From contig JAIOPN010000017.1 of assembly GCA_021413865.1 (NCBI GenBank), forward strand, positions 1-64,000: a DNA stretch of 64,000 nucleotides. Reading direction: 5' to 3'. Numbering within the stretch: position 1 is the first letter of the stretch; the number at the start of each line of letters is the position of its first letter. Below are positions 1 to 64,000 of this stretch, in pieces. The notes under the pieces were generated by a model, which was not told where the DNA came from, did not search any database, and was given only the letters and a program-made list of their open reading frames with translations. The position numbers and the translations under genes are program-made. The DNA comes from Planctomycetota bacterium (GTDB lineage: Bacteria; Planctomycetota; Phycisphaerae; Phycisphaerales; Phycisphaeraceae).

Positions 1-1
1 C

Positions 2-565
2 AAATCCGCCCACGGCTCCAAGCCGCACCTCGGCAAGAACGCCATCCACGCCATGGCCCGAGTGGTGGCAGAACTGGAGACGAACTACGCCGCCACCCTC
101 AAGCAGCGCACCCACCCGTTGCTCGGCCACGCGACCGTGAACGTCGGAGCCATCACCGGCGGCAAGCAGCCGAACATTGTGCCTGACCGCTGCGAAATCC
201 TCATTGACCGGCGCACCCTGCCCGGCGAGACGGACGCGGCGGTCTTCGCAGAACTGCGTTCACTCCTCGTCCGGATTGGGGTCGAGGCCGAGGTGACCGA
301 CACCAAGAACGCCCCCTGCCCGGCGATGGAAACCGATCCCAGCCTGCCGCTCGTCCGGCAGCTCTCCAAGTGCGCGGGCCAGCGGAAGCCGCAGGGCGTG
401 GACTACTTCTCCGATGCGGCGGTGCTGGCCAACGGCGGCATCCCCAGCGTCCTGCTCGGCCCCGGCGACATCGCCCAGGCGCACACCAAGGACGAGTGGA
501 TCGACCTCGACCAGCTCCGCCGCGGCGTTGAGGTCTATCTCGCCATCATGCGCAGCAAAATCTAA
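2..565 (+). CDS. M20 family metallopeptidase/deacylase (ArgE/DapE/CPG2-like), C-terminal part
   Basis: The reading frame is open from base 2, so the N-terminus lies outside the window; 187 residues are visible. They begin with SAHGSKPHLGKNAI, the start of the M20 dimerisation (lid) domain, and then return to the catalytic domain. A late AHTKDEW motif matches the GxxxAHxxDE segment that supplies the last metal-ligand histidine of this family. M20 enzymes are cytoplasmic zinc or cobalt hydrolases that remove acyl groups or amino acids from small substrates such as N-acetylornithine or succinyl-diaminopimelate. The specificity cannot be told from this fragment. The internal ATG at 53 is not the real start because conserved sequence precedes it. 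A TetR regulator follows 79 bp downstream. Confidence 0.85.
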   Translation, partial: KSAHGSKPHLGKNAIHAMARVVAELETNYAATLKQRTHPLLGHATVNVGAITGGKQPNIVPDRCEILIDRRTLPGETDAAVFAELRSLLVRIGVEAEVTDTKNAPCPAMETDPSLPLVRQLSKCAGQRKPQGVDYFSDAAVLANGGIPSVLLGPGDIAQAHTKDEWIDLDQLRRGVEVYLAIMRSKI

Positions 566-644
566 GCGGTTGTGCAAAACATGATCCCCCTTGACATCCA
601 CGGCCCGATGCCCGAAAGTGGAGTCGTTCACATGGAGGTGAACT

Positions 645-1355
645 TTGACAGCAACGGAAGTGCGACCACACAACAACTCGACCGCACCGGCCAACACGGC
701 CACCCCTTTTCTCAGCCGTGAGCAGATCCTGCAGGCGACGTCCCGTTGCCTGCGAGAGCACGGCTACGACAACACCACCATCCGACGTATCGCGTCGATC
801 CTCGACTGCGCCGTCGGCTCCATCTACCGCTACTACACCGACAAGCGCGACCTGCTCTCGGCCGTAACGCAGGACCGCCTCGAACCGGTCGCCGCCCTCG
901 CGGGCACGACCGGCTCGTTTGAGGCCTCCGTCCGGCTCTACCACGACCTCGTCTCACAGACGCCCGAGATGTACCGGCTGATGTTCTGGCTGTCATACCT
1001 CGATCAATCGCCGACCGCCGACCGCCTGCCCCCCGTGGTGCGCCGCGTCATCGACGGCTGGGCCACGCAGCTCGGGGGCATCACCGCCGCACGGCACGCG
1101 TGGGCGACGCTGCACGGCCTGCTCCTCCAGGGCCAGACGCTCGATGTGATCTCCGCCGCCCTGCGTGACACGCTGCCCGCACCGTCCGCTGCCCGCCGTC
1201 CCGAACTGCCGCGCATCGTCGTCACGATGCAGGAGCCGCCGGCCCCGAGGCCCGCACCCGAGCCGCAGGCCGACAAGCCTGTGTTTGCCGAGCCGGTCCA
1301 TGCCGCCTCGCTTGTGCCCGCCGCTGAGACCGCCGACGATGTCTGCCTCTTGTGA
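645..1355 (+). CDS. TetR/AcrR family transcriptional regulator
   Basis: A 236-residue protein with a TetR-type helix-turn-helix at about residues 22-72: LSREQILQATSRCL, then TTIRRIASILDCAVGSIYRYY and the DKRDLL helix that normally follows. The rest is a helical ligand-binding domain ending in a Pro/Ala-rich tail. The start is a TTG at 645, four bases after a good GGAGGTG ribosome site at 634-640; the nearby ATG at 632 is in another frame. Such proteins usually repress a neighbouring gene until an effector binds; the target and effector are unknown here. The gene stands between the M20 gene and ispE, all on the plus strand. A TTGACA box at 591-596 could be a -35 element but has no good -10 partner. 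Confidence 0.85.
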   Translation: MTATEVRPHNNSTAPANTATPFLSREQILQATSRCLREHGYDNTTIRRIASILDCAVGSIYRYYTDKRDLLSAVTQDRLEPVAALAGTTGSFEASVRLYHDLVSQTPEMYRLMFWLSYLDQSPTADRLPPVVRRVIDGWATQLGGITAARHAWATLHGLLLQGQTLDVISAALRDTLPAPSAARRPELPRIVVTMQEPPAPRPAPEPQADKPVFAEPVHAASLVPAAETADDVCLL

Positions 1356-1389
1356 CCCGCCCGCCGGTCGGTAGCCTATCTACCACCTC

Positions 1390-2298
1390 ATGCCGCCGAC
1401 CGATCTCGTCACCCTCGACTCCCCCGCCAAGGTGAACCTCGCCCTGTCGATCGGTTCGCCGATCCCGCCCAGGGGCTACCACCCGCTGGCGAGCTGGATG
1501 GTCGCGGTGCATTTCGCCGACCGGCTCGACGTGCGCCGCGCACAGGGCAACAGCCGATTTGAATTATCATTCGCCGACGACGCCCCTGTGCGCAGTGTCG
1601 TCGATTGGCCGTTGGAAAAAGACCTGGCGTTCCGCGCCCACCGCTTATTGGAAGAACACGCGGGGCGGCCGTTGCCTGTGCATCTGACGCTGAGGAAACG
1701 CATCCCCGCCGGTGCGGGGCTCGGCGGCGGCTCGGGCAATGCCGCGGCGACACTTGTTGCGGTCGATCGGCTGTTCGGCCTCCATGCCGGCGAAGCCGCC
1801 CTCCGCGGCCTCGGGGGAAAGCTCGGCAGCGACGTCGCTTTCCTTGTCGGCGCCCTGCTCGGCTCACCGTCCGCCATCGTCACCGGCCTCGGCGAGACCA
1901 TCGAGCCCGCGCCGACCGCCGAGTTGCTGCACCTCGTCCTGATTTTTCCCGGGTTTGGCTGTCCGACGGGTGAGGTGTACCAGGCGTTCGACCAACTCCA
2001 CCCCGTTAATGCCGCACGGGCCCCGGATGTCGTGCGGGTGCGAAACCTCACAACGGTTTCACCCGTGCCGCAGGACGGCCCCTTCAACGACCTGGCCGAG
2101 CCCGCGTGCCGGGTGCGCCCGGAACTCGCCCGCATCCAGCGGGAACTTACGCAGGCGCTCGCGCTGCCGATTCACATCACCGGCTCCGGCTCCACGCTCT
2201 TTGTGATCGCGCCCAGCGCCACGGCCGCCAAGCCGCTGGCCCGCAAGGTGACCGCGGTGAGCGGCCTGCCCGCCATCGCGACGCGATCGCTCGGCTGA
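1390..2298 (+). CDS. ispE: 4-(cytidine 5'-diphospho)-2-C-methyl-D-erythritol kinase
   Basis: IspE phosphorylates CDP-methylerythritol with ATP in the cytoplasmic MEP pathway to isopentenyl diphosphate. The 302-residue length is typical of the family. Visible signatures are SPAKVNLALSIG near the N-terminus, the GHMP-kinase ATP loop PAGAGLGGGSGNAAATL, LGSDVAFLVG with the catalytic aspartate, and a C-terminal ITGSGSTLFVI segment matching the GHMP C-domain. The ATG at 1390 gives the expected N-terminus although no clear ribosome site precedes it. It lies 34 bp behind the TetR gene and converges on the ligase-like gene 40 bp downstream. No other MEP-pathway gene is in the window. Confidence 0.93.
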   Translation: MPPTDLVTLDSPAKVNLALSIGSPIPPRGYHPLASWMVAVHFADRLDVRRAQGNSRFELSFADDAPVRSVVDWPLEKDLAFRAHRLLEEHAGRPLPVHLTLRKRIPAGAGLGGGSGNAAATLVAVDRLFGLHAGEAALRGLGGKLGSDVAFLVGALLGSPSAIVTGLGETIEPAPTAELLHLVLIFPGFGCPTGEVYQAFDQLHPVNAARAPDVVRVRNLTTVSPVPQDGPFNDLAEPACRVRPELARIQRELTQALALPIHITGSGSTLFVIAPSATAAKPLARKVTAVSGLPAIATRSLG

Positions 2299-2338
2299 AA
2301 GATTGTTCCTGCCCCCCTCTGCCTCCGGGAGAGTGAAT

Positions 2339-4597
2339 TCACTGCCCCGCCAACCTTGCTTTGATCTGATCGATTTCCCTGGGCTGTAACTGCAACACGG
2401 GATCGATATAGGCTGCGTCGTTGTATCCGAGCGATTCCTCGTCGATCCGGCGGGCCTCGGCCGTCTCGCCCAGACGCCACAGCAACTCCGCAAGCCTGAG
2501 GCGGTCCCGCAGACCGTACGGGGCGCGCTCGACTACCTGTCTCCACACCCCCGCCGCGCGGCGGAGCGATTCCTCTCCGCCGCCGATGACCGCCGCCATC
2601 TCCAACGCCTGTGCCTCCGCGCGTAAAACCGACCGGTCCTCACGCACGGCGTTCGAAATTGCGGGATCGGTCGCGGCGCGGATCGCCTCGTTGATGGCGT
2701 TGACCGCATCAGCCTGTCGTCCGACGCGCATCGCCTCGTTGGCGCGATCCACCGATCGCTCGATCAGGTGCGCCCGTGGGCGCGGGTCCGACGGCATCAC
2801 TTCGCAGGCGGTGATGAGCGATCGAATGGCACTGGTTTCATTATCCTTTTGCAACGCCTCCGCCGCCGCGGCGAGGGCCGACTCCTCCCGAGATACGGGC
2901 AGCATATATCCATTGACCATGCCGACCACCAGGCCGACCAGCAAGAGCGGCGCGATCCAGTGCAATCGCCGCCACCACGATCCCCCCGCCGTGCTTTCAC
3001 ACACGACGGCTCCCGGGGCGGCAATAAACACCACCGCGAGAACCGCCGAGCCCCAGTGAAAAACCGTCATCTCGATCTGGCCGTGTACGAGCAGCACCGC
3101 CGCCGCGAGCCAGAGCCCGACGGCCACGCCGCGATCATCCAGGCCCGAGCGTGACGCCATGACGGTGATGCCCATGACCAGGCAGACCGCCTGGGCCGCC
3201 CAGATGAGGCGTGACACGTCGTCGAGCATCACGGCCCGGAAATAAAAATCGGTGCCGAACGCGACCGCCGCCACGGTCAACGCGGAATAAAAAATCGAAC
3301 GGTCAAAGCCCGGTTCCGACAGCGGCGGCGCGCCGCTTTGCTCGGTGATTGCCATTGCCGCCCCACGACCGGCGCGGACCGACTGCCACAGCAGCAGAAC
3401 CGACCACGCCGCGCCGCCCAGGCCGAGCATCGCGGTCCAGTCGAGCAAGACGTTGTGCGTGCTGGCGATGTCCTCGGGGGCGTCGGAGGCTTTCACAGCC
3501 GGGTAGCGGGCACGGAACTCCGCCGGCCCGACGCCGGTCAGCCACGGCTTCTCGCCCGACCGCGAGCCGGCGCCGAGCAACATCCGCGCGGCGCCGTCGA
3601 AATACTGCGATCGGAAAAAGAGGCTGCGCTCCCCCGCGGCCGTCTTGGGCGGCCCGAGTTCGCCCCGCCCGATCACGGCACAGATCGCCAGCGCCGCCAG
3701 GAGCGGGACAGCCGCCGGGATCACCCGACGCACCCACGCCCACCGCCGCGCGACCCACGCGACCACGGCCAGGAGCCCCGCCGCCATGAGCAGGGCCGCT
3801 CCCGCGCCCTTGGATCGACTCAATACCGTTGCCGCCGCGCTCAACACGAAAGCTATCAACGGCAGGATCGCCGCGCGGCGTCGACCCGACGCAAGCAGCG
3901 ACCATCCCGCACCGAGCGAGGCGGCGGCTGCCGCGGCGACGATCGAGCCGAAGACATTGGACAACCCAAATGCGCCCGTCACCTCGGCCGAGAGCACGCG
4001 GCGGCGGTAGCTCAGGTGCTGCGGAGAATCCATCTCCCAGCCGAAGCTGTGCACGGTGTCTCGCTCGGTGGCGAGGAACTGCCTGACGACCTCCGGGTGC
4101 TCGATTGTGACGGTGCGGACCGCGTCAATCGCCAGGCACGCGCCGCCGGCGATGAGCGTCGCCACCAGGAACCGCCGCACCCCCGCACGCTCGGCCAGGT
4201 GGACCACCGCGACGCCTAACCAGATCGCCGCCAGCCACGAGGCACCGCGGTGCAGGTTGTCGGCGTGCAGCGGCATCTGGTTCACGCAGGCCGCCGAGCC
4301 GGCCGCCGCCAGCGCTATCACCCCCCACCGCACCGCGCCGCCCGCCAGGAGGTACGCCGCCAGCCCCAGCGCCGCTGCTGCAAGCGAGGCCATGTTCAGC
4401 CACGCCAGTCCCGCCGCCCCCATCGTCACGACCGGCACGTCCCGCGCCAGCGACGACCGCGGGTCCACGTCCCAGTAGATGTCCGTGGAGATCGGCACCA
4501 TCGCCCTGACCCAGACCAGCCCCGTGATCAGCGGCAGCACGAGGCGCACCGCCAGATCGGCGGGAGCGCGGCGCGGTATGGGTGCGAGCAGGGGCAT
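2339..4597 (-). CDS. O-antigen ligase family membrane protein with C-terminal repeat region
   Basis: A 752-residue protein with roughly a dozen hydrophobic segments in the first 550 residues, then a soluble C-terminal domain of helical repeats that looks TPR-like. The loop GVGPAEFRARYPAV followed by THNVLLDW matches the periplasmic loop of the Wzy/WaaL (O-antigen ligase, PF04932) group, which transfers or polymerises lipid-linked glycans on the outer face of the inner membrane. Which glycan is handled cannot be told. TPR tails on this family are common in planctomycetes and related phyla. It is transcribed alone and converges with ispE. The assignment to the family is solid; the biochemical role is inferred. 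Confidence 0.8.
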   Translation of the reverse strand: MPLLAPIPRRAPADLAVRLVLPLITGLVWVRAMVPISTDIYWDVDPRSSLARDVPVVTMGAAGLAWLNMASLAAAALGLAAYLLAGGAVRWGVIALAAAGSAACVNQMPLHADNLHRGASWLAAIWLGVAVVHLAERAGVRRFLVATLIAGGACLAIDAVRTVTIEHPEVVRQFLATERDTVHSFGWEMDSPQHLSYRRRVLSAEVTGAFGLSNVFGSIVAAAAAASLGAGWSLLASGRRRAAILPLIAFVLSAAATVLSRSKGAGAALLMAAGLLAVVAWVARRWAWVRRVIPAAVPLLAALAICAVIGRGELGPPKTAAGERSLFFRSQYFDGAARMLLGAGSRSGEKPWLTGVGPAEFRARYPAVKASDAPEDIASTHNVLLDWTAMLGLGGAAWSVLLLWQSVRAGRGAAMAITEQSGAPPLSEPGFDRSIFYSALTVAAVAFGTDFYFRAVMLDDVSRLIWAAQAVCLVMGITVMASRSGLDDRGVAVGLWLAAAVLLVHGQIEMTVFHWGSAVLAVVFIAAPGAVVCESTAGGSWWRRLHWIAPLLLVGLVVGMVNGYMLPVSREESALAAAAEALQKDNETSAIRSLITACEVMPSDPRPRAHLIERSVDRANEAMRVGRQADAVNAINEAIRAATDPAISNAVREDRSVLRAEAQALEMAAVIGGGEESLRRAAGVWRQVVERAPYGLRDRLRLAELLWRLGETAEARRIDEESLGYNDAAYIDPVLQLQPREIDQIKARLAGQ

Positions 4598-4845
4598 GGG
4601 TTGGAATGGAACAGTGCGGAATGCCGAATCCGGAAAACACAGAATAGCGGCTGCGCGGGCCGTGAAACGACCGGTAACGGGCTGAGCGTCAATCTGTGCG
4701 GGCTGTAGCGGGCCGATCCGACTTGATCAAAAGATAACCACGCGTGACGTTGGCCGGGGAATCGTCTGAATCAGATTCTTGGGGACCATGTCACGCGGGT
4801 GTTCCGCGGGGCGAATTACGGGGCTTTTTTTAGGGGTAGTCGGAA

Positions 4846-4947
4846 ATGGAACTGAAGTCGATCATGTTCATCGTGTTGGCGGATACGGCGGTTTTCCTGG
4901 GCGTCGGCGTCGGGTTGAGCACGGTGGTCGTACGGTATTTCATGTAA
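4846..4947 (+). CDS. possible 33-residue membrane miniprotein
   Basis: A short ATG frame of 33 residues with stop TAA reads MELKSIMFIVLADTAVFLGV and continues with a hydrophobic stretch ending VVVRYFM. About 22 consecutive residues are hydrophobic enough for one membrane helix. A GGGG at 4833-4836 could act as a ribosome site nine bases upstream. It lies in the 456-bp gap between the divergently transcribed ligase-like gene and the DUF2961 gene; I see nothing else convincing in that gap. No known family is recognised. It may be a real small protein or chance; codon evidence over 33 codons is weak. Confidence 0.35.
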   Translation: MELKSIMFIVLADTAVFLGVGVGLSTVVVRYFM

Positions 4948-5053
4948 TGATTTCAGTTGCCGGGGCCCGGCGGGGTGGGGTGGCGATCGGCGGCGATGCG
5001 GCGTTCTGTTAGATTTCGGACGACGCTGGTGATAACCACGGAGTCCGAAAGCC

Positions 5054-6226
5054 ATGGATGACCTCTATCGCCACCCCGCCGGGGTGCAGACGCGGTGGAT
5101 CAATTTCGAGAACCCAACCGGTGCGCGGGGCGCGGGTGGCCGGGAGAACCGTACCGCCAAAGGTCACGCGTTTGATATCGTCAAGCCCGGCGCGTCGTGC
5201 ACGCTTCTGGACGTGAACGGCTGCGGCGTGATCCGTCGCATCTGGCTCACGCATGACAAACGGTCGCCAACTGAACTCCGCGCGATGCGGATCGACATGT
5301 ACTGGGACGGCTGCGACGCCCCGGCGGTCTCCGCCCCGCTGAGCGACTTCTTCGGCGTGGCGTACGGCCGGATGCCACGCTTCGAGTCTTCGCTCTTTGT
5401 CAACACCGAGGGGAGGGCGTTCGTCGGTTATGCCCCCATGCCCTTTCGTCGCTCCGCGCGGATCGTTCTTACCAACGAGACCGACGGGCCGATCATGCTG
5501 TTCTACGAGATCAACTACACCCTCCACGCCGAACTGCCGCCCGACATGCTCTATTTCCACGCCTGCTGGCGTCGGGAAAACCCGACCACCATTCGGCGAG
5601 ATTTCGAGGTCATGCCGCGCGTCCGGGGCAGGGGGCGGTATATCGGTTGCAACCTGGGCGTAGCGCCGGACCCTGTCTATGACGCGTGGTGGGGCGAGGG
5701 GGAGACCAAGGTCTATCTCGACGGCGACGATGCGTTTCCGACCCTGGCCGGCACCGGAGCCGAGGATTACGTCTCCTCCGCCTGGGGCCAAGGCCAGTAC
5801 GCGACCGCCTACGCCGGCTCGCCGCTGGTTCAGGCCAAGCCGAGCCTCTATTGCATGTACCGCTACCACATCCCCGATCCGGTTTACTTTGAACGTGACT
5901 GCCGCGTGGCGCTGCAGCAGATCGGCGGAGACATGAAGGCGAAGGTCATTCAGATGCTGGACCGGGGGCTACCGCTCGAACCGGTCTCGATTGCGCCGCC
6001 CTCACGCGAGGCGCCGTTCGTCAAGCTGCTCGAACTCAACCCGGGCGTGGACCTGCGCGACCCGTCGCTGCCCGACGGCTGGGTGAATTTTTACCGCCGC
6101 GACGACTGGTGCGCCACCGCGTACTGGTATCTGGATTCCCCCGACAACCGTCTGCCCCCGCTGGCCTCGGTCGCGGAGCGCACCGCGGACCTGCGGGTGC
6201 CGGAGGAGAAGCCCGCCGGTGGGTGA
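5054..6226 (+). CDS. DUF2961 domain-containing protein (GH172-like)
   Basis: A 390-residue protein with the hallmarks of DUF2961: WINFENPTGARGAGGRENR near the N-terminus, CGVIRRIWLT, and the core GTGAEDYVSSAWGQGQY at about residues 232-249. Members of this family with known activity are GH172 glycoside hydrolases such as difructose-anhydride and D-arabinan hydrolases; the glutamate in GTGAEDY corresponds to the conserved acidic position. No signal peptide is visible, so it is probably cytoplasmic. The ATG at 5054 has GGAG 13 bases upstream, an unremarkable site. It converges with an aldo/keto reductase with only 9 bp between stops. A sugar-anhydride or glycan role is likely but the substrate is unknown. 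Confidence 0.85.
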   Translation: MDDLYRHPAGVQTRWINFENPTGARGAGGRENRTAKGHAFDIVKPGASCTLLDVNGCGVIRRIWLTHDKRSPTELRAMRIDMYWDGCDAPAVSAPLSDFFGVAYGRMPRFESSLFVNTEGRAFVGYAPMPFRRSARIVLTNETDGPIMLFYEINYTLHAELPPDMLYFHACWRRENPTTIRRDFEVMPRVRGRGRYIGCNLGVAPDPVYDAWWGEGETKVYLDGDDAFPTLAGTGAEDYVSSAWGQGQYATAYAGSPLVQAKPSLYCMYRYHIPDPVYFERDCRVALQQIGGDMKAKVIQMLDRGLPLEPVSIAPPSREAPFVKLLELNPGVDLRDPSLPDGWVNFYRRDDWCATAYWYLDSPDNRLPPLASVAERTADLRVPEEKPAGG

Positions 6227-6235
6227 TGCTCGGAA

Positions 6236-7330
6236 TCAGCTTTTCACGGCCGCGGCACGGATGGCGTCGAGGTCGGGCGGCACGAACCCGCTGCGGATCG
6301 TCCCCGACGGTGTTACAGAGCTCTTCCAGTCGCACGGGTGTGCGGCGGCCCCGAGATAGAAATCATTGGCGTAGAGCTCCTCGATGCGTTTGAGCACCGC
6401 CTGCGGCAGCGCGGGCATGTCGCACGCGGCGGCGAACTCACGCACGTCGGCCTCGGAGAGCAGGTTCGGCTCGACCGACACCAGCGTCGGGAAGCTCGCC
6501 AGCCAGCGGAAGGAGAGCTGGCGGATCGACATGCCCAGCCCCTGCGCGAGGCTCCGGATCATGTCGTTCTTCTTCAGGCCGTAAACGAGCCAGTTCTTGT
6601 CGCGGAACTTGCGGTGGTCCTGCTCGGAAAACTTGTGGTCGGGTGAGATGAACTCCTCGTCGAGGATGCCCGAGTTGGTCGGCACGCGCGCGATGACGCC
6701 GCCCCTCCCGCACGCCTGAGCGACCATGCAGAACTCGCGCCCCGGGTCTTGCTCGTACATGTTGAAGACGGTCTGCACCACAGCCGCGCCGTGGTCGGTG
6801 AAGGCACGGATGCCCTCCTCACGCCAGCCGATCGCCGGGCCAAGGGCGACACCCCAGTGCCTGATTTTCCCCTCGTCGGCGAGCCGGTCCATCAGGTCGA
6901 TCAGGTCGTCGCGGAACTGCGGGAGCTTGAGGTTGTGCGCCTGCACGAGGTCGAGGCTGTCGATGCCCAGACGCTCGAGGGATTTCTCGACGTCGTAGCG
7001 GACGAAGGCGGGCGAGAAGTCCTGCCGACGCTCCTTGTGGCCGCCCTGCTCGCCGGGGTCGGAGTAGAAGTCGTAGCCGTACTTGGAGGAGATGACCAGG
7101 TTGTCGCGGCCCGCGTAGCGGATGGTCTGCGCCAGGAGTAGCTCGGCGCGGCCGTTTCCGTAGGCGGCGGCGGAGTCGAAGAAGTTGACGCCCAGGTCGA
7201 ACGCCCTGTTCTGGAGGGCGACGCCCTGCTCGTCCGAGAAGTCGCCCCACCAATTGGTGCCGAAGACGAAGTTGCCGAACCCCAGCAGGCTGACCCTCAG
7301 GTCGGTGCCGGGGATGATGCGGTATTCCAT
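6236..7330 (-). CDS. aldo/keto reductase
   Basis: A 364-residue NADPH-dependent oxidoreductase of the aldo/keto reductase fold. Visible catalytic-site landmarks are NFFDSAAAYGNGRAE (Asp and Tyr), VISSKYGYD (Lys) and VQAHNLK (His), in the usual order, with the NADP-binding half following. These enzymes reduce carbonyls of sugars or related metabolites; the specificity cannot be predicted. It sits 17 bp downstream of the 1001-residue TPR gene on the same strand, so it may be the last gene of that long minus-strand operon, although its function does not obviously fit there. No clear ribosome site precedes the ATG. Confidence 0.9.
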   Translation of the reverse strand: MEYRIIPGTDLRVSLLGFGNFVFGTNWWGDFSDEQGVALQNRAFDLGVNFFDSAAAYGNGRAELLLAQTIRYAGRDNLVISSKYGYDFYSDPGEQGGHKERRQDFSPAFVRYDVEKSLERLGIDSLDLVQAHNLKLPQFRDDLIDLMDRLADEGKIRHWGVALGPAIGWREEGIRAFTDHGAAVVQTVFNMYEQDPGREFCMVAQACGRGGVIARVPTNSGILDEEFISPDHKFSEQDHRKFRDKNWLVYGLKKNDMIRSLAQGLGMSIRQLSFRWLASFPTLVSVEPNLLSEADVREFAAACDMPALPQAVLKRIEELYANDFYLGAAAHPCDWKSSVTPSGTIRSGFVPPDLDAIRAAAVKS

Positions 7331-7347
7331 GGTGTTAGTTTATCGCG

Positions 7348-10300
7348 TCAGGGGTTCTTGGGCTTGTCGGTCTTGGGGGGCGGCGGGGCCGCAACGGTGG
7401 CTTCCAAACCGGCGTACTTGGCGCGCAGGCGGCTGAGCTCGGTCTTGTAGCGGTCGCCGCCGAGGTTGGTATCGACACCCTCGAGTTGACGCACCTTGAG
7501 GGGGATGTCCTCTAGCCCGTGCTGGACGAGGTCGGAGATCTGCAGGCGGCGCATCCAGGCGTTCCACCAGATGTCGGGGTACTTGCCGTTCTCCGCCGGG
7601 ACGCCGGTGATGATGGAGTTGAAGAGCGGGGCCACCTTGTCGTTCATCATAGCGGTGCCCTGGGCCTTGTCCGTCTTGATCAGTTCCTTGGCGATGATAA
7701 ACCGCGCCTCGCCGACCGCGTTGATCAGTTCCCCGTTCTGCGGGAACTTGCCCATCAACGGCTCGATGATCTCCAGTGCGCCCTTGGCGTCGCCGGTGTT
7801 GAGCTTGGCCCGCGCCAGGATCAGGTCAAACGGGAGGAGCCCCTCCGCGTCTTTGCCCCGCTTCGGGTCGGCCGCCCACGTGCGCAGCAGCGTCGCCAGT
7901 TCGGTTTCCGCGACGGATTTTTTCTGCGCCAATTCGAGGAGCCGTTTCCTATCGAAGTCCGCGATGACCGGATTGGCGGCGCGGCCGTTGAGGTCTTCGA
8001 TCTGGCGGTCCACGTCGGTCAGCACCGCGTTGATCACGCCCGCAGCCTGGTCGGGGAAGGCATCCATCATCCGCTTGGCCTCGGCCGTCGCGTCCGCGAG
8101 CTTGTCCACCTTGAAGTGGAACACGATCCTCCGCTCCAGCATCATGCTGATCAACTCCGGATCGGCGTTGAAGTCGCGGTCGAAGCCGTCGAGGTACTTG
8201 AGCGCCTTCTCGATGTTGGCGTCGGCTTCCTTTTCGTTGGTGGCGGGATCGAGTTCCACCGCCATGTCGGCCAGAATGAGGCGCGACCAGCCCGCCGCCT
8301 GGCGGACGGCCACCAGGCGGTCCCCGGCCGCGGCGCCCATGTCACGCTCCGCCTCGTCGCGCACGCGTGTCGCATCCATGACTACGGCGTTGCCGAGCTT
8401 CTTGCGCTCCTCGCGTTCCTTGGCGGCGCGGAAGATGACCTGATCGGTTTCGACCAGCAACCGCTGGGCGGGGTAATAGTCCGCGTGCGCGTTGTGCACC
8501 GCGCGCAGAGCGCTCACCGCTTCGGCGTAGCGCTGCGCCGGAACGAGGACCGAGTTGGCGTAGTAGAACCGCTGGTTATCCGCGGTCTCGGTGGTCGGGT
8601 ATTTCGTCAGCAGCACCTTCATCGCCCGCTCGTACATCTCGGAGACGCCTGGCGGCCTCTGGGGGCGGATGTGCATGGGGAAGAGCAGGCCGGTGATCGC
8701 CCTGTCGATGGCCGTCTCCGCCAGCGCCTGGTCGGGCAACTGCTCGGCCAGGTCCACCAGGATGCCCGCGACCTTGACCCCCACGCCGTCATCGCCCGGA
8801 TCGAGGAAATAACGGGCGTGGGCGAGGTTGAACATCGCCTGGGCCTTGATGCTGTTGGAGAGGTTCGGCCGGGCGAGCAAGTCCGTGTTCACCTTGACCG
8901 AGCGCTCCAGCTTGACGTGGGCCTCTTTGGTGAGCTTCTCGGCCTCGGCGGTGTTGCCCGCGTTGGCCAGGTCCCCCGCACGCATGGCCATTTCCTGGCC
9001 CGCCTGCTCCGAGGTCTCGCCGATGGCGGCCACGACCAGCGCGGGCTCGTCCTTCAGGTCACGGCCCGGCGGGATGCTGGATTCCCACCGCTTGAAGACG
9101 TAGGCCTTGACGATCGGGAGCGCGGCGCCCAGGGCGGGGTCGGCGAATAGCTGCTGGTACGGCTCATACGCGGTGGTCAGGCCCTGCGCGCGTTTGTCCG
9201 CGGGCTGGGCCATGGCGCGGCTGAGCAGGAGCAGGTGCGTCGCATCGACGACCAGGAGGCGGAACGGCAGTTCCTGCCGCGCGAGCCCCTGCGTCTGCGC
9301 GGCGGTCAGCGCGGCGAGCGCCTGGTCGGGCTGCCCCGCTTTTTCGTAGGCATAACCGCGGGCGACGCGGCTGACCAGATCGACCAGGTCGGTCGTATTG
9401 GCATTGATGATTGGATCGAGCAGGTCGGTGGCCTCGTTGATCTTGCCCTGCTGGAGCTTCGCCCGGCCGGCAAGGCTCTGCGAGGGGCGCAGGACGTTGT
9501 TCATGTCGTTCTTGTCGTCGAGGAACTTCTGCAGTTTCTCGACGGCGATGCCGAGCAGGCGGGCGCGTTCCTCCGTGGGGGTCTTACCCTGCACGGCGGC
9601 GGGGATGACGCTGTTCTTGCCCAGGTTGCGGTAGTACGGGTTCGAGTCGGGGAGGAGGGCGACGTAGAAGGCCCCGTAGGCCAGGAAATAAGGCGTTCGC
9701 AGCTCGTTGTACTGCTTGGTGATGCGGTCCCACATCCCGGTGTTGATGACGCGGGCGACGTGGTCCGGCCGGCGCGGCATCTCGCCGATGAGGTCAAAAA
9801 ACCGCCGGTCGGCGTCCGAGAGCTGCTCGAACATTTCCACGGCCGACTTCTCGAACGCCTCGCGCTGCTCGGCCGTCGGCACACCCAGCTCGTAAAACTC
9901 GGCGGCGTTCTGGTTGATCTTCCGGAGGTAGTCGTCGAACAGTTGCTCGGCCAGGTCGGTCTGCCAGAGCGGCCGCAGGTCGTGCTTGGGGTATTTGGCG
10001 ATCAGGTCGCGGCGATCGGTGAGCGACTGGTCGAAGTCCGCCCTGGCCTCTTTACGCAGCGCCTCGATGGCGGCGGCGTCGGGCAGCTTCGCGGCGCGGG
10101 CCCACTTCTGGGAGTAATCGAGCAGGTGCTGGTTGATGAGGACGTGCTTGAGCACCACCGGGTCGGACTTGGGGTCGGCCTGGAGCTTGGTGATCAGGTG
10201 CTTGAGCAGTTCGCCCATTCCCTCCTTGCGGAGGCCCTCGATGAGCATGGTCGGGTCGAGGTTGGAGACCTGTCCATGGGCCTGGGAGACACACGCCGAC

Positions 10301-10353
10301 AGACACAGAAGAGAGATGCCGATGAAGCGGGTGATGCTCGGGCGTGTCTTCAT
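7348..10353 (-). CDS. large secreted TPR-type repeat protein of the ExbBD-VWA operon
   Basis: A 1001-residue protein with an N-terminal signal sequence (MKTRPSITRFIGISLLCLSA, then a cleavage-like AHGQ). The remainder is hydrophilic and almost wholly alpha-helical in composition, with many degenerate TPR-like pairs such as KAGQPDQALAALTAAQTQG and LNTGDAKGALEIIEPLMGKF. No catalytic motif is seen. The C-terminus is charged and ends in a short Pro/Lys stretch. It follows the three ExbD genes with a 62-bp gap, all on the minus strand. A periplasmic scaffold partner of the ExbB/ExbD motor is a reasonable inference, because secreted TPR proteins regularly accompany such operons in planctomycetes. 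Confidence 0.8.
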   Translation of the reverse strand: MKTRPSITRFIGISLLCLSACVSQAHGQVSNLDPTMLIEGLRKEGMGELLKHLITKLQADPKSDPVVLKHVLINQHLLDYSQKWARAAKLPDAAAIEALRKEARADFDQSLTDRRDLIAKYPKHDLRPLWQTDLAEQLFDDYLRKINQNAAEFYELGVPTAEQREAFEKSAVEMFEQLSDADRRFFDLIGEMPRRPDHVARVINTGMWDRITKQYNELRTPYFLAYGAFYVALLPDSNPYYRNLGKNSVIPAAVQGKTPTEERARLLGIAVEKLQKFLDDKNDMNNVLRPSQSLAGRAKLQQGKINEATDLLDPIINANTTDLVDLVSRVARGYAYEKAGQPDQALAALTAAQTQGLARQELPFRLLVVDATHLLLLSRAMAQPADKRAQGLTTAYEPYQQLFADPALGAALPIVKAYVFKRWESSIPPGRDLKDEPALVVAAIGETSEQAGQEMAMRAGDLANAGNTAEAEKLTKEAHVKLERSVKVNTDLLARPNLSNSIKAQAMFNLAHARYFLDPGDDGVGVKVAGILVDLAEQLPDQALAETAIDRAITGLLFPMHIRPQRPPGVSEMYERAMKVLLTKYPTTETADNQRFYYANSVLVPAQRYAEAVSALRAVHNAHADYYPAQRLLVETDQVIFRAAKEREERKKLGNAVVMDATRVRDEAERDMGAAAGDRLVAVRQAAGWSRLILADMAVELDPATNEKEADANIEKALKYLDGFDRDFNADPELISMMLERRIVFHFKVDKLADATAEAKRMMDAFPDQAAGVINAVLTDVDRQIEDLNGRAANPVIADFDRKRLLELAQKKSVAETELATLLRTWAADPKRGKDAEGLLPFDLILARAKLNTGDAKGALEIIEPLMGKFPQNGELINAVGEARFIIAKELIKTDKAQGTAMMNDKVAPLFNSIITGVPAENGKYPDIWWNAWMRRLQISDLVQHGLEDIPLKVRQLEGVDTNLGGDRYKTELSRLRAKYAGLEATVAAPPPPKTDKPKNP

Positions 10354-10415
10354 ACCAAACTCATTCTCATCTTAGGTGCGTTTCTGCGGTGGGCGGTGGA
10401 TCATCAGGCTCCGCA

Positions 10416-11015
10416 TCAGCCGCCGGAGCGGGAGAAGCTGATGTCGGAGTAGCGGGCGGAGATGGCTGCGTTGAAAGCGTTGACCACGTGCTGCCAGCGG
10501 ACCTCGCCGTCGGGCTTGATGATCACGGGGTTGTCGGGCTTGTAAGGCCCGGTGAAGCCGCGGGAGGGATCGGATTGCATCTGGTTGAGCTGCGTCTGGA
10601 GTTCCGTGAAGTCCCGCGTGGAGTTCATGGAGCCCTCGATGTTGACGCTGTAACTGTCGCCCGCGGAAGCGACATTAATGACGATGGGGTTCTTGGGGAT
10701 TTCGGCGACCGGCGCCCCGCCGGTGCCGCCGGAGCCCGAGGCGGGGAGCTTGGCGGTCAGGACGCCCTCGCCCACGGCGAAATTGGCGGTGAGGATAAAG
10801 AAGATCAGGATGTTGAAGGCCATGTCGAGCATGGCGACGAGGTTGAGGGTGATCTCGTTGCGCTCGAGGCGTTTGGGACGCTTGCGTGGCGTCTCTTCGA
10901 TGCGGGTCGCCGGGACAGCGAACGGATCGGGCGGTGCGGCTGCGGCGGTCGGCGGCGGCGCGGCGCCCGGATTGGGGGTTGGGCGGGGTTTCGGGTTGTT
11001 GGTTTCGTCGGCCAT
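10416..11015 (-). CDS. ExbD/TolR family biopolymer transport protein (copy 1)
   Basis: A 199-residue ExbD/TolR-type protein. A Pro/Ala-rich cytoplasmic N-terminus of about 55 residues precedes RNEITLNLVAMLDMAFNILIFFIL, cut here by family convention into the membrane helix; Asp64 in it aligns with the proton-carrying aspartate of E. coli ExbD (Asp25). The periplasmic domain contains PNNPV-like strands and ends in WQHVVNAFNAAISARYSDIS, typical of the ExbD C-terminal fold. It is a close tandem paralogue of the next gene (shared MADET start, NEITLNLVAMLDMAF and NAFNAAISARYSDISF). With ExbB it would form an inner-membrane proton-driven motor. The longer N-terminus distinguishes it from copy 2. Confidence 0.93.
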   Translation of the reverse strand: MADETNNPKPRPTPNPGAAPPPTAAAAPPDPFAVPATRIEETPRKRPKRLERNEITLNLVAMLDMAFNILIFFILTANFAVGEGVLTAKLPASGSGGTGGAPVAEIPKNPIVINVASAGDSYSVNIEGSMNSTRDFTELQTQLNQMQSDPSRGFTGPYKPDNPVIIKPDGEVRWQHVVNAFNAAISARYSDISFSRSGG

Positions 11016-11054
11016 GTTCGTGATTCGTGTTTTGCTTGACGGGATGATCGGGGT

Positions 11055-11645
11055 TTAGTGCGAGACCTCTACGATGCTGTAACCGTTCCCATCGCCGGCG
11101 TCGGCCACCGTGACCACGACCGGCGAGGCCAGCCCGCCCCGGCTCACCGGGTCGCGGCTGGCGGCGAAGCTGATGTCAGAATAGCGGGCGGAGATGGCGG
11201 CGTTGAAGGCGTTAACGACGTGCTGCCACCGGACCCCGCCATCGGACCTAATGACGACGGGGTTGTCGGACTTGTACGCGCCGGCCCGGCCGTGCGCGGG
11301 GTCGGACTGCATCTGGCTAAGTTGGGACTGGAGCTCGGTGAAGTCGCGCGTCGAGGCAACGGAGCCCTCGATGTTGAGGTTGTAGCCCCCGGAGCCCGCG
11401 GAGGAGACGTTGATGACTATGGGATTCTTGGGGATCTCCCGCGCCTTGGTGAGGAGAATCTCGGGGTCGGGCGGTTCCGGGAGCTTGGCGGTCAGCACAC
11501 CCTCGCCGGCGGCGAAGTTGGCGGTGAGGATGAAGAAGATCAGGATGTTGAAGGCCATATCAAGCATGGCGACGAGGTTGAGGGTGATTTCGTTGCGCTC
11601 GCCGCGTTTGCGGCGGGGTTTCGTGTTGTCGGTTTCGTCGGCCAT
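11055..11645 (-). CDS. ExbD/TolR family biopolymer transport protein (copy 2)
   Basis: A 196-residue ExbD/TolR protein. The start is placed at 11645 (MADETDN), because it matches copy 1 and has GGAAGG eight bases upstream; the frame is open further to 11726 but that stretch overlaps the preceding stop. The single membrane helix carries Asp29 in NLVAMLDMAFNILIFF, the expected proton-translocating residue. The periplasmic domain matches copy 1 through most of its length (ARYSDISFA), then adds a C-terminal extension of about 30 residues ending in VEVSH that copy 1 lacks. Together the copies suggest a gene duplication inside the operon and possibly hetero-oligomeric ExbD pairs in the motor. Confidence 0.92.
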   Translation of the reverse strand: MADETDNTKPRRKRGERNEITLNLVAMLDMAFNILIFFILTANFAAGEGVLTAKLPEPPDPEILLTKAREIPKNPIVINVSSAGSGGYNLNIEGSVASTRDFTELQSQLSQMQSDPAHGRAGAYKSDNPVVIRSDGGVRWQHVVNAFNAAISARYSDISFAASRDPVSRGGLASPVVVTVADAGDGNGYSIVEVSH

Positions 11646-11712
11646 GTTTGTGACCTTCCGGTTTGGTTTGCCCATACCTGACGACGAACCACGCGGGACC
11701 CGGCGGCCGGGT

Positions 11713-12165
11713 TTAGTGCTTATCAACTTCCGCGACGATGTAAACGGTTTTGACCCCCGACTCGGCGATCGCGGTCATGACCGGGTGGACCTGGTCATAC
11801 CGGATGGTCTTGTCGGCACGGAGGCTGATGGTGATGTCCTTGTTGATCGCGACTTCCTTGGCCAGTTGCGCGGTGATCAGGCCCATCTGCTCCAGCGTGT
11901 AGGGCTTGCCCGCGAAGAGCAGGCCTCCCGCCTCGCCCGTGCCGCCCGGGACGGGCACGATGTTGACCACGAGCTTGGAGGAGAGGTCGGCCTTGCTGTT
12001 GGCCTTCGAGCCGTCGGGGTGGGGCGAGACCACTTCCTTGGGCAGGTCGGCGGTGGAGTAGTTGGTGATGAGGATGAAGAACATGATGAGATTGAGCACC
12101 ACGTCCAACATCGCGGTGATGTTCAACTCGGGTTTGGATCGCGTGATCTTGGGTCTTCTGGCCAT
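11713..12165 (-). CDS. ExbD/TolR family biopolymer transport protein (copy 3)
   Basis: A 150-residue ExbD/TolR protein, nearest to the ExbB gene and the most compact of the three. The N-terminus is short (MARRPKITRSKPELNITAML), and Asp21 in TAMLDVVLNLIMFF is the conserved membrane aspartate. The periplasmic part ends in VMTAIAESGVKTVYIVAEV, the standard ExbD closing strands. It is clearly more distant from copies 1 and 2 than they are from each other. The 42-bp gap from the ExbB stop-to-start junction and common strand support co-transcription. This copy is the best candidate for the ancestral partner of the channel protein. Confidence 0.93.
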   Translation of the reverse strand: MARRPKITRSKPELNITAMLDVVLNLIMFFILITNYSTADLPKEVVSPHPDGSKANSKADLSSKLVVNIVPVPGGTGEAGGLLFAGKPYTLEQMGLITAQLAKEVAINKDITISLRADKTIRYDQVHPVMTAIAESGVKTVYIVAEVDKH

Positions 12166-12207
12166 GTCGGGCTTTCGGCCTGGTGGCGGTCGGGATGAAC
12201 CCGGGGG

Positions 12208-12930
12208 TTATTTCCGGCCCGGCGCGGGGCGGAACGGGCGGATGAGGTCCATGACCTTGGCGAGGCTTTCCTCGGTGAGGCCTTCCGTCTTGGAGCGGAG
12301 CATGCCGTACGCGAGCACGGCGGGGATGGCGACGATCAGGCCCCAGAAGGTGGAGACGAGGGCCGCGGAGATACCACCGGCGAGTTCCTCGGGCTTGGGC
12401 GCTCCGCCCGCGGAGGCCATCGCGAAGAACGAGTTGATCATGCCGTACACCGTGCCGAACAGGCCGACCATCGGCCCCAGGGCGCCGAAGATGTTGAGGA
12501 CTTCCATGCCGCGGATCTGCACGGCGCTGCCGGTGAAGGCGGCCTCCTCGGCGGAGTCACGCATGGCGCTGAAGCCGTGCGGCGCCTGGCTGAGCGCCGA
12601 GTGCATGATCTTGGCGAACATCGAGCGATCGGTGTGGCAGAGGTCGATGACCTCCTTGTATTTTTTCTCGGCCAGGAGTTGCTCGACCTGCGTGACCGTT
12701 TCCTCGGGGAGCATGACGCTCTTGCGGACGGCCATGCTGTTCTTCACGATCAGCGCGACGCCGACCATGGAGAGCAGGATGGTGCTCCAGATCAGGATGT
12801 TGCCGAACATGTCGCGGGAGAAGAAGAACTGGGGAATGAGGCTCTTGTGGGTGCCTTCCTGGGCCATGGCGGGCGAGGCGAGCAGGGCCAGGGCGAGCAG
12901 GGTGAACAACACGGTGATGCGACGAAGCAT
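12208..12930 (-). CDS. MotA/TolQ/ExbB proton channel family protein
   Basis: A 240-residue ExbB/TolQ-type channel subunit. It begins with a signal-like hydrophobic segment (MLRRITVLFTLLALALLASP...AQ), as many planctomycete and gammaproteobacterial ExbB variants do, followed by three membrane helices: FGNILIWSTILLSMVGVALI, LNIFGALGPMVGLFGTVYGM and GGISAALVSTFWGLIVAIPA. The last two contain the GLFGTV and ALVSTFWGL signatures of the TolQ/ExbB pore. A strong AAGGAG ribosome site lies five bases before the ATG. It is the only ExbB-type gene seen here although three ExbD genes accompany it. It should form the pentameric channel of a proton-motive-force motor in the inner membrane. Confidence 0.95.
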   Translation of the reverse strand: MLRRITVLFTLLALALLASPAMAQEGTHKSLIPQFFFSRDMFGNILIWSTILLSMVGVALIVKNSMAVRKSVMLPEETVTQVEQLLAEKKYKEVIDLCHTDRSMFAKIMHSALSQAPHGFSAMRDSAEEAAFTGSAVQIRGMEVLNIFGALGPMVGLFGTVYGMINSFFAMASAGGAPKPEELAGGISAALVSTFWGLIVAIPAVLAYGMLRSKTEGLTEESLAKVMDLIRPFRPAPGRK

Positions 12931-12961
12931 AACGGCTCCTTAGGAGGAAGAACGAAAAGGA

Positions 12962-14146
12962 TTACTCGGGCGGGTTCGGTTCGGCGGCGCTGGTCTCTGT
13001 GGGTGCGGCGAGCATCTTGCGGACGGCCTCGATGCGCTTCGTGTAGGCGGGTTCCTGGTCGTCGTCGATCATCAGCGCGGCCTTGGTGAGCAGCTTGGAG
13101 GCCGTCTCGTTGTCGCCCAGCTTGTGGTGGATGTAGGCGGCCTCGACCAGCGACGGCCCGACGTAGGACGAGTTGGGGAAGTAAACCACGACGCTCATGA
13201 AGCTCAGGCCGGCGTCCTTGTACCCGTCCGGCGACCGGGACTTGTCGGCGATGTTCAGCTCCGCGAGGCCGCGCTGAAACAGACGCATGCCCAGCTCGTT
13301 GGTCGGCTTGGAGAGGACCTCGTTCACCTTGGCGCGGGCGGCGTCGAACTCGCCGCGCTGCAGGAGGAGCACGATCTCGTCCGTGCTGCCCTTGAACTGG
13401 TGCGGGAGAACGACCGCGGAAGCCTCCTCCGCGCCACGCGGCGTGGCGGTGGGACGGCCGCCGGTGGAGGGGGGCGGGCTCGATGGAGTAGATGTACCGG
13501 TGCGGGTTCCGCTTGGCGCGGGCGCCTCCGTGGTCTCGGTCGCGGGCGGCGCGACGGCGCTCACGAGTTTTTTTACGGCCGCGGCGCCGGTCTCATCGAG
13601 AGAAGGGATCGCCTGCTGCAGACGCTTGATGAGCTCCGCCCGCTTGGCCGCCGGCGCCGTGTTCAGCGATGCGATGGGCAGCGGGTCGGGGATCAGCCCG
13701 GCCTGCGGCTTCTCGCGAAGGAGCGTGAGGGTCGTGTCCACGGCCTCGGCGGGCTTGTTGAGGCGGTCCAGAGCGCCGACCATCAGCCGCATCGTCCAGT
13801 GACGCAGCCACGGCTGCCGCGCGGTGGTGAGCACCTTGCCCAGCGATTCGAGCGCCGCGGCGTCACTGCCGGCGTCGATCGCCGCCTGCGCAACGGCCAG
13901 GTCGGGGTACGTGCTGAGCCGCAGGCCCTGGAGCGACGAGATCGGGCGGTTGACTTCGGTGCCGGCGTTGTTCAGGTAAACGATCTGCCCGTCGACCACG
14001 TTCTGCACGGCGACGTCGTCGATCCACGCCCCGCTGAGCTTGACGGCGTCGGCGCGGGCGTCGGCGAAGGCGAGCATCGCCACGACCGATGCGGCCACCG
14101 CGCCCAGGAGGCGCCGCCGGACGTGTGCTTGCGGGGCGGTCTTCAT
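12962..14146 (-). CDS. periplasmic TPR-like protein of the ExbBD-VWA operon
   Basis: A 394-residue secreted protein: signal sequence at residues 1-32 (LLGAVAASVVAMLAFADARA), a region with a short SH3-like strand pattern (GAWIDDVAVQNVVDGQIVYL), helical repeats, a Thr/Pro/Ser-rich linker at about 205-245, and a second helical repeat block (LLQRGEFDAARAKVNEVLSK). No catalytic residues are apparent. Its ATG overlaps the TGA stop of the upstream VWA gene in a four-base ATGA junction, which strongly implies translational coupling. It lies 31 bp before the ExbB gene. Role inferred: periplasmic adaptor for the VWA/ExbBD apparatus. Confidence 0.8.
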   Translation of the reverse strand: MKTAPQAHVRRRLLGAVAASVVAMLAFADARADAVKLSGAWIDDVAVQNVVDGQIVYLNNAGTEVNRPISSLQGLRLSTYPDLAVAQAAIDAGSDAAALESLGKVLTTARQPWLRHWTMRLMVGALDRLNKPAEAVDTTLTLLREKPQAGLIPDPLPIASLNTAPAAKRAELIKRLQQAIPSLDETGAAAVKKLVSAVAPPATETTEAPAPSGTRTGTSTPSSPPPSTGGRPTATPRGAEEASAVVLPHQFKGSTDEIVLLLQRGEFDAARAKVNEVLSKPTNELGMRLFQRGLAELNIADKSRSPDGYKDAGLSFMSVVVYFPNSSYVGPSLVEAAYIHHKLGDNETASKLLTKAALMIDDDQEPAYTKRIEAVRKMLAAPTETSAAEPNPPE

Positions 14147-15255
14147 TGGATCTGCAGCTCCCTGGCGTCGAGGAACTTGTAGATGCCGCCGCTGCGCGTG
14201 CTGATCAGCTCAAGGGTGCCTTTGAGGTTCTTGGCGACGAGCGGGTCCTGGTAGATGAACTGGATGGTGTTGATCTTCGTGCCGGCGGAGTTGGCGCGTT
14301 CGATGTCCGCCAGGAGGCGGCGCTGGTCCACCTCGAAGCGGCCGTTGCCGGTGATGTTGTCGGAGAGCACGTAGATGAGCTGGGGCTGGTACTGGAGGGC
14401 GAGCTTGAGGGCCTTGACCGGGTTGGTGCCGCCGCCGGGGATGATGTTGCCCGCGGCCGGGTCGATCCACTCGATGACGCGCTTCTTGGTCTCCGCGTTG
14501 GCGGGCTTGAGGTTACGCGGCGGGACTTCCTTGACGTCGTCGCCCTGGAAGAAGATGACGGTGAAGGACTGCACCTCGGAGAGCGCGTTGATGGAGCGTT
14601 TGAGCTCGTTGATGACGAAGGGGAGTGTGTCGATGAGCGAGCCCGAGGCGTCGATGAGGTAGATGATTTTCTTGGCGTTGCCGCCGTTGCCGAAGAAGCC
14701 GACGCGCAGGCCGCCGCCGCCGCCCCCGCCGGTCCCTGTGCCAAAGGGGCTGCCCCCCCCGCCGCCAGCGCCGCCGCCGCCGCCGGTGCCGAAACCGATG
14801 ATCATGCTCCCGGGCCCGCCGCCCGAGCCGGGGCCGACGCCCGAACCCTTACCGCCGCCCGTGCCGGTTCCGCCCAGGCCCGCGACGCCCGTCTTACCCG
14901 GCCCCAGGGCCGCGGCGGACGTCGAAGTCGAGCGGGAGAGCTTGGTGGACGCCATGGCCGTCGAGGTGCTCATCCGGCCGGTCATGGGCACGCCGGGGGT
15001 CGCGCTGAAGGTGGAGATGGGGATGATCGGCTCTTCAATCTCGATGTCCAGCTTCTGGACGCTGTTCCACGTCATGAATACCGCCAGCAGGACAATGCCC
15101 AGGTGGAGGAGGATCGAGATGCCCCACGGGGCGAGCGTCTCAAGAAGCAGATTGGCTTCCTCACGGACGGTGGGTTCTTCCTGCCCCTCTTCGACGGGGG
15201 GCTTGCCCTCGGGTAACGCGCCGCTGTTGGGGGTTTGATCTGCAAAACCAAGCAT
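14143..15255 (-). CDS. VWA domain-containing protein with TonB-like membrane anchor (copy 1)
   Basis: A 370-residue protein in three parts. First, a cytoplasmic N-terminus and one membrane helix (PWGISILLHLGIVLLAVFMT) in which Ser47 and His51 form an SxxxH pattern like that of the TonB helix that contacts ExbB/ExbD. Second, an extended Gly/Ser-rich linker at about residues 105-190. Third, a VWA domain with a complete MIDAS: DASGS at 202-206, GGGTNP, and LSDNITG. An AGGAG ribosome site lies eight bases before the ATG. The stop overlaps the next TPR gene by four bases. The layout is like TonB (helix, periplasm-spanning linker, terminal domain) but with a metal-dependent adhesion domain at the end. 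Confidence 0.88.
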   Translation of the reverse strand: MLGFADQTPNSGALPEGKPPVEEGQEEPTVREEANLLLETLAPWGISILLHLGIVLLAVFMTWNSVQKLDIEIEEPIIPISTFSATPGVPMTGRMSTSTAMASTKLSRSTSTSAAALGPGKTGVAGLGGTGTGGGKGSGVGPGSGGGPGSMIIGFGTGGGGGAGGGGGSPFGTGTGGGGGGGLRVGFFGNGGNAKKIIYLIDASGSLIDTLPFVINELKRSINALSEVQSFTVIFFQGDDVKEVPPRNLKPANAETKKRVIEWIDPAAGNIIPGGGTNPVKALKLALQYQPQLIYVLSDNITGNGRFEVDQRRLLADIERANSAGTKINTIQFIYQDPLVAKNLKGTLELISTRSGGIYKFLDARELQIQ

Positions 15256-15382
15256 GGCTTAGCTCCTGCTCACACGCCGCGTCGCGCCCCGTTTCGGCTT
15301 ACGGCGGCACGCGGCATATTCAAACGTAATACGCTGCCCTTGTCCAGCCGGTTTGCGCCCGCGTGCCGTCCGCGGCGCACCG

Positions 15383-16465
15383 TCAGCGGAGATTGAGTTG
15401 TCGATCATCTATGAAAGTATAGACCCCGTTGCTCTCCGCGCTGATCATTTCCATGGTGGCCCGCAGCCCTTTTGCGGCCAGCGGGTCCTGCTGGCGAAAC
15501 TGGATTGTGTTGATCTGTACACCCGTGCGGTTCACCCGGCGGATGTTCGCCAGCAGCCGTTGCTGATCGATCTCGAACCGCTGCGATCCCACGCCGGTGA
15601 TGTTGTCCGACAGCAGGAAGACCAACTGGGGCTTGTAGCTCAACGCCAGTTCCATTGCCTTGAGCGGGTTGGTGCCACCGCCGGGGATAATGTTGCCCGC
15701 GGCCGGATCGATCCATTCTGCGAATTTTTTCTTGGCTTCGGCGTCCGCATGTTTGAGACCAGCGGGCCGTATCTCCTTGACGTCACCCCCCTGGAAGAAG
15801 ATGACGGTAAAGGATTGTGGTTCGCTGAGATTATTGATGGTCCTGCGCAGCTCATGGGTGATGATCTCGAACGAATCGATGAGCGAGCCGGAAGCGTCAA
15901 CGAGGAAAACGATCTTCGTGCCCTTGCCGCCACAGGCGAAGAAGTTCACCTTGAGGCCGCTACCCCCATTGCCGGACCCGCTGCCGAACGGGTTGCTCCC
16001 ATCGCCGCCATTGCCGTTGCCCCCGCCGCCCGGGCCTATCCCGATAATCGGTCCTCCAACCCCGACCCCCGACCCCGGGCCGCTGCCGTTACCGCGCCCG
16101 AAGACCCCGCCCATGTGGCGTCCATCACTCTTCCCGACGCCGCCCGGAGAAGACTGGTACGCCTTCACCGTGCGCGACTGCTTGCCGTAGGACGCAAACT
16201 CGGCAGTCGCCGATGCCGCCGTCATCCGCGGGACGCCCGGCGTGTTGTCGAGTCCGCCCGACATATAAACCGGCCCGACCCCCCCATCGACTGGTTTCTC
16301 AACATTGATGTTGTTCCACGTCAGGAACACCGCCAGCAGGACGATGCCCAGGTGGACCGCCAGCGACAGGCCCCACGGCCCCAGACGCTCCACGGCCCGC
16401 CGGACCTCTTCACGGACAACCATGTCGATGCTCTCGGCGTTCGACGGCGATGGGGCGATGGCCAT
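15383..16465 (-). CDS. VWA domain-containing protein with TonB-like membrane anchor (copy 2)
   Basis: A 360-residue tandem paralogue of the next gene. The start at 16465 (MAIAPSPSNAES) has AAGGAGTG just upstream; the frame extends to 16759 but that part is low-quality and overlaps the divergent oxidoreductase. The membrane helix WGLSLAVHLGIVLLAVFLTW again carries SxxxH (Ser34, His38). A Gly/Asn/Ser-rich linker follows, then the VWA domain with DASGS at 190-194, GGGTNP and LSDNITG, so the metal-binding site looks intact. The VWA halves of the two copies are much more alike than the linkers. It appears to be the first gene of the minus-strand operon; 127 bp separate it from copy 1. Confidence 0.87.
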   Translation of the reverse strand: MAIAPSPSNAESIDMVVREEVRRAVERLGPWGLSLAVHLGIVLLAVFLTWNNINVEKPVDGGVGPVYMSGGLDNTPGVPRMTAASATAEFASYGKQSRTVKAYQSSPGGVGKSDGRHMGGVFGRGNGSGPGSGVGVGGPIIGIGPGGGGNGNGGDGSNPFGSGSGNGGSGLKVNFFACGGKGTKIVFLVDASGSLIDSFEIITHELRRTINNLSEPQSFTVIFFQGGDVKEIRPAGLKHADAEAKKKFAEWIDPAAGNIIPGGGTNPLKAMELALSYKPQLVFLLSDNITGVGSQRFEIDQQRLLANIRRVNRTGVQINTIQFRQQDPLAAKGLRATMEMISAESNGVYTFIDDRQLNLR

Positions 16466-16687
16466 GAGACACTCCTTATTGATGGAAGGGCTCATCAGGT
16501 CTGACGCACGACGCTCCCCCGGGTTCCATATCCATCTGATTCCGATCCCCCACCAAGCCCAGGGACGAATCCGCGAGTCCCCGGGGTCTTCTCTTCCCCC
16601 CACCCACGCCCCCCTCCGCTTGCCCCCCCGGCCCCGCCTTCTCATAATGCCCCGCTCGCAATCCACCCCCCAACCAAGGAAATCGCC

Positions 16688-17761
16688 ATGGCCAAGAAGT
16701 CCTCCCCAAGCAAGCTCCGCTACGCCTTCATCGGCGCGGGCGGCATCGCCGGCGCCCACATGAGCTACCTCACCAAGTTCGAGGACGTCGAGCTTGTCGG
16801 GCTAGCGGACGTGAGCGAGGCCTCCATGGCCCGCCACGCCAAGACCTACAACATCCCCTCCGCCCACTGCTTCACCAGCTACGAGAAGATGCTCAAGGAG
16901 CTCAAGCCCGACGCGGTGAGCGTCTGCACGCCCAACGGCCTGCACGCCCCCAACACCATCGCCGCCCTCGAGGCCGGCGCCGCCGTCCTGGTTGAAAAGC
17001 CCATGGCCATGAACGCCAAAGAGGCGCAGAAGATGCTCGACACCGCCAAACGCAACAAGCAGAAGCTCGTCATCGGTTTCCAGTACCGCTTCGGCTCCAA
17101 CTCCACCTACCTCAAGTCCGCCGTTGACGCGGGCCAGTTCGGCAACATCATGTATGGCCGCTGCCAGGCGCTGCGCCGACGCGGCATCCCCAACTGGGGC
17201 GTCTTCGGCCGCAAGGAACTCCAGGGCGGCGGGCCGATGATCGACATCGGCGTCCACATCCTCGAGGTCACCCACTTCGTCATGGGTTCGCCCAAGCCCA
17301 TCGCCGCCTTCGGCAACACATGGACCTACATGGGCAACAAGAAGTCCGACGTCATCTCCTCCTGGCCCAACTGGGATCACAAGACCTACTCCGTCGAGGA
17401 CCTGGCCGTCGGCCAGATCCGCTTCGACAACGGCGCGATCCTCACCATCGAGTCGAGTTTCGTCGCCCACGTCGAGAAGGACACCTTCAGCTTCAGCATC
17501 ATGGGCGAGAAGGCCGGTGCGAACTGGGACCCGGCCGCCATCTACCACGATGCCGGCCAATACATGACCAACTCGACCCCCGCCTTCCTCACCCCCAGCG
17601 GTTTCGGCGACCACTTCCAGGCCAAGATGCGCAACTTCGTTGATCATGTCCTCTACAACAAGCCCACCCTCGCCCCCGCCGAGCACGGCGTGATGGTCCA
17701 GAAGATGCTCGACGGCATCTACGCCTCCGCCGCCAAGGGCGCCGAGGTGAAGATCGGCTGA
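16688..17761 (+). CDS. Gfo/Idh/MocA family oxidoreductase
   Basis: A 357-residue NAD(P)-dependent oxidoreductase. The N-terminal Rossmann fold starts RYAFIGAGGIAGAHMSYL (GxGxxG type) and contains VSVCTPNGLHAPNTIAALEAG and the catalytic-lysine motif VEKPMAMN. The C-terminal substrate domain has GGPMIDIGVHILEV, with the conserved Asp and His. These enzymes oxidise or reduce sugars, inositols or sugar acids in the cytoplasm. AAGGAAA lies six bases before the ATG. It diverges from the VWA operon across a 222-bp gap and is followed by a strong terminator, so it is probably a single-gene unit. Its substrate is unknown. Confidence 0.93.
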   Translation: MAKKSSPSKLRYAFIGAGGIAGAHMSYLTKFEDVELVGLADVSEASMARHAKTYNIPSAHCFTSYEKMLKELKPDAVSVCTPNGLHAPNTIAALEAGAAVLVEKPMAMNAKEAQKMLDTAKRNKQKLVIGFQYRFGSNSTYLKSAVDAGQFGNIMYGRCQALRRRGIPNWGVFGRKELQGGGPMIDIGVHILEVTHFVMGSPKPIAAFGNTWTYMGNKKSDVISSWPNWDHKTYSVEDLAVGQIRFDNGAILTIESSFVAHVEKDTFSFSIMGEKAGANWDPAAIYHDAGQYMTNSTPAFLTPSGFGDHFQAKMRNFVDHVLYNKPTLAPAEHGVMVQKMLDGIYASAAKGAEVKIG

Positions 17762-17796
17762 TCGTTTCTCACACGCCCGCCGTCCCATGCCCCAAT

Positions 17797-17829
17797 AAAC
17801 GCCCACGCCAACGCGTGGGCGTTTTCTTT
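17797..17829 (+). terminator. rho-independent terminator after the Gfo/Idh/MocA gene
   Basis: A perfect 12-bp stem (AAACGCCCACGC paired with GCGTGGGCGTTT, loop CAAC) followed by T-rich TTTTCTTT. It lies 36 bp behind the oxidoreductase stop and before the next plus-strand gene. Confidence 0.85.
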
Positions 17830-17890
17830 GACAACCAGCTTCGCCACTCCATGACCTTGACCGCACACGCACGCGCTTTACACTCACGTC

Positions 17891-18964
17891 ATGGCCCGCA
17901 TCCGACGCCCGTCGCTGGTAAGGTCGCTGGTGAGCCTGTTGTTGCCGACGATGCTCTGTGCCACGGCACTCGCCGGTGACGAGACGATCAGCCCCTCCCA
18001 CATGGGCGAGTGGGTCATCAAAACCATCAACGGCGCCAAGGTCTCGTTCGTCAAGGGGCCCGACACACCGCCCAAGGGCACGGGGAGCCTCAGGCTCGAA
18101 ACCGGCCCCGGCGACGGGGCCAACAAAGGCGGAAAAATCTGGATCGGCTGCACGGCGTGGAACGACCGGATGCTCGCCACGATCGGCTCGTTTTCCCTGA
18201 GCATCTATGTCGAGTCGGCGAAGAGCGCGAGCGTCGCCCCCTACATCAACGTCCACCTCGACTACAACAACAACGGCAAGTGGGACGGCACCCAGGGCGG
18301 GGACATGATCCTCGTCTTCGATCCGACCCTGCAGCCGCTGCCCAAGGGCCAACTCGACATGCGGACCGGTAGTTGGTTCACCGGGCTGGCCGATTCAGAT
18401 ATTCACTACGCCGACCACAACACGGGCGGCTGGTGGATCGTCGGCCACGAAGACATCGCCGGCCGCAACGGCAACTCCGTGAAGTTCGCGGACCTGCTGG
18501 CCAAGCTCGGCCAGCACGCCATCGTCGCCAATACCTTCGACAACGTGCCCGCGATCGTGATCGTCTGCGGCGCCAGGGACGGCGGCACATTCTCAAGCTT
18601 CGTGGGCAATATCACCAACGTCACGATCAGCGAGCAGTATCGCGGTCCTACTACGACGCTGTTTGCACCGGATTCCGAGGTCGCGCCGCCCCCACCGGTC
18701 GCCGCGACACCAAAACCGACGCCACCCAAGGCCGCGCCCGCAGCGGCCGCAACCCCGACGGCCACGGATGCCGCCGAGGCCGACGAGGAAGCCGCCGCAA
18801 ACGGGGCCGCCGCCAATTACCCGGCCACCGTCGGCTCCGTAACCCCGCCGCGCGCCCCGCAGCCGGTCCTCGCCGTCATCCTGGGTGTGCTATTCGCCAT
18901 CGGGATAGGCTGGCTGGGTTTTCTCATTTTCCGCCTCATCAGGATTGGGCAGATCACCGGGTGA
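17891..18964 (+). CDS. secreted, C-terminally membrane-anchored protein of unknown function
   Basis: A 357-residue protein with a signal sequence (about residues 1-28, ending ALAGDE), a single globular domain of mostly beta character (residues 30-255), a Pro/Ala-rich linker of about 60 residues, and one C-terminal membrane helix (PVLAVILGVLFAIGIGWLGF) followed by a short basic tail. The globular part contains DYNNNGKWDG, which resembles a calcium-binding loop of the dockerin/EF-hand type. No family is recognised with confidence. The topology suggests a domain displayed in the periplasm and tethered to the inner membrane. It precedes the transglutaminase-like gene by 54 bp on the same strand. 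Confidence 0.7.
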   Translation: MARIRRPSLVRSLVSLLLPTMLCATALAGDETISPSHMGEWVIKTINGAKVSFVKGPDTPPKGTGSLRLETGPGDGANKGGKIWIGCTAWNDRMLATIGSFSLSIYVESAKSASVAPYINVHLDYNNNGKWDGTQGGDMILVFDPTLQPLPKGQLDMRTGSWFTGLADSDIHYADHNTGGWWIVGHEDIAGRNGNSVKFADLLAKLGQHAIVANTFDNVPAIVIVCGARDGGTFSSFVGNITNVTISEQYRGPTTTLFAPDSEVAPPPPVAATPKPTPPKAAPAAAATPTATDAAEADEEAAANGAAANYPATVGSVTPPRAPQPVLAVILGVLFAIGIGWLGFLIFRLIRIGQITG

Positions 18965-19018
18965 ACGGCTCCCCCGGGTCTTGACCATCGCGCCCCTCTT
19001 TCGGCCTACGATCACGCA

Positions 19019-20977
19019 ATGCCCACGATCACCACACGATCGCTCCTTACCCGCCTCGTAGCGGGGATCGCTGTGGTCCTGACGGCAACGACACTGCCCG
19101 CCGACCCGCCAGCCGGCAAAGCGCCGGCCCCCCCGACATCAAAACCCGCCGCGGCGGCGGCGCCGCCCACCGCCGCCGCCGTCGTGCGCCAGGCCGTCGC
19201 CAAGGCACTCGATCAACTCGAAAACGGGGCAAGCCCCGCGTCGGTCGAGAAGTCCTTGTTCGACATCTTCGACCGGGTCATCGTCTTCACCCCCGAGAAC
19301 CAGCCGGAACCGTTCATCGAGACCGCCCACGCCCTCCGCCTGGTCCGGTTCGCCGCACAGGGCTCCCCCGAGCAGGTGCGCGACCGCATCGCCTTCCTCC
19401 GCAAGAACCCCGGGCTGTCGCGCACCCTCGCCTTCCTCATCAACGACGCCATCGCCGCCGGTGGCCAGCAGGAATCACCGGGCTCGGTGCGACGGCCGTA
19501 CGAGGTGCTCGACCAGCTCCGCGCCGCCTACGCCGATCGGCTCGACAAGTTCAGCGACCTGACCGCCGCCGTCTGCGTCGTGCATGATCGGGCGTTGCAG
19601 CGCAGCATCAACGAAAACCCCACCGAGGCGGCCCAGCCCGATCTCATCTGGCGCTACTTCGCCGACAACGAGGCGCGGATGGTCTTCGGCATCCGAGGCG
19701 TCCCGGCGGAACTGCTCTGTTATGTCGTGGACACCACCACGCCGCTGCGCGAGATGGCGTGGGCGCTGGACAAGTACCACGGGTACGACCAGGTCGGCCG
19801 GCTCTTCTTCGTGGTCCGTTACGACTACAACTACCTGGCCAGCGGCAAACAGAAGGCCGTCACCGTCGCGGGCTTCTCGCTCCCGAACATCCTCAAGTTC
19901 GGCGGTGTCTGCGCGGACCAGGCCTATTTCGCCACCGCCGTGGGCAAAGCGATCGGTGTGCCCACCGCCTACACCACCGGATCGAGCGCCGAGGTATCCC
20001 ACGCGTGGGTCGGCTTCCTCCAGGCCCGCGGCAAGCAGGCGGCGTGGAACTTCGACATCGGCCGTTACTCGGCGTACCAGGGCGTGCGCGGCCTCATCTC
20101 TGACCCGCAAACCCGCAAGACCATCCCCGACGGCTGCGTCAGCGTGCTGGCGCTGCTCGTGGGCACCAAGCCCGTCGAGCGCCAGGCCGCCATCGCGTTC
20201 AGCGACGCCGCCGCGCGCGTCGCCCAACTCCGTGCCGCCAATCGGCCCCTCAGCCCCGAGCCGCTCGTCGCACCGGCCGCGGGCGAACCGGGCAAACCCC
20301 CCGCCAAACAATTACGCACCAGCGATGTCACGTCGCAACTCGATCTGCTCGAAGCGTCGGTCAAAGCCTGCCCGGGGGAACCCAAGGCATGGTTCAGCGT
20401 CGCCCAACTGGCCGCCTCGGGCGCCATGTCGTGGGAAGACAAGGTCCGCTGGACTGATGCACTGCTGAAACTCATCGGCGACCGCTACCCGGACTTCACA
20501 ATGACGATCATGGCCCCAATGATCGCGAGCGTGGCGGACGTGAACCGCCAGAACGCGCTCTGGGAAAAGGCCTTCTCGCTGGTGCAGCGGCAGCGGGCGG
20601 ACCTGGCGGCCGAGGTGCGGATGGCGCAGGGCAAGATGTGGGAAAACGCCAAAGACGTGAAGGCCGCCGGCCGATGTTACGAGGACGTGATCGAGCGGTA
20701 CGTTAACGCCGGGCCGTTCGTCATCGAGGCGCTCAAGCGGACGGAGAAGGCGCTGCGTGAATCGGGGATGGGCGACAAGGCGCCGTCGCTCTATGCCCGA
20801 GCCTTCTCGCGGGCGTCGCTGCCGGGAGACATGGCGCCGGAGTTCCAACGCCAGAGCAATTGGTACCGTATCGGGATGATGTACGTTGATCGTCTGGAGG
20901 CCGCGGGCCAAACGGCCGCGGCCGCATCCGTGCGGAACAAGATCGAGCAGACCATCCCCACCGCCAACGTGCGGTGA
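19019..20977 (+). CDS. secreted transglutaminase-like protein with helical repeat C-terminus
   Basis: A 652-residue protein with a signal sequence (residues 1-30) and a Pro/Ala-rich segment after it. The central part looks like a transglutaminase/protease-like fold: Cys298 in FGGVCADQAYF, His328 in VSHAWVGF and Asp346 in WNFDIGRYS give the Cys-His-Asp triad in the right order and spacing. The last 230 residues are helical and may be TPR-like (CPGEPKAWFSVAQLAASGAM). Bacterial members act as peptidases or cross-linking enzymes on proteins or peptidoglycan outside the cytoplasm; the substrate is unknown here. The stop TGA overlaps a GTG start of the next gene, implying coupling. Confidence 0.78.
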   Translation: MPTITTRSLLTRLVAGIAVVLTATTLPADPPAGKAPAPPTSKPAAAAAPPTAAAVVRQAVAKALDQLENGASPASVEKSLFDIFDRVIVFTPENQPEPFIETAHALRLVRFAAQGSPEQVRDRIAFLRKNPGLSRTLAFLINDAIAAGGQQESPGSVRRPYEVLDQLRAAYADRLDKFSDLTAAVCVVHDRALQRSINENPTEAAQPDLIWRYFADNEARMVFGIRGVPAELLCYVVDTTTPLREMAWALDKYHGYDQVGRLFFVVRYDYNYLASGKQKAVTVAGFSLPNILKFGGVCADQAYFATAVGKAIGVPTAYTTGSSAEVSHAWVGFLQARGKQAAWNFDIGRYSAYQGVRGLISDPQTRKTIPDGCVSVLALLVGTKPVERQAAIAFSDAAARVAQLRAANRPLSPEPLVAPAAGEPGKPPAKQLRTSDVTSQLDLLEASVKACPGEPKAWFSVAQLAASGAMSWEDKVRWTDALLKLIGDRYPDFTMTIMAPMIASVADVNRQNALWEKAFSLVQRQRADLAAEVRMAQGKMWENAKDVKAAGRCYEDVIERYVNAGPFVIEALKRTEKALRESGMGDKAPSLYARAFSRASLPGDMAPEFQRQSNWYRIGMMYVDRLEAAGQTAAAASVRNKIEQTIPTANVR

Positions 20978-21912
20978 GAGCCGGTGTGATCCCCGCCGCG
21001 CCGGTACCGCGAATCATGCCAAAGCCCCGCCAGCCCAAGACCGCCGCCGAGAAGCGCCGACGCGTCCGCCGCACGCACCGGCTGCGACAGGCCGTGCTCG
21101 CCCTCCTGGCGGCCGTCGCTCTCGTGGGCGGCTACCTCTGGTACAGCCACCGCGGCCCGATGCCGCCCACCGCCATTTTTCAGGGTGTCACCTACCAGTG
21201 CGAGCAACTGCCCGTCTCAGCAGAAACCGGCGGCAAGCTCCACCTGGTCACGGTGGACCTCAACACACCGGGCGTCGAGTTTTTCGTCACAGGGATCAGC
21301 GGCAGCGCGGCGACCGAGGGCTACGACTACCACCTGAGCATGGCCACCGGCGCCGCGCGCGAGGACGACCTGGCCGTGCTGATCAACGGCACCTACTTCA
21401 GCGCCAATACCTGGTGGGTGCCGCTGCCGGGCGATCTGGCGCGGGCGAGAGAGACCATCATCGTGCCGTCGCAGGCGAGCCGGCGCGAGGCGGAAAATTA
21501 CCTGCTCTGGCTCGATGACAAACTGACACCGCACGTGGAACGGGCCGCGCCGGCCAACGCCGAAGCACTGGCGAAGGCGAAATGGGGCATCGGCGGCCTG
21601 GACCTGGCCGTGCTGGACGGGCAGCCCCAGAAGCTCAGCTCAGCCAAGCCCGGGCCGCGCACGCTCCTGGGCGTGGACACCCAAAAGAAGCTCCTCTTCA
21701 TGGCCGTCTTCGAGAAGGCCAGCTACGACGCCGCCGCCCGAATCCTCGCCCAACACGGCGTGAAGGATGCGATCACCCTCAGCGGCGGGTACTCCTCGGT
21801 CATGGTCATCGGTGACGAGGCCAAGAACGTCCGGCCCGGCGCGGTCGTCGGCGGGTGGCGGCCGCTGGCGACTTTCGTCGGTGTGCGGGCGCGGCCGCTC
21901 GCGCGGCGATAA
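20974..21912 (+). CDS. phosphodiester glycosidase family protein (NAGPA domain)
   Basis: A 312-residue protein with a basic N-terminus, one membrane helix (QAVLALLAAVALVGGYLWY) and an extracytoplasmic domain of the NAGPA/phosphodiester glycosidase type: VLINGTYFSANTWWVPLP, WGIGGLDLAVLDG, and AITLSGGYSSVMVIGD correspond to the conserved active-site segments. Members remove GlcNAc or related sugars from phosphodiesters; bacterial versions act on envelope glycans such as sporulation or wall polymers. The GTG at 20974 overlaps the preceding TGA; an ATG at 21016 is the alternative start and loses only 14 residues. Converges on trpE with 14 bp between. Confidence 0.8.
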   Translation: MRAGVIPAAPVPRIMPKPRQPKTAAEKRRRVRRTHRLRQAVLALLAAVALVGGYLWYSHRGPMPPTAIFQGVTYQCEQLPVSAETGGKLHLVTVDLNTPGVEFFVTGISGSAATEGYDYHLSMATGAAREDDLAVLINGTYFSANTWWVPLPGDLARARETIIVPSQASRREAENYLLWLDDKLTPHVERAAPANAEALAKAKWGIGGLDLAVLDGQPQKLSSAKPGPRTLLGVDTQKKLLFMAVFEKASYDAAARILAQHGVKDAITLSGGYSSVMVIGDEAKNVRPGAVVGGWRPLATFVGVRARPLARR

Positions 21913-21926
21913 GACTTGTGTACACC

Positions 21927-23507
21927 TCAGCGCGACCCGAAGGCGCGTTCGGCGAGATCGACCGCCTTCGCCAGCGCGGCCGCCTTGTTCACCGTCTCCT
22001 GGTGCTCGGCGTCTGGCTCGCTGTCGGCGACGATCCCGCCGCCGGCCTGGAGGTGAACGATCCACGCGCCCACCTTCTGATCCGCGCTATCGTCGCGCCG
22101 CACCACCATCGTCCGCAGCGCGATCGCCATGTCCATGTTGCCCGCGAAATCCACGTAACCCACCGCTCCCGCGTACGGCCCGCGCCGCGTCGGCTCCAAC
22201 TCATCGATGATCTGCATCGCCCGCACCTTCGGCGCCCCGCTCACCGTCCCCACCGGCAGCGCCACCCGCAGCGCGTCCCAGCATGTCGCCCCCTCGCGCA
22301 TCTTTCCGGTCACCGTCGAGGAGATGTGCATCACATGACTGTAGCGCTCAACGACCATGACGTGCGGCAGCTCGATCGACCCGGGCCGCGCGACGCGACC
22401 CACGTCGTTCCGCCCCAGGTCCACGAGCATGATGTGCTCCGCGCGGTCCTTCGGGTCGGTGAGCAGTTCTTTTTCCAGCACTGCGTCCTCAGCCTCGTCC
22501 TTCCCGCGCCGGCGCGTGCCCGCGAGCGGCCGGTTCGTCACCTCGCCGTCGTGTACGCGGCACAAAATCTCCGGGCTCGACCCGATCAACATCCCGCCCT
22601 CGATCTGGATGTAGAACATGTAGGGCGAAGGGTTCACCACGCGCAGCGAGCGGTACAGATCAAACGGGTCTGCCGTCGTGCGTAGCTCGAAGCGCTGGCT
22701 CGGGACCACCTGGAACACGTCGCCGGCGGCGATGTATTCCTTGGCTTTGAGCACCGCCTTCTGATAGCCGCCCTCGCCCATGTTGCTCACGGGCAGCTTC
22801 GGCGGGGGCGAATCAAGATTAACTTCACCAACAGGCAGCTCCAGGCCGTCCCCGCGCACGCTGGCGGGGACCGTCTCGATGCGCGCCACCAGTTCATCGA
22901 GCTTCTTCGAACCGGCGGCGTAGGCGTCGTCGAGCGATTTATGTTCGCCGGCGTGGACGTGTGTGATGACCAGCACGGTCTTCTGCACATGATCGAATGC
23001 GACGACGTCACGGTACAACCCCATGTGGAGGTCGGGCAGGTGCCGGTCGTCGGGCGGCGGCGAGGGGAGCTTCTCGCCCTCCAAATAGCGGACGGTGTCA
23101 TAGCCGGCGTAGCCGACCCAGCCGCCGGTGAAATCGGGCAGGCCTTTCACGCGGGCGAGTTTCGTGCCTTCGGTGATGCGGTCCATCTCGCGGAGCGGGT
23201 CGTCGCTGCGGAATTTTCGTGAGCGGTCGGGGTGGGTGGAGTTGATGTAATTGACATCGTGGCCGTAGGCGATGACCTGTGCGACGGGCTGCGCGGCCAT
23301 GAAGCTATAGCGGCCGACGCGGTCGCCGCCGACGACGGATTCGAGGAGGAAGCTGGGGGCCATGCGGTCGTCGGGGCGGACGAGCCTGCGGTAGGCCAGC
23401 ACGGGCGTGAGCTGATCGCTCAGCAGCCGGCGGTACATGGGCAGAAGATTAGCGCCCCGCGCGGCGAGAGCCTTGAAGTCGGAGATGTCGGGGATGGTGT
23501 GGGGCAT
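21927..23507 (-). CDS. trpE: anthranilate synthase component I
   Basis: The 526-residue large subunit converts chorismate to anthranilate, using ammonia from TrpG, at the start of tryptophan synthesis. The chorismate-binding domain is complete: NRPLAGTRRRGKDEAED, LVDLGRNDVGRV, MHISSTVTG, PVGTVSGAPKVRAM and GPYAGAVGYVDF. The N-terminal part (FKALAARGANLLPMYRRLLS, TPVLAYRRL) fits the feedback-binding domain of TrpE better than PabB. The start at 23507 removes an N-terminal tail encoded by a palindromic repeat upstream. No trpG or other trp gene is nearby. No leader-peptide attenuator is visible upstream. Confidence 0.92.
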   Translation of the reverse strand: MPHTIPDISDFKALAARGANLLPMYRRLLSDQLTPVLAYRRLVRPDDRMAPSFLLESVVGGDRVGRYSFMAAQPVAQVIAYGHDVNYINSTHPDRSRKFRSDDPLREMDRITEGTKLARVKGLPDFTGGWVGYAGYDTVRYLEGEKLPSPPPDDRHLPDLHMGLYRDVVAFDHVQKTVLVITHVHAGEHKSLDDAYAAGSKKLDELVARIETVPASVRGDGLELPVGEVNLDSPPPKLPVSNMGEGGYQKAVLKAKEYIAAGDVFQVVPSQRFELRTTADPFDLYRSLRVVNPSPYMFYIQIEGGMLIGSSPEILCRVHDGEVTNRPLAGTRRRGKDEAEDAVLEKELLTDPKDRAEHIMLVDLGRNDVGRVARPGSIELPHVMVVERYSHVMHISSTVTGKMREGATCWDALRVALPVGTVSGAPKVRAMQIIDELEPTRRGPYAGAVGYVDFAGNMDMAIALRTMVVRRDDSADQKVGAWIVHLQAGGGIVADSEPDAEHQETVNKAAALAKAVDLAERAFGSR

Positions 23508-23556
23508 CTCGGGTGGCCGTGCGTGGGGACGGGGATTTATAGCAGATAAGGTTCTG

Positions 23557-23636
23557 ACGAGCCGCGACCGTAAGGGAGCGGTCTTCTCTGGAATTCCCAC
23601 GCATCGCAGAACCGCTCCCTTACGGTCGCGGCTCGT
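23557..23636. repeat. palindromic repeat element, family A (copy 1)
   Basis: Perfect 26-bp inverted arms (ACGAGCCGCGACCGTAAGGG... and its complement) at 23557-23582 and 23611-23636 with a 28-bp centre. A second copy with near-identical arms lies at 31081-31160. Both are immediately upstream of minus-strand genes. It has the look of a REP/MITE-like dispersed element; its transcript would fold into a long hairpin. Confidence 0.85.
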
Positions 23637-23645
23637 CCAGAGCGA

Positions 23646-24023
23646 TCAATCCAGCGGTTCGGACTCGATCGACGCCTTTTCGCCCTTGGCACGCTTCTCG
23701 TGGAACTTCTTGAGCCAGGTCTCCCAGCTCTTGCCGGCGGCGGTGTCGCGGCCTGAGAAAACGAGGCGGGCGATGTCCGCGTACCGGATGGTGACGCGCT
23801 GGTCGGTGTCCTTGGGGATCACGCGGACGATCGGGTCGGGAATGGAACTGCGGCGGTCGAAGATGTACCCCTCGATCACCTTGCCCTCGCGGGTGTGGAT
23901 GGTGACGTCGCCGCGGTAGTCGAACGCCTCATCGAGCGCGGCGTTGCGCTCGGCGGCCGAGGAGAGCGAGGGGACCGCCCCTTCGAGCGTGGGCTTGTCT
24001 TCATCGTGTACGTTTTCGGTCAT
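23646..24023 (-). CDS. conserved hypothetical protein, possible Sm-like fold
   Basis: A 125-residue acidic-to-basic soluble protein with no signal sequence. The middle holds a strand-rich core (YRGDVTIHTREGKVIEGYIF, then VRVIPKDTDQRVTIRYADIA) whose pattern of a strand, a charged turn, GKVIEGYIFD and a second strand pair recalls Sm/LSm or SH3-like barrels. The C-terminus WETWLKKFHEKRAKGE is helical and basic. The start at 24023 has AAGGA six bases upstream and is preferred over the longer frame to 24071. No function is assigned; the fold remark is only a visual impression. It lies just upstream of the trpE-side repeat, on the same strand as trpE. Confidence 0.65.
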   Translation of the reverse strand: MTENVHDEDKPTLEGAVPSLSSAAERNAALDEAFDYRGDVTIHTREGKVIEGYIFDRRSSIPDPIVRVIPKDTDQRVTIRYADIARLVFSGRDTAAGKSWETWLKKFHEKRAKGEKASIESEPLD

Positions 24024-24084
24024 GAGTTCCTTAGTGTAATCGGGGAGTCTGCGCGATGCACGGGGGCGCAACGCGCGACGGGTT

Positions 24085-24105
24085 TTAGCCGTCGGGCTCG
24101 CCCGA
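24085..24105 (+). repeat. short palindromic repeat, family B (copy 1)
   Basis: A 21-bp sequence containing the hairpin TCGGGC-TC-GCCCGA. The identical 21 bp occurs in reverse orientation at 60615-60635. It opens the 383-bp gene-free stretch before the beta-barrel gene, which otherwise holds a small terminator-like hairpin and the tandem sigma-54 sites. Confidence 0.7.
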
Positions 24106-24264
24106 TGCTTTCCCGGCGCAGGGGTGGTGGTTTTGCCACCGGTCGCAAGAACGCCGGGTGAATTCAGCGACTAAACAGGGCGCTCATCCGCGCGGCAGGC
24201 GCGGCGCGACTGCCCAATCGTGATGCAGGGGTGCGGGGATGGCCCAAAGCACGGTAAACCGATT

Positions 24265-24287
24265 GCCCTGTTCTTTACAGGGCTTTT
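24265..24287 (+). terminator. terminator-like hairpin upstream of the sigma-54 promoters
   Basis: GCCCTGT-TCTTT-ACAGGGC followed by TTTT, a seven-base stem ending eight bases before the first sigma-54 site. It may shield the porin promoter from upstream read-through; no plus-strand gene directly precedes it. Confidence 0.5.
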
Positions 24288-24294
24288 ATGCGTA

Positions 24295-24309
24295 TGGCAC
24301 ATTTCTTGC
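24295..24309 (+). promoter_or_regulatory. sigma-54-type promoter, upstream copy
   Basis: TGGCAC-ATTTC-TTGC matches the -24/-12 consensus, with ten bases between the GG and GC pairs. It lies exactly 30 bp before a second such site ahead of the beta-barrel gene. Confidence 0.6.
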
Positions 24310-24324
24310 CGCCATTTATATGGA

Positions 24325-24340
24325 TGGCACCCTCTTTGCA
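24325..24340 (+). promoter_or_regulatory. sigma-54-type promoter, downstream copy
   Basis: TGGCAC-CCTCT-TTGCA is a full match to the -24/-12 consensus, with the invariant GG and GC ten bases apart. Initiation about 12 bases downstream of the GC would give a leader of roughly 55 bases before the beta-barrel ATG at 24407. Such promoters require an AAA+ activator protein. Confidence 0.7.
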
Positions 24341-24406
24341 CCGGTATCATCTCGCCGTGTGTAGGCGACGTATTCAGGGATTTCATACCTCGAAGGAGAC
24401 TTGTTC

Positions 24407-25672
24407 ATGGCTAATCCCCGTCAGTGGAATCGCTTGTGTCGTTATTCGCCCCTCGCTCTGGCGCTGGGTGCGTCGATCTTCGTTCCCTCGCTCTCCCATG
24501 CGGATGAGCCCGCCGCGGCACCGGCCCCTGACGCCCCCGTGACGCATGACCTGGCCATGGAAGGCCTGGACAAGATCGGCCTGGGCGACGCCTTCAAGGC
24601 CAACAACATGAAGCTCTACGGCTGGGCGGAGGCGGGCTACACCTACAACCACGCCAGCCCCACCGACCGCGTCAACCGGCTGCGCACCTTCGACACCCGC
24701 TCTAACGACATCCTCCTCAACCAGCTCACGCTCAACCTCGAGAAGACCCTCAAGGAGGGCAAGGACTTCGACTTCAGCGGCAAGATCGAGTTGCTCTACG
24801 GCAGCGACGGCCGGGTCATCCACTCCGCCAACCTCGGCGACAACATCAACGGTGACGCCGACGAGCTCATCGACGGCACACAGGTCGAGTTCGACCCCGT
24901 GCAGTTCTACGGCCTGGTCCGCCTGCCCGTGGGCAACGGGCTGACCGTCAAGTTCGGCAAGTACGTCACCACCCTCGGCTCGGAAGTCATCGACGCCCCG
25001 GGCAACCTCTTCTACTCCCACAGCTTCCTGTTTGGTTACGCCATCCCCTTCACCCACACCGGCGTTCAGCTCGACTACGCGATCAACGACAAGATCGGCG
25101 TGTACTACGGCGTGACCTTCGGTTACGACCAGTTCGGCGACATCAACGACACGCTCACCCAGATGGCGGGCATGAGCTACAAGCTCAACGAGAAGACCAC
25201 CATCCTCTTCAACGCCATCACCGGTCCGGAGCGCGAGGACGAGAACACCGACTACCGCACCGTGTTCGACACTGTCGTCAACTACACCATCACCGACAGC
25301 ATTATCTTCTCGGTCAACGGCGACTTCGGTAACGAGAGCGGCACCAACGTCGAGGGTGCGGCGGGTAACAACTGGATGGGCGTCGCGAGCTACCTGACCT
25401 TCAAGATCATCCCCGACACGCTGAACGTAAACCTGCGTGCGGAATATATGCGTGACGAGACGGCTAGCCGCCTGGGCATCACCGGCGACATGATGGAGCT
25501 GACCGCGGGCCTGGACATCCACCCGTGCAAGAAGTTCCAGAACCTGCGCGTCCGGCCGGAAGTCCGCTACGACCGCGCGTTCGGCGACTCGCCGTTCGAC
25601 ACGGGCATGATCCCCGGCGGCAGCGACCGCGAACAGTTCACCGCCGGGCTGGACGTGATCGTCACGTTCTAA
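24407..25672 (+). CDS. outer-membrane beta-barrel protein (BBP2/porin-like)
   Basis: A 421-residue protein. The ATG at 24407 is eight bases behind AAGGAG; the TTG at 24401 is too close to it. A signal sequence (ALALGASIFVPSLSHADEPA) is followed by a short helix region, then alternating polar/hydrophobic strands typical of a beta-barrel: MKLYGWAEAGYTYNH, FDFSGKIELLYGSD, LTVKFGKYVTTLGSEVIDAP, VGVQ-like strands, and a C-terminal strand ending in F (FTAGLDVIVTF), the outer-membrane insertion signal. It resembles the BBP2 (PF07642) family of putative porins. Two sigma-54 promoters precede it and a strong terminator follows, so it is a single, conditionally expressed transcription unit. A high-expression codon pattern (C-ending codons) is evident. 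Confidence 0.85.
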   Translation: MANPRQWNRLCRYSPLALALGASIFVPSLSHADEPAAAPAPDAPVTHDLAMEGLDKIGLGDAFKANNMKLYGWAEAGYTYNHASPTDRVNRLRTFDTRSNDILLNQLTLNLEKTLKEGKDFDFSGKIELLYGSDGRVIHSANLGDNINGDADELIDGTQVEFDPVQFYGLVRLPVGNGLTVKFGKYVTTLGSEVIDAPGNLFYSHSFLFGYAIPFTHTGVQLDYAINDKIGVYYGVTFGYDQFGDINDTLTQMAGMSYKLNEKTTILFNAITGPEREDENTDYRTVFDTVVNYTITDSIIFSVNGDFGNESGTNVEGAAGNNWMGVASYLTFKIIPDTLNVNLRAEYMRDETASRLGITGDMMELTAGLDIHPCKKFQNLRVRPEVRYDRAFGDSPFDTGMIPGGSDREQFTAGLDVIVTF

Positions 25673-25704
25673 GCCGACGACGAGCTTAGAGAAGGCCACC
25701 CTTG

Positions 25705-25737
25705 AGGGCCCGACGCGACCCCTTCGCGTCGGGCCCT
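25705..25737 (+). terminator. rho-independent terminator of the beta-barrel gene
   Basis: A perfect 14-bp GC-rich stem (AGGGCCCGACGCGA and TCGCGTCGGGCCCT, loop CCCCT), 32 bp after the stop, followed by ATCTATATCT rather than a pure T run. Confidence 0.8.
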
Positions 25738-25767
25738 ATCTATATCTGTATGGACGACTCCGTCCCC

Positions 25768-25914
25768 CATGGGATGCGTAGCGGAGCGCACCACACCGCC
25801 TCCGTTCTCGCGGGCCATTTGAAGACTCGATGCCACGGTTGGTATCGATGGTTTGTGTTTGCCGGTGATGGGAATGGTGCGCTGCGCTCCGCTCCAAGCA
25901 CCCTACGCCGCACG
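25768..25914. repeat. imperfect inverted-repeat element, family C (degenerate copy)
   Basis: Arms containing GCGTAGCGGAGCGCACCAC and the complement of GGTGCGCTGCGCTCCGCT flank about 90 bp. The same arm sequence, better preserved, bounds the element at 54038-54180. It fills most of the 271-bp gap between the beta-barrel gene and the ABC importer. Confidence 0.6.
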
Positions 25915-25943
25915 CATGCAAACCCGCGTGCGGCTTGGCGGCT

Positions 25944-26948
25944 TCACGGCTTCGCCGGCTGGGTCTGAGGGGCGGGGACGACCCTCGTTATCATCAGGGA
26001 CGGGGCCTTCTCGATGACGCCCAGTTCGACGAGTTGCTTGGCGAGCGTGTCCCATCGCTCCGGGTTCATGGAGCCCAGGCCGTGGGCCTTGGTTTCCTCG
26101 GTTTCGATCAGCGGCTTCTGCGCGGCGGCGGCGGCGGCGAAGGTCTCCGCGTCCATCGATGGGTTGAGATTCTGCATGAGGGTATTGGCGGGCCCCGGGT
26201 TGGCCAGGTAGGCGGCCCAGCCGTCGCGCACCGCGCCGACGACGGCCTTCACGAGGGCGGGGTTCGCCTTGAAATAAGCTTCGCTCGTCACCATCACCGC
26301 GGTGTACGGGTTGTAGCCCGCGTCGGCGATGAGGAATGTCCGGGTCTCGATACCCGCGCGCTTGGCGGCGATCGGCTCGGAGGTGACGAAGCACTGCTGC
26401 GTCACGTTGGCGCCGGAACGGAAGAGGCTCAGGTCCCCGCTGGGCTCGACGACGGTGACCTTGTCGAACTTGTACTTGTTCTGCAGGAACTTGACGTAGG
26501 GCAGCCCCTTTTCCATCGCGACCGTGCCGGACTGGCCGAAGATGTCCCCGATCTCCTTGAAGCCGCGCTCGGCGTGGGCCATGAGCCCCTGCGGGCAGAT
26601 CTGATAGACGGCGAAGAGCGGGACAACATGATTGCCTCGCGCCCTGGCGATGAGAACCTCATCGGCGCTGACGATGGCGAACTCGACGGAGCCGGAACCG
26701 ACCATCTGGATGGTCGGCGCGCCAACTCCCCCCTCGACCACCTTCACGTTGATGCCGCGTTTCTCGAAGTCCCCGTTGAGCTGCGCCGCGAAAAACCCGC
26801 CAAACTCGGGGTCCGCCTTCCAGTTGAGTTGGAGGGTGACGGCGGGCATCGCAGGCCCGGTGGCGGGCGGCGCGGCGGGCTGCCGATCACAGGCGGCAAG
26901 AAACAAGGCGGCGGCGATGGCGAGGAGGGGTGCAAGCTTGGCGGGCAT
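25944..26948 (-). CDS. ABC transporter substrate-binding lipoprotein (NMT1/THI5-like)
   Basis: A 334-residue solute-binding protein. The start at 26948 has AGGA six bases upstream and gives a lipoprotein signal (LLAIAAALFLAAC, lipid-modified Cys20). The mature part opens with VTLQLNWKADPEFGGFFAAQ, the NMT1/THI5 signature seen in binding proteins for thiamine precursors, riboflavin, nitrate, taurine and other sulfonates. Later VEFAIVSADEVLIARARG and GYNPYTAVMV fit the same fold. It is the last gene of an ATPase-permease-binding protein operon on the minus strand. The ligand cannot be assigned; no thiamine or FMN riboswitch is visible upstream of the operon. Confidence 0.88.
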   Translation of the reverse strand: MPAKLAPLLAIAAALFLAACDRQPAAPPATGPAMPAVTLQLNWKADPEFGGFFAAQLNGDFEKRGINVKVVEGGVGAPTIQMVGSGSVEFAIVSADEVLIARARGNHVVPLFAVYQICPQGLMAHAERGFKEIGDIFGQSGTVAMEKGLPYVKFLQNKYKFDKVTVVEPSGDLSLFRSGANVTQQCFVTSEPIAAKRAGIETRTFLIADAGYNPYTAVMVTSEAYFKANPALVKAVVGAVRDGWAAYLANPGPANTLMQNLNPSMDAETFAAAAAAQKPLIETEETKAHGLGSMNPERWDTLAKQLVELGVIEKAPSLMITRVVPAPQTQPAKP

Positions 26949-26978
26949 GGGGTGTCCTGGGATTAGGTGCATGCCCCA

Positions 26979-27754
26979 TTATGACGCACTCTCCGACGCG
27001 TGCCAGTGCCGTAGCGACAGACGGCCCGCGAGGTTGATCAGAGAGAACATCACCACGCCCAGCAGCGCCGAGAGCAGGAGGATGGCGAACACCTTGTCCA
27101 CGCGCTGCTCGCGCCGCGCCACGCCGATCAATCCACCCAACCCCCCCCCGGTGATGAACTCGCCGACGATCGCGCCGATGACGGCCAGCCCCGCGGCGAT
27201 GCGCAGGCCGGTGAGGATCGACGGCAGCGCCGAGGGGAGTTTGAGCTTGAACAGCGTCGCCACCCGCCCCGCGCCGTAGAGCCTGAACAGGTCGCGCAGC
27301 GCCGGGTCCACCGAGAGCAGCCCGGCGAGAGTGTTGGCGATGACGGGGAAGACCGAGACGATGAACGCCGACGCGACGACCGTGCGTAGGTCGAAGCCCA
27401 GCCAGATCACCAGCAGCGGCGCGATGGCGATGATCGGCACGGTCTGGAAGAAGACCGCGTAAGGGTAAAACGCCCGCTGCACCCAGCCCGCCGAGGTCAG
27501 CACCACGGCGACGATCAGGCCCAGGACCGCGCTGAGCGCGAAGCCGGCGAACGAGCCCTCGGCCGTGCGCAGCAACGCCTCCCACATCTCGCGCGACCCC
27601 GCCCCGTCGGTGAACAGGGCGTGGAACACCGAAGTCGGCGTGGGGACGAGGAACTCCTTCACCCACCCCATGCGCACCGCAACCTCCATGGCCGCGAACA
27701 CCACGACCAGCGGCGTGACCGGCGGCAACAACCGTTTGACCCACGCGGCGATGC

Positions 27755-27758
<4 letters not shown>
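26979..27758 (-). CDS. ABC transporter permease (SsuC/TauC/ThiX-like)
   Basis: A 259-residue inner-membrane permease with about six helices. The family-specific loop that docks on the ATPase is seen as LSVDPALRDLFRLYGAGRVATLFKLKLPSALPSILTGLRI, quoted here only by its key EAA-like residues (LF..GA....F..LPSALP). The GLAVIGAIVGEFITGG segment follows, as in SsuC/TauC. Its start overlaps the ATPase stop by four bases, and the binding-protein gene follows 30 bp downstream. It would pass the captured ligand through the inner membrane. Confidence 0.9.
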
Positions 27759-28561
<803 letters not shown>

Positions 28562-28621
28562 GCGGCCCGTATTGTTGTGCGGCGCGGCCGTGGGGACAAA
28601 TGCGGAGAGGGGTTTCGTGGT

Positions 28622-28650
28622 GCTCAGCGAGCCGGCCCGGCTCGCTGAGC
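28622..28650. terminator. GC-rich hairpin behind the thioredoxin-fold gene
   Basis: GCTCAGCGAGCCGG and its complement face each other across a one-base centre, giving a 12-14-bp stem. It lies directly after the stop of the minus-strand gene at 28653 and before the ABC operon. No T run follows in either direction, so terminator function is uncertain. Confidence 0.5.
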
Positions 28651-28652
28651 CC

Positions 28653-29324
28653 TCACCGCGTCCCTATCGCCTCCGCGACTTTTGTCGCGAGATTCTCGGC
28701 AGTGAGGTCTTTCGCGAGCAGCTTGCCGTCGGGGCCGATGAGGAACACCTGCTGTAGGCAGCCCTCCTGGAAATAATCCACCTGCACTTGTGATTCGTAG
28801 AAGGCCCCGATCAGCGCATGCACGCCCGGCGTCTTGTGCCGTTTGAGATAGTCGTCGATTCGTCGTGGGGCCGGGTCCATGTTGAATTGGATGACCGCCA
28901 GTTTCCCGTTCTTGCTGAACCGCTCATCCACGTCGCGGATGGCGGGCATCATCCAGTCGCATCCCCGCATCCAGAAGCTGACCAGCACATGCCTGCCTCG
29001 GAAATCGGCCAGGCGGATCGGTTTGCCGTCGATGCCTTTGACGTCAAACAGCGGCGCATCGCCGCCGACTTTGACTGCCGGCCCGGTGGTGAAGAACAAC
29101 GACTGCGTGCCGGCGTCGCAGGGAACGTCGGTGTACGCCGCCCCGCCGTCGGGCGGCGGCACGGTCAGGAGCATCGACAGGACCCCCATCGGCGGCACCT
29201 GCCTGAACGTCGGGGTGCCCTTGGGCGGCTGCCTGACCGCCCGGACCGTACCCGATACCGCCCCGGCGGCACGCCCTCGACGCGGAACGTACCGTCTGGA
29301 TGGACGCAGAACCCTGCGCTCCAT
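28653..29324 (-). CDS. 3' part of a frameshifted gene: thioredoxin/TlpA-like domain
   Basis: This frame encodes the C-terminal part of a protein whose first half lies at 29165-30211 in another frame. From TVRAVRQPPKGTPTF onward the sequence reads as a normal continuation; residues before it (MERRVLRPSRRYV...) are out-of-frame translation and not real. The domain begins KVGGDAPLFDVKGIDGKPIRL and LADFRGRHVLVSFWM, typical of TlpA/AhpC-type thioredoxin folds in the periplasm. The active site, however, reads RGCDWMMP with a single cysteine instead of CxxC, so ordinary disulfide reductase activity is doubtful; a peroxiredoxin-like or binding role is possible. The remaining fold (VFLIGPDGKLLAKDL) is complete. 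Confidence 0.75.
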   Translation of the reverse strand: MERRVLRPSRRYVPRRGRAAGAVSGTVRAVRQPPKGTPTFRQVPPMGVLSMLLTVPPPDGGAAYTDVPCDAGTQSLFFTTGPAVKVGGDAPLFDVKGIDGKPIRLADFRGRHVLVSFWMRGCDWMMPAIRDVDERFSKNGKLAVIQFNMDPAPRRIDDYLKRHKTPGVHALIGAFYESQVQVDYFQEGCLQQVFLIGPDGKLLAKDLTAENLATKVAEAIGTR

Positions 29325-30211
29325 GGCCCGTTTGATGCCTCACGCCAGCGACGCTGCCAGTCCGCCCCTTCCGTCGATTTCAGCCAGGCCGCCTGCTGCT
29401 CCATGCTCATTTCGTCACAGGTTTCCGGCCATTCAGCGAGCGAGTAATCGGGCTCAACGCTAAACAAGCCGGCGACGTGCGACATGTCGAAATCCGCCGG
29501 CACATGTCCCGGCGAAGGCGGCGCAATCCTACCCACCACCGGACGGCCGGTGTTTCCCAGCGCGAGCGTGAGCGTCTGATCCGGCTTCACGTCCGCGATG
29601 CGCCACGTCACTGTTTCGCCGTGATGCACGTCATTGACAATGAACATGGTTGGCGCGAAATAAGTTAGATACAAAGCGCCCTCCGCCACCTGATCGAAAA
29701 CAAACCGCCCCTGTTCATCGGCCAGGGTGTGGGCGTTGAACAAGATAAACGGCGCACCTCGGGGCATGGCGGACCATGAGCCTCTCAGATCGAACCGGGC
29801 TTTGGCCATCGCCTTACCGGCCTGATGGAACGTCCCCTCGACCCGGCCCCAGGCGTGCAGCGTGATCCGCGCGTCCCGCCTGAACGCCTCGGAGGTCACC
29901 ACCGCATACCCGGCGGGGCCCTGCGCGAGCAGGCTGAAGGTTCCCTCCGTCGGCTCGAAGGTGAATCGCCCCTCACCATCGCACTGCGTCTGCGGGGCAG
30001 TGTGGTAGACCTCGAACCGCCCGCGTTGATCCAGCCGCCCCCCGCTCTCCGGTCGAATCAGCGACACCTCCGCGCCGGCGACCGGCTTGCCCGCCGCGTC
30101 GCACACGACACCCGTGATCGCATGGTTCTTTTCGTCACCCCGCGCGGCACCGGCCGTCAACAACACGCCGCTCAGCATCACGGCCAACAACAGATAACTT
30201 GAGATGCTCAT
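29165..30211 (-). CDS. 5' part of a frameshifted gene: secreted carboxypeptidase-regulatory-like domain protein
   Basis: The start at 30211 (MSISSYLLLAVMLSGVLLTA) has AGGAG seven bases upstream and supplies a signal sequence. A carboxypeptidase-D regulatory-like beta domain follows (ITGVVCDAAGKPVAGAEVSL), then further beta domains and a helical stretch (EQQAAWLKSTEGADWQRRW) to DGTFRVEGVPPGRYRV. Just there the frame goes wrong: the next residues are low-complexity Arg/Ser/Gly. One added base at 29248-29251 would read RYRV-TVRAVRQPP and join it to the thioredoxin domain, giving a protein of 519 residues. This domain pair is frequent in planctomycetes. The break may be a real mutation or a sequencing error. 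Confidence 0.75.
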   Translation of the reverse strand: MSISSYLLLAVMLSGVLLTAGAARGDEKNHAITGVVCDAAGKPVAGAEVSLIRPESGGRLDQRGRFEVYHTAPQTQCDGEGRFTFEPTEGTFSLLAQGPAGYAVVTSEAFRRDARITLHAWGRVEGTFHQAGKAMAKARFDLRGSWSAMPRGAPFILFNAHTLADEQGRFVFDQVAEGALYLTYFAPTMFIVNDVHHGETVTWRIADVKPDQTLTLALGNTGRPVVGRIAPPSPGHVPADFDMSHVAGLFSVEPDYSLAEWPETCDEMSMEQQAAWLKSTEGADWQRRWREASNGPWSAGFCVHPDGTFRVEGVPPGRYRVRSGRSGSRPRAPRRSGRCRRWGSCRCS

Positions 30212-30270
30212 GCCGGGCTCCTGTGAAGACTCGAGCATGGTCTGGCCGTCTCTATGTTACTTGATATGCG

Positions 30271-31065
30271 TCACCACGGCCGGACATTGTGGATATGGTG
30301 CGTCGCCGCGCCGGCCATGTCGCCCTTGTGCAGACGGTAAACCGGGATGTGCGGGGCGCAGAGCACGCGGAGCGGGAGGTGGACCTCGCCCAAGCCGCGC
30401 GAAACGAGGCCCAGCGTGTCGCGGTGGCGGAGCATGCCGGACGTGAGGCCCAGCGGCAGGTCGGTCGAGTTGCGCAGCGCCCGGGCTCCGGGGAGGCGGC
30501 ACTGCCCGCCGTGCGTGTGGCCGCAGAGCGTGAGGTCCGCGCCGAACTCGGAGGCGTGCGGCAGAAGCTCGGGCGAGTGCGCGAGCATGAGCCGGAGCGG
30601 CCGGCCGTGCTGCTGCCGCCGCGACCGGCGGGCGCGGAGCAGGAGCGCCACACTGTCGAACCTGTGGGCGGCGTCGAAATCAAGCCCGAGGATTTCCAGG
30701 CTCAGCTCCGGGACATACCCACACTCGTTGGCGAGCCAACGGACCGGCATGTCGCGGCAGTAGTGCCGGAAGGCGGGCGTGTCGTGGTTGCCGAAGACGC
30801 CGAAGATGCCGCGGCTGGGCGTGACGGCGGTGACGATGTCGCGCATCACGCCGACGGCGGCGGCCTCGTCGCCGGGGTAGGACATGTAGTCGCCGGTGAG
30901 CACGAGCATGTCGGGCTTAGCGTCAGCGATCGCGGCGACGATGTCGCGGTGCCGGCGGCGCGGCCGGCGGGTATGCAGGTCCGTCACGTGCGCGATCCGC
31001 AGCCCTTCCATCGCCGGCGGCAGGTGCGGCAGGGCGACGTCGAATTGGTCGATCAGTGAGCCCAT
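30271..31065 (-). CDS. metallophosphoesterase (YkuE/calcineurin-like)
   Basis: A 264-residue two-metal phosphoesterase. All five metal-binding blocks are seen: VTDLHTR, LTGDYMS, FGNHDTP, MLAHSPEL and CGHTHGGQ. The GHTHGGQ ending is typical of the YkuE/LpxH-like membrane-associated subgroup that acts on lipid or nucleotide phosphoesters. No signal sequence is present. The start at 31065 (MGSLIDQF) is preferred because the frame further upstream is translated from a palindromic repeat. An AGAGG lies ten bases before the ATG. It is transcribed towards the frameshifted gene with 59 bp between. Confidence 0.88.
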   Translation of the reverse strand: MGSLIDQFDVALPHLPPAMEGLRIAHVTDLHTRRPRRRHRDIVAAIADAKPDMLVLTGDYMSYPGDEAAAVGVMRDIVTAVTPSRGIFGVFGNHDTPAFRHYCRDMPVRWLANECGYVPELSLEILGLDFDAAHRFDSVALLLRARRSRRQQHGRPLRLMLAHSPELLPHASEFGADLTLCGHTHGGQCRLPGARALRNSTDLPLGLTSGMLRHRDTLGLVSRGLGEVHLPLRVLCAPHIPVYRLHKGDMAGAATHHIHNVRPW

Positions 31066-31080
31066 CTGCGTTTGGCCTCT

Positions 31081-31160
31081 GGACGAGCCGCGACCGTGAG
31101 GGAGCGGTCTTCTCCGGAAATCCCTGACCGGAACCGCTTCCTCGCGGTCGCGGCTCGTCC
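31081..31160. repeat. palindromic repeat element, family A (copy 2)
   Basis: Twenty-eight-base arms (GGACGAGCCGCGACCGTGAG...) with two mismatches at 31081-31108 and 31133-31160 around a 24-bp centre. It shares the arms of the element at 23557-23636 and again sits just before the start of a minus-strand gene. Confidence 0.85.
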
Positions 31161-31309
31161 AGCCCCCATCCCCAAGTCCCGGCCCCATCACATTATGGGG
31201 CAAAGCCCTGTTGTCATTCGGACCGAAACATTCTAGAGTTGAGTGGCGCAAAGTCCGTGCCATTCGGCCCAGACGGATCGCACCCGGCACGGCAACCAGG
31301 AGCCCGGCA

Positions 31310-32194
31310 ATGGCGAAAATGTTCTACACGCTGGAAGAAACCGCGGCCAAGCTCGGCATCGGCGTCGAGAAGGTCAAGGAAATGGCGGCCGGCGGCAGAC
31401 TCCAACAGTTCCGCGACCGCGACAAGGTTATGTTCAAACGCGAGCAGGTGGACGCCATGTCCCGCGGCGCCAGCGCCGACGAATCGGGCGGCCCGCTCCC
31501 CGTCGCCAACAGCGGCGACACCGACGCCATCGACGTCGCCGATGCCTCGAAGGGCGCCGGCCGAAAAGAAGACCCCCGCTCCGCCACAGGCGTGAGCGTC
31601 TTCGACGCCGACGAGATCGAGCCCGCCGACCCCCGCGCCCAGACACAGGTCACCTCACCCATCCACCAGGACCAAGAACAGCTCGCCCTCGAGAGCGTCG
31701 GCTCCGGCAGCGGCCTGCTCGACCTCACACGCGAGAGCGACGACACATCGCTGGGCGCCGAGCTGCTCGACGAGATATACCCCGGCGGCGGCGAGGCCTC
31801 CGATGCCAAACAGCAGGACTCCGGTGTCCCCGCCTCCTCCGGCGTGTTCGATGGCTCCATCGCCGTTGAGTCCGGCGCCAGCGGCTTGGAAAATCTCCAG
31901 CCCGGCTCGGGCACCGCGAACATGGCGGCAGCCGGCGGCGGCTACGCCGTTATCGAAGAAGCATACGACCCCGCCGGCAGCGGCCTGGCGGCAGGGTTCC
32001 TCATCGGCGCATCCATCGCTTTGATCGTCGGCCTCATCATCGCCATCGGCGCACTGGCCAACGTCCCCACCGGCATCGTTGCCTCCATGACCTCCACGCC
32101 CAGTTCGCTCTTCGTCTGGAACGGCGGCCTGCTGGTCCTCGCGGTCATCATGGGCGTCGCCGGCTTCTTCATCGGCAAGGCGATGGATCGCTAA
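31310..32194 (+). CDS. HTH (excisionase/MerR-like) domain protein with two C-terminal membrane helices
   Basis: A 294-residue protein. The start at 31310 has AGGAG seven bases upstream. Residues 1-48 form a helix-turn-helix of the excisionase type (FYTLEETAAKLGIGVEKVKE, then GRLQQFRDRDKVMFKREQVD). A long acidic, Ser/Gly/Asp-rich region without clear fold follows, including DLTRESDDTSLGAELLDEIY. Residues about 223-250 and 268-290 are hydrophobic helices (GFLIGASIALIVGLIIAIGA; GLLVLAVIMGVAGFFIGKAM). The DNA-binding-like domain would therefore be tethered to the inner membrane from the cytoplasmic side. Similar HTH-plus-membrane proteins are known from planctomycetes without assigned function. 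Confidence 0.78.
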   Translation: MAKMFYTLEETAAKLGIGVEKVKEMAAGGRLQQFRDRDKVMFKREQVDAMSRGASADESGGPLPVANSGDTDAIDVADASKGAGRKEDPRSATGVSVFDADEIEPADPRAQTQVTSPIHQDQEQLALESVGSGSGLLDLTRESDDTSLGAELLDEIYPGGGEASDAKQQDSGVPASSGVFDGSIAVESGASGLENLQPGSGTANMAAAGGGYAVIEEAYDPAGSGLAAGFLIGASIALIVGLIIAIGALANVPTGIVASMTSTPSSLFVWNGGLLVLAVIMGVAGFFIGKAMDR

Positions 32195-32201
32195 AAGACT
32201 T

Positions 32202-32287
32202 GGTGGGGCAGGCTTCCCGGCTGCCGCCGGCTTTCCGAGGCCGGGACCGGATTCAAAAGGAGAGGCAGGCGGGACGCCTGCCCCACC
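32202..32287. repeat. palindromic repeat element, family D (copy 1)
   Basis: Twenty-four-base arms, GGTGGGGCAGGCTTCCCGGC... against GGCAGGCGGGACGCCTGCCC..., with a few mismatches. The centre includes CCGGCTTTCCGAGGCCGG. Two other copies are at 39342-39428 and 42714-42812. Confidence 0.85.
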
Positions 32288-32311
32288 GGACCTCATCCAA
32301 ATCCAACGCCC

Positions 32312-33016
32312 ATGCTTACACGCTACGGCCAACGTGAGTGGATCACGATCATCCTCTTGGGCACGCTGCTCACCGCGGCGGCGATCTACCTGCACTGGTG
32401 GATTCTCGCCGTCCTGCTCGTGCTCTTCGCCCTCGCCCTGCTGAGCTTTTTCCGCGACCCGCCCCGCGTGATCCCCACGCTCAAGGGCATCATGGTCAGC
32501 CCCGCGGATGGCCGGATCAGTTCCATCCACGAGGTCGAGTCCTACGAGCCCTTCGGCGGCGTGCCGGCGACATGCATCCGCATTTTTCTTTCCGTGGCCG
32601 ACGTGCACGTCAACCGCTCCCCCTGCCACGGCGAGGTGCTCTCTATCACGCCCAAGCCCGGCGAATACCTCAACGCCCTCAACCCCAGGTCGGCCGAGGT
32701 CAACGAATCCAACCTCGTCGTGATGGTCCACCCCATCCGCCGCCACCCCGTTGCCGCGGTGCGCCAGGTCTCGGGCCTGATCGCCCGCCGCATCGTCTGC
32801 GACACGAAGGTCGGCCAGACGCTGCAGCGAGGGCAACGCTTCGGCATGATCAAGTTCGGTTCGACGGCAGAGCTGTACATCCCCAAATCGTTCAAGCCCG
32901 ACGTGGCGGTCCGGCTCGGGCAATATGTCTGGGGCGGTAAAACCGTCCTCGTCAAAGTCACCACGCCCGCGGGCTCCGAGAGCGACGAACCGATCACGGC
33001 CACGGCGAAGGCGTGA
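32312..33016 (+). CDS. psd: phosphatidylserine decarboxylase proenzyme
   Basis: A 234-residue enzyme that decarboxylates phosphatidylserine to phosphatidylethanolamine at the inner membrane. Two N-terminal hydrophobic segments (IIILLGTLLTAAAIYLHWWI-like and LAVLLVLFALALLSFF) anchor it. Key motifs are SPADGRISSI, VHVNRSPCHGEV with the catalytic histidine, and FGSTAELYIP, whose Gly-Ser bond is the self-cleavage site that makes the pyruvoyl cofactor on the small subunit. The length fits the short PSD-A type. Family-D repeat lies between it and the HTH gene. No pssA is visible in the window. Confidence 0.92.
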   Translation: MLTRYGQREWITIILLGTLLTAAAIYLHWWILAVLLVLFALALLSFFRDPPRVIPTLKGIMVSPADGRISSIHEVESYEPFGGVPATCIRIFLSVADVHVNRSPCHGEVLSITPKPGEYLNALNPRSAEVNESNLVVMVHPIRRHPVAAVRQVSGLIARRIVCDTKVGQTLQRGQRFGMIKFGSTAELYIPKSFKPDVAVRLGQYVWGGKTVLVKVTTPAGSESDEPITATAKA

Positions 33017-33059
33017 TTTTTTGTGACGACCGCGCTCCCTCTTGCTCCGGGGGAGGGGA

Positions 33060-34565
33060 TCACTCCCGCCCCATCGCCACGACCGCCCTGTAATTCCCGC
33101 TGAAAAACGCCCGCCACGACAGGCGGTCTCGCAACAGTCGCTGCGCCCCGGCTTCACCCTTGTACTTGCCGGCCAAGCCATCGATAAACATTTTTAGTGC
33201 GGCCACGTCCGTGTCGGCAGATGCGAACGCCAATTCAGGCGGCATGGCTTCGAACCGTGCCATCATCGCGGTGCGACGGGCTGGATCAGATTCATCGTTG
33301 ATCACCTTCCACGCCTCCACCAGTTCGTCGTGCGTGTCGATCGCCACCGCCTGCATCACCGGGGCGACCAGCGAGAACATGCTCGGCATGCCTGCGGGGA
33401 ACTCGCGCGCCACCTCGAAGGGTTTGATGTCGCGATCCCGCCAGGTCGCCGTCTCGATTTCGTTGTACATGTCGCGCCGTGCGGGCAGGCGGCGCAGCTC
33501 GTAGCGCTCCGGGCCGTCGGGGACGCCGATCCTCCTCTGCCACAGACCCTGGGCCTCGGGCGAGAGGAGCCATGCGATGAACTCCTCCGCCAGCTCGCGG
33601 TGCGGCGCCCCACGGAAGAGGCTGATCGGGTCGGGCGTGATCGCGGTCATGTTCCCCGGCGGATCGACGTAGCCCACACGGCTGTTGCCGCCCGCCGCGG
33701 GATCGCCGCCGATCGCGCCGACCTGGAACCGTCCGTAGAAATCGATGCACATCCCCGCCGCCGCTTCACCGGCCGAGACATCCACCGGGACCTTCGAGGC
33801 GCTATTCGTGAAATACCGCGCGTTGGCGGAGAGCCGGCGGAGGAGCGACCAGCCCCCGCTCCAGCCCTCGCGGCGGAGGATGGTGTTGAGCGTCGCCGCC
33901 ACCGAGCCCGAGTGCGACGGGTCCGCCAGCGCGAGCCATCCCCGGTAGCGCGGGTCGGCCAGGTCCTGCCACGTTGTCGGCTCGGGCAGGTGGAGCATCG
34001 CCAGCGCGTCGCGGTTGTAGATGATGCCGAAGCTCGAGAGCGCGACACCGATCCATTGCAGCTTCGCGTGGTAGAGCGGAGCGCCGCCGATGGTGGGTTC
34101 GGGAAACGCCTCTCCAAGCAACCCGGGCGGCAGACGGATCGGCACGGTGACGGCGATGGCGGTCTTCGTCTTGTCCGATTTCTCGATGGTCGCGCCGCGG
34201 GCGAGGATGTCGTGCTCCACATCGCCTCCGCCGAAGAATAAATCCTTGCCGATGCCCGAGTCGTCGGCGCCGGCGCTGCCTGCCTTCTGGAACTCAGCGA
34301 GGACCTGCTTCCGCAGGTCGCTCGCCCCGCCGGAGCTGCGCCAGTCGAAATCGATCACGGCTTTCCCGTGCGCCACCCGCCAGCGGTTGAACGCCCGCGC
34401 AAACTCGTAGCGGATATGCTCGTTGTGCGGCGTGGCGATGACGAGCCGATCGGCGGGGTCGGCGTTGCGCACCGCCGCCTCCCCGCGCGGCCGCAACGCA
34501 AACGGCACGCCCAGAACGAGCACCAGCAACCCCACGATGACCAGCCTCGGCGTCCATTCACGCAT
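33060..34565 (-). CDS. extracellular solute-binding protein (Fe3+/spermidine-type), orphan
   Basis: A 501-residue type-2 periplasmic-binding-protein fold. An N-terminal membrane helix (LVIVGLLVLVLGVPFALRPR) lacks a lipobox cysteine, so the protein is either exported or stays anchored. The mature part starts RLVIATPHNEHIRYEFARAF and contains GIIYNRDALAMLHLPEPTTW and WSLLRRLSANARYFTNSASK, matching the FbpA/AfuA class that binds ferric ions or similar oxyanion-linked ligands. The tyrosines that hold iron cannot be placed with certainty. Length exceeds the usual 330-350 residues through a C-terminal helical extension. No permease or ATPase gene is next to it, so its transporter partner must be elsewhere. 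Confidence 0.8.
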   Translation of the reverse strand: MREWTPRLVIVGLLVLVLGVPFALRPRGEAAVRNADPADRLVIATPHNEHIRYEFARAFNRWRVAHGKAVIDFDWRSSGGASDLRKQVLAEFQKAGSAGADDSGIGKDLFFGGGDVEHDILARGATIEKSDKTKTAIAVTVPIRLPPGLLGEAFPEPTIGGAPLYHAKLQWIGVALSSFGIIYNRDALAMLHLPEPTTWQDLADPRYRGWLALADPSHSGSVAATLNTILRREGWSGGWSLLRRLSANARYFTNSASKVPVDVSAGEAAAGMCIDFYGRFQVGAIGGDPAAGGNSRVGYVDPPGNMTAITPDPISLFRGAPHRELAEEFIAWLLSPEAQGLWQRRIGVPDGPERYELRRLPARRDMYNEIETATWRDRDIKPFEVAREFPAGMPSMFSLVAPVMQAVAIDTHDELVEAWKVINDESDPARRTAMMARFEAMPPELAFASADTDVAALKMFIDGLAGKYKGEAGAQRLLRDRLSWRAFFSGNYRAVVAMGRE

Positions 34566-34604
34566 GGTTGGACTCTAACAAAATAAGAGGCTGCCCTTTA
34601 GACA

Positions 34605-34722
34605 AATTGAACCACGGAGATAGCGGAGAGACACGTAAGCAGCGGAGATGAAGCTAAACGAATAATCCATTCCGTGCCTTCTCCGCTTTCTCATCTTGGC
34701 TCCGCGCCTCCGTGGTTCAATT
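34605..34722. repeat. inverted-repeat element, family E
   Basis: Perfect 15-bp ends AATTGAACCACGGAG and CTCCGTGGTTCAATT bracket about 88 bp, with further partly matching purine-rich sequence (GCGGAG, AGCGGAGATG). It fills the 159-bp gap between the solute-binding protein gene and glycerate kinase. Confidence 0.75.
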
Positions 34723-34724
34723 CG

Positions 34725-35873
34725 TCACTTATTTTGAGTCACGAACTCGCGCACAGCGCGCTCCGCCGCCTTTTCCAGCAGTTCCGCCGCGCGGAGGATC
34801 GATTCCTCTTGCGGCAGCCCTTCTCCGATCACGCGCACGGCCGCCAGCCCCGCCTCGCCCGCGCGCTCCACGCCCGGGCCCGTCGCTCCGACCAGTGCCA
34901 CCGTCCGCACATCGTGCTTCGCAGCCGTCCGCGCGACCCCGACGCACACCTTGCCCGCCAGGCTCCCGCCGTCGAGCCTGCCCTCGCCCGTCATGCACAA
35001 CGCCGCCCCCGCGACGCGCCGATCAAACCCCACCGCGTCGAGCACCATCGCGATGCCGGGGGAGAGCTCGGCCCCGAGGAACGCCATCAATCCCCCGCCC
35101 ATCGCTCCCGCCGCGCCGGCGCCGGGCAGGTGCTCCACGTCCCGCCCAAGTTCAGAGCGGAAGAGTTCGGCGAGGTGACGCAGGTTGCGGTCGAGCATTT
35201 CCACCTGCGCGGGGGTCGCCCCTTTCTGCGGGCCGTACACGCTGGCCGCGCCGTTCGGGCCGGTCATCGGGTTGGAGACGTCGCAGGCGACGGTGATGCG
35301 CACGCGCGCCAGACGTGGGTCGATCCACGTCGTGTCGATGCCGACGATCTGGTCGAGGATGCCGCCGCAGAGCGTTGCCGCGGGGATGAGACTTCCTAAA
35401 CCGTCGAGGAAGCGCACGCCCAGCGCCGCCGCCGCGCCGACGCCGCCGTCATTGGTCGCGCTCCCGCCGATGCCCAGGATGATGCGCGAGACACCCGCGT
35501 CCAGCGCCGCCATGAGGAGTTCACCCGTGCCCCACGTCGTCGTCTTCGCCGGGTCGCGCTCGAAGCGCGGCACCAGCGCCAGCCCCGACGCGGCCGCCAT
35601 CTCGATCACGGCCGTGGCCCCGTCCGCTCCATCAAATGTCCCCCACTCCGCCCGCACCGGTTCGCCGACCGGCCCGGTCACGGCCGTCACGCGCCGCGCC
35701 CCGCCCGTCGCCGCGAGCATCGCATCGACCGTCCCCTCGCCGCCGTCGGCTACCGGGCATTGATCGATCACCGCGCCCGGCAACGCCCGCCCAGCGCCCG
35801 CCGCCATCGCCGCCGCCGCCTGGCGGGCCGTGAGCGAGCCCTTGAACTTGTCCGGGGCGCAGACGATCTTCAT
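34725..35873 (-). CDS. glycerate kinase (GarK/GlxK type)
   Basis: A 382-residue glycerate 2-kinase of the GarK/GlxK family. It opens with MKIVCAPDKFKGSLTARQAA, and CPVADGGEGTVDAML follows at about residue 40; both are family signatures, as are WGTGELLMAALDAG, GIGGSATNDGGVGAA, and TGEGRLDGGSLAGKV near the C-terminus. It phosphorylates D-glycerate with ATP in the cytoplasm, feeding sugar-acid, glycolate or serine catabolism into glycolysis. The gene stands alone, separated by a repeat element from the solute-binding gene and by 62 bp from the rhomboid gene; all are on the minus strand. Confidence 0.92.
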   Translation of the reverse strand: MKIVCAPDKFKGSLTARQAAAAMAAGAGRALPGAVIDQCPVADGGEGTVDAMLAATGGARRVTAVTGPVGEPVRAEWGTFDGADGATAVIEMAAASGLALVPRFERDPAKTTTWGTGELLMAALDAGVSRIILGIGGSATNDGGVGAAAALGVRFLDGLGSLIPAATLCGGILDQIVGIDTTWIDPRLARVRITVACDVSNPMTGPNGAASVYGPQKGATPAQVEMLDRNLRHLAELFRSELGRDVEHLPGAGAAGAMGGGLMAFLGAELSPGIAMVLDAVGFDRRVAGAALCMTGEGRLDGGSLAGKVCVGVARTAAKHDVRTVALVGATGPGVERAGEAGLAAVRVIGEGLPQEESILRAAELLEKAAERAVREFVTQNK

Positions 35874-35935
35874 GCCCGCGAGTGTATCCGGGGGAAGAAG
35901 CGCGTGATGCCCGGTCCGGGCCTTGGTTATGGGTG

Positions 35936-36829
35936 TTACAGGGATTTCAGCCGCTCGCTGGCGCGGTCGAGCGCTTTCTTCTCGCCGCGCGTCAGGCTGT
36001 GCAGGCCATGGGCACGCACCTTGTCGAGGATGCGGTCCACCTCGGCCTCTTCATCCGCCTCCGCGCGGCGCTGCTTCACGCCCCGGGCGAGCGTCCGTGT
36101 TGTGCGGGCACGCTGGAACCAGCCGCCCAGCGAGAACTCACGCGGCAGCCAGCCCAGCAGCCACGGCTGCTTGGCGAGCAGGTAGCCCATCGCGATGCCA
36201 CCGATGTGCGCGGCCTCGCCGCCAGCGTTCATCGAACCCACGATCAGCGACAGCGCCGAGATGCCCACGCAGACCCACGCCATCACGGGCGCTGGGAAGC
36301 GGATGGGGGTGAACGGGATGCCCACGGTCATGGTCGGGAACATCACCGCCACCGCGACCATGATCCCCAAGATGCTCCCCGAGGCGCCGATCAACTGCGT
36401 GTCGTCCGACCAGCCGAACACCTGCGGGAAATACGACAGCGGGATGAAGAGACAGACGCCGACCAGGCCGCACGCCAGATAAAACGCCAGGAACCGGCAG
36501 CTCCCCCACAGCCGCTCCACGATGGGCCCGAAGGAGAGCAGGACCGCCATGTTAAAGAAGATGTGGAAGAAGCTCACGTAGCTGTGGATGAACTGGTAGG
36601 TGACCAGCCGCCAGAGCTGCAGGCGGGTGATGCCCTGAAACACCGTGAAGCTCCCCCACTCGGTCGGGGCGAACGCGTGCGCCCGCATGCTGCCGTGCAG
36701 GACCTGGTCGAGCACGTACACGACCAGGTTGATGGCGAAAAGCCACATGGTCACGGTCTTGCCCGCGAACTGGGCGCGCAGCCCCGCGGGGGCCTCGTCT
36801 CGCATGTACTCTCGGTCTTGCCACGACAT
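35936..36829 (-). CDS. rhomboid family intramembrane serine protease
   Basis: A 297-residue membrane protease with a six-helix core. The catalytic Ser150 is in GASGSILGIM and the partner His208 in AAHIGGIAMGYLL, in the expected helices 4 and 6; a loop helix with FHIFFNMAVLLSFG matches the conserved HxxxN region of the family. Residues after about 220 are a cytoplasmic, charged tail (RARTTRTLARGVKQRRAE). Rhomboids cut single-span membrane proteins within the bilayer; the substrates here are unknown. The gene lies between a NUDIX hydrolase and glycerate kinase and may be co-transcribed with the former (22-bp gap). Confidence 0.92.
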   Translation of the reverse strand: MSWQDREYMRDEAPAGLRAQFAGKTVTMWLFAINLVVYVLDQVLHGSMRAHAFAPTEWGSFTVFQGITRLQLWRLVTYQFIHSYVSFFHIFFNMAVLLSFGPIVERLWGSCRFLAFYLACGLVGVCLFIPLSYFPQVFGWSDDTQLIGASGSILGIMVAVAVMFPTMTVGIPFTPIRFPAPVMAWVCVGISALSLIVGSMNAGGEAAHIGGIAMGYLLAKQPWLLGWLPREFSLGGWFQRARTTRTLARGVKQRRAEADEEAEVDRILDKVRAHGLHSLTRGEKKALDRASERLKSL

Positions 36830-36851
36830 AAGGGGGTCTCGGCGTTGCGGC

Positions 36852-37388
36852 TCATCGCCCGGCGATGAAGGCCATGTAGAACATCAGCGTCGCGATGCTC
36901 TTCCCGTCTCGTATCACGTTGTCACGCACCATCTGGATCGTCTTTTCGAGGGGGGTGGCTTCAACGGTGATCTGTTCGTTGAGGTCCAAATCCTGGCCGA
37001 CGTGGGTCAGGCCGCGGGCGACGTAGGCGTACATCCGCTCCGTGCAGATGCCGGGGCTGGTGTAGAAATCGAGCATCCGGACCACCGAATCGGCGCGGTA
37101 GCCCGTCTCCTCGATCAGTTCACGCCCGGCACACACGTCCGGCGACTCGGGCGGCTCCAGCGTCCCCGCGGGCAGCTCGAGCAGCGTTTCGCCCACCGCC
37201 ACACGCTGGTTGCGGATGAGCGCTACGGTGTGGTCGTCTATGAACGGCAATATGACGACGGCCCCGGGGTGGACGATCACGTCCTTGCGGTGCCTCTTGC
37301 CATCCTGCCCGGGCAGGTCGAGCGTGTGCACGTCGAAACGCGGTCCGTGGAAGGCGAGGCGGGATTGTTCGAGTGATTTGGGGAGCAT
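36852..37388 (-). CDS. NUDIX hydrolase (ADP-ribose pyrophosphatase-like)
   Basis: A 178-residue NUDIX protein. The catalytic helix is present as GTLEPPE...AGRELIEETGYRA, matching GX5EX7REUXEEXGU. The downstream MLDFYTSPGICTERMYAYVA is the segment that distinguishes ADP-sugar pyrophosphatases, so ADP-ribose or a related NDP-sugar is the likely substrate. These enzymes clear toxic nucleotide-sugar by-products in the cytoplasm. The N-terminal sheet (FDVHTLDLPGQDGKRHRKDV) forms the domain-swapped dimer part. It is adjacent to the rhomboid gene on the same strand; no shared function is evident. Confidence 0.92.
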   Translation of the reverse strand: MLPKSLEQSRLAFHGPRFDVHTLDLPGQDGKRHRKDVIVHPGAVVILPFIDDHTVALIRNQRVAVGETLLELPAGTLEPPESPDVCAGRELIEETGYRADSVVRMLDFYTSPGICTERMYAYVARGLTHVGQDLDLNEQITVEATPLEKTIQMVRDNVIRDGKSIATLMFYMAFIAGR

Positions 37389-37433
37389 CCGTGCGATTGT
37401 AGGCGAGGCGCGGGGGGTGTGGATGTCCGCCGT

Positions 37434-39290
37434 TTATCGCGGCGACAACTGGTTGTCGAACCGCAGCACACGGCGGCGCCTCCGCGTGGAAACCGCGACC
37501 TCGAAACCGCCCTTCCCCGCCGTGATCTTCACCCCGCCCGGCGTCGCACCGGGAACGAGCATCGTCGCCATCGTGAAGGCGAGTTCCTGCTTTTGAGAGC
37601 ACCAGCGCAGCACGGTCGCGCCGACGCCGGGCGTGGTGGGCGCTCCCTGTGCCGTGAACAGGCCGGCCGGCCGGTCGCAGGCGTAGGCGACCGACATGCG
37701 CTGCCGTTTCCCGCGCAGCGCGGCGCCGCTCTTCGTGACGGCCGCCTTAGTGAACGTGTGCATGCGCGATTCGACGCGGCCGACGTGCGGCAGCTCCACG
37801 CGGTCCACGATCAGGATCGCCCCTGCGTCGAGCAGGAGAAAGACCCGGCCGCAGAAGGTGGCGATCTTCCCGTCGCGCATGTCGCCGTAGGCGGATGTCG
37901 CATCGAGGCGGTAGCCGATCGCGCCCGGGAACCGGATGGGCCTGGTCGTGACGCTCGAATTGGGCGTGACACCGACGCCGTTGATAAGGATGGTGTTCTT
38001 CGACCCCGGCCCCATCTCGAAGATATCCCAGCGGCGGGCGCTGAAGGTGGTGTCGAGGTACTCGCCCGGCATGAGATTGGTGACCATCGACTCGTCGTTG
38101 ACGACGCAGTGGAAGGAGAGCAGGTCGAGGTGGCTGTGCGGCACCTTCGTCGTGCCGCCTCGACCGGAGAGGTACAGCTTCGGTGCGGTAAGCCGGTCGG
38201 CGAGGATGAACCAGTCCTGGCCCTTGTATAGGCGCGCAACGGGACCGGCCGCGCCGCGGGTTTTCGGGATGCGGCGGGGATGAAGCAGGAGCATCTCGGC
38301 CGCGTCGGGCCAGCCGGTGGTGCGCTTGCTCAGGTCGGGAACCTGCGCTTCGAGCATGGCGAGCACGTCGCCGCACACGAGCCGCCGCGCGGCCTCGAAG
38401 TGGAACGGCATGGGGTGGAAATGGTTCACGTCGCCGAAGCTGCACGGCACCCGGTTAGGGCAGAGCTCGACGGGGAAGCGCAGGGTCGCGCGGGTCGCGG
38501 CGCGGTGGAGCAGCGGGTGGCGCTTGCCCGTCGCGTTCTCGTGGCTGAGCAGGTACATGAAGGCGTACCGCATGCCGTAGTTCCAGTAGCCGATGCCCTC
38601 GGGCCAGGCGCCTCCGGTCTTGTCGAGCTCGAGCATGTATTGCCGGAAGGACCACTCGGCGCGGGGGATGACGGGGCGGGCCTCGGAGACCTCGCCGAGC
38701 ATGGCCAGCGCGAGCATGCCCGCGCCGCCGGCGCAGACGGTGTTCCAGTTGGTCTGCGGGTGGCCGTACCACCACGCCTTCTCGCCCGGCTTCTTGGATT
38801 TCGTGTGGTGGAGGAAGGGCTTGAAGACGCGCTCACGCGCCAGGTTGAGAAACCGGCCCCGCTCGGCGGGCGTGAGGTCGGCGCGGAGCCAGTCGTAGGC
38901 GATGGCGATTGTCGTGGCGTTCTCGCCGTACGACAGGTCGTAGATCGCCATGGGGTCGGCGTTGCCCTGCCGCCATGTGATCCACGACCAGTATTCCCAC
39001 TTGGCCATCGCGTCGATGTGGGCGACGGCCGCGTCGCGGAACCGGCGGTCGCCGGTCTGGAACCAGCGGACGAGCAGACTCACCACACGACCCTGGTTGT
39101 TGCGGGCGCGGATGAGGTGTTCATTGTGGACGTCACGCGTGTAGGGGACATCCGTGGATTTGAGAGCTTCGTCGGCGGCCGTAACAACGGCGGTTGCGGC
39201 GCCGCGCAGGGCGGGATCACGAAGGGGGTCACGCAGGCGGGCGATCTGGGCAGGGGTGACGTAGAGACGCGGGTGCGGGCGGAGTTTCAT
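37434..39290 (-). CDS. heparinase II/III-like polysaccharide lyase or related protein
   Basis: A 618-residue protein with an N-terminal alpha-toroid domain (TPAQIARLRDPLRDPALR, WYGHPQTNWNTVCAGGAGML, WPEGIGYWNYGMRYAFMYL) and a C-terminal beta domain that contains PHSHLDLLSFHCVVNDESM, matching the heparinase II/III family. The tyrosine and histidines expected for beta-elimination are present in these two segments. The family cleaves uronate-containing glycans such as heparin, heparan, alginate or ulvan. No signal peptide is seen, so a cytoplasmic oligosaccharide substrate is likely. It lies 45 bp upstream of the NUDIX gene in transcription order. A family-D repeat is just beyond its start. Confidence 0.8.
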   Translation of the reverse strand: MKLRPHPRLYVTPAQIARLRDPLRDPALRGAATAVVTAADEALKSTDVPYTRDVHNEHLIRARNNQGRVVSLLVRWFQTGDRRFRDAAVAHIDAMAKWEYWSWITWRQGNADPMAIYDLSYGENATTIAIAYDWLRADLTPAERGRFLNLARERVFKPFLHHTKSKKPGEKAWWYGHPQTNWNTVCAGGAGMLALAMLGEVSEARPVIPRAEWSFRQYMLELDKTGGAWPEGIGYWNYGMRYAFMYLLSHENATGKRHPLLHRAATRATLRFPVELCPNRVPCSFGDVNHFHPMPFHFEAARRLVCGDVLAMLEAQVPDLSKRTTGWPDAAEMLLLHPRRIPKTRGAAGPVARLYKGQDWFILADRLTAPKLYLSGRGGTTKVPHSHLDLLSFHCVVNDESMVTNLMPGEYLDTTFSARRWDIFEMGPGSKNTILINGVGVTPNSSVTTRPIRFPGAIGYRLDATSAYGDMRDGKIATFCGRVFLLLDAGAILIVDRVELPHVGRVESRMHTFTKAAVTKSGAALRGKRQRMSVAYACDRPAGLFTAQGAPTTPGVGATVLRWCSQKQELAFTMATMLVPGATPGGVKITAGKGGFEVAVSTRRRRRVLRFDNQLSPR

Positions 39291-39341
39291 GGTGAGATTT
39301 CCCCGTTCAGCGCCGCCCGAATGGGGCGGGCTTCTGCGTCT

Positions 39342-39428
39342 GGTGGGGCAGGCGTCCCGCCTGTCTCTTCCTCTTTGGTGCAGACCCGGCCTCGGAAGGC
39401 CGGAGGCAGGCGGGACGCCCGCCCCACC
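39342..39428. repeat. palindromic repeat element, family D (copy 2)
   Basis: Arms GGTGGGGCAGGCGTCCCGCC... at 39342-39363 and CAGGCGGGACGCCCGCCCCA... at 39407-39428, one mismatch, with a pyrimidine-rich centre and an inner CCGGCCTCGGAAGGCCGG hairpin. It separates the lyase-like and hflX genes. Confidence 0.9.
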
Positions 39429-39441
39429 GGATTAAAGCAAC

Positions 39442-40749
39442 TCAATCCTTGAGTTCACGGATCGCCGCGCCGGTGGCGCGGAGCTGGTCGAGCTGGCGTG
39501 TCCCGATAAGGACGCTCATCACGACCTCCTCGTCGCTGTACTGGCGGTCGAGCACCTGGGCGCGGGATTCGAGCAGGTTGATCGCCCTGCCGTCGCGGAG
39601 CTTCATGGCCAGACGCATCTGCCGCATGTCCCCCTTCATCTCGCGCCGGACGCGCTCAACCAGTTCGGCGACACCCACGCCGCTCTTCGCGCTGATCGCC
39701 AGCGCCTCGGGGAACTTCTTCTGGAAGACCAGCAGGTCGGCGTTGTGCTCGATCTTGTCGATCTTGTTGAGCACGAGCAGCCGCTTCTGCTTGTCGGCCC
39801 CGATCTCGCCGAGCACCTCGGTGACGGTCTGGAGCTGCTGCTGGGCGCGCGGGTGAGAGACGTCGAGCACGATCAGGAGCAGGTCGCTGTGGATCGCCTC
39901 TTCGAGCGTGGCGCGGAAGCTGGCGACCAGGTGGTGCGGCAGGTCGCGGACGAAGCCGACCGTGTCGGAGAGCATGACGGTGTCCCCGCCGCCCAGGTCC
40001 CAGCGGCGGGTGCGGGTGGAGAGCGTGGCGAAGAGCTTGTCGTCCGCGTAGGCGTCGCCGTCGGTGGAGGTGTTGAAGAGCGTGCTCTTGCCGGCGTTGG
40101 TGTAGCCGACCAGGCCGACGGTGAAGAAATCCTTGTTCCGCGCGGCGACCTCACGCTGCTTTCGGCCCAGGTTTTCCTTGATCTCCAGGCGCAGCTCGGA
40201 GACCTTGTGCTGAACGATGCGGCGGTCGATCTCGAGCTGCTGCTCGCCCGGGCCGCGCGTGCCGATGCCGGTGGGCGAGCCGCCGACAATACGTTCCAGG
40301 TGCGTCCACATGGCGCGGAGGCGCGGGTAGGTGTACTGGAGCTGCGCCAGCTCGACCTGGAGTTTGGCCTCGTGCGTCCGGGCGCGGGCGGCGAAGATAT
40401 CGAGGATCAGCTCGCTGCGGTCGATGACCTTGCACCCGACGACCTCCTCGATGTTGCCGATCTGCGAGGGGGAGAGGTCGTTGTCGAAGATGACCACGTC
40501 GATCCCGCGGGCGCGGACCATCTCGGCGATCTCGGAGACCTTGCCCTTGCCGATAAAGGTCTTGGCCTCGGGCTTGTGCTTGTTCTGCATCAGCTCATCG
40601 ACAACGATCGCGCCGGCGGTGTCGGCGAGGCTGCGCAGCTCGCCCAGCGGGTCGTGCGGGTCGCCGTTGAAACCCGGCAGGAGGCAGGCGACGAGCAGCG
40701 CGCTCTCGCGGACGACGGTGGACTTGTTTTCGCGTTTGCCTTGTTCCAT
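39442..40749 (-). CDS. hflX: GTPase HflX
   Basis: A 435-residue ribosome-associated GTPase that splits stalled or heat-damaged ribosomes. The N-terminal HflX domain ends with the glycine-rich GIGTRGPGEQQLEIDRR, followed by a coiled linker and the G domain: G1 GYTNAGKS, G3 DTVGFVRDLP, G4 NKID and an SAKSG motif for G5. The C-terminal segment after residue 385 is short, as in the shorter HflX forms. Length is normal. It is transcribed after the GNAT gene, with 22 bp between; no hfq or miaA neighbours are present, unlike enterobacteria. Confidence 0.95.
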   Translation of the reverse strand: MEQGKRENKSTVVRESALLVACLLPGFNGDPHDPLGELRSLADTAGAIVVDELMQNKHKPEAKTFIGKGKVSEIAEMVRARGIDVVIFDNDLSPSQIGNIEEVVGCKVIDRSELILDIFAARARTHEAKLQVELAQLQYTYPRLRAMWTHLERIVGGSPTGIGTRGPGEQQLEIDRRIVQHKVSELRLEIKENLGRKQREVAARNKDFFTVGLVGYTNAGKSTLFNTSTDGDAYADDKLFATLSTRTRRWDLGGGDTVMLSDTVGFVRDLPHHLVASFRATLEEAIHSDLLLIVLDVSHPRAQQQLQTVTEVLGEIGADKQKRLLVLNKIDKIEHNADLLVFQKKFPEALAISAKSGVGVAELVERVRREMKGDMRQMRLAMKLRDGRAINLLESRAQVLDRQYSDEEVVMSVLIGTRQLDQLRATGAAIRELKD

Positions 40750-40771
40750 CGAGGGGCGCAGTACGGCGGGA

Positions 40772-41230
40772 TCAGGCGTCGCCCAGGGCGAGGCTGACGA
40801 GGTAGGGTCGTTCGTTGGATGGCGCTCGCTCGAAGCGCAGACGTTCGTAGAGCATCAGGTGGTCGGGGCAGCCCCAGCCGGCGGTGCTGCGGATGCGCGT
40901 GCAGCCGGCGGAGCGGGCCAGCGTGATCGCGCGGCGGATCATGCGCCCCGCCAGGCCCCGGCCGCGGTGCTCCGGGCGGACGATCATCTGGCGGATCGAG
41001 GCGACCTTCTTGGCTTCGACCGTGCCGTCGGTCGGCAGTGTTTCAAGATAGATCAGCACGCCCGCCAGCCAGACGCCCTCCCCGGCCGCGCCCAAACAGA
41101 CGGGCTGGCACTTCGAGGAATCGGAATCCCACGCCTTGGTCGCCTCATCGCCGAAGAGATCGACCGCCTCGGCGGGGAGCTGGTCCCCCCCGGCGTAGGT
41201 GCGCATCGCGTGATCGGGCAGCGTGTCCAT
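40772..41230 (-). CDS. GNAT family N-acetyltransferase
   Basis: A 152-residue acetyltransferase. The acetyl-CoA loop is VRPEHRGRGLAGRMIRRAI, a clear Q/RxxGxG/A pattern, followed by the strand and helix RSAGCTRIRSTAGWGCPDHL. The end, LMLYERLRFERA, is the usual GNAT closing motif. The start at 41230 (MDTLPDHAM) is chosen over the longer frame because the extra residues look non-coding. The acceptor is unknown. It lies between a GC hairpin and hflX on the minus strand, so a joint transcript with hflX is plausible. Confidence 0.88.
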   Translation of the reverse strand: MDTLPDHAMRTYAGGDQLPAEAVDLFGDEATKAWDSDSSKCQPVCLGAAGEGVWLAGVLIYLETLPTDGTVEAKKVASIRQMIVRPEHRGRGLAGRMIRRAITLARSAGCTRIRSTAGWGCPDHLMLYERLRFERAPSNERPYLVSLALGDA

Positions 41231-41274
41231 GGCCCCACATGTTAGCAGCGCAAACGGCGGTCGCCCGCTTCCCA

Positions 41275-41299
41275 TAGCCCCCGGCTCGGCCGGGGGCTA
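41275..41299. repeat. GC-rich hairpin between the PhyH and GNAT genes
   Basis: TAGCCCCCGGC-TCG-GCCGGGGGCTA, an 11-bp perfect stem with a 3-base loop. It lies 8 bp behind the PhyH stop and could slow transcription there, but no T run follows. Its compactness also fits a REP unit. Confidence 0.6.
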
Positions 41300-41306
41300 C
41301 GGGCGA

Positions 41307-42122
41307 TCACGCATCCGGCACCAACCCCGACCGGTACGACGCCTTCACGTCCGGCCACTCGCGCTGTCGTTTCAACCGCTCCTCGATCATGCCCCGCACC
41401 CTCGGCGAGAGCGTCGCCAGGTAGTCGGGCGTGAATTGGTCCGGGCTGTGCGAATAGAAATGCCACGTCGGCGGGCGGCGCGTGCAGTGGTAGCCGATGT
41501 GGCACGTCCGGCGTCGCTCGGTGAAGTCGCAGTAGCCGCGGTGGATGAGATTGTTGTTGTAGAACACCGCCTCGCCGGGGGCGAGTTCGATGCACCTGGC
41601 GCCGGGCATGTCGCGGTCCACGGGGGACTGGTGCTTGGTCCCGCCGAACACCGCCTGCTCCGCGGGCGAGTTGGGCCTGACGTGGCTGCCGGGCACAGCC
41701 CAGAAAGCGCGGTCGTGGGTCAGGGCCAGATTGAGCTGCACGTTGTTGTGCCGCCACGCCGGCGAAAACATGAAGTCGCCGATCTGCTCCTCCGGCACCT
41801 GCAGCACGTCGCGGTGCCACCCCTGGCGGTATCTCACGCCGACCGCGGCGCCGAGAAACGCGGCGTTGTCGATCACCAGTGGCGTGCCCAGTATCTGGCC
41901 GACAGTGTCGAGCAGGACCGGGTGGTGCAGCAGTTCCTGCAGCGTCGGCTCGGCGGTCTGCGGGTTGATGAACGACACATAATGAAACACCGGCTGGGCG
42001 AAACGCTCACGCGACATCAGCCCATCGGCCGCGGCGAGGCAGCGGGCCAGTTCCGCGTCGGAGAGCACGCGCAGGATCAGGTAGCCCTCGCGGCGGAAAC
42101 GTTCGAGATCGATGGCGGACAT
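41307..42122 (-). CDS. phytanoyl-CoA dioxygenase (PhyH) family protein
   Basis: A 271-residue Fe(II)/2-oxoglutarate-dependent oxygenase. The metal-binding HxD is in YRQGWHRDVLQVPEE, the distal histidine in VFYNNNLIHRGYCDFTE, and Arg in ERRRTCHIGYH probably binds 2-oxoglutarate. The start at 42122 (MSAIDLERFRREGYLILR) has GGAGG nine bases upstream and gives the family's normal N-terminus. PhyH-type enzymes hydroxylate diverse small molecules in bacteria, so the substrate is open. The gene diverges from the PIN-like gene 77 bp away and is followed by a hairpin. Confidence 0.88.
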   Translation of the reverse strand: MSAIDLERFRREGYLILRVLSDAELARCLAAADGLMSRERFAQPVFHYVSFINPQTAEPTLQELLHHPVLLDTVGQILGTPLVIDNAAFLGAAVGVRYRQGWHRDVLQVPEEQIGDFMFSPAWRHNNVQLNLALTHDRAFWAVPGSHVRPNSPAEQAVFGGTKHQSPVDRDMPGARCIELAPGEAVFYNNNLIHRGYCDFTERRRTCHIGYHCTRRPPTWHFYSHSPDQFTPDYLATLSPRVRGMIEERLKRQREWPDVKASYRSGLVPDA

Positions 42123-42199
42123 TTCAGGGAGCCTCCGCACGACCGGCGGCGCACGGGGCTCGTCTCGCCGGGCCGATCGGGGCATCGTACACTTGGGCG

Positions 42200-42703
42200 A
42201 TGAGACGGGCGATGCACACGCGACCCGGCGGGCCGGTGGTGGCCGCTGAAAAAACCCTGCGGGCGCTCATCGCGATCCGGCGGGAAAAACTACTGCCCGA
42301 GTTGTATGGCCGGGTGACGGTCGCCAAAACCGTGCTCGCCGCGCTGGCGGACGTGATGCCGACGCCACCCGCCTGGATGGACGTCGTGGACGACCGCCCG
42401 GGGCAGGCGCTACCGGACCGGCTCGCGTCGGTGACGCCGTCGGAGGGGGCGACGCTGCGGCTGGCGATGGCGATCCCCGCGTCGCTGGTGCTGATCGACG
42501 GGCCGATCAAGGAAAAGGCGAAGCTGAGCTTCATCAAGTGCGAGGGGGCGGTCTCGATCCTCGTGCAGGCGTTCCGCGCCGGGAAGCTCTCGGCGGTGCG
42601 GCCGATGGTCAACGCACTCCAATCGCTGGGCCACGCGGACGTGCTCCCCCCGCCCGAGGCGCTGGAAGCGATGTGGAAAGCGCTGGCGGCGATGGAGGAG
42701 TAG
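42200..42703 (+). CDS. PIN/DUF3368-like protein with apparently degenerate active site
   Basis: A 167-residue protein whose pattern follows the DUF3368/VapC-like PIN fold. LRALIAIRREKLLPELYGRV matches the first helix region, SEGATLRLAMAIPASLVLID the middle, and ILVQAFRAGKLSAVRPMVNA the C-terminal DUF3368 motif. The first catalytic Asp, normally in a DTSPLIAL-like segment, is replaced by VVAAEKTLRAL, and the usual Glu after the second strand is Ala (TVLAALAD). An Asp survives in VLIDGPIK. It may therefore be a non-nucleolytic PIN relative. No antitoxin-sized gene is next to it. Fold assignment rests on pattern memory only. Confidence 0.6.
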   Translation: MRRAMHTRPGGPVVAAEKTLRALIAIRREKLLPELYGRVTVAKTVLAALADVMPTPPAWMDVVDDRPGQALPDRLASVTPSEGATLRLAMAIPASLVLIDGPIKEKAKLSFIKCEGAVSILVQAFRAGKLSAVRPMVNALQSLGHADVLPPPEALEAMWKALAAMEE

Positions 42704-42713
42704 GCGTTTCTGA

Positions 42714-42812
42714 TGGGGCAGGCGTCCCGCCTGTCTCTTCTTCTTTTCTGTTCTTCTTTTTTGAATCCGGTCCGGGCTCGGAAGGCCGGCGGCAGGCGGG
42801 ACGCCTGCCCCA
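42714..42812. repeat. palindromic repeat element, family D (copy 3)
   Basis: Perfect 20-bp arms TGGGGCAGGCGTCCCGCCTG and CAGGCGGGACGCCTGCCCCA around a 59-bp pyrimidine-rich centre with GGTCCGGGCTCGGAAGGCCG. It fills the gap between the convergent PIN-like and MoxR genes; the MoxR stop is 6 bp from its edge. Confidence 0.9.
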
Positions 42813-42817
42813 CCGGA

Positions 42818-43759
42818 CTACACCGGGCTCGCCACCGTCTCCAGCACCTGGCGAAGCACCTGCTGCGCCGCCGTGCCGTCGGCGTCCTGCAGCGGCGCGC
42901 GGGCGATCACGCGGTGGGCGCAGACGGGCACCACGTTCGAGATGATGTCGTCGGGCACGACGTAGTCGCGGCGGTTGATCATGGCCGTCGCCTTCGCCGC
43001 CTGCACCAACGCCAGCGTGCCGCGCGGGGAGACGCCGACCTGGAGCTGGTCGTGGTCGCGCGTGGCCGCCGCCAGGCGCACGACGTAATCCGTCAGGCTC
43101 GGGTCGAGGCGCACACCCCGCGCGACGGCCTGGAGTTGCACGAGGTCGTCGGCGGTCATCACCGGGCTCAGGTCCTGCAGGGCGGTGTGCGACGGGTCGA
43201 TGTCGAGGATGCGGGCCTCGTCCTCGGCGGAGGGGTAGCCCAGACTGATCCGCATGAGGAAGCGGTCGAGCTGGCTTTCCGGGAGGAAGTAAGTCCCCTC
43301 GTAGTCGAACGGGTTCTGCGTGGCGATGACGATGAAGGGCTGGACGAGCTTGCGCGTCTGGCCATCGATGGAGACCTGCGCCTCGTTCATCGCCTCGAGC
43401 AGCGCCGACTGTGTGCGCGGCGTGGTGCGGTTGATCTCGTCGGCCAGGACGATGTTCGAGAAGATCGGCCCGGGCTTGAAGATGAACTCGCTCTTGTGCT
43501 GGTCCCAGACCGTGACGCCCAGCACGTCGCCGGGCAAAAGGTCCGGCGTGAGCTGGATGCGGCTGATGGTGCAGTCGAGGCTGCGCGCCAGCGCGGTGGC
43601 GAGGATGGTCTTGCCCACGCCCGGGACGTCCTCGATGAGGATGTGCCCGCGCGCCAGCAGGCAGACGATGACCTTGTCCACAGCCGCCTGGTTCCCGAAG
43701 AACACCCGGCCGATGTTGCTGCGCAGACGGTCGAGCAGTTGGAACCGCGGCTCGGACAT
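42818..43759 (-). CDS. MoxR-type AAA+ ATPase
   Basis: A 313-residue AAA+ ATPase of the MoxR group. Walker A is EDVPGVGKT, Walker B NIVLADEINRTTPRTQSALL, sensor 1 VIATQNPFDYEGTYFLPESQ, and the arginine finger region FLPESQLDRFLMR. The C-terminal helical lid (GVSPRGTLALVQAAKATAMI) is complete. MoxR proteins act as chaperones that mature or activate partner proteins, often VWA proteins. The frame is open far upstream on this strand but the family N-terminus fixes the ATG at 43759. It diverges from cdaA over about 93 bp. The VWA proteins of this window lie 27 kb away, so a link is only a possibility. Confidence 0.93.
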   Translation of the reverse strand: MSEPRFQLLDRLRSNIGRVFFGNQAAVDKVIVCLLARGHILIEDVPGVGKTILATALARSLDCTISRIQLTPDLLPGDVLGVTVWDQHKSEFIFKPGPIFSNIVLADEINRTTPRTQSALLEAMNEAQVSIDGQTRKLVQPFIVIATQNPFDYEGTYFLPESQLDRFLMRISLGYPSAEDEARILDIDPSHTALQDLSPVMTADDLVQLQAVARGVRLDPSLTDYVVRLAAATRDHDQLQVGVSPRGTLALVQAAKATAMINRRDYVVPDDIISNVVPVCAHRVIARAPLQDADGTAAQQVLRQVLETVASPV

Positions 43760-43852
43760 GAGCGGAGTATAACGGAGGCGGCGAACCGCCCGGCTCGCGG
43801 GACAGTAGAATATCCACAGAAGGCGGCACGGACGGCCGCCGGGGATACCCGC

Positions 43853-44716
43853 GTGTACCAAGAACGGCTGCGTGAACTGATCACCCGCATCGAGGGCTAC
43901 CCGCTCCACGAGGTGGTTGTCGAGTTGGCGCTGCTCTGGATCGTGGTCTATCTCGTGGTGCGCTTCCTGCGCGGCACGCGCGGGGCGCGCGTCATCCAGG
44001 GCATGGCGATGATCCTCATCATCGCCACGCCCACCATCAAGCTCCTCAGCGGCGAAAACCAGTTCGAGAGGCTGCAGTTCCTCTACAGCCAGTTCGTCGC
44101 CTTCGCCGCGATCACGCTCGTCGTGGTGTTCCAGCCGGAGCTGCGCCGGGCGCTGGTGCGGCTGGGCGAGGCGCGCCTGTTCAAGAGCGCCTCGGCACAG
44201 AAAGAGGGCGTGATCGACGAGATCGTCGCGGCCACGGCTCACCTGAGCCAGAAGCGCATCGGCTCGCTGATCGCCATCGAGGGCGAGGTCCCGCTGCAGG
44301 GCATCGTCGAGGCGGGCACCCCGATCGAGGGCCGGGTCACCCGCGAGCTGCTCACGACGATCTTCTGGCCCAACACGGCGCTGCACGACATGGCCGTGGT
44401 GATCCGCGGCGACGTGCTCTCCGCCGCCGGCGTGCAGCTTCCGCTGGCCGAAGGCGAGTTCAGCGCCGAGCTGGGCTCGCGCCACCGTGCCGCGCTCGGC
44501 CTGAGCCAGGAATCGGACGCGCAGGTTGTCGTCGTCAGCGAAGAGACGGGCATCATCAGCCTGGCGCGGCGTGGCCGTCTGGAGCGGAACCTCACGCCCG
44601 CGCAGCTCAAGGCCATGCTGCTCCGCGGCGCACCGCCCGCTGATGAAGCAACGAGCCAACCCGAATCGAAATCCGACGCCCCGCCCGCGCCGCGGCCCCG
44701 GTCCGCCACACCATGA
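43853..44716 (+). CDS. cdaA: diadenylate cyclase (CdaA/DacA type)
   Basis: A 287-residue membrane enzyme that makes cyclic di-AMP from two ATP. Three N-terminal helices (about residues 20-100) precede the DAC domain. The RHR motif is intact (Arg210-His211-Arg212 in SRHRAALGLSQESDA) with VVVSEETGIISLA following. The other catalytic motif, normally DGA, reads Asp179-Met180-Ala181 in LHDMAVVIRG, an unusual change. The start is inferred as the GTG at 43853, since the upstream frame is not conserved. The stop overlaps the CdaR-like gene in an ATGA junction, and this cdaA-cdaR order is the same as in Firmicutes. A low-complexity Pro/Ala/Ser tail ends the protein. Confidence 0.92.
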   Translation: MYQERLRELITRIEGYPLHEVVVELALLWIVVYLVVRFLRGTRGARVIQGMAMILIIATPTIKLLSGENQFERLQFLYSQFVAFAAITLVVVFQPELRRALVRLGEARLFKSASAQKEGVIDEIVAATAHLSQKRIGSLIAIEGEVPLQGIVEAGTPIEGRVTRELLTTIFWPNTALHDMAVVIRGDVLSAAGVQLPLAEGEFSAELGSRHRAALGLSQESDAQVVVVSEETGIISLARRGRLERNLTPAQLKAMLLRGAPPADEATSQPESKSDAPPAPRPRSATP

Positions 44717-45750
44717 CCCTTTTCGAGCACCTCAAACTGATCCTCGCCGTCACGGTCGTTACCGCCCTGATCTGGCTCTACGCCGAGGGCGAGAACGTAC
44801 GGCCCTACTCCGTCACCGCGAGCATCCAGTTCGTCCCGCTCGCCGGCTCCGACCTCATCATCAGCCCCGCGCAACCGCAGACCGTGCAGGTCACCGTCCG
44901 CTGCTCCTCCGCCAAGCTCGCCGAGGTGCAGCGCCGCCTCCAGTCCGGCGCGGTCAACATCAAGATCGGCCCCGACTCGCGCAACCCCGACGGGCGGCAG
45001 GTCGTCGTCCTGCGCGACAGCCTCGCGCACGACTCGCCGCTCTCGAAGATCCACGTCAACGTCATCGACGTCCAGCCCGCGACGCTGGAGGCGTACGTGG
45101 ACACGATGTCGCAGGTCGTCCTGCCCGTCGCGGTCAACACGGGCGACGCCCAGCTCGCCGGCACGCCGACCGTGAATCCCAAGGAGGTCACCCTTACCGT
45201 GCCCTCCTCGGTCGCCGCCGCGCTGCGTGACGCGAAGATCGAGGCCCGCATCGACCCGCAGGCGCTGGCGAAGCTCGAGGTCGCGGTGCCGCACACGCTC
45301 GACGTGGACCTCGCCCCGCCCGCGCCGCTCCGCATGATGACCACGCAGCCGGCACTCCCCCGCGTGAAGGTCACGCTCACCATCCGCATGCTCACGCAGA
45401 CCATCCCGTTGGCCCAGGTGCCGGTGCGGCTGGACCTGGCGCCCGCCGACACCGCCCGCTTCGCCGTCACGCTCTCCGACGACGACCGCTTCCTCCGCGA
45501 CCTCTCCGTGACCGGCCCCGCCGACGTGCTCGAACGCATCCGCAAGCACGAGATCGAAATCTGGGCGTCGCTCCGGCTGACCACGGAGGAGCTCGAAAAG
45601 GCCGTCGCCGCCCGCGCCGCGACCCCCGGAACGACCGGAACCGCCCTCACCAAAACCCCCGAGATCATGAGCCGGCCGCCGCTGCCCAGCACGGTGACGA
45701 TCGAACCCGCCCCGCGCCCGATTTCATACAGCGTGCAGGCGAAGCCGTAA
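44713..45750 (+). CDS. cdaR: CdaR/YbbR-domain protein, probable CdaA regulator
   Basis: A 345-residue protein with one N-terminal membrane helix (LKLILAVTVVTALIWLYAEG) and a periplasmic part containing two or more YbbR-like beta domains, for example YSVTASIQFVPLAG, VQVTVRCSSAKLAEVQRRL and VTGPADVLERIRKHEIEIWA. The C-terminus is Pro-rich. In Firmicutes the YbbR protein CdaR binds CdaA and changes c-di-AMP synthesis in response to envelope state; the same operon order here supports that role by analogy. It overlaps cdaA by four bases. No glmM follows; the next gene is proA, 70 bp on. Confidence 0.85.
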   Translation: MTLFEHLKLILAVTVVTALIWLYAEGENVRPYSVTASIQFVPLAGSDLIISPAQPQTVQVTVRCSSAKLAEVQRRLQSGAVNIKIGPDSRNPDGRQVVVLRDSLAHDSPLSKIHVNVIDVQPATLEAYVDTMSQVVLPVAVNTGDAQLAGTPTVNPKEVTLTVPSSVAAALRDAKIEARIDPQALAKLEVAVPHTLDVDLAPPAPLRMMTTQPALPRVKVTLTIRMLTQTIPLAQVPVRLDLAPADTARFAVTLSDDDRFLRDLSVTGPADVLERIRKHEIEIWASLRLTTEELEKAVAARAATPGTTGTALTKTPEIMSRPPLPSTVTIEPAPRPISYSVQAKP

Positions 45751-45820
45751 ACAAACCCGCGTTACGCTGTCCCCGTTTAGCGTCGCCCTGGACGCGAAAC
45801 CATTCCACCCCCTGCGTACA

Positions 45821-47089
45821 ATGCCCGCCATGGAAGTGAAGGAATACTGCAATCAGCTCGCCGACCGCGCCGTCGCCGCCGGTCGCAAACTCATGACCAC
45901 GCCCGGCTCGGTGCGCGCCGCGGCCCTGCGCCTCATCGCCCAGCGCCTGGTCGATAACGCCGCCGCGATCACCGCCGCCAACGCCTTGGACGCCGATGCC
46001 GCCACCAAGTCCGGCATGGCCGGCGCGATGCTCGAGCGCCTGAAGCTCGACGACAAACGCGTCGCGGCTATGGCGGAGTCCGTCCGCCAGATCGCCGATC
46101 AGGTGGACCCCATCGGGCAGGTGATTGAGGGGCAGGTCCGCCCCAACGGCCTGCGATTGCAGAAAATCCGCGTGCCCATCGGCGTCGTCCTCTTCATCTA
46201 CGAGAGCAGGCCCAACGTCACCTCCGACGCCGCCGCACTCTGCATCAAGAGCGGCAACGCCATCATCCTGCGCGGCGGCAAAGAGGCGATCCACTCCAAC
46301 ACCGCGATCGTGAAGGTCATCCGCGCCGCGCTGGCGGAGGCCAAGATCGACGGCGACGCCGTGCAGCTCGTCGAGACCACCGACCGCGCCGCGATCACCG
46401 AGCTGCTCCGCATGGAGGGGCGGATCGACCTCTGCATCCCGCGCGGGGGCGAGTCGCTGATCCGGGCCGTGGTCGAGCAGGCCCGCATCCCCGTCATCAA
46501 GCACTACACCGGCAACTGCCACGTCTATGTGGACGCCTCCGCCGACCCGAAGATGGCGGTCGATATCTGCGTGAACGCGAAGGCGCAGCGGCCCAGCGTC
46601 TGCAACGCCGCCGAGACGCTCCTGTTCCACCGCGACCACGTGAAATCGGGCCTGATGAATAAAACGCTCGACGCCCTCGCGGCGAAGAACGTCGAAGTCC
46701 GTGGCGATGAAGCCACACGCGCCCTCTTCCCCGCGGCCAAAGCCGCCGATGAAAAGGACTGGTACACGGAATACGTCGATCTGATCGTCGCAGTGAAGGT
46801 CGTCGATTCGCTCGACGACGCGGTGCACCACATCAACCACTACGGCTCCAAGCACACCGACGCGATCGTCACCGCCGACGTAAAATCCGCCGACCGCTTC
46901 GTCAACGAGATCGACGCCGCCAATGTCTTCGTGAACTGCTCCACGCGCCTGAGCGACGGCGGAGAATACGGCCTGGGTGCGGAGATCGGCATCAGCACCG
47001 ACAAGCTCCACGCCCGCGGCCCCATGGGCGCCGCCGACCTGACAACCTACAAGTGGGTCGGCTACGGCAACGGGCAGTTGCGGTCATAG
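45821..47089 (+). CDS. proA: glutamate-5-semialdehyde dehydrogenase (gamma-glutamyl phosphate reductase)
   Basis: A 422-residue NADPH-dependent enzyme of proline synthesis; it reduces gamma-glutamyl phosphate to the semialdehyde in the cytoplasm. Motifs are VPIGVVLFIYESRPNVTSDA, KSGNAIILRGGKEAIHSN, and the catalytic cysteine in PSVCNAAETLLFH. The late segment AADLTTYKWVGYGNGQLR is the normal ProA C-terminus. Length is typical. ATG codons at 45821 and 45830 are both possible. The companion kinase proB is not in the window. A large inverted repeat follows the stop directly. Confidence 0.95.
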   Translation: MPAMEVKEYCNQLADRAVAAGRKLMTTPGSVRAAALRLIAQRLVDNAAAITAANALDADAATKSGMAGAMLERLKLDDKRVAAMAESVRQIADQVDPIGQVIEGQVRPNGLRLQKIRVPIGVVLFIYESRPNVTSDAAALCIKSGNAIILRGGKEAIHSNTAIVKVIRAALAEAKIDGDAVQLVETTDRAAITELLRMEGRIDLCIPRGGESLIRAVVEQARIPVIKHYTGNCHVYVDASADPKMAVDICVNAKAQRPSVCNAAETLLFHRDHVKSGLMNKTLDALAAKNVEVRGDEATRALFPAAKAADEKDWYTEYVDLIVAVKVVDSLDDAVHHINHYGSKHTDAIVTADVKSADRFVNEIDAANVFVNCSTRLSDGGEYGLGAEIGISTDKLHARGPMGAADLTTYKWVGYGNGQLRS

Positions 47090-47100
47090 CTGCTCTAATT

Positions 47101-47272
47101 GAACACAGAGACACAGAGGAAGATGAGGTAGGAGGAGAAGGCAATAGTTTTAGATTTACTTTCAGAAGCCAAGCCCGATGCTGAGGTCCGCCGAAGCGTC
47201 GGGGTCTTCCCTCCTCTCCCATAAAAACTCCTCTTCTCCTCCGGTCTCCTCTTCCTCTGTGTCTCTGTGTTC
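47101..47272. repeat. inverted-repeat element, family F
   Basis: Perfect 23-bp arms at 47101-47123 (GAACACAGAGACACAGAGGA...) and 47250-47272, followed by further partly matching purine/pyrimidine-rich sequence, around a 126-bp centre. It accounts for nearly all of the 209-bp gap between proA and the HAD gene. Confidence 0.85.
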
Positions 47273-47298
47273 CTCTTTGAATTCATGAGGACTCTCCC

Positions 47299-47943
47299 AT
47301 GTCCCCCCGCCGAATCGACCTCGTCGTCTTCGACCTGGGCCGCGTCATGATCCGCCTCTGCGACGGCTGGAAGCACGCCTGCGAGCGGGCCGGCGTCCCC
47401 TACCGCCCCGGGCTCGACACCCACGAGCGCCGCGATCAGCTCCTCCACCTCATGTTCCTCAACGAGACCGGCAAGCTCGATCACGCCGACTGGAGCCGCG
47501 CCACCGCCGAACTCGTCGGCATGCAGCCCGGCCACGTCTCGGCCATCCTCGACGCCTGGCTCGACGGGCCTTTCCCCGGATGGGATGGCCTGCTCGACCG
47601 CATCGAGCAGGCCGGCATCCGCACCGCCTGCCTCTCCAACACCAACGGCGTGCACTGGGAGATGATGACCCGGGGCGACGGCCCGCACCGCCTGCCGCTG
47701 CACCGGTTGAATTACCAGTTCGCCAGCCACATCATCGGCGCCCACAAGCCCGACCCGGCGATCTACCGCCACGTCGAGGAAGCAACGGGCGTCACCCCGA
47801 GCGCGATCTTGTTCTTCGACGACGTGGCCGCCAATGTCGAGGGGGCGCGACGGCGCGGCTGGGAAGGGCAAACGATCGAGCACCCAGGTGATCCGGTTGC
47901 GCAGATCACCGAATCCCTGCGCCAATACGGCGTGCTGAAATAA
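47299..47943 (+). CDS. HAD-IA family hydrolase
   Basis: A 214-residue haloacid-dehalogenase-type phosphatase. The nucleophile motif is VVFDLGRVMIRL, with Gly at the position usually held by Asp or Thr, as in the YihX-like alpha-D-glucose-1-phosphatase branch. Motif II is TACLSNTNG, motif III GAHKPDPAIYRH with the essential Lys, and motif IV SAILFFDDVAANV. A cap domain of four helices sits between residues 15 and 80. It probably hydrolyses a sugar phosphate in the cytoplasm; the exact substrate is unknown. It stands alone between the family-F repeat and purL. Confidence 0.88.
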   Translation: MSPRRIDLVVFDLGRVMIRLCDGWKHACERAGVPYRPGLDTHERRDQLLHLMFLNETGKLDHADWSRATAELVGMQPGHVSAILDAWLDGPFPGWDGLLDRIEQAGIRTACLSNTNGVHWEMMTRGDGPHRLPLHRLNYQFASHIIGAHKPDPAIYRHVEEATGVTPSAILFFDDVAANVEGARRRGWEGQTIEHPGDPVAQITESLRQYGVLK

Positions 47944-48029
47944 CCCCGGCGCCGCACATTTCCGTTTCGCACACCCGCCCGCGATGCCTTATCATCGCCC
48001 CGTTCGCACCCGCGATTCAGGGATGAATC

Positions 48030-51000
48030 ATGACCGCCACGACCGACGCCGCCGCCCCGGTTGATGCCCGCGTGCACCGCATCGAGGTCCGCCTCGCGCC
48101 CGGCGAGCCCGACCCCTTCGCCGGCCCTGTCCTGAACGAGGCCCGCGCCGCGCTGGGCGCGATCACGGGTGTCGAATCCTCCCGCATCTACCTCGTCGAG
48201 GCCGCCCTCGACCCCGCCATGCTCCAGCGCATCGCCGATGAACTCGTCGCCGACGCGATCAACCAGCGCCCCGTCCCCGGCGCGTCGCCCGCCCCCGCCG
48301 ACGGCGCCTCCATCGAGGTCCACTACCAGCCCGGCGTGATGGACCCCGTGGCCCAGTCCACGCGCGAGGCGATCGCCGAGATGTTCCCCGGCCTCGCGCT
48401 CGACAGGGTCGAGGTCCGCACCGGCTTCCGCTACGACCTGCACGGCTGCCGCGCCGACGCCGACGCGCTGCGCAAGTTCGCCGAGCGGTCGCTGGCCAAC
48501 ACCGTCATCCAGGACATCCACCTCGCGCCGTTTCTGCCCGAGTGTTTCCAGCAGGGCTCCGCCTACACGCTCCGCGTCGGCCACGTCGCCATCCGCGACC
48601 TCGACGACGCCGGCCTGATGAAGATGTCGCGCGAGGCGCACCTCTTCCTGAGCCTTGACGAGATGCGCGCCGTGCGCGACCACTACCGCGCCGCCGGCCG
48701 CGACCCGGCGGACATCGAGATCGAGACCATCGCCCAGACCTGGAGCGAGCACTGCGTCCACAAGACGCTCAAATCCACTATCCGCTACCGCGAGGCCAAC
48801 CCCTCGCTCGACTACGCCTCCCGCCCCGGCCACAGCGTCAACGCGGACGGCTCGATCACCATCCAGAACCTGCTCAAGTCCACCGTCGCTGCCGCGACCA
48901 ACAAGCTGATGCAGTCCGAGCCGCACCGCTCCTGGTGCATCAGTGTGTTCAAGGACAATTCGGGCATCGTGAAGTTCGACGAGACCGACGCCGTCTGCAT
49001 CAAGGTCGAGACACACAACCACCCCAGCGCGATCGAGCCCTACGGCGGGGCGGCCACCGGCATCGGCGGCTGCATCCGCGACGTGATGGGCACCGGCATG
49101 GCGGCGCGGCCGATCGCGAACACCAATGTGTTTTGTGTTGCCTTTCCGCAGACCGACGGCGCCGCTCTCCCCAAGGGCGTCATCCCCCCGCGCCGCGTTT
49201 TGCAGCAGGTCGTCTCCGGCGTGCGAGACTACGGCAACCGCATGGGCATCCCGACCGTGAATGGGGCTGTCTGGTTCCACCCCGATTACCTGGCCAACCC
49301 GCTCGTCTTCGCCGGGTGCATCGGTCTGATCCCGCTCGACAAGTGCTTCGGGACGGTGAAGCCCGGCGACCGCATCATCGCCCTGGGCGGCCGGACGGGG
49401 CGTGACGGCATCCACGGCGCGACCTTCAGCTCCGCCGAGCTGACCGACACGCACGCCGACGAGTTCGCCCACGCCGTGCAGATCGGCAACGCCATCACGC
49501 AGAAGAAAACGCTCGACGTGATCCTCCAGGCGCGCGACGCCGAGGACGGCCCGCTCTTTAACGGCCTGACCGACTGCGGCGCCGGCGGCTTCTCCAGCGC
49601 CATCGGCGAGATGGGCAAGGACGTCGGCGCCCGCGTCACGCTCGACACCGCGCCGCTGAAATACCAGGGCCTCTCCTACACCGAGATATGGATCAGCGAG
49701 GCGCAGGAGCGCATGACCCTGGCCGTGCCACCGGACAAGGTCGATCGGCTGCGGGCGCTGTGCGAATCGGAAAACGTCGAGTTCTGCGACCTGGGCGAGT
49801 TCGGCCACCGCGAGAACGGCGAGCCGACACTGCTCCTGACTTATCACGGCACGGAAGTCGGCCGGCTCTCCATGCACTTCCTCCACGACGGCATCCCCAC
49901 GCCGACACGGGAGGCGGAATGGGGGCAGGAAATAGTCCAGAGTCCGGAGTCCAGAGTCCAGAGTCAATACGGAAAGACTCCGCGCTCGGGCTCTTCATCT
50001 TCGACTCTGGACTCTGGACTCCGGACTTTGGACTCCCTCCTTTCTTCCCTTCTGTCCCACCCCAACATCGCGAGCAAGCACTGGATCATCCGCCAATACG
50101 ACCACGAGGTGCAGGGCGGCGCGGTGATCAAGCCGCTCGTCGGCCGAGGGCAGGACGGGCCGTCGGACGCCTCCGTGCTGCGCCCGAAATTGAACTCGCC
50201 GCGCGGGATCGCGCTTGGCTGCGGGTTGCAGACCGGCCTTGGCGAAAAAACGCCCGGCGGGGATTCCTATTGGATGACACTCGCGGCGATCGATGAAGCG
50301 GTGCGCAACGTCGTCTGCGCCGGCGCGTCGCTCGACCGCATCGCCATCCTCGACAACTTCTGCTGGCCGCGCTGCGACGACCCCAAGCAACTCGGCTCGC
50401 TCGTCCGCGCCGCCGAGGCCTGCTACGACGGTGCCCTCGCCTACCGCACCCCCTTCGTCTCCGGCAAGGATTCGCTCAGCAACCAGTTCACCACCGAGGA
50501 CGGCCGGCTCATCACCATCCCCCCCACGCTCCTCATCACCGCGCTGGGCATCGTCCCCGACGTGACCCGCTGCCGCACGATGGACGCCAAGTCTCCCGGC
50601 AACTCACTGCTCCTCCTGGGCGCCACGGGGACCGAACTGGGCGGCTCGCACTACCACTCCATCACCGGCGACGACTCGCGCGACCGCCGCATCCCGCACG
50701 TCCACCTCTCGCACGGCCCGCGCAACGCCGCCGCCGTCGCCGCCCTGCTCGACCGCGGCCTGCTCCGCTCCGCGCACGACTGCTCCGATGGCGGCATGCT
50801 CGCCGCCGCCGCCGAGATGGCCTTCGCCGGCCGCGTCGGACTCGACATCGAGCTCGACGGCCTGCCCTCCGAGCGCGAGCTTGACGACATCACCGCCTGC
50901 TTCGCCGAGACGCCCAGCCGTTACCTCGTCGAGGTCGAGCCGGGCAAGCTCGACATGGTCGTCAACGCCCTGCGGCAGGCGGGCGTGCCCCACGGCCAGG

Positions 51001-51116
51001 TCGGCCGATTCGCCGGCCACCAGCGGCTCACCGTCCGCTGCGCCAAGCACGGCCGGCTCCTCGACGCGTCACTGGATGAACTCCGCGACACCTGGCGCAA
51101 ACCGCTGGACTGGTGA
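48030..51116 (+). CDS. purL: phosphoribosylformylglycinamidine synthase with N-terminal PurS-like repeat domains
   Basis: A 1028-residue FGAM synthase of purine synthesis. Residues about 15-80 (IEVRLAPGEPDPFAGPVLNE) and 93-166 (IEVHYQPGVMDPVAQSTREA, LANTVIQDIHLAPF) each look like a PurS subunit, so two PurS-like domains appear fused before the PurL core. The core has TWSEHCVHKT, VKVETHNHPSAIEPYGGAAT, GGRTGRDGIHGATFSS and DCSDGGMLAAAAEM. No PurQ glutaminase domain is attached, so ammonia must come from a separate PurQ. Residues about 635-668 are encoded by an in-frame palindromic repeat (49934-50034) at the boundary between the two halves of the core. The gene overlaps the polA start. Confidence 0.93.
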   Translation: MTATTDAAAPVDARVHRIEVRLAPGEPDPFAGPVLNEARAALGAITGVESSRIYLVEAALDPAMLQRIADELVADAINQRPVPGASPAPADGASIEVHYQPGVMDPVAQSTREAIAEMFPGLALDRVEVRTGFRYDLHGCRADADALRKFAERSLANTVIQDIHLAPFLPECFQQGSAYTLRVGHVAIRDLDDAGLMKMSREAHLFLSLDEMRAVRDHYRAAGRDPADIEIETIAQTWSEHCVHKTLKSTIRYREANPSLDYASRPGHSVNADGSITIQNLLKSTVAAATNKLMQSEPHRSWCISVFKDNSGIVKFDETDAVCIKVETHNHPSAIEPYGGAATGIGGCIRDVMGTGMAARPIANTNVFCVAFPQTDGAALPKGVIPPRRVLQQVVSGVRDYGNRMGIPTVNGAVWFHPDYLANPLVFAGCIGLIPLDKCFGTVKPGDRIIALGGRTGRDGIHGATFSSAELTDTHADEFAHAVQIGNAITQKKTLDVILQARDAEDGPLFNGLTDCGAGGFSSAIGEMGKDVGARVTLDTAPLKYQGLSYTEIWISEAQERMTLAVPPDKVDRLRALCESENVEFCDLGEFGHRENGEPTLLLTYHGTEVGRLSMHFLHDGIPTPTREAEWGQEIVQSPESRVQSQYGKTPRSGSSSSTLDSGLRTLDSLLSSLLSHPNIASKHWIIRQYDHEVQGGAVIKPLVGRGQDGPSDASVLRPKLNSPRGIALGCGLQTGLGEKTPGGDSYWMTLAAIDEAVRNVVCAGASLDRIAILDNFCWPRCDDPKQLGSLVRAAEACYDGALAYRTPFVSGKDSLSNQFTTEDGRLITIPPTLLITALGIVPDVTRCRTMDAKSPGNSLLLLGATGTELGGSHYHSITGDDSRDRRIPHVHLSHGPRNAAAVAALLDRGLLRSAHDCSDGGMLAAAAEMAFAGRVGLDIELDGLPSERELDDITACFAETPSRYLVEVEPGKLDMVVNALRQAGVPHGQVGRFAGHQRLTVRCAKHGRLLDASLDELRDTWRKPLDW
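49934..50034. repeat. palindromic element inserted in frame within purL (family G)
   Basis: Thirty-two-base arms (AGTCCAGAGTCCGGAGTCCA... and complement) at 49934-49965 and 50003-50034 differ by one base; the centre is 37 bp. Read in the purL frame it gives VQSPESRVQSQ... and ...STLDSGLRTLDS, which are unlike anything in PurL, and keeps the frame open on both sides. Confidence 0.9.
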
Positions 51117-53995
51117 TGGGCGAAACGCTCTACGTCATCGACGGACACGCCCAGATTTTTAGGGCGTACTACGCCATCCGCGGCGGGCTCAACAGCCCCG
51201 TCACCGGCGAGCCCACGCAGGCCGTCTTCGGCTTCGCGTCGATGCTGCTCAAGCTCTTGAGCGTCTCGCACCCGACGCACGTGGTGATGGCGGTGGACTC
51301 GCCGGGCAAGACGTTCCGCGAGGAGATCTACGAGCCCTACAAGGCCAACCGCGAGACCACCCCACCCGACCTGATCTCGCAGGTGCCGCGCATCATCGAG
51401 CTGACGAAACACTTCGGCATCCCCGTGCTCGGCCGTGTCGGCGACGAGGCGGACGACATCATCGCCACCGTCACCCGCGTGGCGCTGGCCGATCCCGCCT
51501 TCCCAGACCTGCGCCTCCGCATCGTCTCCAAAGACAAGGACCTGATGCAGCTCCTCACCGAGCGCGTCACGCTCTTCGACATCCACACCGACGAGACCAT
51601 CGACGCCGCCTGGCTCAAGGCCAACCGCGGCGTCGAGCCGTCGCAGGTGATCGACTTCCTCACCCTCACCGGCGACACCGCCGATAACATCCCCGGCGTG
51701 CCGGGCATCGGCCCCAAGACCGCCGCGGAGTTGCTGACGCAATACCGCTCCATTGAAGGCATCTACGAACACATCGAGGAGATCAAGGGCAAACGCCGTG
51801 AAAACCTCGAACAGTCGCGCGAGAAGATCAAGCTCGCCCGCCGGCTCGTCACGCTGAAGGACGATCTGGATTACCGCTTCACGGTGGCGGGTGCGCGGCT
51901 CGGGAAGATCAACGCCGTCGCGGTGCGCGACATGTTCAACCAGCTCGGCTTCCGCCGATTGATCGGCGATCTCGACCGCGTGCTCGGCGATTCCGCCCCC
52001 GCTTCCATCTCCCCCGCCGCCGCACCCGCGAAACCCGCGCCCGCTGCACCCAAGTCCGAGGACGGTTTCGCCGGCAGCCTCTTCGACATGGGCGAGCCGG
52101 AGACGGCGAACCCCGCCGAACAATCCGTTCACGCCGAGCCCGCGGTGCCCGAGGGCGTGACCACCGCAGCGCAGTTCGATTACACGGCGATGACCGACGA
52201 AAAATCACTGCGCCAACTCGTGGACGATCTCCGCAAACAGCCGCTCGTCAGCCTCGACACCGAGACGATCGGCCTTGGCGGCGACGCGGCGCTCTGCGGC
52301 CTGAGCCTGGCGTGGAAGGCCGGCCACGGCGTCTATATCCCGCTGCGCACCCCCACGCCCGACCGCCACCTGTCCCCGGAGAAGGCGCTCCCCATCCTCG
52401 CCCCGCTCTTCTCCGATCCGGGCGTCCCCAAGTGCGGGCACAACCTTAAATACGACGCCCTCGTCCTCCGCCACGCAGGCGTCCACATGCGCGGCATCGC
52501 CTTCGACTCCATGATCGCCAGCCACCTGCTCGGCTCGCCATCGCACGGGCTCGACGCGCTTGCCCTCAATGAACTGAAACACCAGACCATCCCCATCAGC
52601 CGCCTGATCGGCGACACCGGCGGCAAGAGCAGCGGCGAACGGACGATGGACCAGGTGCCGATGGAGCTCATCACCACCTACGCCGCGGAGGACGCCGACG
52701 TGGCGTTGCGGCTGGCGGAGCTGATGAGGCCGCGCCTCAAGCTCGCGGGCATGGACCGCCTCGCCGATGAGGTCGAGATGCCGCTGGTCGGCGTGCTCGC
52801 CGAGATGGAGTTCAACGGCATCCGCGTCGATCCCGACGAGCTTAGACGCCAGCAGTCCACGCTGACCGACCGCATCGTCGAGCTGCGCGCCAAGGTGCAG
52901 GAGGCCGCGGGGATGGACTTCAACCCCGACTCGCCCAAGCAGCTCGCCGACGTGCTGTTCCGCAAGCTCGGCCTGCCCGTGGTCAAGAAAACCAAGACAG
53001 GCCCGAGCACGGACATCGAGGTGCTCGAAACCCTCGCGGACATGGACAACCTGACCGACGAGCAGGCGGCGGTGCCGAACCTGATCGTCGAGTACCGCCA
53101 GCTCTCGAAGCTGGTGGGCACGTACCTGGAAAACCTGCGTGAGAGCATCAACCCGCGCACCGGCCGGGTGCACACGTCGTTCCAGCAGGCGGCGACGGCC
53201 ACGGGGCGGCTCTCCTCCAACAACCCGAACCTGCAAAATATCCCCATCCGCACCGAGGTCGGCCGGCAGATCAGAAAGGCCTTCATCGCCGACCCGGGAA
53301 ACCACCTGGTGAGCGCGGACTATTCCCAGATCGAGCTGCGCATCCTCGCGCACCTGAGCGGGGACGAAAAACTCATCGAGGCGTTCGCCAGCGGTCGCGA
53401 CATCCACAACGAGGTGGCTTCGCAGGTCTTCAACGTCCCGCTGGATCTGGTGAGCAAGCCGCAGCGCGACCAGGCGAAGGTGGTGAACTTCGGGATCATC
53501 TACGGCGTCAGCGCGTTCGGCCTGGCGCGGCGGATCGAGGGGCTGGACCGTGGCGGCGCGGGGAAACTCATCGCCGATTACAAGGCGAGGTACCGCGGCA
53601 TCGACGATTTTCTGTCGCGCTGCATCGAGCAGGCCAAGTCGCTGGGCTACGTCACCACGATGTTCGGCCGACGGCGGCAGATCCCCGAGATCCAGTCGCG
53701 CAACCCCAACACCCGCAGCCTCGGCGAGCGACTGGCCATCAACAGCGTCGTGCAGGGCAGCGCGGCGGAACTCATCAAGCTGGCCATGGTGAACCTGCAC
53801 CGCCGCATCCTCGACGCGTCGCTGCCGATGCGGTTGTTGCTGCAGATCCACGACGAACTCGTGCTGGAGTGCCCGGCGGGCGAGGCGGTGCGGTGCGCTG
53901 AAGTCGTCAAAACTGAGATGAGCAAGGCGATGACGCTGCTGGTACCTCTCGTGGTGGAGACGGGGTCGGGGACGGACTGGTTTTCGTGCAAATAA
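51116..53995 (+). CDS. polA: DNA polymerase I
   Basis: A 959-residue polymerase with all three domains. The 5' nuclease (residues 1-290) includes YVIDGHAQIFRAYYAIRGG and the GIGPKTAAELL helix-hairpin-helix. A linker rich in Ala/Pro follows. The 3'-5' exonuclease keeps its DxE (Asp381, Glu383 in LVSLDTETIGL), so proofreading is probably active. The polymerase domain shows motif A DYSQIELRILAHLSGDE, motif B RDQAKVVNFGIIYGVSAFGL and motif C LLQIHDELVLECP. It fills gaps and removes primers in replication and repair. Its ATG at 51116 shares its first base with the purL stop (TGATG), so the two are probably translated together; a GTG at 51113 is the alternative. Confidence 0.96.
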   Translation: MGETLYVIDGHAQIFRAYYAIRGGLNSPVTGEPTQAVFGFASMLLKLLSVSHPTHVVMAVDSPGKTFREEIYEPYKANRETTPPDLISQVPRIIELTKHFGIPVLGRVGDEADDIIATVTRVALADPAFPDLRLRIVSKDKDLMQLLTERVTLFDIHTDETIDAAWLKANRGVEPSQVIDFLTLTGDTADNIPGVPGIGPKTAAELLTQYRSIEGIYEHIEEIKGKRRENLEQSREKIKLARRLVTLKDDLDYRFTVAGARLGKINAVAVRDMFNQLGFRRLIGDLDRVLGDSAPASISPAAAPAKPAPAAPKSEDGFAGSLFDMGEPETANPAEQSVHAEPAVPEGVTTAAQFDYTAMTDEKSLRQLVDDLRKQPLVSLDTETIGLGGDAALCGLSLAWKAGHGVYIPLRTPTPDRHLSPEKALPILAPLFSDPGVPKCGHNLKYDALVLRHAGVHMRGIAFDSMIASHLLGSPSHGLDALALNELKHQTIPISRLIGDTGGKSSGERTMDQVPMELITTYAAEDADVALRLAELMRPRLKLAGMDRLADEVEMPLVGVLAEMEFNGIRVDPDELRRQQSTLTDRIVELRAKVQEAAGMDFNPDSPKQLADVLFRKLGLPVVKKTKTGPSTDIEVLETLADMDNLTDEQAAVPNLIVEYRQLSKLVGTYLENLRESINPRTGRVHTSFQQAATATGRLSSNNPNLQNIPIRTEVGRQIRKAFIADPGNHLVSADYSQIELRILAHLSGDEKLIEAFASGRDIHNEVASQVFNVPLDLVSKPQRDQAKVVNFGIIYGVSAFGLARRIEGLDRGGAGKLIADYKARYRGIDDFLSRCIEQAKSLGYVTTMFGRRRQIPEIQSRNPNTRSLGERLAINSVVQGSAAELIKLAMVNLHRRILDASLPMRLLLQIHDELVLECPAGEAVRCAEVVKTEMSKAMTLLVPLVVETGSGTDWFSCK

Positions 53996-54037
53996 ATCTG
54001 TAGTCACGACCACACCGCGGGTGCGAATTGCTCCGGC

Positions 54038-54180
54038 GTAGGGTGCGTGGAGCGGAGCGCTACGCACCACTCCCGTGCGGATCACACGGAAGAATCAAAA
54101 ATGACACAGCCCTGTTTCCGGTGATATCACGCCAATCGGGGGCGGGAATGGTGCGTTGCGCTCCGCTCCACGCACCCTAC
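54038..54180. repeat. inverted-repeat element, family C (well-preserved copy)
   Basis: Thirty-eight-base arms (GTAGGGTGCGTGGAGCGGAG...) at 54038-54075 and 54143-54180 with three mismatches; the 67-bp centre is less GC-rich. A degenerate relative is at 25768-25914. It fills most of the convergent gap between polA and the glycosidase-like gene. Confidence 0.85.
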
Positions 54181-54194
54181 CGCCCCAATACGCC

Positions 54195-55844
54195 TCACCC
54201 CAGCTCCGCGAGGATCTTCTGCGTGAGCGTCCAGAAATTACTCTCGCGGAAGGCGGATGCTGCGCCGGGGAGGGCCCCGTGCCGCTGCGTGTGGTGCGTC
54301 CAGTTCGTCTGCGCGGAAAGAATGCGGCGGCGGCAGAGGTCGGAGGCGGCCGGTTCGCGTGACCGGCCGAAGCGGCGGTAGGCGATCAGCCCCGCGAGAA
54401 GATCGCGCAGGGATTGCGTCAATGAGTCGGCGTATTGCAGCGTGTTGAGGAGCGGTTCGATCGCCGCGCGATTGCCGTCGTTGAGCGCATGCTGGAGCGC
54501 GGCGCGGTCCTGGTCGATCTGTTCGACGGCCGACTGTTTCTCCTGCACCACCTCGTCGAGCACACCGTCGGGCAGCCGCTGGATGATGCGCCACGCGGCC
54601 TGCGCGTCCACCAGGTCGTCCTGTATCCAGTCGGCGTTGGGGTGCCAGGGGTCGGCCTTGGTGCGGGCGAACGGGCCGATGTAGAAGCCCTTGAGCACCA
54701 CCCCGGGCGAGTGCGTGAGGATGTCGCGCAGCGCTGATGCCGCGGCCGGGTCCTTCACGCCCAACCGTTTGTTGATCCAGTTTTTTGCCAGCGCGGCGAC
54801 GTCGGCACGCGGGTCCTCCGCCAGCGCCGGCACGCAGCAGACGTTGGCGTCGATCCACGACTCGTTGTTCACGAACGGCCCGCCCCACCCGCCGCCGCGC
54901 ACCCACGCCCAGAGCCCCGCGAAGTTCACCCTCCCCGCCACGCCCGAGAGGCCAGCGGGTTCGTTGCCGTCGCGTGACTCGGGGCAGCCGTCGCGCCAGA
55001 GCGGCGCCTGCCAGTTGGGGATGCCCCCCTTGCCCTCGAACTCGCGCTGGCACTGCAATTCGTAGAGGATCGGCCGCTTGCCGAAGGCGAGGCTCGCGGC
55101 GTTCCACTTCTGGTACCGCCAGAAATCGGTCTGCGTGAACTTGAAGGAGAGGATGAAGCGGTCGTCCGCCTCGTCGCCGGGCAGGCGGTCGCGGACGCGC
55201 TGCGCCAGCTCGACGGAGTCGTGCAGGCCGTTGGGGCGCACGTTCCAGGCGCGGGCGATGAGGCGCTTGCCGAGGCGCTCGACCACGAGCCTGTGGAAGT
55301 GGGAGAGGACGAGCGTGATGCGGTCCGCCCGACCGAGCAGCGAGCAGCGGCCGCAGTGCGGGGAGTAGATGTCGTTGCCCACGAGGTACGGGATGCGGGA
55401 GGCGTCGTTGTCGCCGAAGCGGAGCACGACGCCGACGGCGCCCGGCAACGCAGCCAGCAGCGCCTCGAGCGCCTTGCCGGTGCGTTCGAGCGTCGCCTCG
55501 CTGGCGGGGCAGAGCGTCCCGGGCCGGCGGAGGCAGGAATAGGCGCCGACATGGGCATTGACGGTGTCGCGTGCCAGCGTGAGGACGTCGTAGGCGAGAT
55601 AGACATCAAGCCCCGCCTTCGTCGCCTGCTCGACGCGCTGGCGCACGAGGTCGAGCTGCTGCCGCACCCAGCGCTGCATCTCGCCGGAGGAAACGACGGA
55701 GGGGTCCTCGATGCCCGACAGGCCCGTGGTTTCGTAGAGGACGATGCCGTTGTAGCCCAGCGATTTCAGCTCGTGGGGGTCGCGGTACCGGCTGTTGGCG
55801 AAGGGCTCTCCCGGGTTGTCGAGGATGGTCGCGAGCTTGAGCAT
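54195..55844 (-). CDS. hypothetical protein, possible glycoside-hydrolase (alpha-glucuronidase-like) barrel
   Basis: A 549-residue protein without signal peptide. The first 330 residues have alternating strands and helices of a TIM barrel (HELKSLGYNGIVLYETTGLS, GLDVYLAYDVLTLARDTVNA, FILSFKFTQTDFWRYQKWNA). The passage ELQCQREFEGKGGIPNWQAP and the tryptophan-rich VNFAGLWAWVRGGGWGGPFV resemble regions of GH67/GH115 alpha-glucuronidases. The last 220 residues are helical. Catalytic acids cannot be named with confidence. The start is placed at 55844 (MLKLATILDN); an earlier frame starts in a repeat element. A role in uronic-acid-containing glycan breakdown would fit the heparinase-like and DUF4838 genes of the window. 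Confidence 0.55.
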   Translation of the reverse strand: MLKLATILDNPGEPFANSRYRDPHELKSLGYNGIVLYETTGLSGIEDPSVVSSGEMQRWVRQQLDLVRQRVEQATKAGLDVYLAYDVLTLARDTVNAHVGAYSCLRRPGTLCPASEATLERTGKALEALLAALPGAVGVVLRFGDNDASRIPYLVGNDIYSPHCGRCSLLGRADRITLVLSHFHRLVVERLGKRLIARAWNVRPNGLHDSVELAQRVRDRLPGDEADDRFILSFKFTQTDFWRYQKWNAASLAFGKRPILYELQCQREFEGKGGIPNWQAPLWRDGCPESRDGNEPAGLSGVAGRVNFAGLWAWVRGGGWGGPFVNNESWIDANVCCVPALAEDPRADVAALAKNWINKRLGVKDPAAASALRDILTHSPGVVLKGFYIGPFARTKADPWHPNADWIQDDLVDAQAAWRIIQRLPDGVLDEVVQEKQSAVEQIDQDRAALQHALNDGNRAAIEPLLNTLQYADSLTQSLRDLLAGLIAYRRFGRSREPAASDLCRRRILSAQTNWTHHTQRHGALPGAASAFRESNFWTLTQKILAELG

Positions 55845-55894
55845 TGGGTGAGGTTGTAACGGTTGCATCGGAGAGGGGCAAACAGGTCTTTTGC

Positions 55895-55980
55895 AGGGTA
55901 GCGCTGAGTCCGCGAAGCCCACCACTCTTTGGCGCGCGAATACGCAGATGGTGGGCTTCGCGGACTCAGCTCCACCCTAC
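55895..55980. repeat. palindromic repeat element, family H
   Basis: Thirty-base arms AGGGTAGCGCTGAGTCCGCG... (55895-55924) and its complement (ending at 55978), with one mismatch region, around a 24-bp centre. It forms the gap between the zincin gene and the glycosidase-like gene. No second copy is found in the window. Confidence 0.8.
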
Positions 55981-55990
55981 GAAGATGAAT

Positions 55991-56377
55991 TCACCCGTAC
56001 CCCAGCGCCGTCAGGTCGTCCTCGTCGAGGCCAAAGTGGTGGCCGATCTCGTGCAGCAGCGTGATGCGGACCTGCGTTTCCAATTCGCTGCGGCGTCGCC
56101 CGGCGACGCGCATGATCGGGCCACGGAAGAGCATCATGCGGTCGGGCATGGTGCCCGAGTGCTCGACGCTGCGTTTGGTGATCGGGATGCCCCAGTGCAG
56201 GCCGCACAGGTCCGTCGTGTGCGGATCGATCGCCATCTCCTCCAGCACGTCGCGCGGCGGCTCATCCTCGACGATCAGCGGTACCTCCTCCATCACCTCG
56301 CGGATGTTCTCGGGCAACTCCTCGATGATCGCTTCGAGCAGCCCGTCGAAACGCCGGCGTTGAATGGGTGAGATCAT
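55991..56377 (-). CDS. zincin-like small metalloprotease (PF06262 type)
   Basis: A 128-residue minimal zinc protease. The metal site is TLLHEIGHHFGLDEDDL, an HExxHxxGxxD/E pattern at about residues 106-120. The preceding part (LPENIREVMEEVPLIVEDEP, RMMLFRGPIMRVAGRRRSEL) matches the DUF1025/PF06262 family, known from a T. thermophilus structure as a minimal single-domain zincin. It is short, cytoplasmic and of unknown target. It lies 25 bp beyond the pyrD stop on the same strand, and may share its transcript. Confidence 0.85.
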   Translation of the reverse strand: MISPIQRRRFDGLLEAIIEELPENIREVMEEVPLIVEDEPPRDVLEEMAIDPHTTDLCGLHWGIPITKRSVEHSGTMPDRMMLFRGPIMRVAGRRRSELETQVRITLLHEIGHHFGLDEDDLTALGYG

Positions 56378-56401
56378 GGGGGACCGTTGCGTCGCCGCGC
56401 G

Positions 56402-57412
56402 TCAGGGATACGGTGTCACGGGCGGCTCGCCGTGCAAGGCGAGCGTGCCGACGATCTCACGGAGGGATTTGCAGCCCTGCTTCTGGAGATAGGCGGCGAG
56501 GCCCTCGGTGATCTTTACGGGCGTGGCGGGGTCAACGAAGAGCGCCGTGCCGACCGCCAGACCGCTGGCGCCGGCGAGGAGGAACTCGGCGGCGTCCTGC
56601 CAGTATTGAATCCCCCCCATGCCGATGATGGGAACCTTCGCCTCACGAGCGACGTGGCGGTAAACACGGTGCAGCAGGTAAACCGCCAGGGGTCGGATCG
56701 CGGGCCCGGAAAGCCCCCCCGTCCCGTTCGCCAGCCGCGGGCGGCGCTTGTGGATGTCGATGGTCATCGCCGTGTAGGTGTTGATCATGCTCAGCACATC
56801 CGCGCCGCCCTCGACGGCCGCGCGGGCGGTGAGCACGATGTCGCCGACGTTGGGCGAGAGCTTCACGATCAGGCGGACGTTTTTCGCCATCGCGGTACGG
56901 ACCTCGCGGCAGAGCTCCCTGAGGAGCCGCGGGTCGGTGCCGAAGGTCAGGCCGTCCTTCACGTTCGGGCAGGAGACGTTGAGCTCGATGGCGTCCACGT
57001 CGGGCTCGGCGGCGACGCGGGCGCAGGTTTTCACATAATCGTCGGTGCTGTGGCCGGCGACGTTGACGATGACGCGCGGGCCGGTGGCGCGGAGCTTGCG
57101 GAGCTGCGGGAGCTTGTCGGCGAGGAAGGCATCGAGGCCGACGTTCGCCAGGCCGATGGCGTTGAGCATGCCGCCGCGCGTTTCCACGATGCGATAGGCC
57201 TCGTTGCCCTTGCGGGCCTCGGCGGTGATGGACTTGGTGACGAAGGCCCCAAGGCGTGAAAGGTCGGTGAAGTCGGCGTATTCGTAGCCGTACCCGCAGG
57301 TGCCCGAGGCGGTCATCATCGGGTTGGCGAGCTTCAGGCCGGCCAGGTCGATGGAGAGGTCAACGGCGGCGGCGGGCGGCGTGGCGGCGGGTGTCGGGGA
57401 AGAGGGCGTCAT
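56402..57412 (-). CDS. pyrD: dihydroorotate dehydrogenase (class 1B)
   Basis: A 336-residue FMN enzyme that oxidises dihydroorotate to orotate in pyrimidine synthesis. Typical blocks are LANPMMTASGTCGYGYEY, KSITAEARKGNEAYRIVET with GGMLNAIGLANVG, IELNVSCPNVKDGLTFGTDP (the cysteine is the class-1 catalytic base) and IIGMGGIQYWQDAAEFLLAG. The sequence resembles class 1B, which works with a PyrK electron-transfer subunit not seen here. The ATG at 57412 is the best family fit; its codon overlaps the ATG of the divergent rlmN gene by two bases. An N-terminal Thr/Pro/Ala-rich extension is present. Confidence 0.93.
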   Translation of the reverse strand: MTPSSPTPAATPPAAAVDLSIDLAGLKLANPMMTASGTCGYGYEYADFTDLSRLGAFVTKSITAEARKGNEAYRIVETRGGMLNAIGLANVGLDAFLADKLPQLRKLRATGPRVIVNVAGHSTDDYVKTCARVAAEPDVDAIELNVSCPNVKDGLTFGTDPRLLRELCREVRTAMAKNVRLIVKLSPNVGDIVLTARAAVEGGADVLSMINTYTAMTIDIHKRRPRLANGTGGLSGPAIRPLAVYLLHRVYRHVAREAKVPIIGMGGIQYWQDAAEFLLAGASGLAVGTALFVDPATPVKITEGLAAYLQKQGCKSLREIVGTLALHGEPPVTPYP

Positions 57413-58556
57413 GTCCGCTAAGATACCTTCGATCATGCAGCATCGCCCGCACATCTTCGACCTGACGCCCGACTCCCTGCGAGAAATCTTCACGGAATGG
57501 GGCCTGCCGCCCTTCCGCGCCGGCCAGGTGCTGGAGTGGGTCTATCAGAAGCACGTCGCCGACCCGGCGGCGATGACGAACCTCTCCAAGCGCGACCGCG
57601 ATCTGTTGGCCGAGCAGATGCGGTTCCTCACGGGGCGGGTGGTGGCGCACCAGACGGCGACGGACGGGGTGCAGAAATTGCTGATGGATTGGGCGGAGAC
57701 ACCGGAGGTTTCGGAGGTTGGTGAGGGGAATGTGGGATTGACGGTGCTCGCGGACGCTAAGCCGCAAGCGGTGAGGGCGGCGGAGACGGAGTGCGTGATG
57801 ATCCCCACGCCCGAGCGCAAGACGGCCTGTATCTCCAGCCAGATCGGCTGCCCGGTCGGGTGCAAGTTCTGCGCATCCGGTCTCGGCGGTTTGGACGGCA
57901 ACCTCACCGCCGGACAGATCGTCGAACAGGTGTGGCAACTCGGCGCCCTGCCGGAAACCGGGCGGGTGTCGAACGTGGTCTTCATGGGCATGGGCGAGCC
58001 GCTGTCGAACTTCGACAACGTCGTGAAGGCGGTGCGGACGCTGCACGCCGACTGGGGCATGGGCATCTCGGCGCGCAAGATCACCATCAGCACTGTCGGG
58101 CTCCCGGCACAGATCCGCCGTCTGGCCGACATGGAACTGCCCGTCACCCTCGCCCTGAGCCTGCACGCCCCCAATGACCTCCTGCGCCGCCAACTGATCC
58201 CGTGGGCGGAGTACGTCACCATCGAGCAGCTCTTCGAGGCGTGCGACCACTACTTCCAGCGCACCGGCCGCGAGATCACGCTCGAATACATCCTGCTCCG
58301 CGACACCAACGACCGGCCGGAGCACGCCCGCGAGCTCGCCCGTTCCGCGAAGAGGCTCCGCGCCAACGTGAATCTCATCCGCTACAACGAGGTCAATGGT
58401 TTGCCCTTCGGCCGGCCCGAGACCGACGACGTGCTCGAGTTCCAACGCATCCTCAAACAGGCGGGCATCAACACCCACATCCGCGCCAGCCGGGGGCGAG
58501 ACATCGCGGCGGCGTGCGGACAGCTACGCCACGAGAAAGCGGTCGCGGGGAAATGA
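57411..58556 (+). CDS. rlmN: dual-specificity 23S rRNA/tRNA (adenine-C2)-methyltransferase RlmN
   Basis: A 381-residue radical SAM enzyme that methylates C2 of A2503 in 23S rRNA and A37 in some tRNAs. The cluster motif CISSQIGCPVGCKFCASG contains CxxxCxxC; the final RASRGRDIAAACGQL carries the methyl-accepting cysteine. VVFMGMGEPLSNFDNVV and ITISTVGLPAQIRRLADMEL are further hallmarks. Start at 57411 is favoured because AGAGGG lies six bases before it; 57435 is the shorter alternative. It diverges from pyrD with overlapping start codons and no spacer, so the promoters must lie inside the opposite genes. Confidence 0.94.
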   Translation: MSAKIPSIMQHRPHIFDLTPDSLREIFTEWGLPPFRAGQVLEWVYQKHVADPAAMTNLSKRDRDLLAEQMRFLTGRVVAHQTATDGVQKLLMDWAETPEVSEVGEGNVGLTVLADAKPQAVRAAETECVMIPTPERKTACISSQIGCPVGCKFCASGLGGLDGNLTAGQIVEQVWQLGALPETGRVSNVVFMGMGEPLSNFDNVVKAVRTLHADWGMGISARKITISTVGLPAQIRRLADMELPVTLALSLHAPNDLLRRQLIPWAEYVTIEQLFEACDHYFQRTGREITLEYILLRDTNDRPEHARELARSAKRLRANVNLIRYNEVNGLPFGRPETDDVLEFQRILKQAGINTHIRASRGRDIAAACGQLRHEKAVAGK

Positions 58557-58561
58557 TGCTG

Positions 58562-58584
58562 CTCCTCTCCCACCGGGAGAGGGG
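58562..58584. repeat. short hairpin behind rlmN
   Basis: CTCCTCTCCC-ACC-GGGAGAGGGG-type imperfect hairpin (core CCTCTCCC/GGGAGAGG), six bases after the rlmN stop. Similar hairpins with GGGAGAG occur at 61772-61794. No T run follows. Confidence 0.5.
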
Positions 58585-58639
58585 ACGGATCGCATCTGGG
58601 TTACACTGTGCCGCGACCCGTACCCACGCGAGCGCTGCC

Positions 58640-59515
58640 ATGGCCGGCAAGACAAATACCCCCGAACACGTAGAACCGCCCTCGATCGCCGTCTGCGCCG
58701 ACCCGGCGAAGGACATCAACCTGCTCAAGGCCGCGGCGCGGCTGGCGGTGGACCTCAACCGGCCGTTCCTCGAAAAGCCGACGCGCACGGGCTACGACAT
58801 GCTGCTGGCGGTGACGCCCGAGCGGGTGGAGCTGCGCGTGCTGCGGGGCGGGGCCGACGTGAAGGGCGGCAACCCGATCTCAGCCGACCCGGGCGACCTC
58901 GACACGACCAGCGGCGCGGGGCGGTCGCTGAATCAGCCGGTCGCCAAGGCGGTGGGATTGAAGAAACGCGGCGAGGCGCCGACGGTGATCGACGCGACGG
59001 CGGGGTACGGCGAGGACGCCTGGCTGCTCGCCTCGCTGGGCTGCCGTGTGCTGGCGGTGGAACGCAACAAGGTCGTGGCGATGCTGCTGCGTGATGGGCT
59101 GCTCCGCGCAGGGTCAACCCAGCCCGACGCGCTGCAGCGTCTCCACGTCGTGACCAGCGACGCCCGCCACCTGCTCCGCCGGATCGCGCGGCGCGACGGC
59201 GCGGAGCCCGAGCCGGGCGAGGACCTGCCCGAGTCGATGCGTGACTTCCTCGAACCCGATGTTGTGTACATCGACCCGATGTTCCCCGGGGCCGCGACGC
59301 GCAAGACCGCCGAGCGCAAGCCGATGAAGGTGCTCCGCTGGCTGGTCGGCGGGGACGAGGATTGCGGCGAGCTGTTCGACTGGGCGATGACGGCCGCGCT
59401 CAAGCGCGTCGTCGTGAAGCGCCCGATGAAGGCCGATCCGCTGCGCGGCAAGCCGACAATCGTGTTCAAGGGCAAGGGCGTGCGTTACGACGTGTACGTT
59501 GTGAAGAAGCGGTGA
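58640..59515 (+). CDS. rsmJ: 16S rRNA (guanine1516-N2)-methyltransferase RsmJ-like
   Basis: A 291-residue SAM-dependent methyltransferase. The SAM loop is VIDATAGYGEDAWLLASLGC, followed by VLAVERNKVVAMLLRDGLLR, the catalytic DVVYIDPMFPGAATRKTAER and a late RVVVKRPMKADPL. These match RsmJ (YhiQ), which methylates G1516 of 16S rRNA. Its length is near the family's usual 250-260 residues, plus an N-terminal extension. The start at 58640 is the first ATG in the conserved frame. It follows rlmN by 83 bp, so two rRNA-modification genes are neighbours; the assignment of the exact base is by homology only. Confidence 0.85.
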   Translation: MAGKTNTPEHVEPPSIAVCADPAKDINLLKAAARLAVDLNRPFLEKPTRTGYDMLLAVTPERVELRVLRGGADVKGGNPISADPGDLDTTSGAGRSLNQPVAKAVGLKKRGEAPTVIDATAGYGEDAWLLASLGCRVLAVERNKVVAMLLRDGLLRAGSTQPDALQRLHVVTSDARHLLRRIARRDGAEPEPGEDLPESMRDFLEPDVVYIDPMFPGAATRKTAERKPMKVLRWLVGGDEDCGELFDWAMTAALKRVVVKRPMKADPLRGKPTIVFKGKGVRYDVYVVKKR

Positions 59516-59561
59516 ATCGCGAACGATCCTGTTTAGCGGTCGCCCCGGAGGGGCACTTCAG

Positions 59562-60605
59562 ATGACGCCCACGACGCACGTCTCGCCGCTGAACCCCGCC
59601 AACCGCCTGGGGCTGAACTACCGCCACGAGGCGACGCGGCTGCCGTGGCACGGGCCGATCGACGACGCGCACATCCACATATCGGGGCTGGAGGCGGCGA
59701 GGAAATTCTTCGAGGTCGCGGACCTGTTCGGCATCGGGCGCGTCTGGTCGCAGACCCAGCTCGAGGAGGTGGACACCCTCCGCGGCGAGTTCGGCGACCG
59801 CATCGAGTTCGTCGCCATCCCCAACTACATGGCCCGCGACAGGGCGGAGACGTTCGGCTCCGACTGGCTCCGCCGCATTGAAGCGTTCCACGCCAGGGGG
59901 TCGCGGATCGCCAAATTCTGGGCGGCACCGCGCGGGCGTGATTTCCACGAGTCGTTCCACCTCGAACACCCGACGCGCCGCGAGGCGATGAAGCTCGCCC
60001 ATTCGCTGGGCATGATTTTCATGACGCATGTGGGCGACCCGGACACGTGGTTTGCCACGCACTACAAGGACGCGAACAAGTACGGCACCAAGCCGTCGCA
60101 CTACGAGCCGCTGCGGCGGTTGCTCGACCAGTACCGCGACGTGCCCTGGATGGCGGCCCACATGGGCGGCGACCCGGAACACCTTGAACATTTGCAGGAC
60201 CTGCTCGACGCGCACCCGAACCTGCACCTGGACATCAGCGCGACGAAATGGATGGTGCGTGAGCTATCGAAACGGCCGGACGAGTTCCGCGACTTCTGCC
60301 GCCGCAACAACGGGCGGCTGCTGTTCGGCACGGACCTCGTCGTCGCCCCCGCCGATGCAGCGCTGGGCGGGCCGGAGCAGTTCGATCTGTACGCGAGCCG
60401 GTACTGGGCGATGCGCACGCTGATCGAAACAAGCTATGACGGCCCCAGCCCGATCGTCGATCCCGACCTGCCCCTGGTCGATTCCTCGCTCCCCGCGACG
60501 AGCACGGCCCACCTGCGCGGGGCGAAGATCGACCCGGCCACGCTGGCGACGCTCTACCGCGGCGCGGCGAGGCAACTGTTGGCACGCGGGAAACCGGGCA
60601 TGTAA
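59562..60605 (+). CDS. amidohydrolase family protein
   Basis: A 347-residue TIM-barrel hydrolase of the amidohydrolase-2 group. The first metal motif is IDDAHIHISG; a later MTHVGDPDTW, AAHMGGDPEHLEHL and the Asp in LLFGTDLVV complete the metal site. Such enzymes act on sugar lactones, uronates or aromatic acids in the cytoplasm. The neighbours downstream (DUF4432 epimerase-like protein, DUF4838 protein, Gfo/Idh/MocA oxidoreductase) suggest carbohydrate catabolism. It begins 46 bp after rsmJ, to which it is functionally unrelated. Confidence 0.85.
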   Translation: MTPTTHVSPLNPANRLGLNYRHEATRLPWHGPIDDAHIHISGLEAARKFFEVADLFGIGRVWSQTQLEEVDTLRGEFGDRIEFVAIPNYMARDRAETFGSDWLRRIEAFHARGSRIAKFWAAPRGRDFHESFHLEHPTRREAMKLAHSLGMIFMTHVGDPDTWFATHYKDANKYGTKPSHYEPLRRLLDQYRDVPWMAAHMGGDPEHLEHLQDLLDAHPNLHLDISATKWMVRELSKRPDEFRDFCRRNNGRLLFGTDLVVAPADAALGGPEQFDLYASRYWAMRTLIETSYDGPSPIVDPDLPLVDSSLPATSTAHLRGAKIDPATLATLYRGAARQLLARGKPGM

Positions 60606-60614
60606 AAGAGAACG

Positions 60615-60635
60615 TCGGGCGAGCCCGACGGCTAA
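60615..60635 (-). repeat. short palindromic repeat, family B (copy 2)
   Basis: Exact reverse-complement copy of the 21-bp unit at 24085-24105; the hairpin is CGTCGGGC-GA-GCCCGACG. It lies in the short gap between the amidohydrolase and DUF4432 genes. Confidence 0.7.
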
Positions 60636-60660
60636 CGCGCAACACACCACGGACGAAATC

Positions 60661-61770
60661 ATGACCACCTTCGATACCGACAAGTTCGAGAACGTCCACC
60701 AGGTCGGCGGAATCACCACCGCCACGCTCGACCACCCCGGGCTCGGCGGGGTCACGCGTGGGACTCGCGTCGCCTTCGTCAACACCGGCGCGGGGCTGCG
60801 ATTCACCGTCGCACTCGACCGCGGCGGCGACATCGTCGATGCGTCGTTCAATCAGCATTCACTCGCCTACCTCTCGCCCAACGGTATGCGGCCGCCCAGC
60901 CACGCCTACCACCACGGCCTCGACTGGCTCCGCGGCTGGGCGGGCGGGCTGGTCACCACCTGCGGCCCGCAATACATCGGCGGCCCGCGTGAGGAGGACG
61001 GCGCCACCACCTCGCTGCACGGCCATCATTCCAACTCCCCCGCCGCCGTCGAGATGATCCTCAACCCCGACCCGCACCGCGGCCGCCGCGAGATGCTCCT
61101 CTCCATGGTCGTGCGCGACAGCAGGATGTTCGGCCCGGTCGTCGAGGTCCGCCGACAAATCCAGTGCGCCCTGGGCGTGCCCGAGATCATCATCCACGAC
61201 CACGTCACCAACCGCGGCAACACCCGCTGCGCCCACCACTGGCTCTACCACGTCAATCTCGGCTACCCCCTGCTCGACCGCGGCGCAAAGCACATCTACC
61301 GCGGCCCCGCCGAGTTCTGGGAGATGCCCGCCCCGCCGGGCGAATCGATCATCCGCAGGATCGGCCAGGCCGCGATGAACCGCATCAAGACCGCGACCGG
61401 GCCGCTCGACGCCCACCGCGGCTCGGGCGAGCGTGGCCTGATCGTGCGCGTGAAGCCGGCACGCGACGGCATGTGCCACGTCGGCCTGGTCAACGCGAAA
61501 CTCAACCTCGGGTTCGAGTTGATCTATCCCGCCAAGGCGCTGCCGCGCCTGGCCAACTGGCAGCACTTCGGCCCGGGCGGGTCGTACGTCTCGGGCATCG
61601 AGCCGTTCTCGGGTTCGCTGCTGGGCAAAGCGAGGGATAAGTTCCCCGGCGCCGAGCAATACCTCGAGCCCGGCGAGTCACGGCGGTACCAACTCACGAT
61701 CCGCGTGCACAACGACAAGGCGGGCATCAAGGGGTTGATGTCGCACGACGGGGAGGTGAGTGAAATTTGA
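60661..61770 (+). CDS. DUF4432 family protein (aldose-1-epimerase-like)
   Basis: A 369-residue protein of the galactose-mutarotase-like fold. DUF4432 marks are ALDRGGDIVDASFNQHSLAY, WAGGLVTTCGPQYIGGP and TSLHGHHSNSPAAVEMI, with HxH-like active-site histidines. The middle contains NPDPHRGRREMLLSMV and IHDHVTNRGNT, also usual for the family. It probably handles a sugar or sugar acid, epimerising or binding its ring form. The start at 60661 (MTTFDTDKFENV) follows the family-B repeat. It converges with DUF4838 across a hairpin. Confidence 0.85.
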   Translation: MTTFDTDKFENVHQVGGITTATLDHPGLGGVTRGTRVAFVNTGAGLRFTVALDRGGDIVDASFNQHSLAYLSPNGMRPPSHAYHHGLDWLRGWAGGLVTTCGPQYIGGPREEDGATTSLHGHHSNSPAAVEMILNPDPHRGRREMLLSMVVRDSRMFGPVVEVRRQIQCALGVPEIIIHDHVTNRGNTRCAHHWLYHVNLGYPLLDRGAKHIYRGPAEFWEMPAPPGESIIRRIGQAAMNRIKTATGPLDAHRGSGERGLIVRVKPARDGMCHVGLVNAKLNLGFELIYPAKALPRLANWQHFGPGGSYVSGIEPFSGSLLGKARDKFPGAEQYLEPGESRRYQLTIRVHNDKAGIKGLMSHDGEVSEI

Positions 61771-61771
61771 T

Positions 61772-61794
61772 CCTTCTCCCGAAGGGAGAGAAGG
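61772..61794. terminator. bidirectional terminator-like hairpin between DUF4432 and DUF4838 genes
   Basis: CCTTCTCCC-GAA-GGGAGAGAAGG, a nine-base stem with one bulge, in the 36-bp gap between convergent genes. A-rich sequence follows on one side. Confidence 0.55.
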
Positions 61795-61806
61795 CGGAAA
61801 ATCTTA

Positions 61807-63591
61807 TCAATGAATCCACGGGTTCTTGGTCAACATCCCGAGATTACCGGCCTTGGCGTAGTGATCGAACCACAAGTCGCTCCACGGCAGCGGGCGGTCC
61901 ACCTCACCCTTCAACGCCTCGCTGTGCGTTTTGACAAAGAAATCACGGTGCGGCTGTTCGAGTGCCCTCCACGCGGGCTCGTCACCGTTCAGGAACGCGA
62001 GGAAGATGCGCTTCACGAGCACGCAATAATCGTGGTGGATTTTCAGGATGTTGATCCGACGGGCGAGCGCAGCATCGGTCGGCGCTGGGATGCCGTCGAG
62101 CATCACAGAAAGCGCACGCACCCGCTCGATGTTGGCCTCACTCGTGCGCTCGTGCATGGCAATCTCAAGAGCGTCGATGTACCCGCGCACCGCCCCACCG
62201 GCGTCACCAAAGTAGCTGGTGTAGAACTCGTCTTTGTAGGACTCGATCGACCGGTGCGGGTCGGTGTAGAGCCGCAGCCAGCACCAGATGGCGAACGGCG
62301 TGGGGAAGCTGTAGCGGTTGATGCAGGTCCAATCCGACAGGCCGTCGAGGCCCAGGCCCATGTAGTAGAGCGTGTCGGTGCGGATGGTTTCCATGGGCCA
62401 CAGCATCGCCCGGCCGCGCGGGCCCTGGTTGGGCAGCTCGCAGGTGTTGTAATACTCCATGAGCAGCCGTTTCCCGCGGTAACCGGCCTGATTCAGGAAA
62501 CGCTCCCAGCCGTCGAACTGCGCGTGGACCTCCGCGCTGCCGCCGCTGCGCTCGGCGAGCGGTGCATAGATGTCGCGCGTGTAGCCCAGGCAGTAATCGA
62601 TGAGCATTTTTTCGCCGTCACGGTAAAAGCGGTGCGGACGCGTCGGCGGGTTGCGCGTGCCGTGGTAGGCGATGAACTCGAAGATCGTGTCCGGCCACTC
62701 GCGGTCCACGATCTCCGCCGCGTCGTTCACGAGCGTCAGGTACCACTCGGTGATCGGCATGACGGCACACCTCTCGCAGACGCAGTAGAACGGGTCGGGG
62801 TTGTCCTCGTTCCAGATGGAGAAGATGTCGAAGGGCGGGCGGGCACGGAGATAGGCGGTGAGTTTCTCACCGAAAATCCGGCGGACGTCGGGGTTGGAGA
62901 AGCAGGCGGTGCGGCCGTTGGGCCTGCGCTCGCCGTTGACGAGTGGAAAGTACTCCGGGTGCGCGACGAAGAGGGATTCATCGGGGACGAGCAGCCGCAT
63001 CACGTGGCCCGGGCCGCGCACCAGGACGCCGCGCGTGCGGGCGAGGTCATAGTCCTGCGTGGTGGTTTCTGTAAGGCCGATGCAGTTGACGCGGTTCTTG
63101 ATGGCCGAGTCGAAGGCATCCCCGCCGTAGCCAACGAAATCACGGATCGCCACCGCGGAGCCGGTGTGGTGCTCGAAACCCGGGGGAACTTCCCATCGCT
63201 CGCGGCGCGGCGTAAGTTCGTGTTCCTCACCGGGGGCGAAGAATCGCACGCCCAGCGCGTGCTGGAGAAGGTCGTACACCGCGAAGAGCGCCGAGCGCGG
63301 GTTCTCGCCGATGACCCAGACGACGCCGTCGCGCAGCACGACGGAGGCGCGGTCGGATTGACCCGGCGTGAACCGCGCCAGTTCCTTCGCACGCGGCGGG
63401 GCGTCGGTGGTGGTGATGTAAAACGCGCCCGGCGCGGCATCGCCGGTCACAACCGGGAGCGTCGCGCCGAGCGTATTATGCAGGTATCTCGCCAATTCCC
63501 CGGCGGCAAACCGCACGGGAACCGGCGCATCGTGGGCGTGCGTAATGCGATCGATCGCGCGATCGCCCGCGGTGATGGCGGCAACGGTCAT
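61807..63591 (-). CDS. DUF4838 domain-containing protein
   Basis: A 594-residue protein. An N-terminal carbohydrate-enzyme-like domain (RFAAGELARYLHNTLGATLP, FAVYDLLQHALGVRFFAPGE) resembles the N-domain of GH20/GH67-type enzymes, and the centre holds the DUF4838 barrel, including CVCERCAVMPITEWYLTLVN and IFEFIAYHGTRNPP. The C-terminal third is helical. No signal peptide is seen. The family is common in planctomycetes and Bacteroidetes near glycan-degradation genes, with no defined reaction. The gene lies 20 bp upstream of nothing on its strand except the oxidoreductase 20 bp away on the same strand, so the two are probably co-transcribed. Confidence 0.82.
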   Translation of the reverse strand: MTVAAITAGDRAIDRITHAHDAPVPVRFAAGELARYLHNTLGATLPVVTGDAAPGAFYITTTDAPPRAKELARFTPGQSDRASVVLRDGVVWVIGENPRSALFAVYDLLQHALGVRFFAPGEEHELTPRRERWEVPPGFEHHTGSAVAIRDFVGYGGDAFDSAIKNRVNCIGLTETTTQDYDLARTRGVLVRGPGHVMRLLVPDESLFVAHPEYFPLVNGERRPNGRTACFSNPDVRRIFGEKLTAYLRARPPFDIFSIWNEDNPDPFYCVCERCAVMPITEWYLTLVNDAAEIVDREWPDTIFEFIAYHGTRNPPTRPHRFYRDGEKMLIDYCLGYTRDIYAPLAERSGGSAEVHAQFDGWERFLNQAGYRGKRLLMEYYNTCELPNQGPRGRAMLWPMETIRTDTLYYMGLGLDGLSDWTCINRYSFPTPFAIWCWLRLYTDPHRSIESYKDEFYTSYFGDAGGAVRGYIDALEIAMHERTSEANIERVRALSVMLDGIPAPTDAALARRINILKIHHDYCVLVKRIFLAFLNGDEPAWRALEQPHRDFFVKTHSEALKGEVDRPLPWSDLWFDHYAKAGNLGMLTKNPWIH

Positions 63592-63610
63592 CGTGAAAAC
63601 CCCGAGAGTC

Positions 63611-64000
63611 TTACTTCACCTTCACCGGCTTGCCGGTGGCGATGCTCTTCGCCTCCGCCTCCACGATCTTCACCGAGTTGGCGGCGCCGTCGAGCGTGAC
63701 CACGGTCGGCTTCACGCCCTTCTTGACGCAGTTGAGGAAGTAGTCGATCTCCAGCTCGTAGCCCATGCGCGGGTCGAGCTTGACTGCGGATCGCTTGCCT
63801 TGGTGCACGAGCGTAAGCGTGTCGGCGGCGGCCAGGTCAAAGATCGCCGTCGCGTTCTCGAAGTTGACCGTGTAGTTCATCGAGAACCCGAAGCCCGGCG
63901 ACATGCACCAGCAGCCCTCGGCGAAGATCATCGGCCCGCCGCGGGCGTACTCGTAGTGCGTCACGACGTGGTCGATCTTGTTCGTCTCCTTGGAGTAGCC
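63611..64000 (-). CDS. Gfo/Idh/MocA family oxidoreductase, C-terminal part
   Basis: The frame is open to the window edge; 129 residues are visible. They read YEYARGGPMIFAEGCWCM, GFGFSMNYTVNFENATAIFD, then the closing GYELEIDYFLNCVKKGVKPT and AANSVKIVEAEAKSIATGKP, which is the standard C-terminal half of Gfo/Idh/MocA proteins. The Rossmann domain must lie beyond base 64000. The GTG at 63964 is an internal codon, not a start. It is upstream of DUF4838 with 19 bp between stop and start, so the two form a likely operon. The substrate is unknown. Confidence 0.88.
   Translation of the reverse strand, partial: GYSKETNKIDHVVTHYEYARGGPMIFAEGCWCMSPGFGFSMNYTVNFENATAIFDLAAADTLTLVHQGKRSAVKLDPRMGYELEIDYFLNCVKKGVKPTVVTLDGAANSVKIVEAEAKSIATGKPVKVK

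Follow-up and report, generated by a model that had tools for sequence, protein, structure and literature searches.

Why should VWA proteins be encoded beside the genes of an ExbB/ExbD motor? The question is raised by an operon in the window, by which we mean the whole 64,000-nucleotide stretch analysed, from a planctomycete of the order Phycisphaerales. The operon runs on the minus strand from position 16465 to 7348, in the order VWA1-VWA2-TPR1-ExbB-ExbDa-ExbDb-ExbDc-TPR2. Its features are as follows.

15383-16465, minus strand: VWA1, 360 aa; TonB-like helix, Gly-rich linker and VWA domain
16364-16366, minus strand: codon for VWA1 Ser34
16352-16354, minus strand: codon for VWA1 His38
14143-15255, minus strand: VWA2, 370 aa; architecture as VWA1
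15115-15117, minus strand: codon for VWA2 Ser47
15103-15105, minus strand: codon for VWA2 His51
12962-14146, minus strand: TPR1; has a signal peptide, a small beta domain with five strands and helical repeats, including a YbgF/CpoB-like part
12208-12930, minus strand: ExbB/TolQ-like motor subunit; Ser54, Thr160, Thr194 and Pro203
11713-12165, minus strand: ExbDa, of the first-position ExbD group; Asp21
11055-11645, minus strand: ExbDb, of the second-position ExbD group; Asp29
10416-11015, minus strand: ExbDc, of the second-position ExbD group; Asp64
7348-10353, minus strand: TPR2, secreted repeat protein of 1001 aa that closes the conserved operon

The first-pass annotation described ATGA coupling, and the start of TPR1 indeed shares 4 nt with the stop of VWA2. 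It also had two secreted TPR proteins completing the operon within 10416-16465. Both are present; TPR2 reaches beyond that span, to position 7348.

We examined the VWA proteins for TonB-like features. The helix of each carries Ser and His in the spacing SxxxH, at the positions claimed (Ser34/His38 in VWA1 and Ser47/His51 in VWA2). The metal site, described as intact, is so in both: D202-x-S-x-S206, T277 and D299 in VWA2, and D190, T265 and D287 in VWA1. The Pfam scores of the VWA matches fell below the cut-offs: VWA reached 21.9 bits where 23.8 are required, and VWA_3 reached 22.2 where 27 are required. Hence, we checked the fold by structure prediction. For VWA2, modelled as a single chain, a helix is predicted at residues 30-71 and a VWA domain at residues 191-370 (84-98 pLDDT). 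The long Gly-rich linker noted earlier corresponds to residues 71-190, which are predicted to be disordered (block means of 33-52 pLDDT). In structure comparison the predicted fold matches ITIH1, alpha2-delta, CMG2 and integrin I domains. Thus, the predicted layout is that of TonB: a helix, a disordered linker and a globular end. A family profile search found no TonB_C domain on VWA1 or VWA2. As a trait of the family, the intact metal site holds only in part; DxSxS with T/S and D occurs in 24 of the 57 rows of our VWA alignment, and the strict form in 8. VWA1 and VWA2 are sisters in a tree of 55 rows (SH-aLRT 99). This placement does not support an ancient pair and marks a local duplicate.

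The survey of SxxxH VWA genes with exbBD that the annotation had proposed bears out its pattern. Of the 110 non-redundant VWA frames that lie within 3 kb of an ExbB among the matches listed, from relatives and named loci, 98 carry SxxxH. The other 12 comprise eight with Ala-xxx-His, one with Met before the His, one 266-aa frame in which the His was not found and two scored as lacking an N-terminus. One frame scored in the last way (L049, 10659-11828) yet has SxxxH in another scoring. These counts involve no [SA]xxxH selection, yet at least 63 named loci were gathered by patterns, one containing DASGS. Some named loci are the same records as relatives, the profiles that detected the VWA frames derive from the VWA family of the window itself, and one scoring took at most nine candidates per genome. 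With weak segments excluded (58 ExbD, 5 ExbB, 16 TPR1 and 21 TPR2), SxxxH occurs in 0/140 ExbD, 0/99 ExbB, 0/27 TPR1 and 1/41 TPR2 controls. The named loci supplied 306 further hydrophobic segments among the matches listed, a set that includes spurious frames, and none of these has SxxxH. Conservation together with these near-zero controls excludes a chance origin. VWA frames that have no ExbB within 3 kb still carry SxxxH in 34 of 46 cases among the matches listed, so the motif marks the protein family and not adjacency.

The SHLS motif described for TonB and TolA has a second, Leu-x3-Ser half. At His+7 of our alignment, Ala or Gly is found in 46 of 57 rows and Leu in 2; at His+11, none of the 57 rows has Ser (V 28, T 17, A 8, G 3 and I 1). 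The rows from named loci were picked by the pattern [SA]xxxH, so these His-centred counts, and the invariance of Ser and His, are partly built in. This VWA family keeps the Ser-His half of SHLS and has mostly lost the other. We did not treat the Leu-x3-Ser half as defining because, in the parts of the two papers available, PMC12204202 places SHLS in "many" vWA transducers and PMC12215075 calls the second half less well conserved for Ton.

We next considered the motor side. The family profiles scored above cut-off for MotA_ExbB (1.2e-26) and for the three ExbDs (6.3e-15, 1e-16 and 8.6e-18). Judged by eye, the window ExbB has a signal-like stretch at its N-terminus. According to the available part of PMC12215075, E. 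coli ExbB Ser34 and TolQ Ser28 contact TonB Ser16-His20 and TolA Ser18-His22. In the fetched stretches the equivalent residue is Ser in 99 of 101 ExbBs, with one Ala and one gap, a count that omits three non-VWA ExbB loci of this genome; an earlier alignment of 104 rows had 101 Ser, two Ala and one gap. The pore Thr pair (Thr160/Thr194) is Thr in all 99 ungapped ExbBs, and Pro is kept in 97 of the 99. The position of ExbB Trp38/TolQ Trp32 is not Trp in at least 99 of 101 ExbBs, which have I, V, L, M, F or A instead. With this Trp absent from ExbB and the second half of SHLS mostly replaced, the contact must differ in detail from that of E. coli. Loss of the Trp is not specific to VWA motors; the genome's three further ExbB-type proteins lack it as well.

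The membrane Asp claimed for each of the three ExbDs is present (Asp21, Asp29 and Asp64), read from the sequences. A strict Asp pattern fits 174 of 198 ExbD frames; among the 24 that do not fit, inspection by eye reveals an Asp in about 15 and none in one (L087). The motor had been described as having three ExbDs. There are three genes, but they represent a two-gene set with one recent duplication. ExbDb and ExbDc are 74% identical over 142 columns and are sisters (SH-aLRT 100). In a quick tree of 76 ExbD rows, in which 37 of 73 inner branches are open, first-position ExbDs fall on one side and second- and third-position ExbDs on the other (fork support 67). Hence, a special three-ExbD stoichiometry was not borne out; the arrangement is an unlike pair plus the ExbDb/ExbDc duplicate. 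The available text of PMC12215075 gives five-to-two for the Ton and Tol motors, from structures.

The operon is widely kept among 41 genomes of one planctomycete order, Phycisphaerales (this genome and 40 relatives). VWA adjoins ExbB in 40 of them. In the 41st, the VWA pair is on one contig and TPR1-ExbB-ExbD-ExbD-ExbD-TPR2 on another. ExbB also lies beside VWA in 52 of 63 named loci among the matches listed. The complete genome of strain ZRK34 (L115) likewise carries the operon.

The idea of a motor-driven vWA protein is already in print. In June 2025, Williams-Jones et al. (Mol Biol Evol; PMC12204202) proposed that inner-membrane vWA proteins encoded next to tolQR-like genes act as force transducers, Planctomycetes included. 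By titles and the starts of abstracts, no other paper among the open-licence PubMed Central matches listed describes such a system; in the parts available, PMC12905483 has neither "vwa" nor "von willebrand" and PMC12505986 lacks "vwa". In the text available, the AlphaFold3 models of PMC12204202 dock the His helix of the published relatives at the motor edge, and no deletion phenotype is reported. By description, not by sequence, our system resembles those transducers as they appear there: a TonB/TolA-like Ser-His helix, a disordered linker of about 100 residues, a vWA end, and as neighbours a single tolQ-like gene, two unlike tolR-like genes and a TPR gene. The published transducers are further characterised by a motor box in the linker. 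Our system differs in gene order, since in the PVC group vWA follows TPR, tolQ and the tolR pair, whereas here VWA comes first. Here also a second TPR gene ends the operon, SHLS is reduced to its Ser-His half, and VWA and one ExbD are duplicated. A second family in the same text, the TPH-vWA/TolQ pairs, likewise has a membrane-anchored vWA adjoining a tolQ-like gene. Conversely, those pairs have no Ser-His and no adjoining ExbD and carry a pore Asp in the vWA helix, whereas the present system has ExbDs and Ser-His. What we add to that paper is the distribution, the motor-side match, the lost Leu-Ser half of SHLS, the lost ExbB Trp and the ExbD orthology.

The gene content, its conservation, the helix motif and the motor residues are direct observations, and the VWA fold is a predicted one. 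We consider it likely, with a probability of about 0.75, that the proton-driven motor docks the TonB/TolA-like VWA helix and transmits force or movement through the linker to the periplasmic VWA domain. By analogy with the E. coli Ton and Tol structures, an ExbB/TolQ pentamer would hold the unlike ExbD pair at its core in a five-to-two ratio, and the helix would sit at the motor rim with its Ser-His face on ExbB helix 1. Protons passing through the Thr/Asp pore would then drive force or movement along the disordered Gly-rich linker. The VWA domain might grip a partner by its metal site or another face; candidates are the wall, the inner face of the outer membrane and the operon's own secreted TPR proteins. 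The annotation had similarly suggested that the motor pulls or positions VWA domains instead of serving TonB-dependent receptors. At the level of sequence this is supported by the kept Ser-His, the ExbB Ser, Thr and Pro, the conserved operon and the lack of a detectable receptor Plug in this genome by profile search. Two counter-tests gave mixed results. Three operons (L039, L053 and L238) retain the system, yet all VWA frames found there have Ala for Ser, though the His is kept. Points against the main reading are the eight Ala frames among the 110, the SxxxH frames away from ExbB, the altered ExbB Trp and SHLS positions, the loose metal site of the family and the absence of a deletion phenotype in the 2025 text. 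The other counter-test concerns a classical TonB elsewhere.

Such a TonB exists. Contig C23 encodes a TonB_C protein (52.4 bits) that has an SxxxH helix of its own (ISTLTH), and no ExbB or ExbD was found in the surrounding 20-kb stretch, so the operon's motor might be shared. On this basis the motor could serve the C23 TonB in nutrient uptake, with the VWA proteins as regulators or mere neighbours. We regard this as very unlikely. VWA2 homologues occur in 41/41 genomes, counting proteins with a VWA domain only, against 16 for TonB_C and 18 for the receptor Plug in profile searches, and this genome is among those where no Plug was found. The docking motif sits on the VWA protein itself. In addition, the genome has other motors, namely ExbB-type loci on contigs C47, C3 and C60 and a MotA-like locus on C4. 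The C47 locus is the only other one with an SxxxH neighbour, and its ExbB keeps the contact Ser; the C60 ExbB, with no such neighbour, has Ala there (one case each). The C3 ExbB keeps the Ser although no partner is seen. As a separate observation, a toroid protein on C47 might represent a conserved second system; its two nearest homologues lie on short stretches that yielded neither an ExbB nor an SxxxH helix. Our system shares with TonB-ExbB-ExbD the motor subunits, the Ser-x3-His of the helix and the periplasmic linker, and differs in its VWA proteins without TonB_C, the undetected Plug and the loss of ExbB Trp38.

Two other accounts are special cases of the main reading. In one, which we hold as a tentative possibility, VWA replaces TolA in a Tol-Pal-like envelope system and acts with TPR1 and TPR2 on outer membrane-wall linkage in cells without TolB. 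The window ExbB scores better against TolQ than ExbB, both in NCBIfam (1.4e-17 and 1.8e-14, far below the model cut-offs) and in the PDB (7.8e-12 and 1.1e-10). TolB_N was found in 0/41 genomes, this one included, although that result depends on one profile, positive in 3 of 14 controls with E. coli among them. OmpA-like wall-binding domains occur in 41/41 genomes, but the matches include MotB-like proteins such as that of C4. Xanthomonas YbgF can be aligned to a segment of TPR1 over 124 columns (TM-score 0.74 on the target), but it is just rank 33 of many TPR matches (E 0.018). Compared with TolQ-TolR-TolA-TolB-Pal-CpoB, the shared elements are thus the TolQ-like best match, TolA-like topology and a TPR partner with a YbgF-like part; here, VWA takes the place of the TolA end and no Pal or TolB-like gene was found within the operon. 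A bolder version, which starts from the undetected TolB and the patchy occurrence of TonB and its receptors, is doubtful. It would make the VWA-ExbBD-TPR machine the core trans-envelope motor of Phycisphaerales, having taken over the Tol-Pal job of keeping the wall joined to both membranes. The unlike ExbD pair would be the rotor and the TPR proteins a periplasmic hub; docking would use a changed contact without the ExbB Trp and with a conserved Trp of the transducer itself, at Ser-3.

The other special case is a surface-adhesion or gliding-type machine, with the motor setting VWA adhesion domains in motion or displaying them. The Myxococcus Agl-Glt gliding machinery combines a same-superfamily motor, TonB-like and TPR parts and a VWA adhesin, CglB, and is likened here by its parts and not by sequence. 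Both window proteins have an intact metal site in the VWA domain, with the fold predicted for VWA2, and a gliding-like role is suggested for the published relatives in the available part of PMC12204202. We think this account unlikely: the VWA domain is tethered at the inner membrane, surface action would need a partner, and most relatives show relaxed residues at the metal site.

If the main reading is true, a planctomycete order has a proton-powered envelope machine whose force arm differs from TonB and TolA, kept more widely than TonB itself among the sampled genomes. The defined operon makes the 2025 vWA force-transducer proposal testable and bears on outer-membrane retention in planctomycetes without TolB.

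The window copy of TPR2 has an LSAC lipobox. The family argues against TPR2 being a lipoprotein; among 52 frames examined, 9 of them without a signal, the lipobox is present in 2 of the 43 with a detectable signal.

The operon occupies one strand of the window, and a further gene lies beyond it on the same strand.

16465 to 7348, minus strand: eight genes, in order VWA1 and VWA2 (TonB-like helix, Gly-rich linker, VWA domain), TPR1 (secreted repeat protein), ExbB, three ExbDs and TPR2 (secreted repeat protein)
6236-7330, minus strand: aldo/keto-reductase-like gene, named by eye, starting 17 nt past the TPR2 stop

From VWA1 to TPR2, the intergenic gaps are 127, -4 (ATGA), 31, 42, 67, 39 and 62 nt. 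The aldo/keto-reductase-like gene may be co-transcribed with the operon in the source genome, a 4.37 Mb draft of 67 contigs that is 95% complete. Pfam models for MotA_ExbB and ExbD matched the operon above their cut-offs; VWA and TPR matches fell below. With NCBIfam, the ExbB gene scored higher for TolQ than for ExbB, both far below those models' cut-offs.

The first-pass annotation had placed TonB-like VWA proteins beside an ExbB/ExbD motor, and this was confirmed. Candidate VWA genes (VWA frames) were collected from relatives, named records and the phylum, giving 172, or 156 after duplicate removal. Of the 110 frames lying no more than 3 kb from an ExbB, 98 carried SxxxH in the TonB-like helix; the motif was near zero in control segments. 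The remaining frames had Ala-xxx-His (8), Met-xxx-His (1), no His (1) or no N-terminus usable by the rule applied (2). For the 46 frames with no ExbB within 3 kb, the counts were SxxxH 34, no His 6, another residue 2 and no N-terminus 4. Homologues lacking SxxxH but keeping the operon, which the annotation had said would refute its reading, were found in three operons (L039, L053 and L238). Ala replaces Ser in every VWA frame found there, but the His is kept.

The fuller SHLS motif, Ser-x3-His-x6-Leu-x3-Ser, is described in PMC12215075. In our alignment, E. coli TonB and TolA have Leu at His+7 and the second Ser at His+11. Across 57 aligned VWA rows, whose named-locus members were picked by motif, the five commonest residues at His+7 were A 35, G 11, V 4, M 2 and L 2. 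Position His+11 was V 28, T 17, A 8, G 3 and I 1. The VWA helix has Trp residues of its own, at His-7 (49/57) and His+12 (46/57).

PMC12215075 also describes the ExbB side of the contact. In E. coli, TonB Ser16 and His20 contact ExbB Ser34 and Trp38, and Trp38 contacts Pro190; TolQ Ser28 and Trp32 form the same network with TolA Ser18 and His22. We aligned 101 ExbBs from the fetched stretches to E. coli ExbB and TolQ. The contact Ser (Ser54 in the window) was Ser in 99 of the 101, with one Ala and one gap. The Trp38/Trp32 place (Val58 in the window) was I 36, V 32, L 16, M 9, F 3 and A 3 among 99 of the 101. Both pore places were Thr in 99/99 ExbBs, and the Pro place was Pro in 97/99. The three other ExbB-type proteins of the source genome, on contigs C47, C60 and C3, all lacked Trp at the contact place in the alignment. 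The C47 protein, which adjoins an SxxxH-helix protein, keeps the contact Ser. Its C60 counterpart adjoins a protein without such a helix and has Ala there. The C3 protein keeps the Ser and has Ile at the Pro place.

By likeness to Ton and Tol, the VWA helix would dock on the motor, which would pass on force. The annotation's motor-driven interpretation is supported, and the idea is already in print for the class (PMC12204202, June 2025). Section 8 of that paper describes inner-membrane vWA proteins that have a disordered linker, many of them with an SHLS helix. Their genes adjoin tolQ-like, paired tolR-like and TPR genes, and Planctomycetes are among the phyla named. Docking through the His was modelled there and force transduction proposed, with vWA protein function left open. 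The window operon is a well-conserved member of a published class, adding a few new molecular details.

In the AlphaFold2 model of VWA2, made with 56 other rows, a long helix spans 30-71; confidence is low in the Gly-rich stretch and high in the VWA domain. Foldseek placed ITIH1, alpha2-delta, CMG2 and integrin I domains among its best 50 PDB matches; the top-ranked chain is from an entry titled B19V capsid. The TPR1 model shows helical repeats together with a signal-like helix and a beta domain of five strands. Over the whole chain, the matches were generic TPR proteins that superposed poorly, with a single E-value below 0.001. A 124-column part matched Xanthomonas YbgF at rank 33 (TM 0.74 on the target).

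The two VWA proteins of the window group as sisters (SH-aLRT 99). The ExbDs split into two groups according to operon position, and the second and third ExbDs of the window are sisters (74% identity, SH-aLRT 100). The ancestral set was likely one VWA, TPR1, ExbB, two unlike ExbDs and TPR2. TPR1 was missed by its own profile in part of the loci from relatives and named records.

VWA2 homologues occur in 41/41 genomes (the source genome and 40 relatives), some matches being to the VWA domain only. When the stretches were mapped using our own profiles, a VWA frame lay beside ExbB in 34/41, and second loci added six more (G025, G030, G031, G034, G036 and G038), the helix at the G031 locus not being clearly readable. 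In G024 the operon is split across contigs, with the VWA pair on L043 and TPR1-ExbB-ExbD-ExbD-ExbD-TPR2 on L274. Among the named-record matches listed, ExbB adjoins VWA in 52/63 loci, and the most similar VWA loci came from Phycisphaeraceae and other planctomycete MAGs. The VWA profile matched 205 of 244 phylum genomes drawn at a completeness of at least 90%, many matches being to the VWA domain only. ExbB accompanied VWA in 20 of 40 stretches fetched from the matching genomes, and 19 of 21 such frames counted had SxxxH. At L087 9131-9664 (G037), an ExbD-like gene adjoining a VWA gene has the membrane helix TALLALAFVL, without Asp, and the nearest ExbB is ~7 kb off; it is possibly a non-conducting relative.

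Profile searches found OmpA and ExbD in 41/41 genomes, TolB_N in 0/41, TonB_C in 16/41 (15 above cut-off) and the receptor Plug in 18/41, with no Plug in the source genome. Several genomes are incomplete; among the 34 at least 90% complete, TonB_C and Plug were each found in 13. Because the VWA-ExbBD-TPR system is in every genome sampled from the order, whereas no TolB was found in any of them and the occurrence of TonB receptors is patchy, we lean towards an envelope-integrity role, judged from gene presence and absence.

The source genome has other motor or TonB loci. Across the genome, large TPR proteins adjoin three ExbBD sets, those on C14, C47 and C60.

L105 11884-12810 (C23): TonB_C protein of the classical type, carrying SxxxH; searches found no receptor plug in the genome and no ExbB or ExbD within the 20-kb stretch
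L078 6487-12207 (C60): further ExbBD locus, which also encodes a TPR protein of 901 aa and a protein of 642 aa; the latter lacks SxxxH, has a CBM9-like domain and gives a weak FHA-type match
L076 9842-13318 (C47:102841-106317): 1159-aa protein; its helix (VSLLLH) is TonB-like, its Gly-rich linker very long and its end toroid-like

The 1159-aa protein is encoded directly after TPR-ExbB-ExbD, and its end matches SQHop cyclase and TED, both below cut-off. It is perhaps another kind of motor-driven arm.
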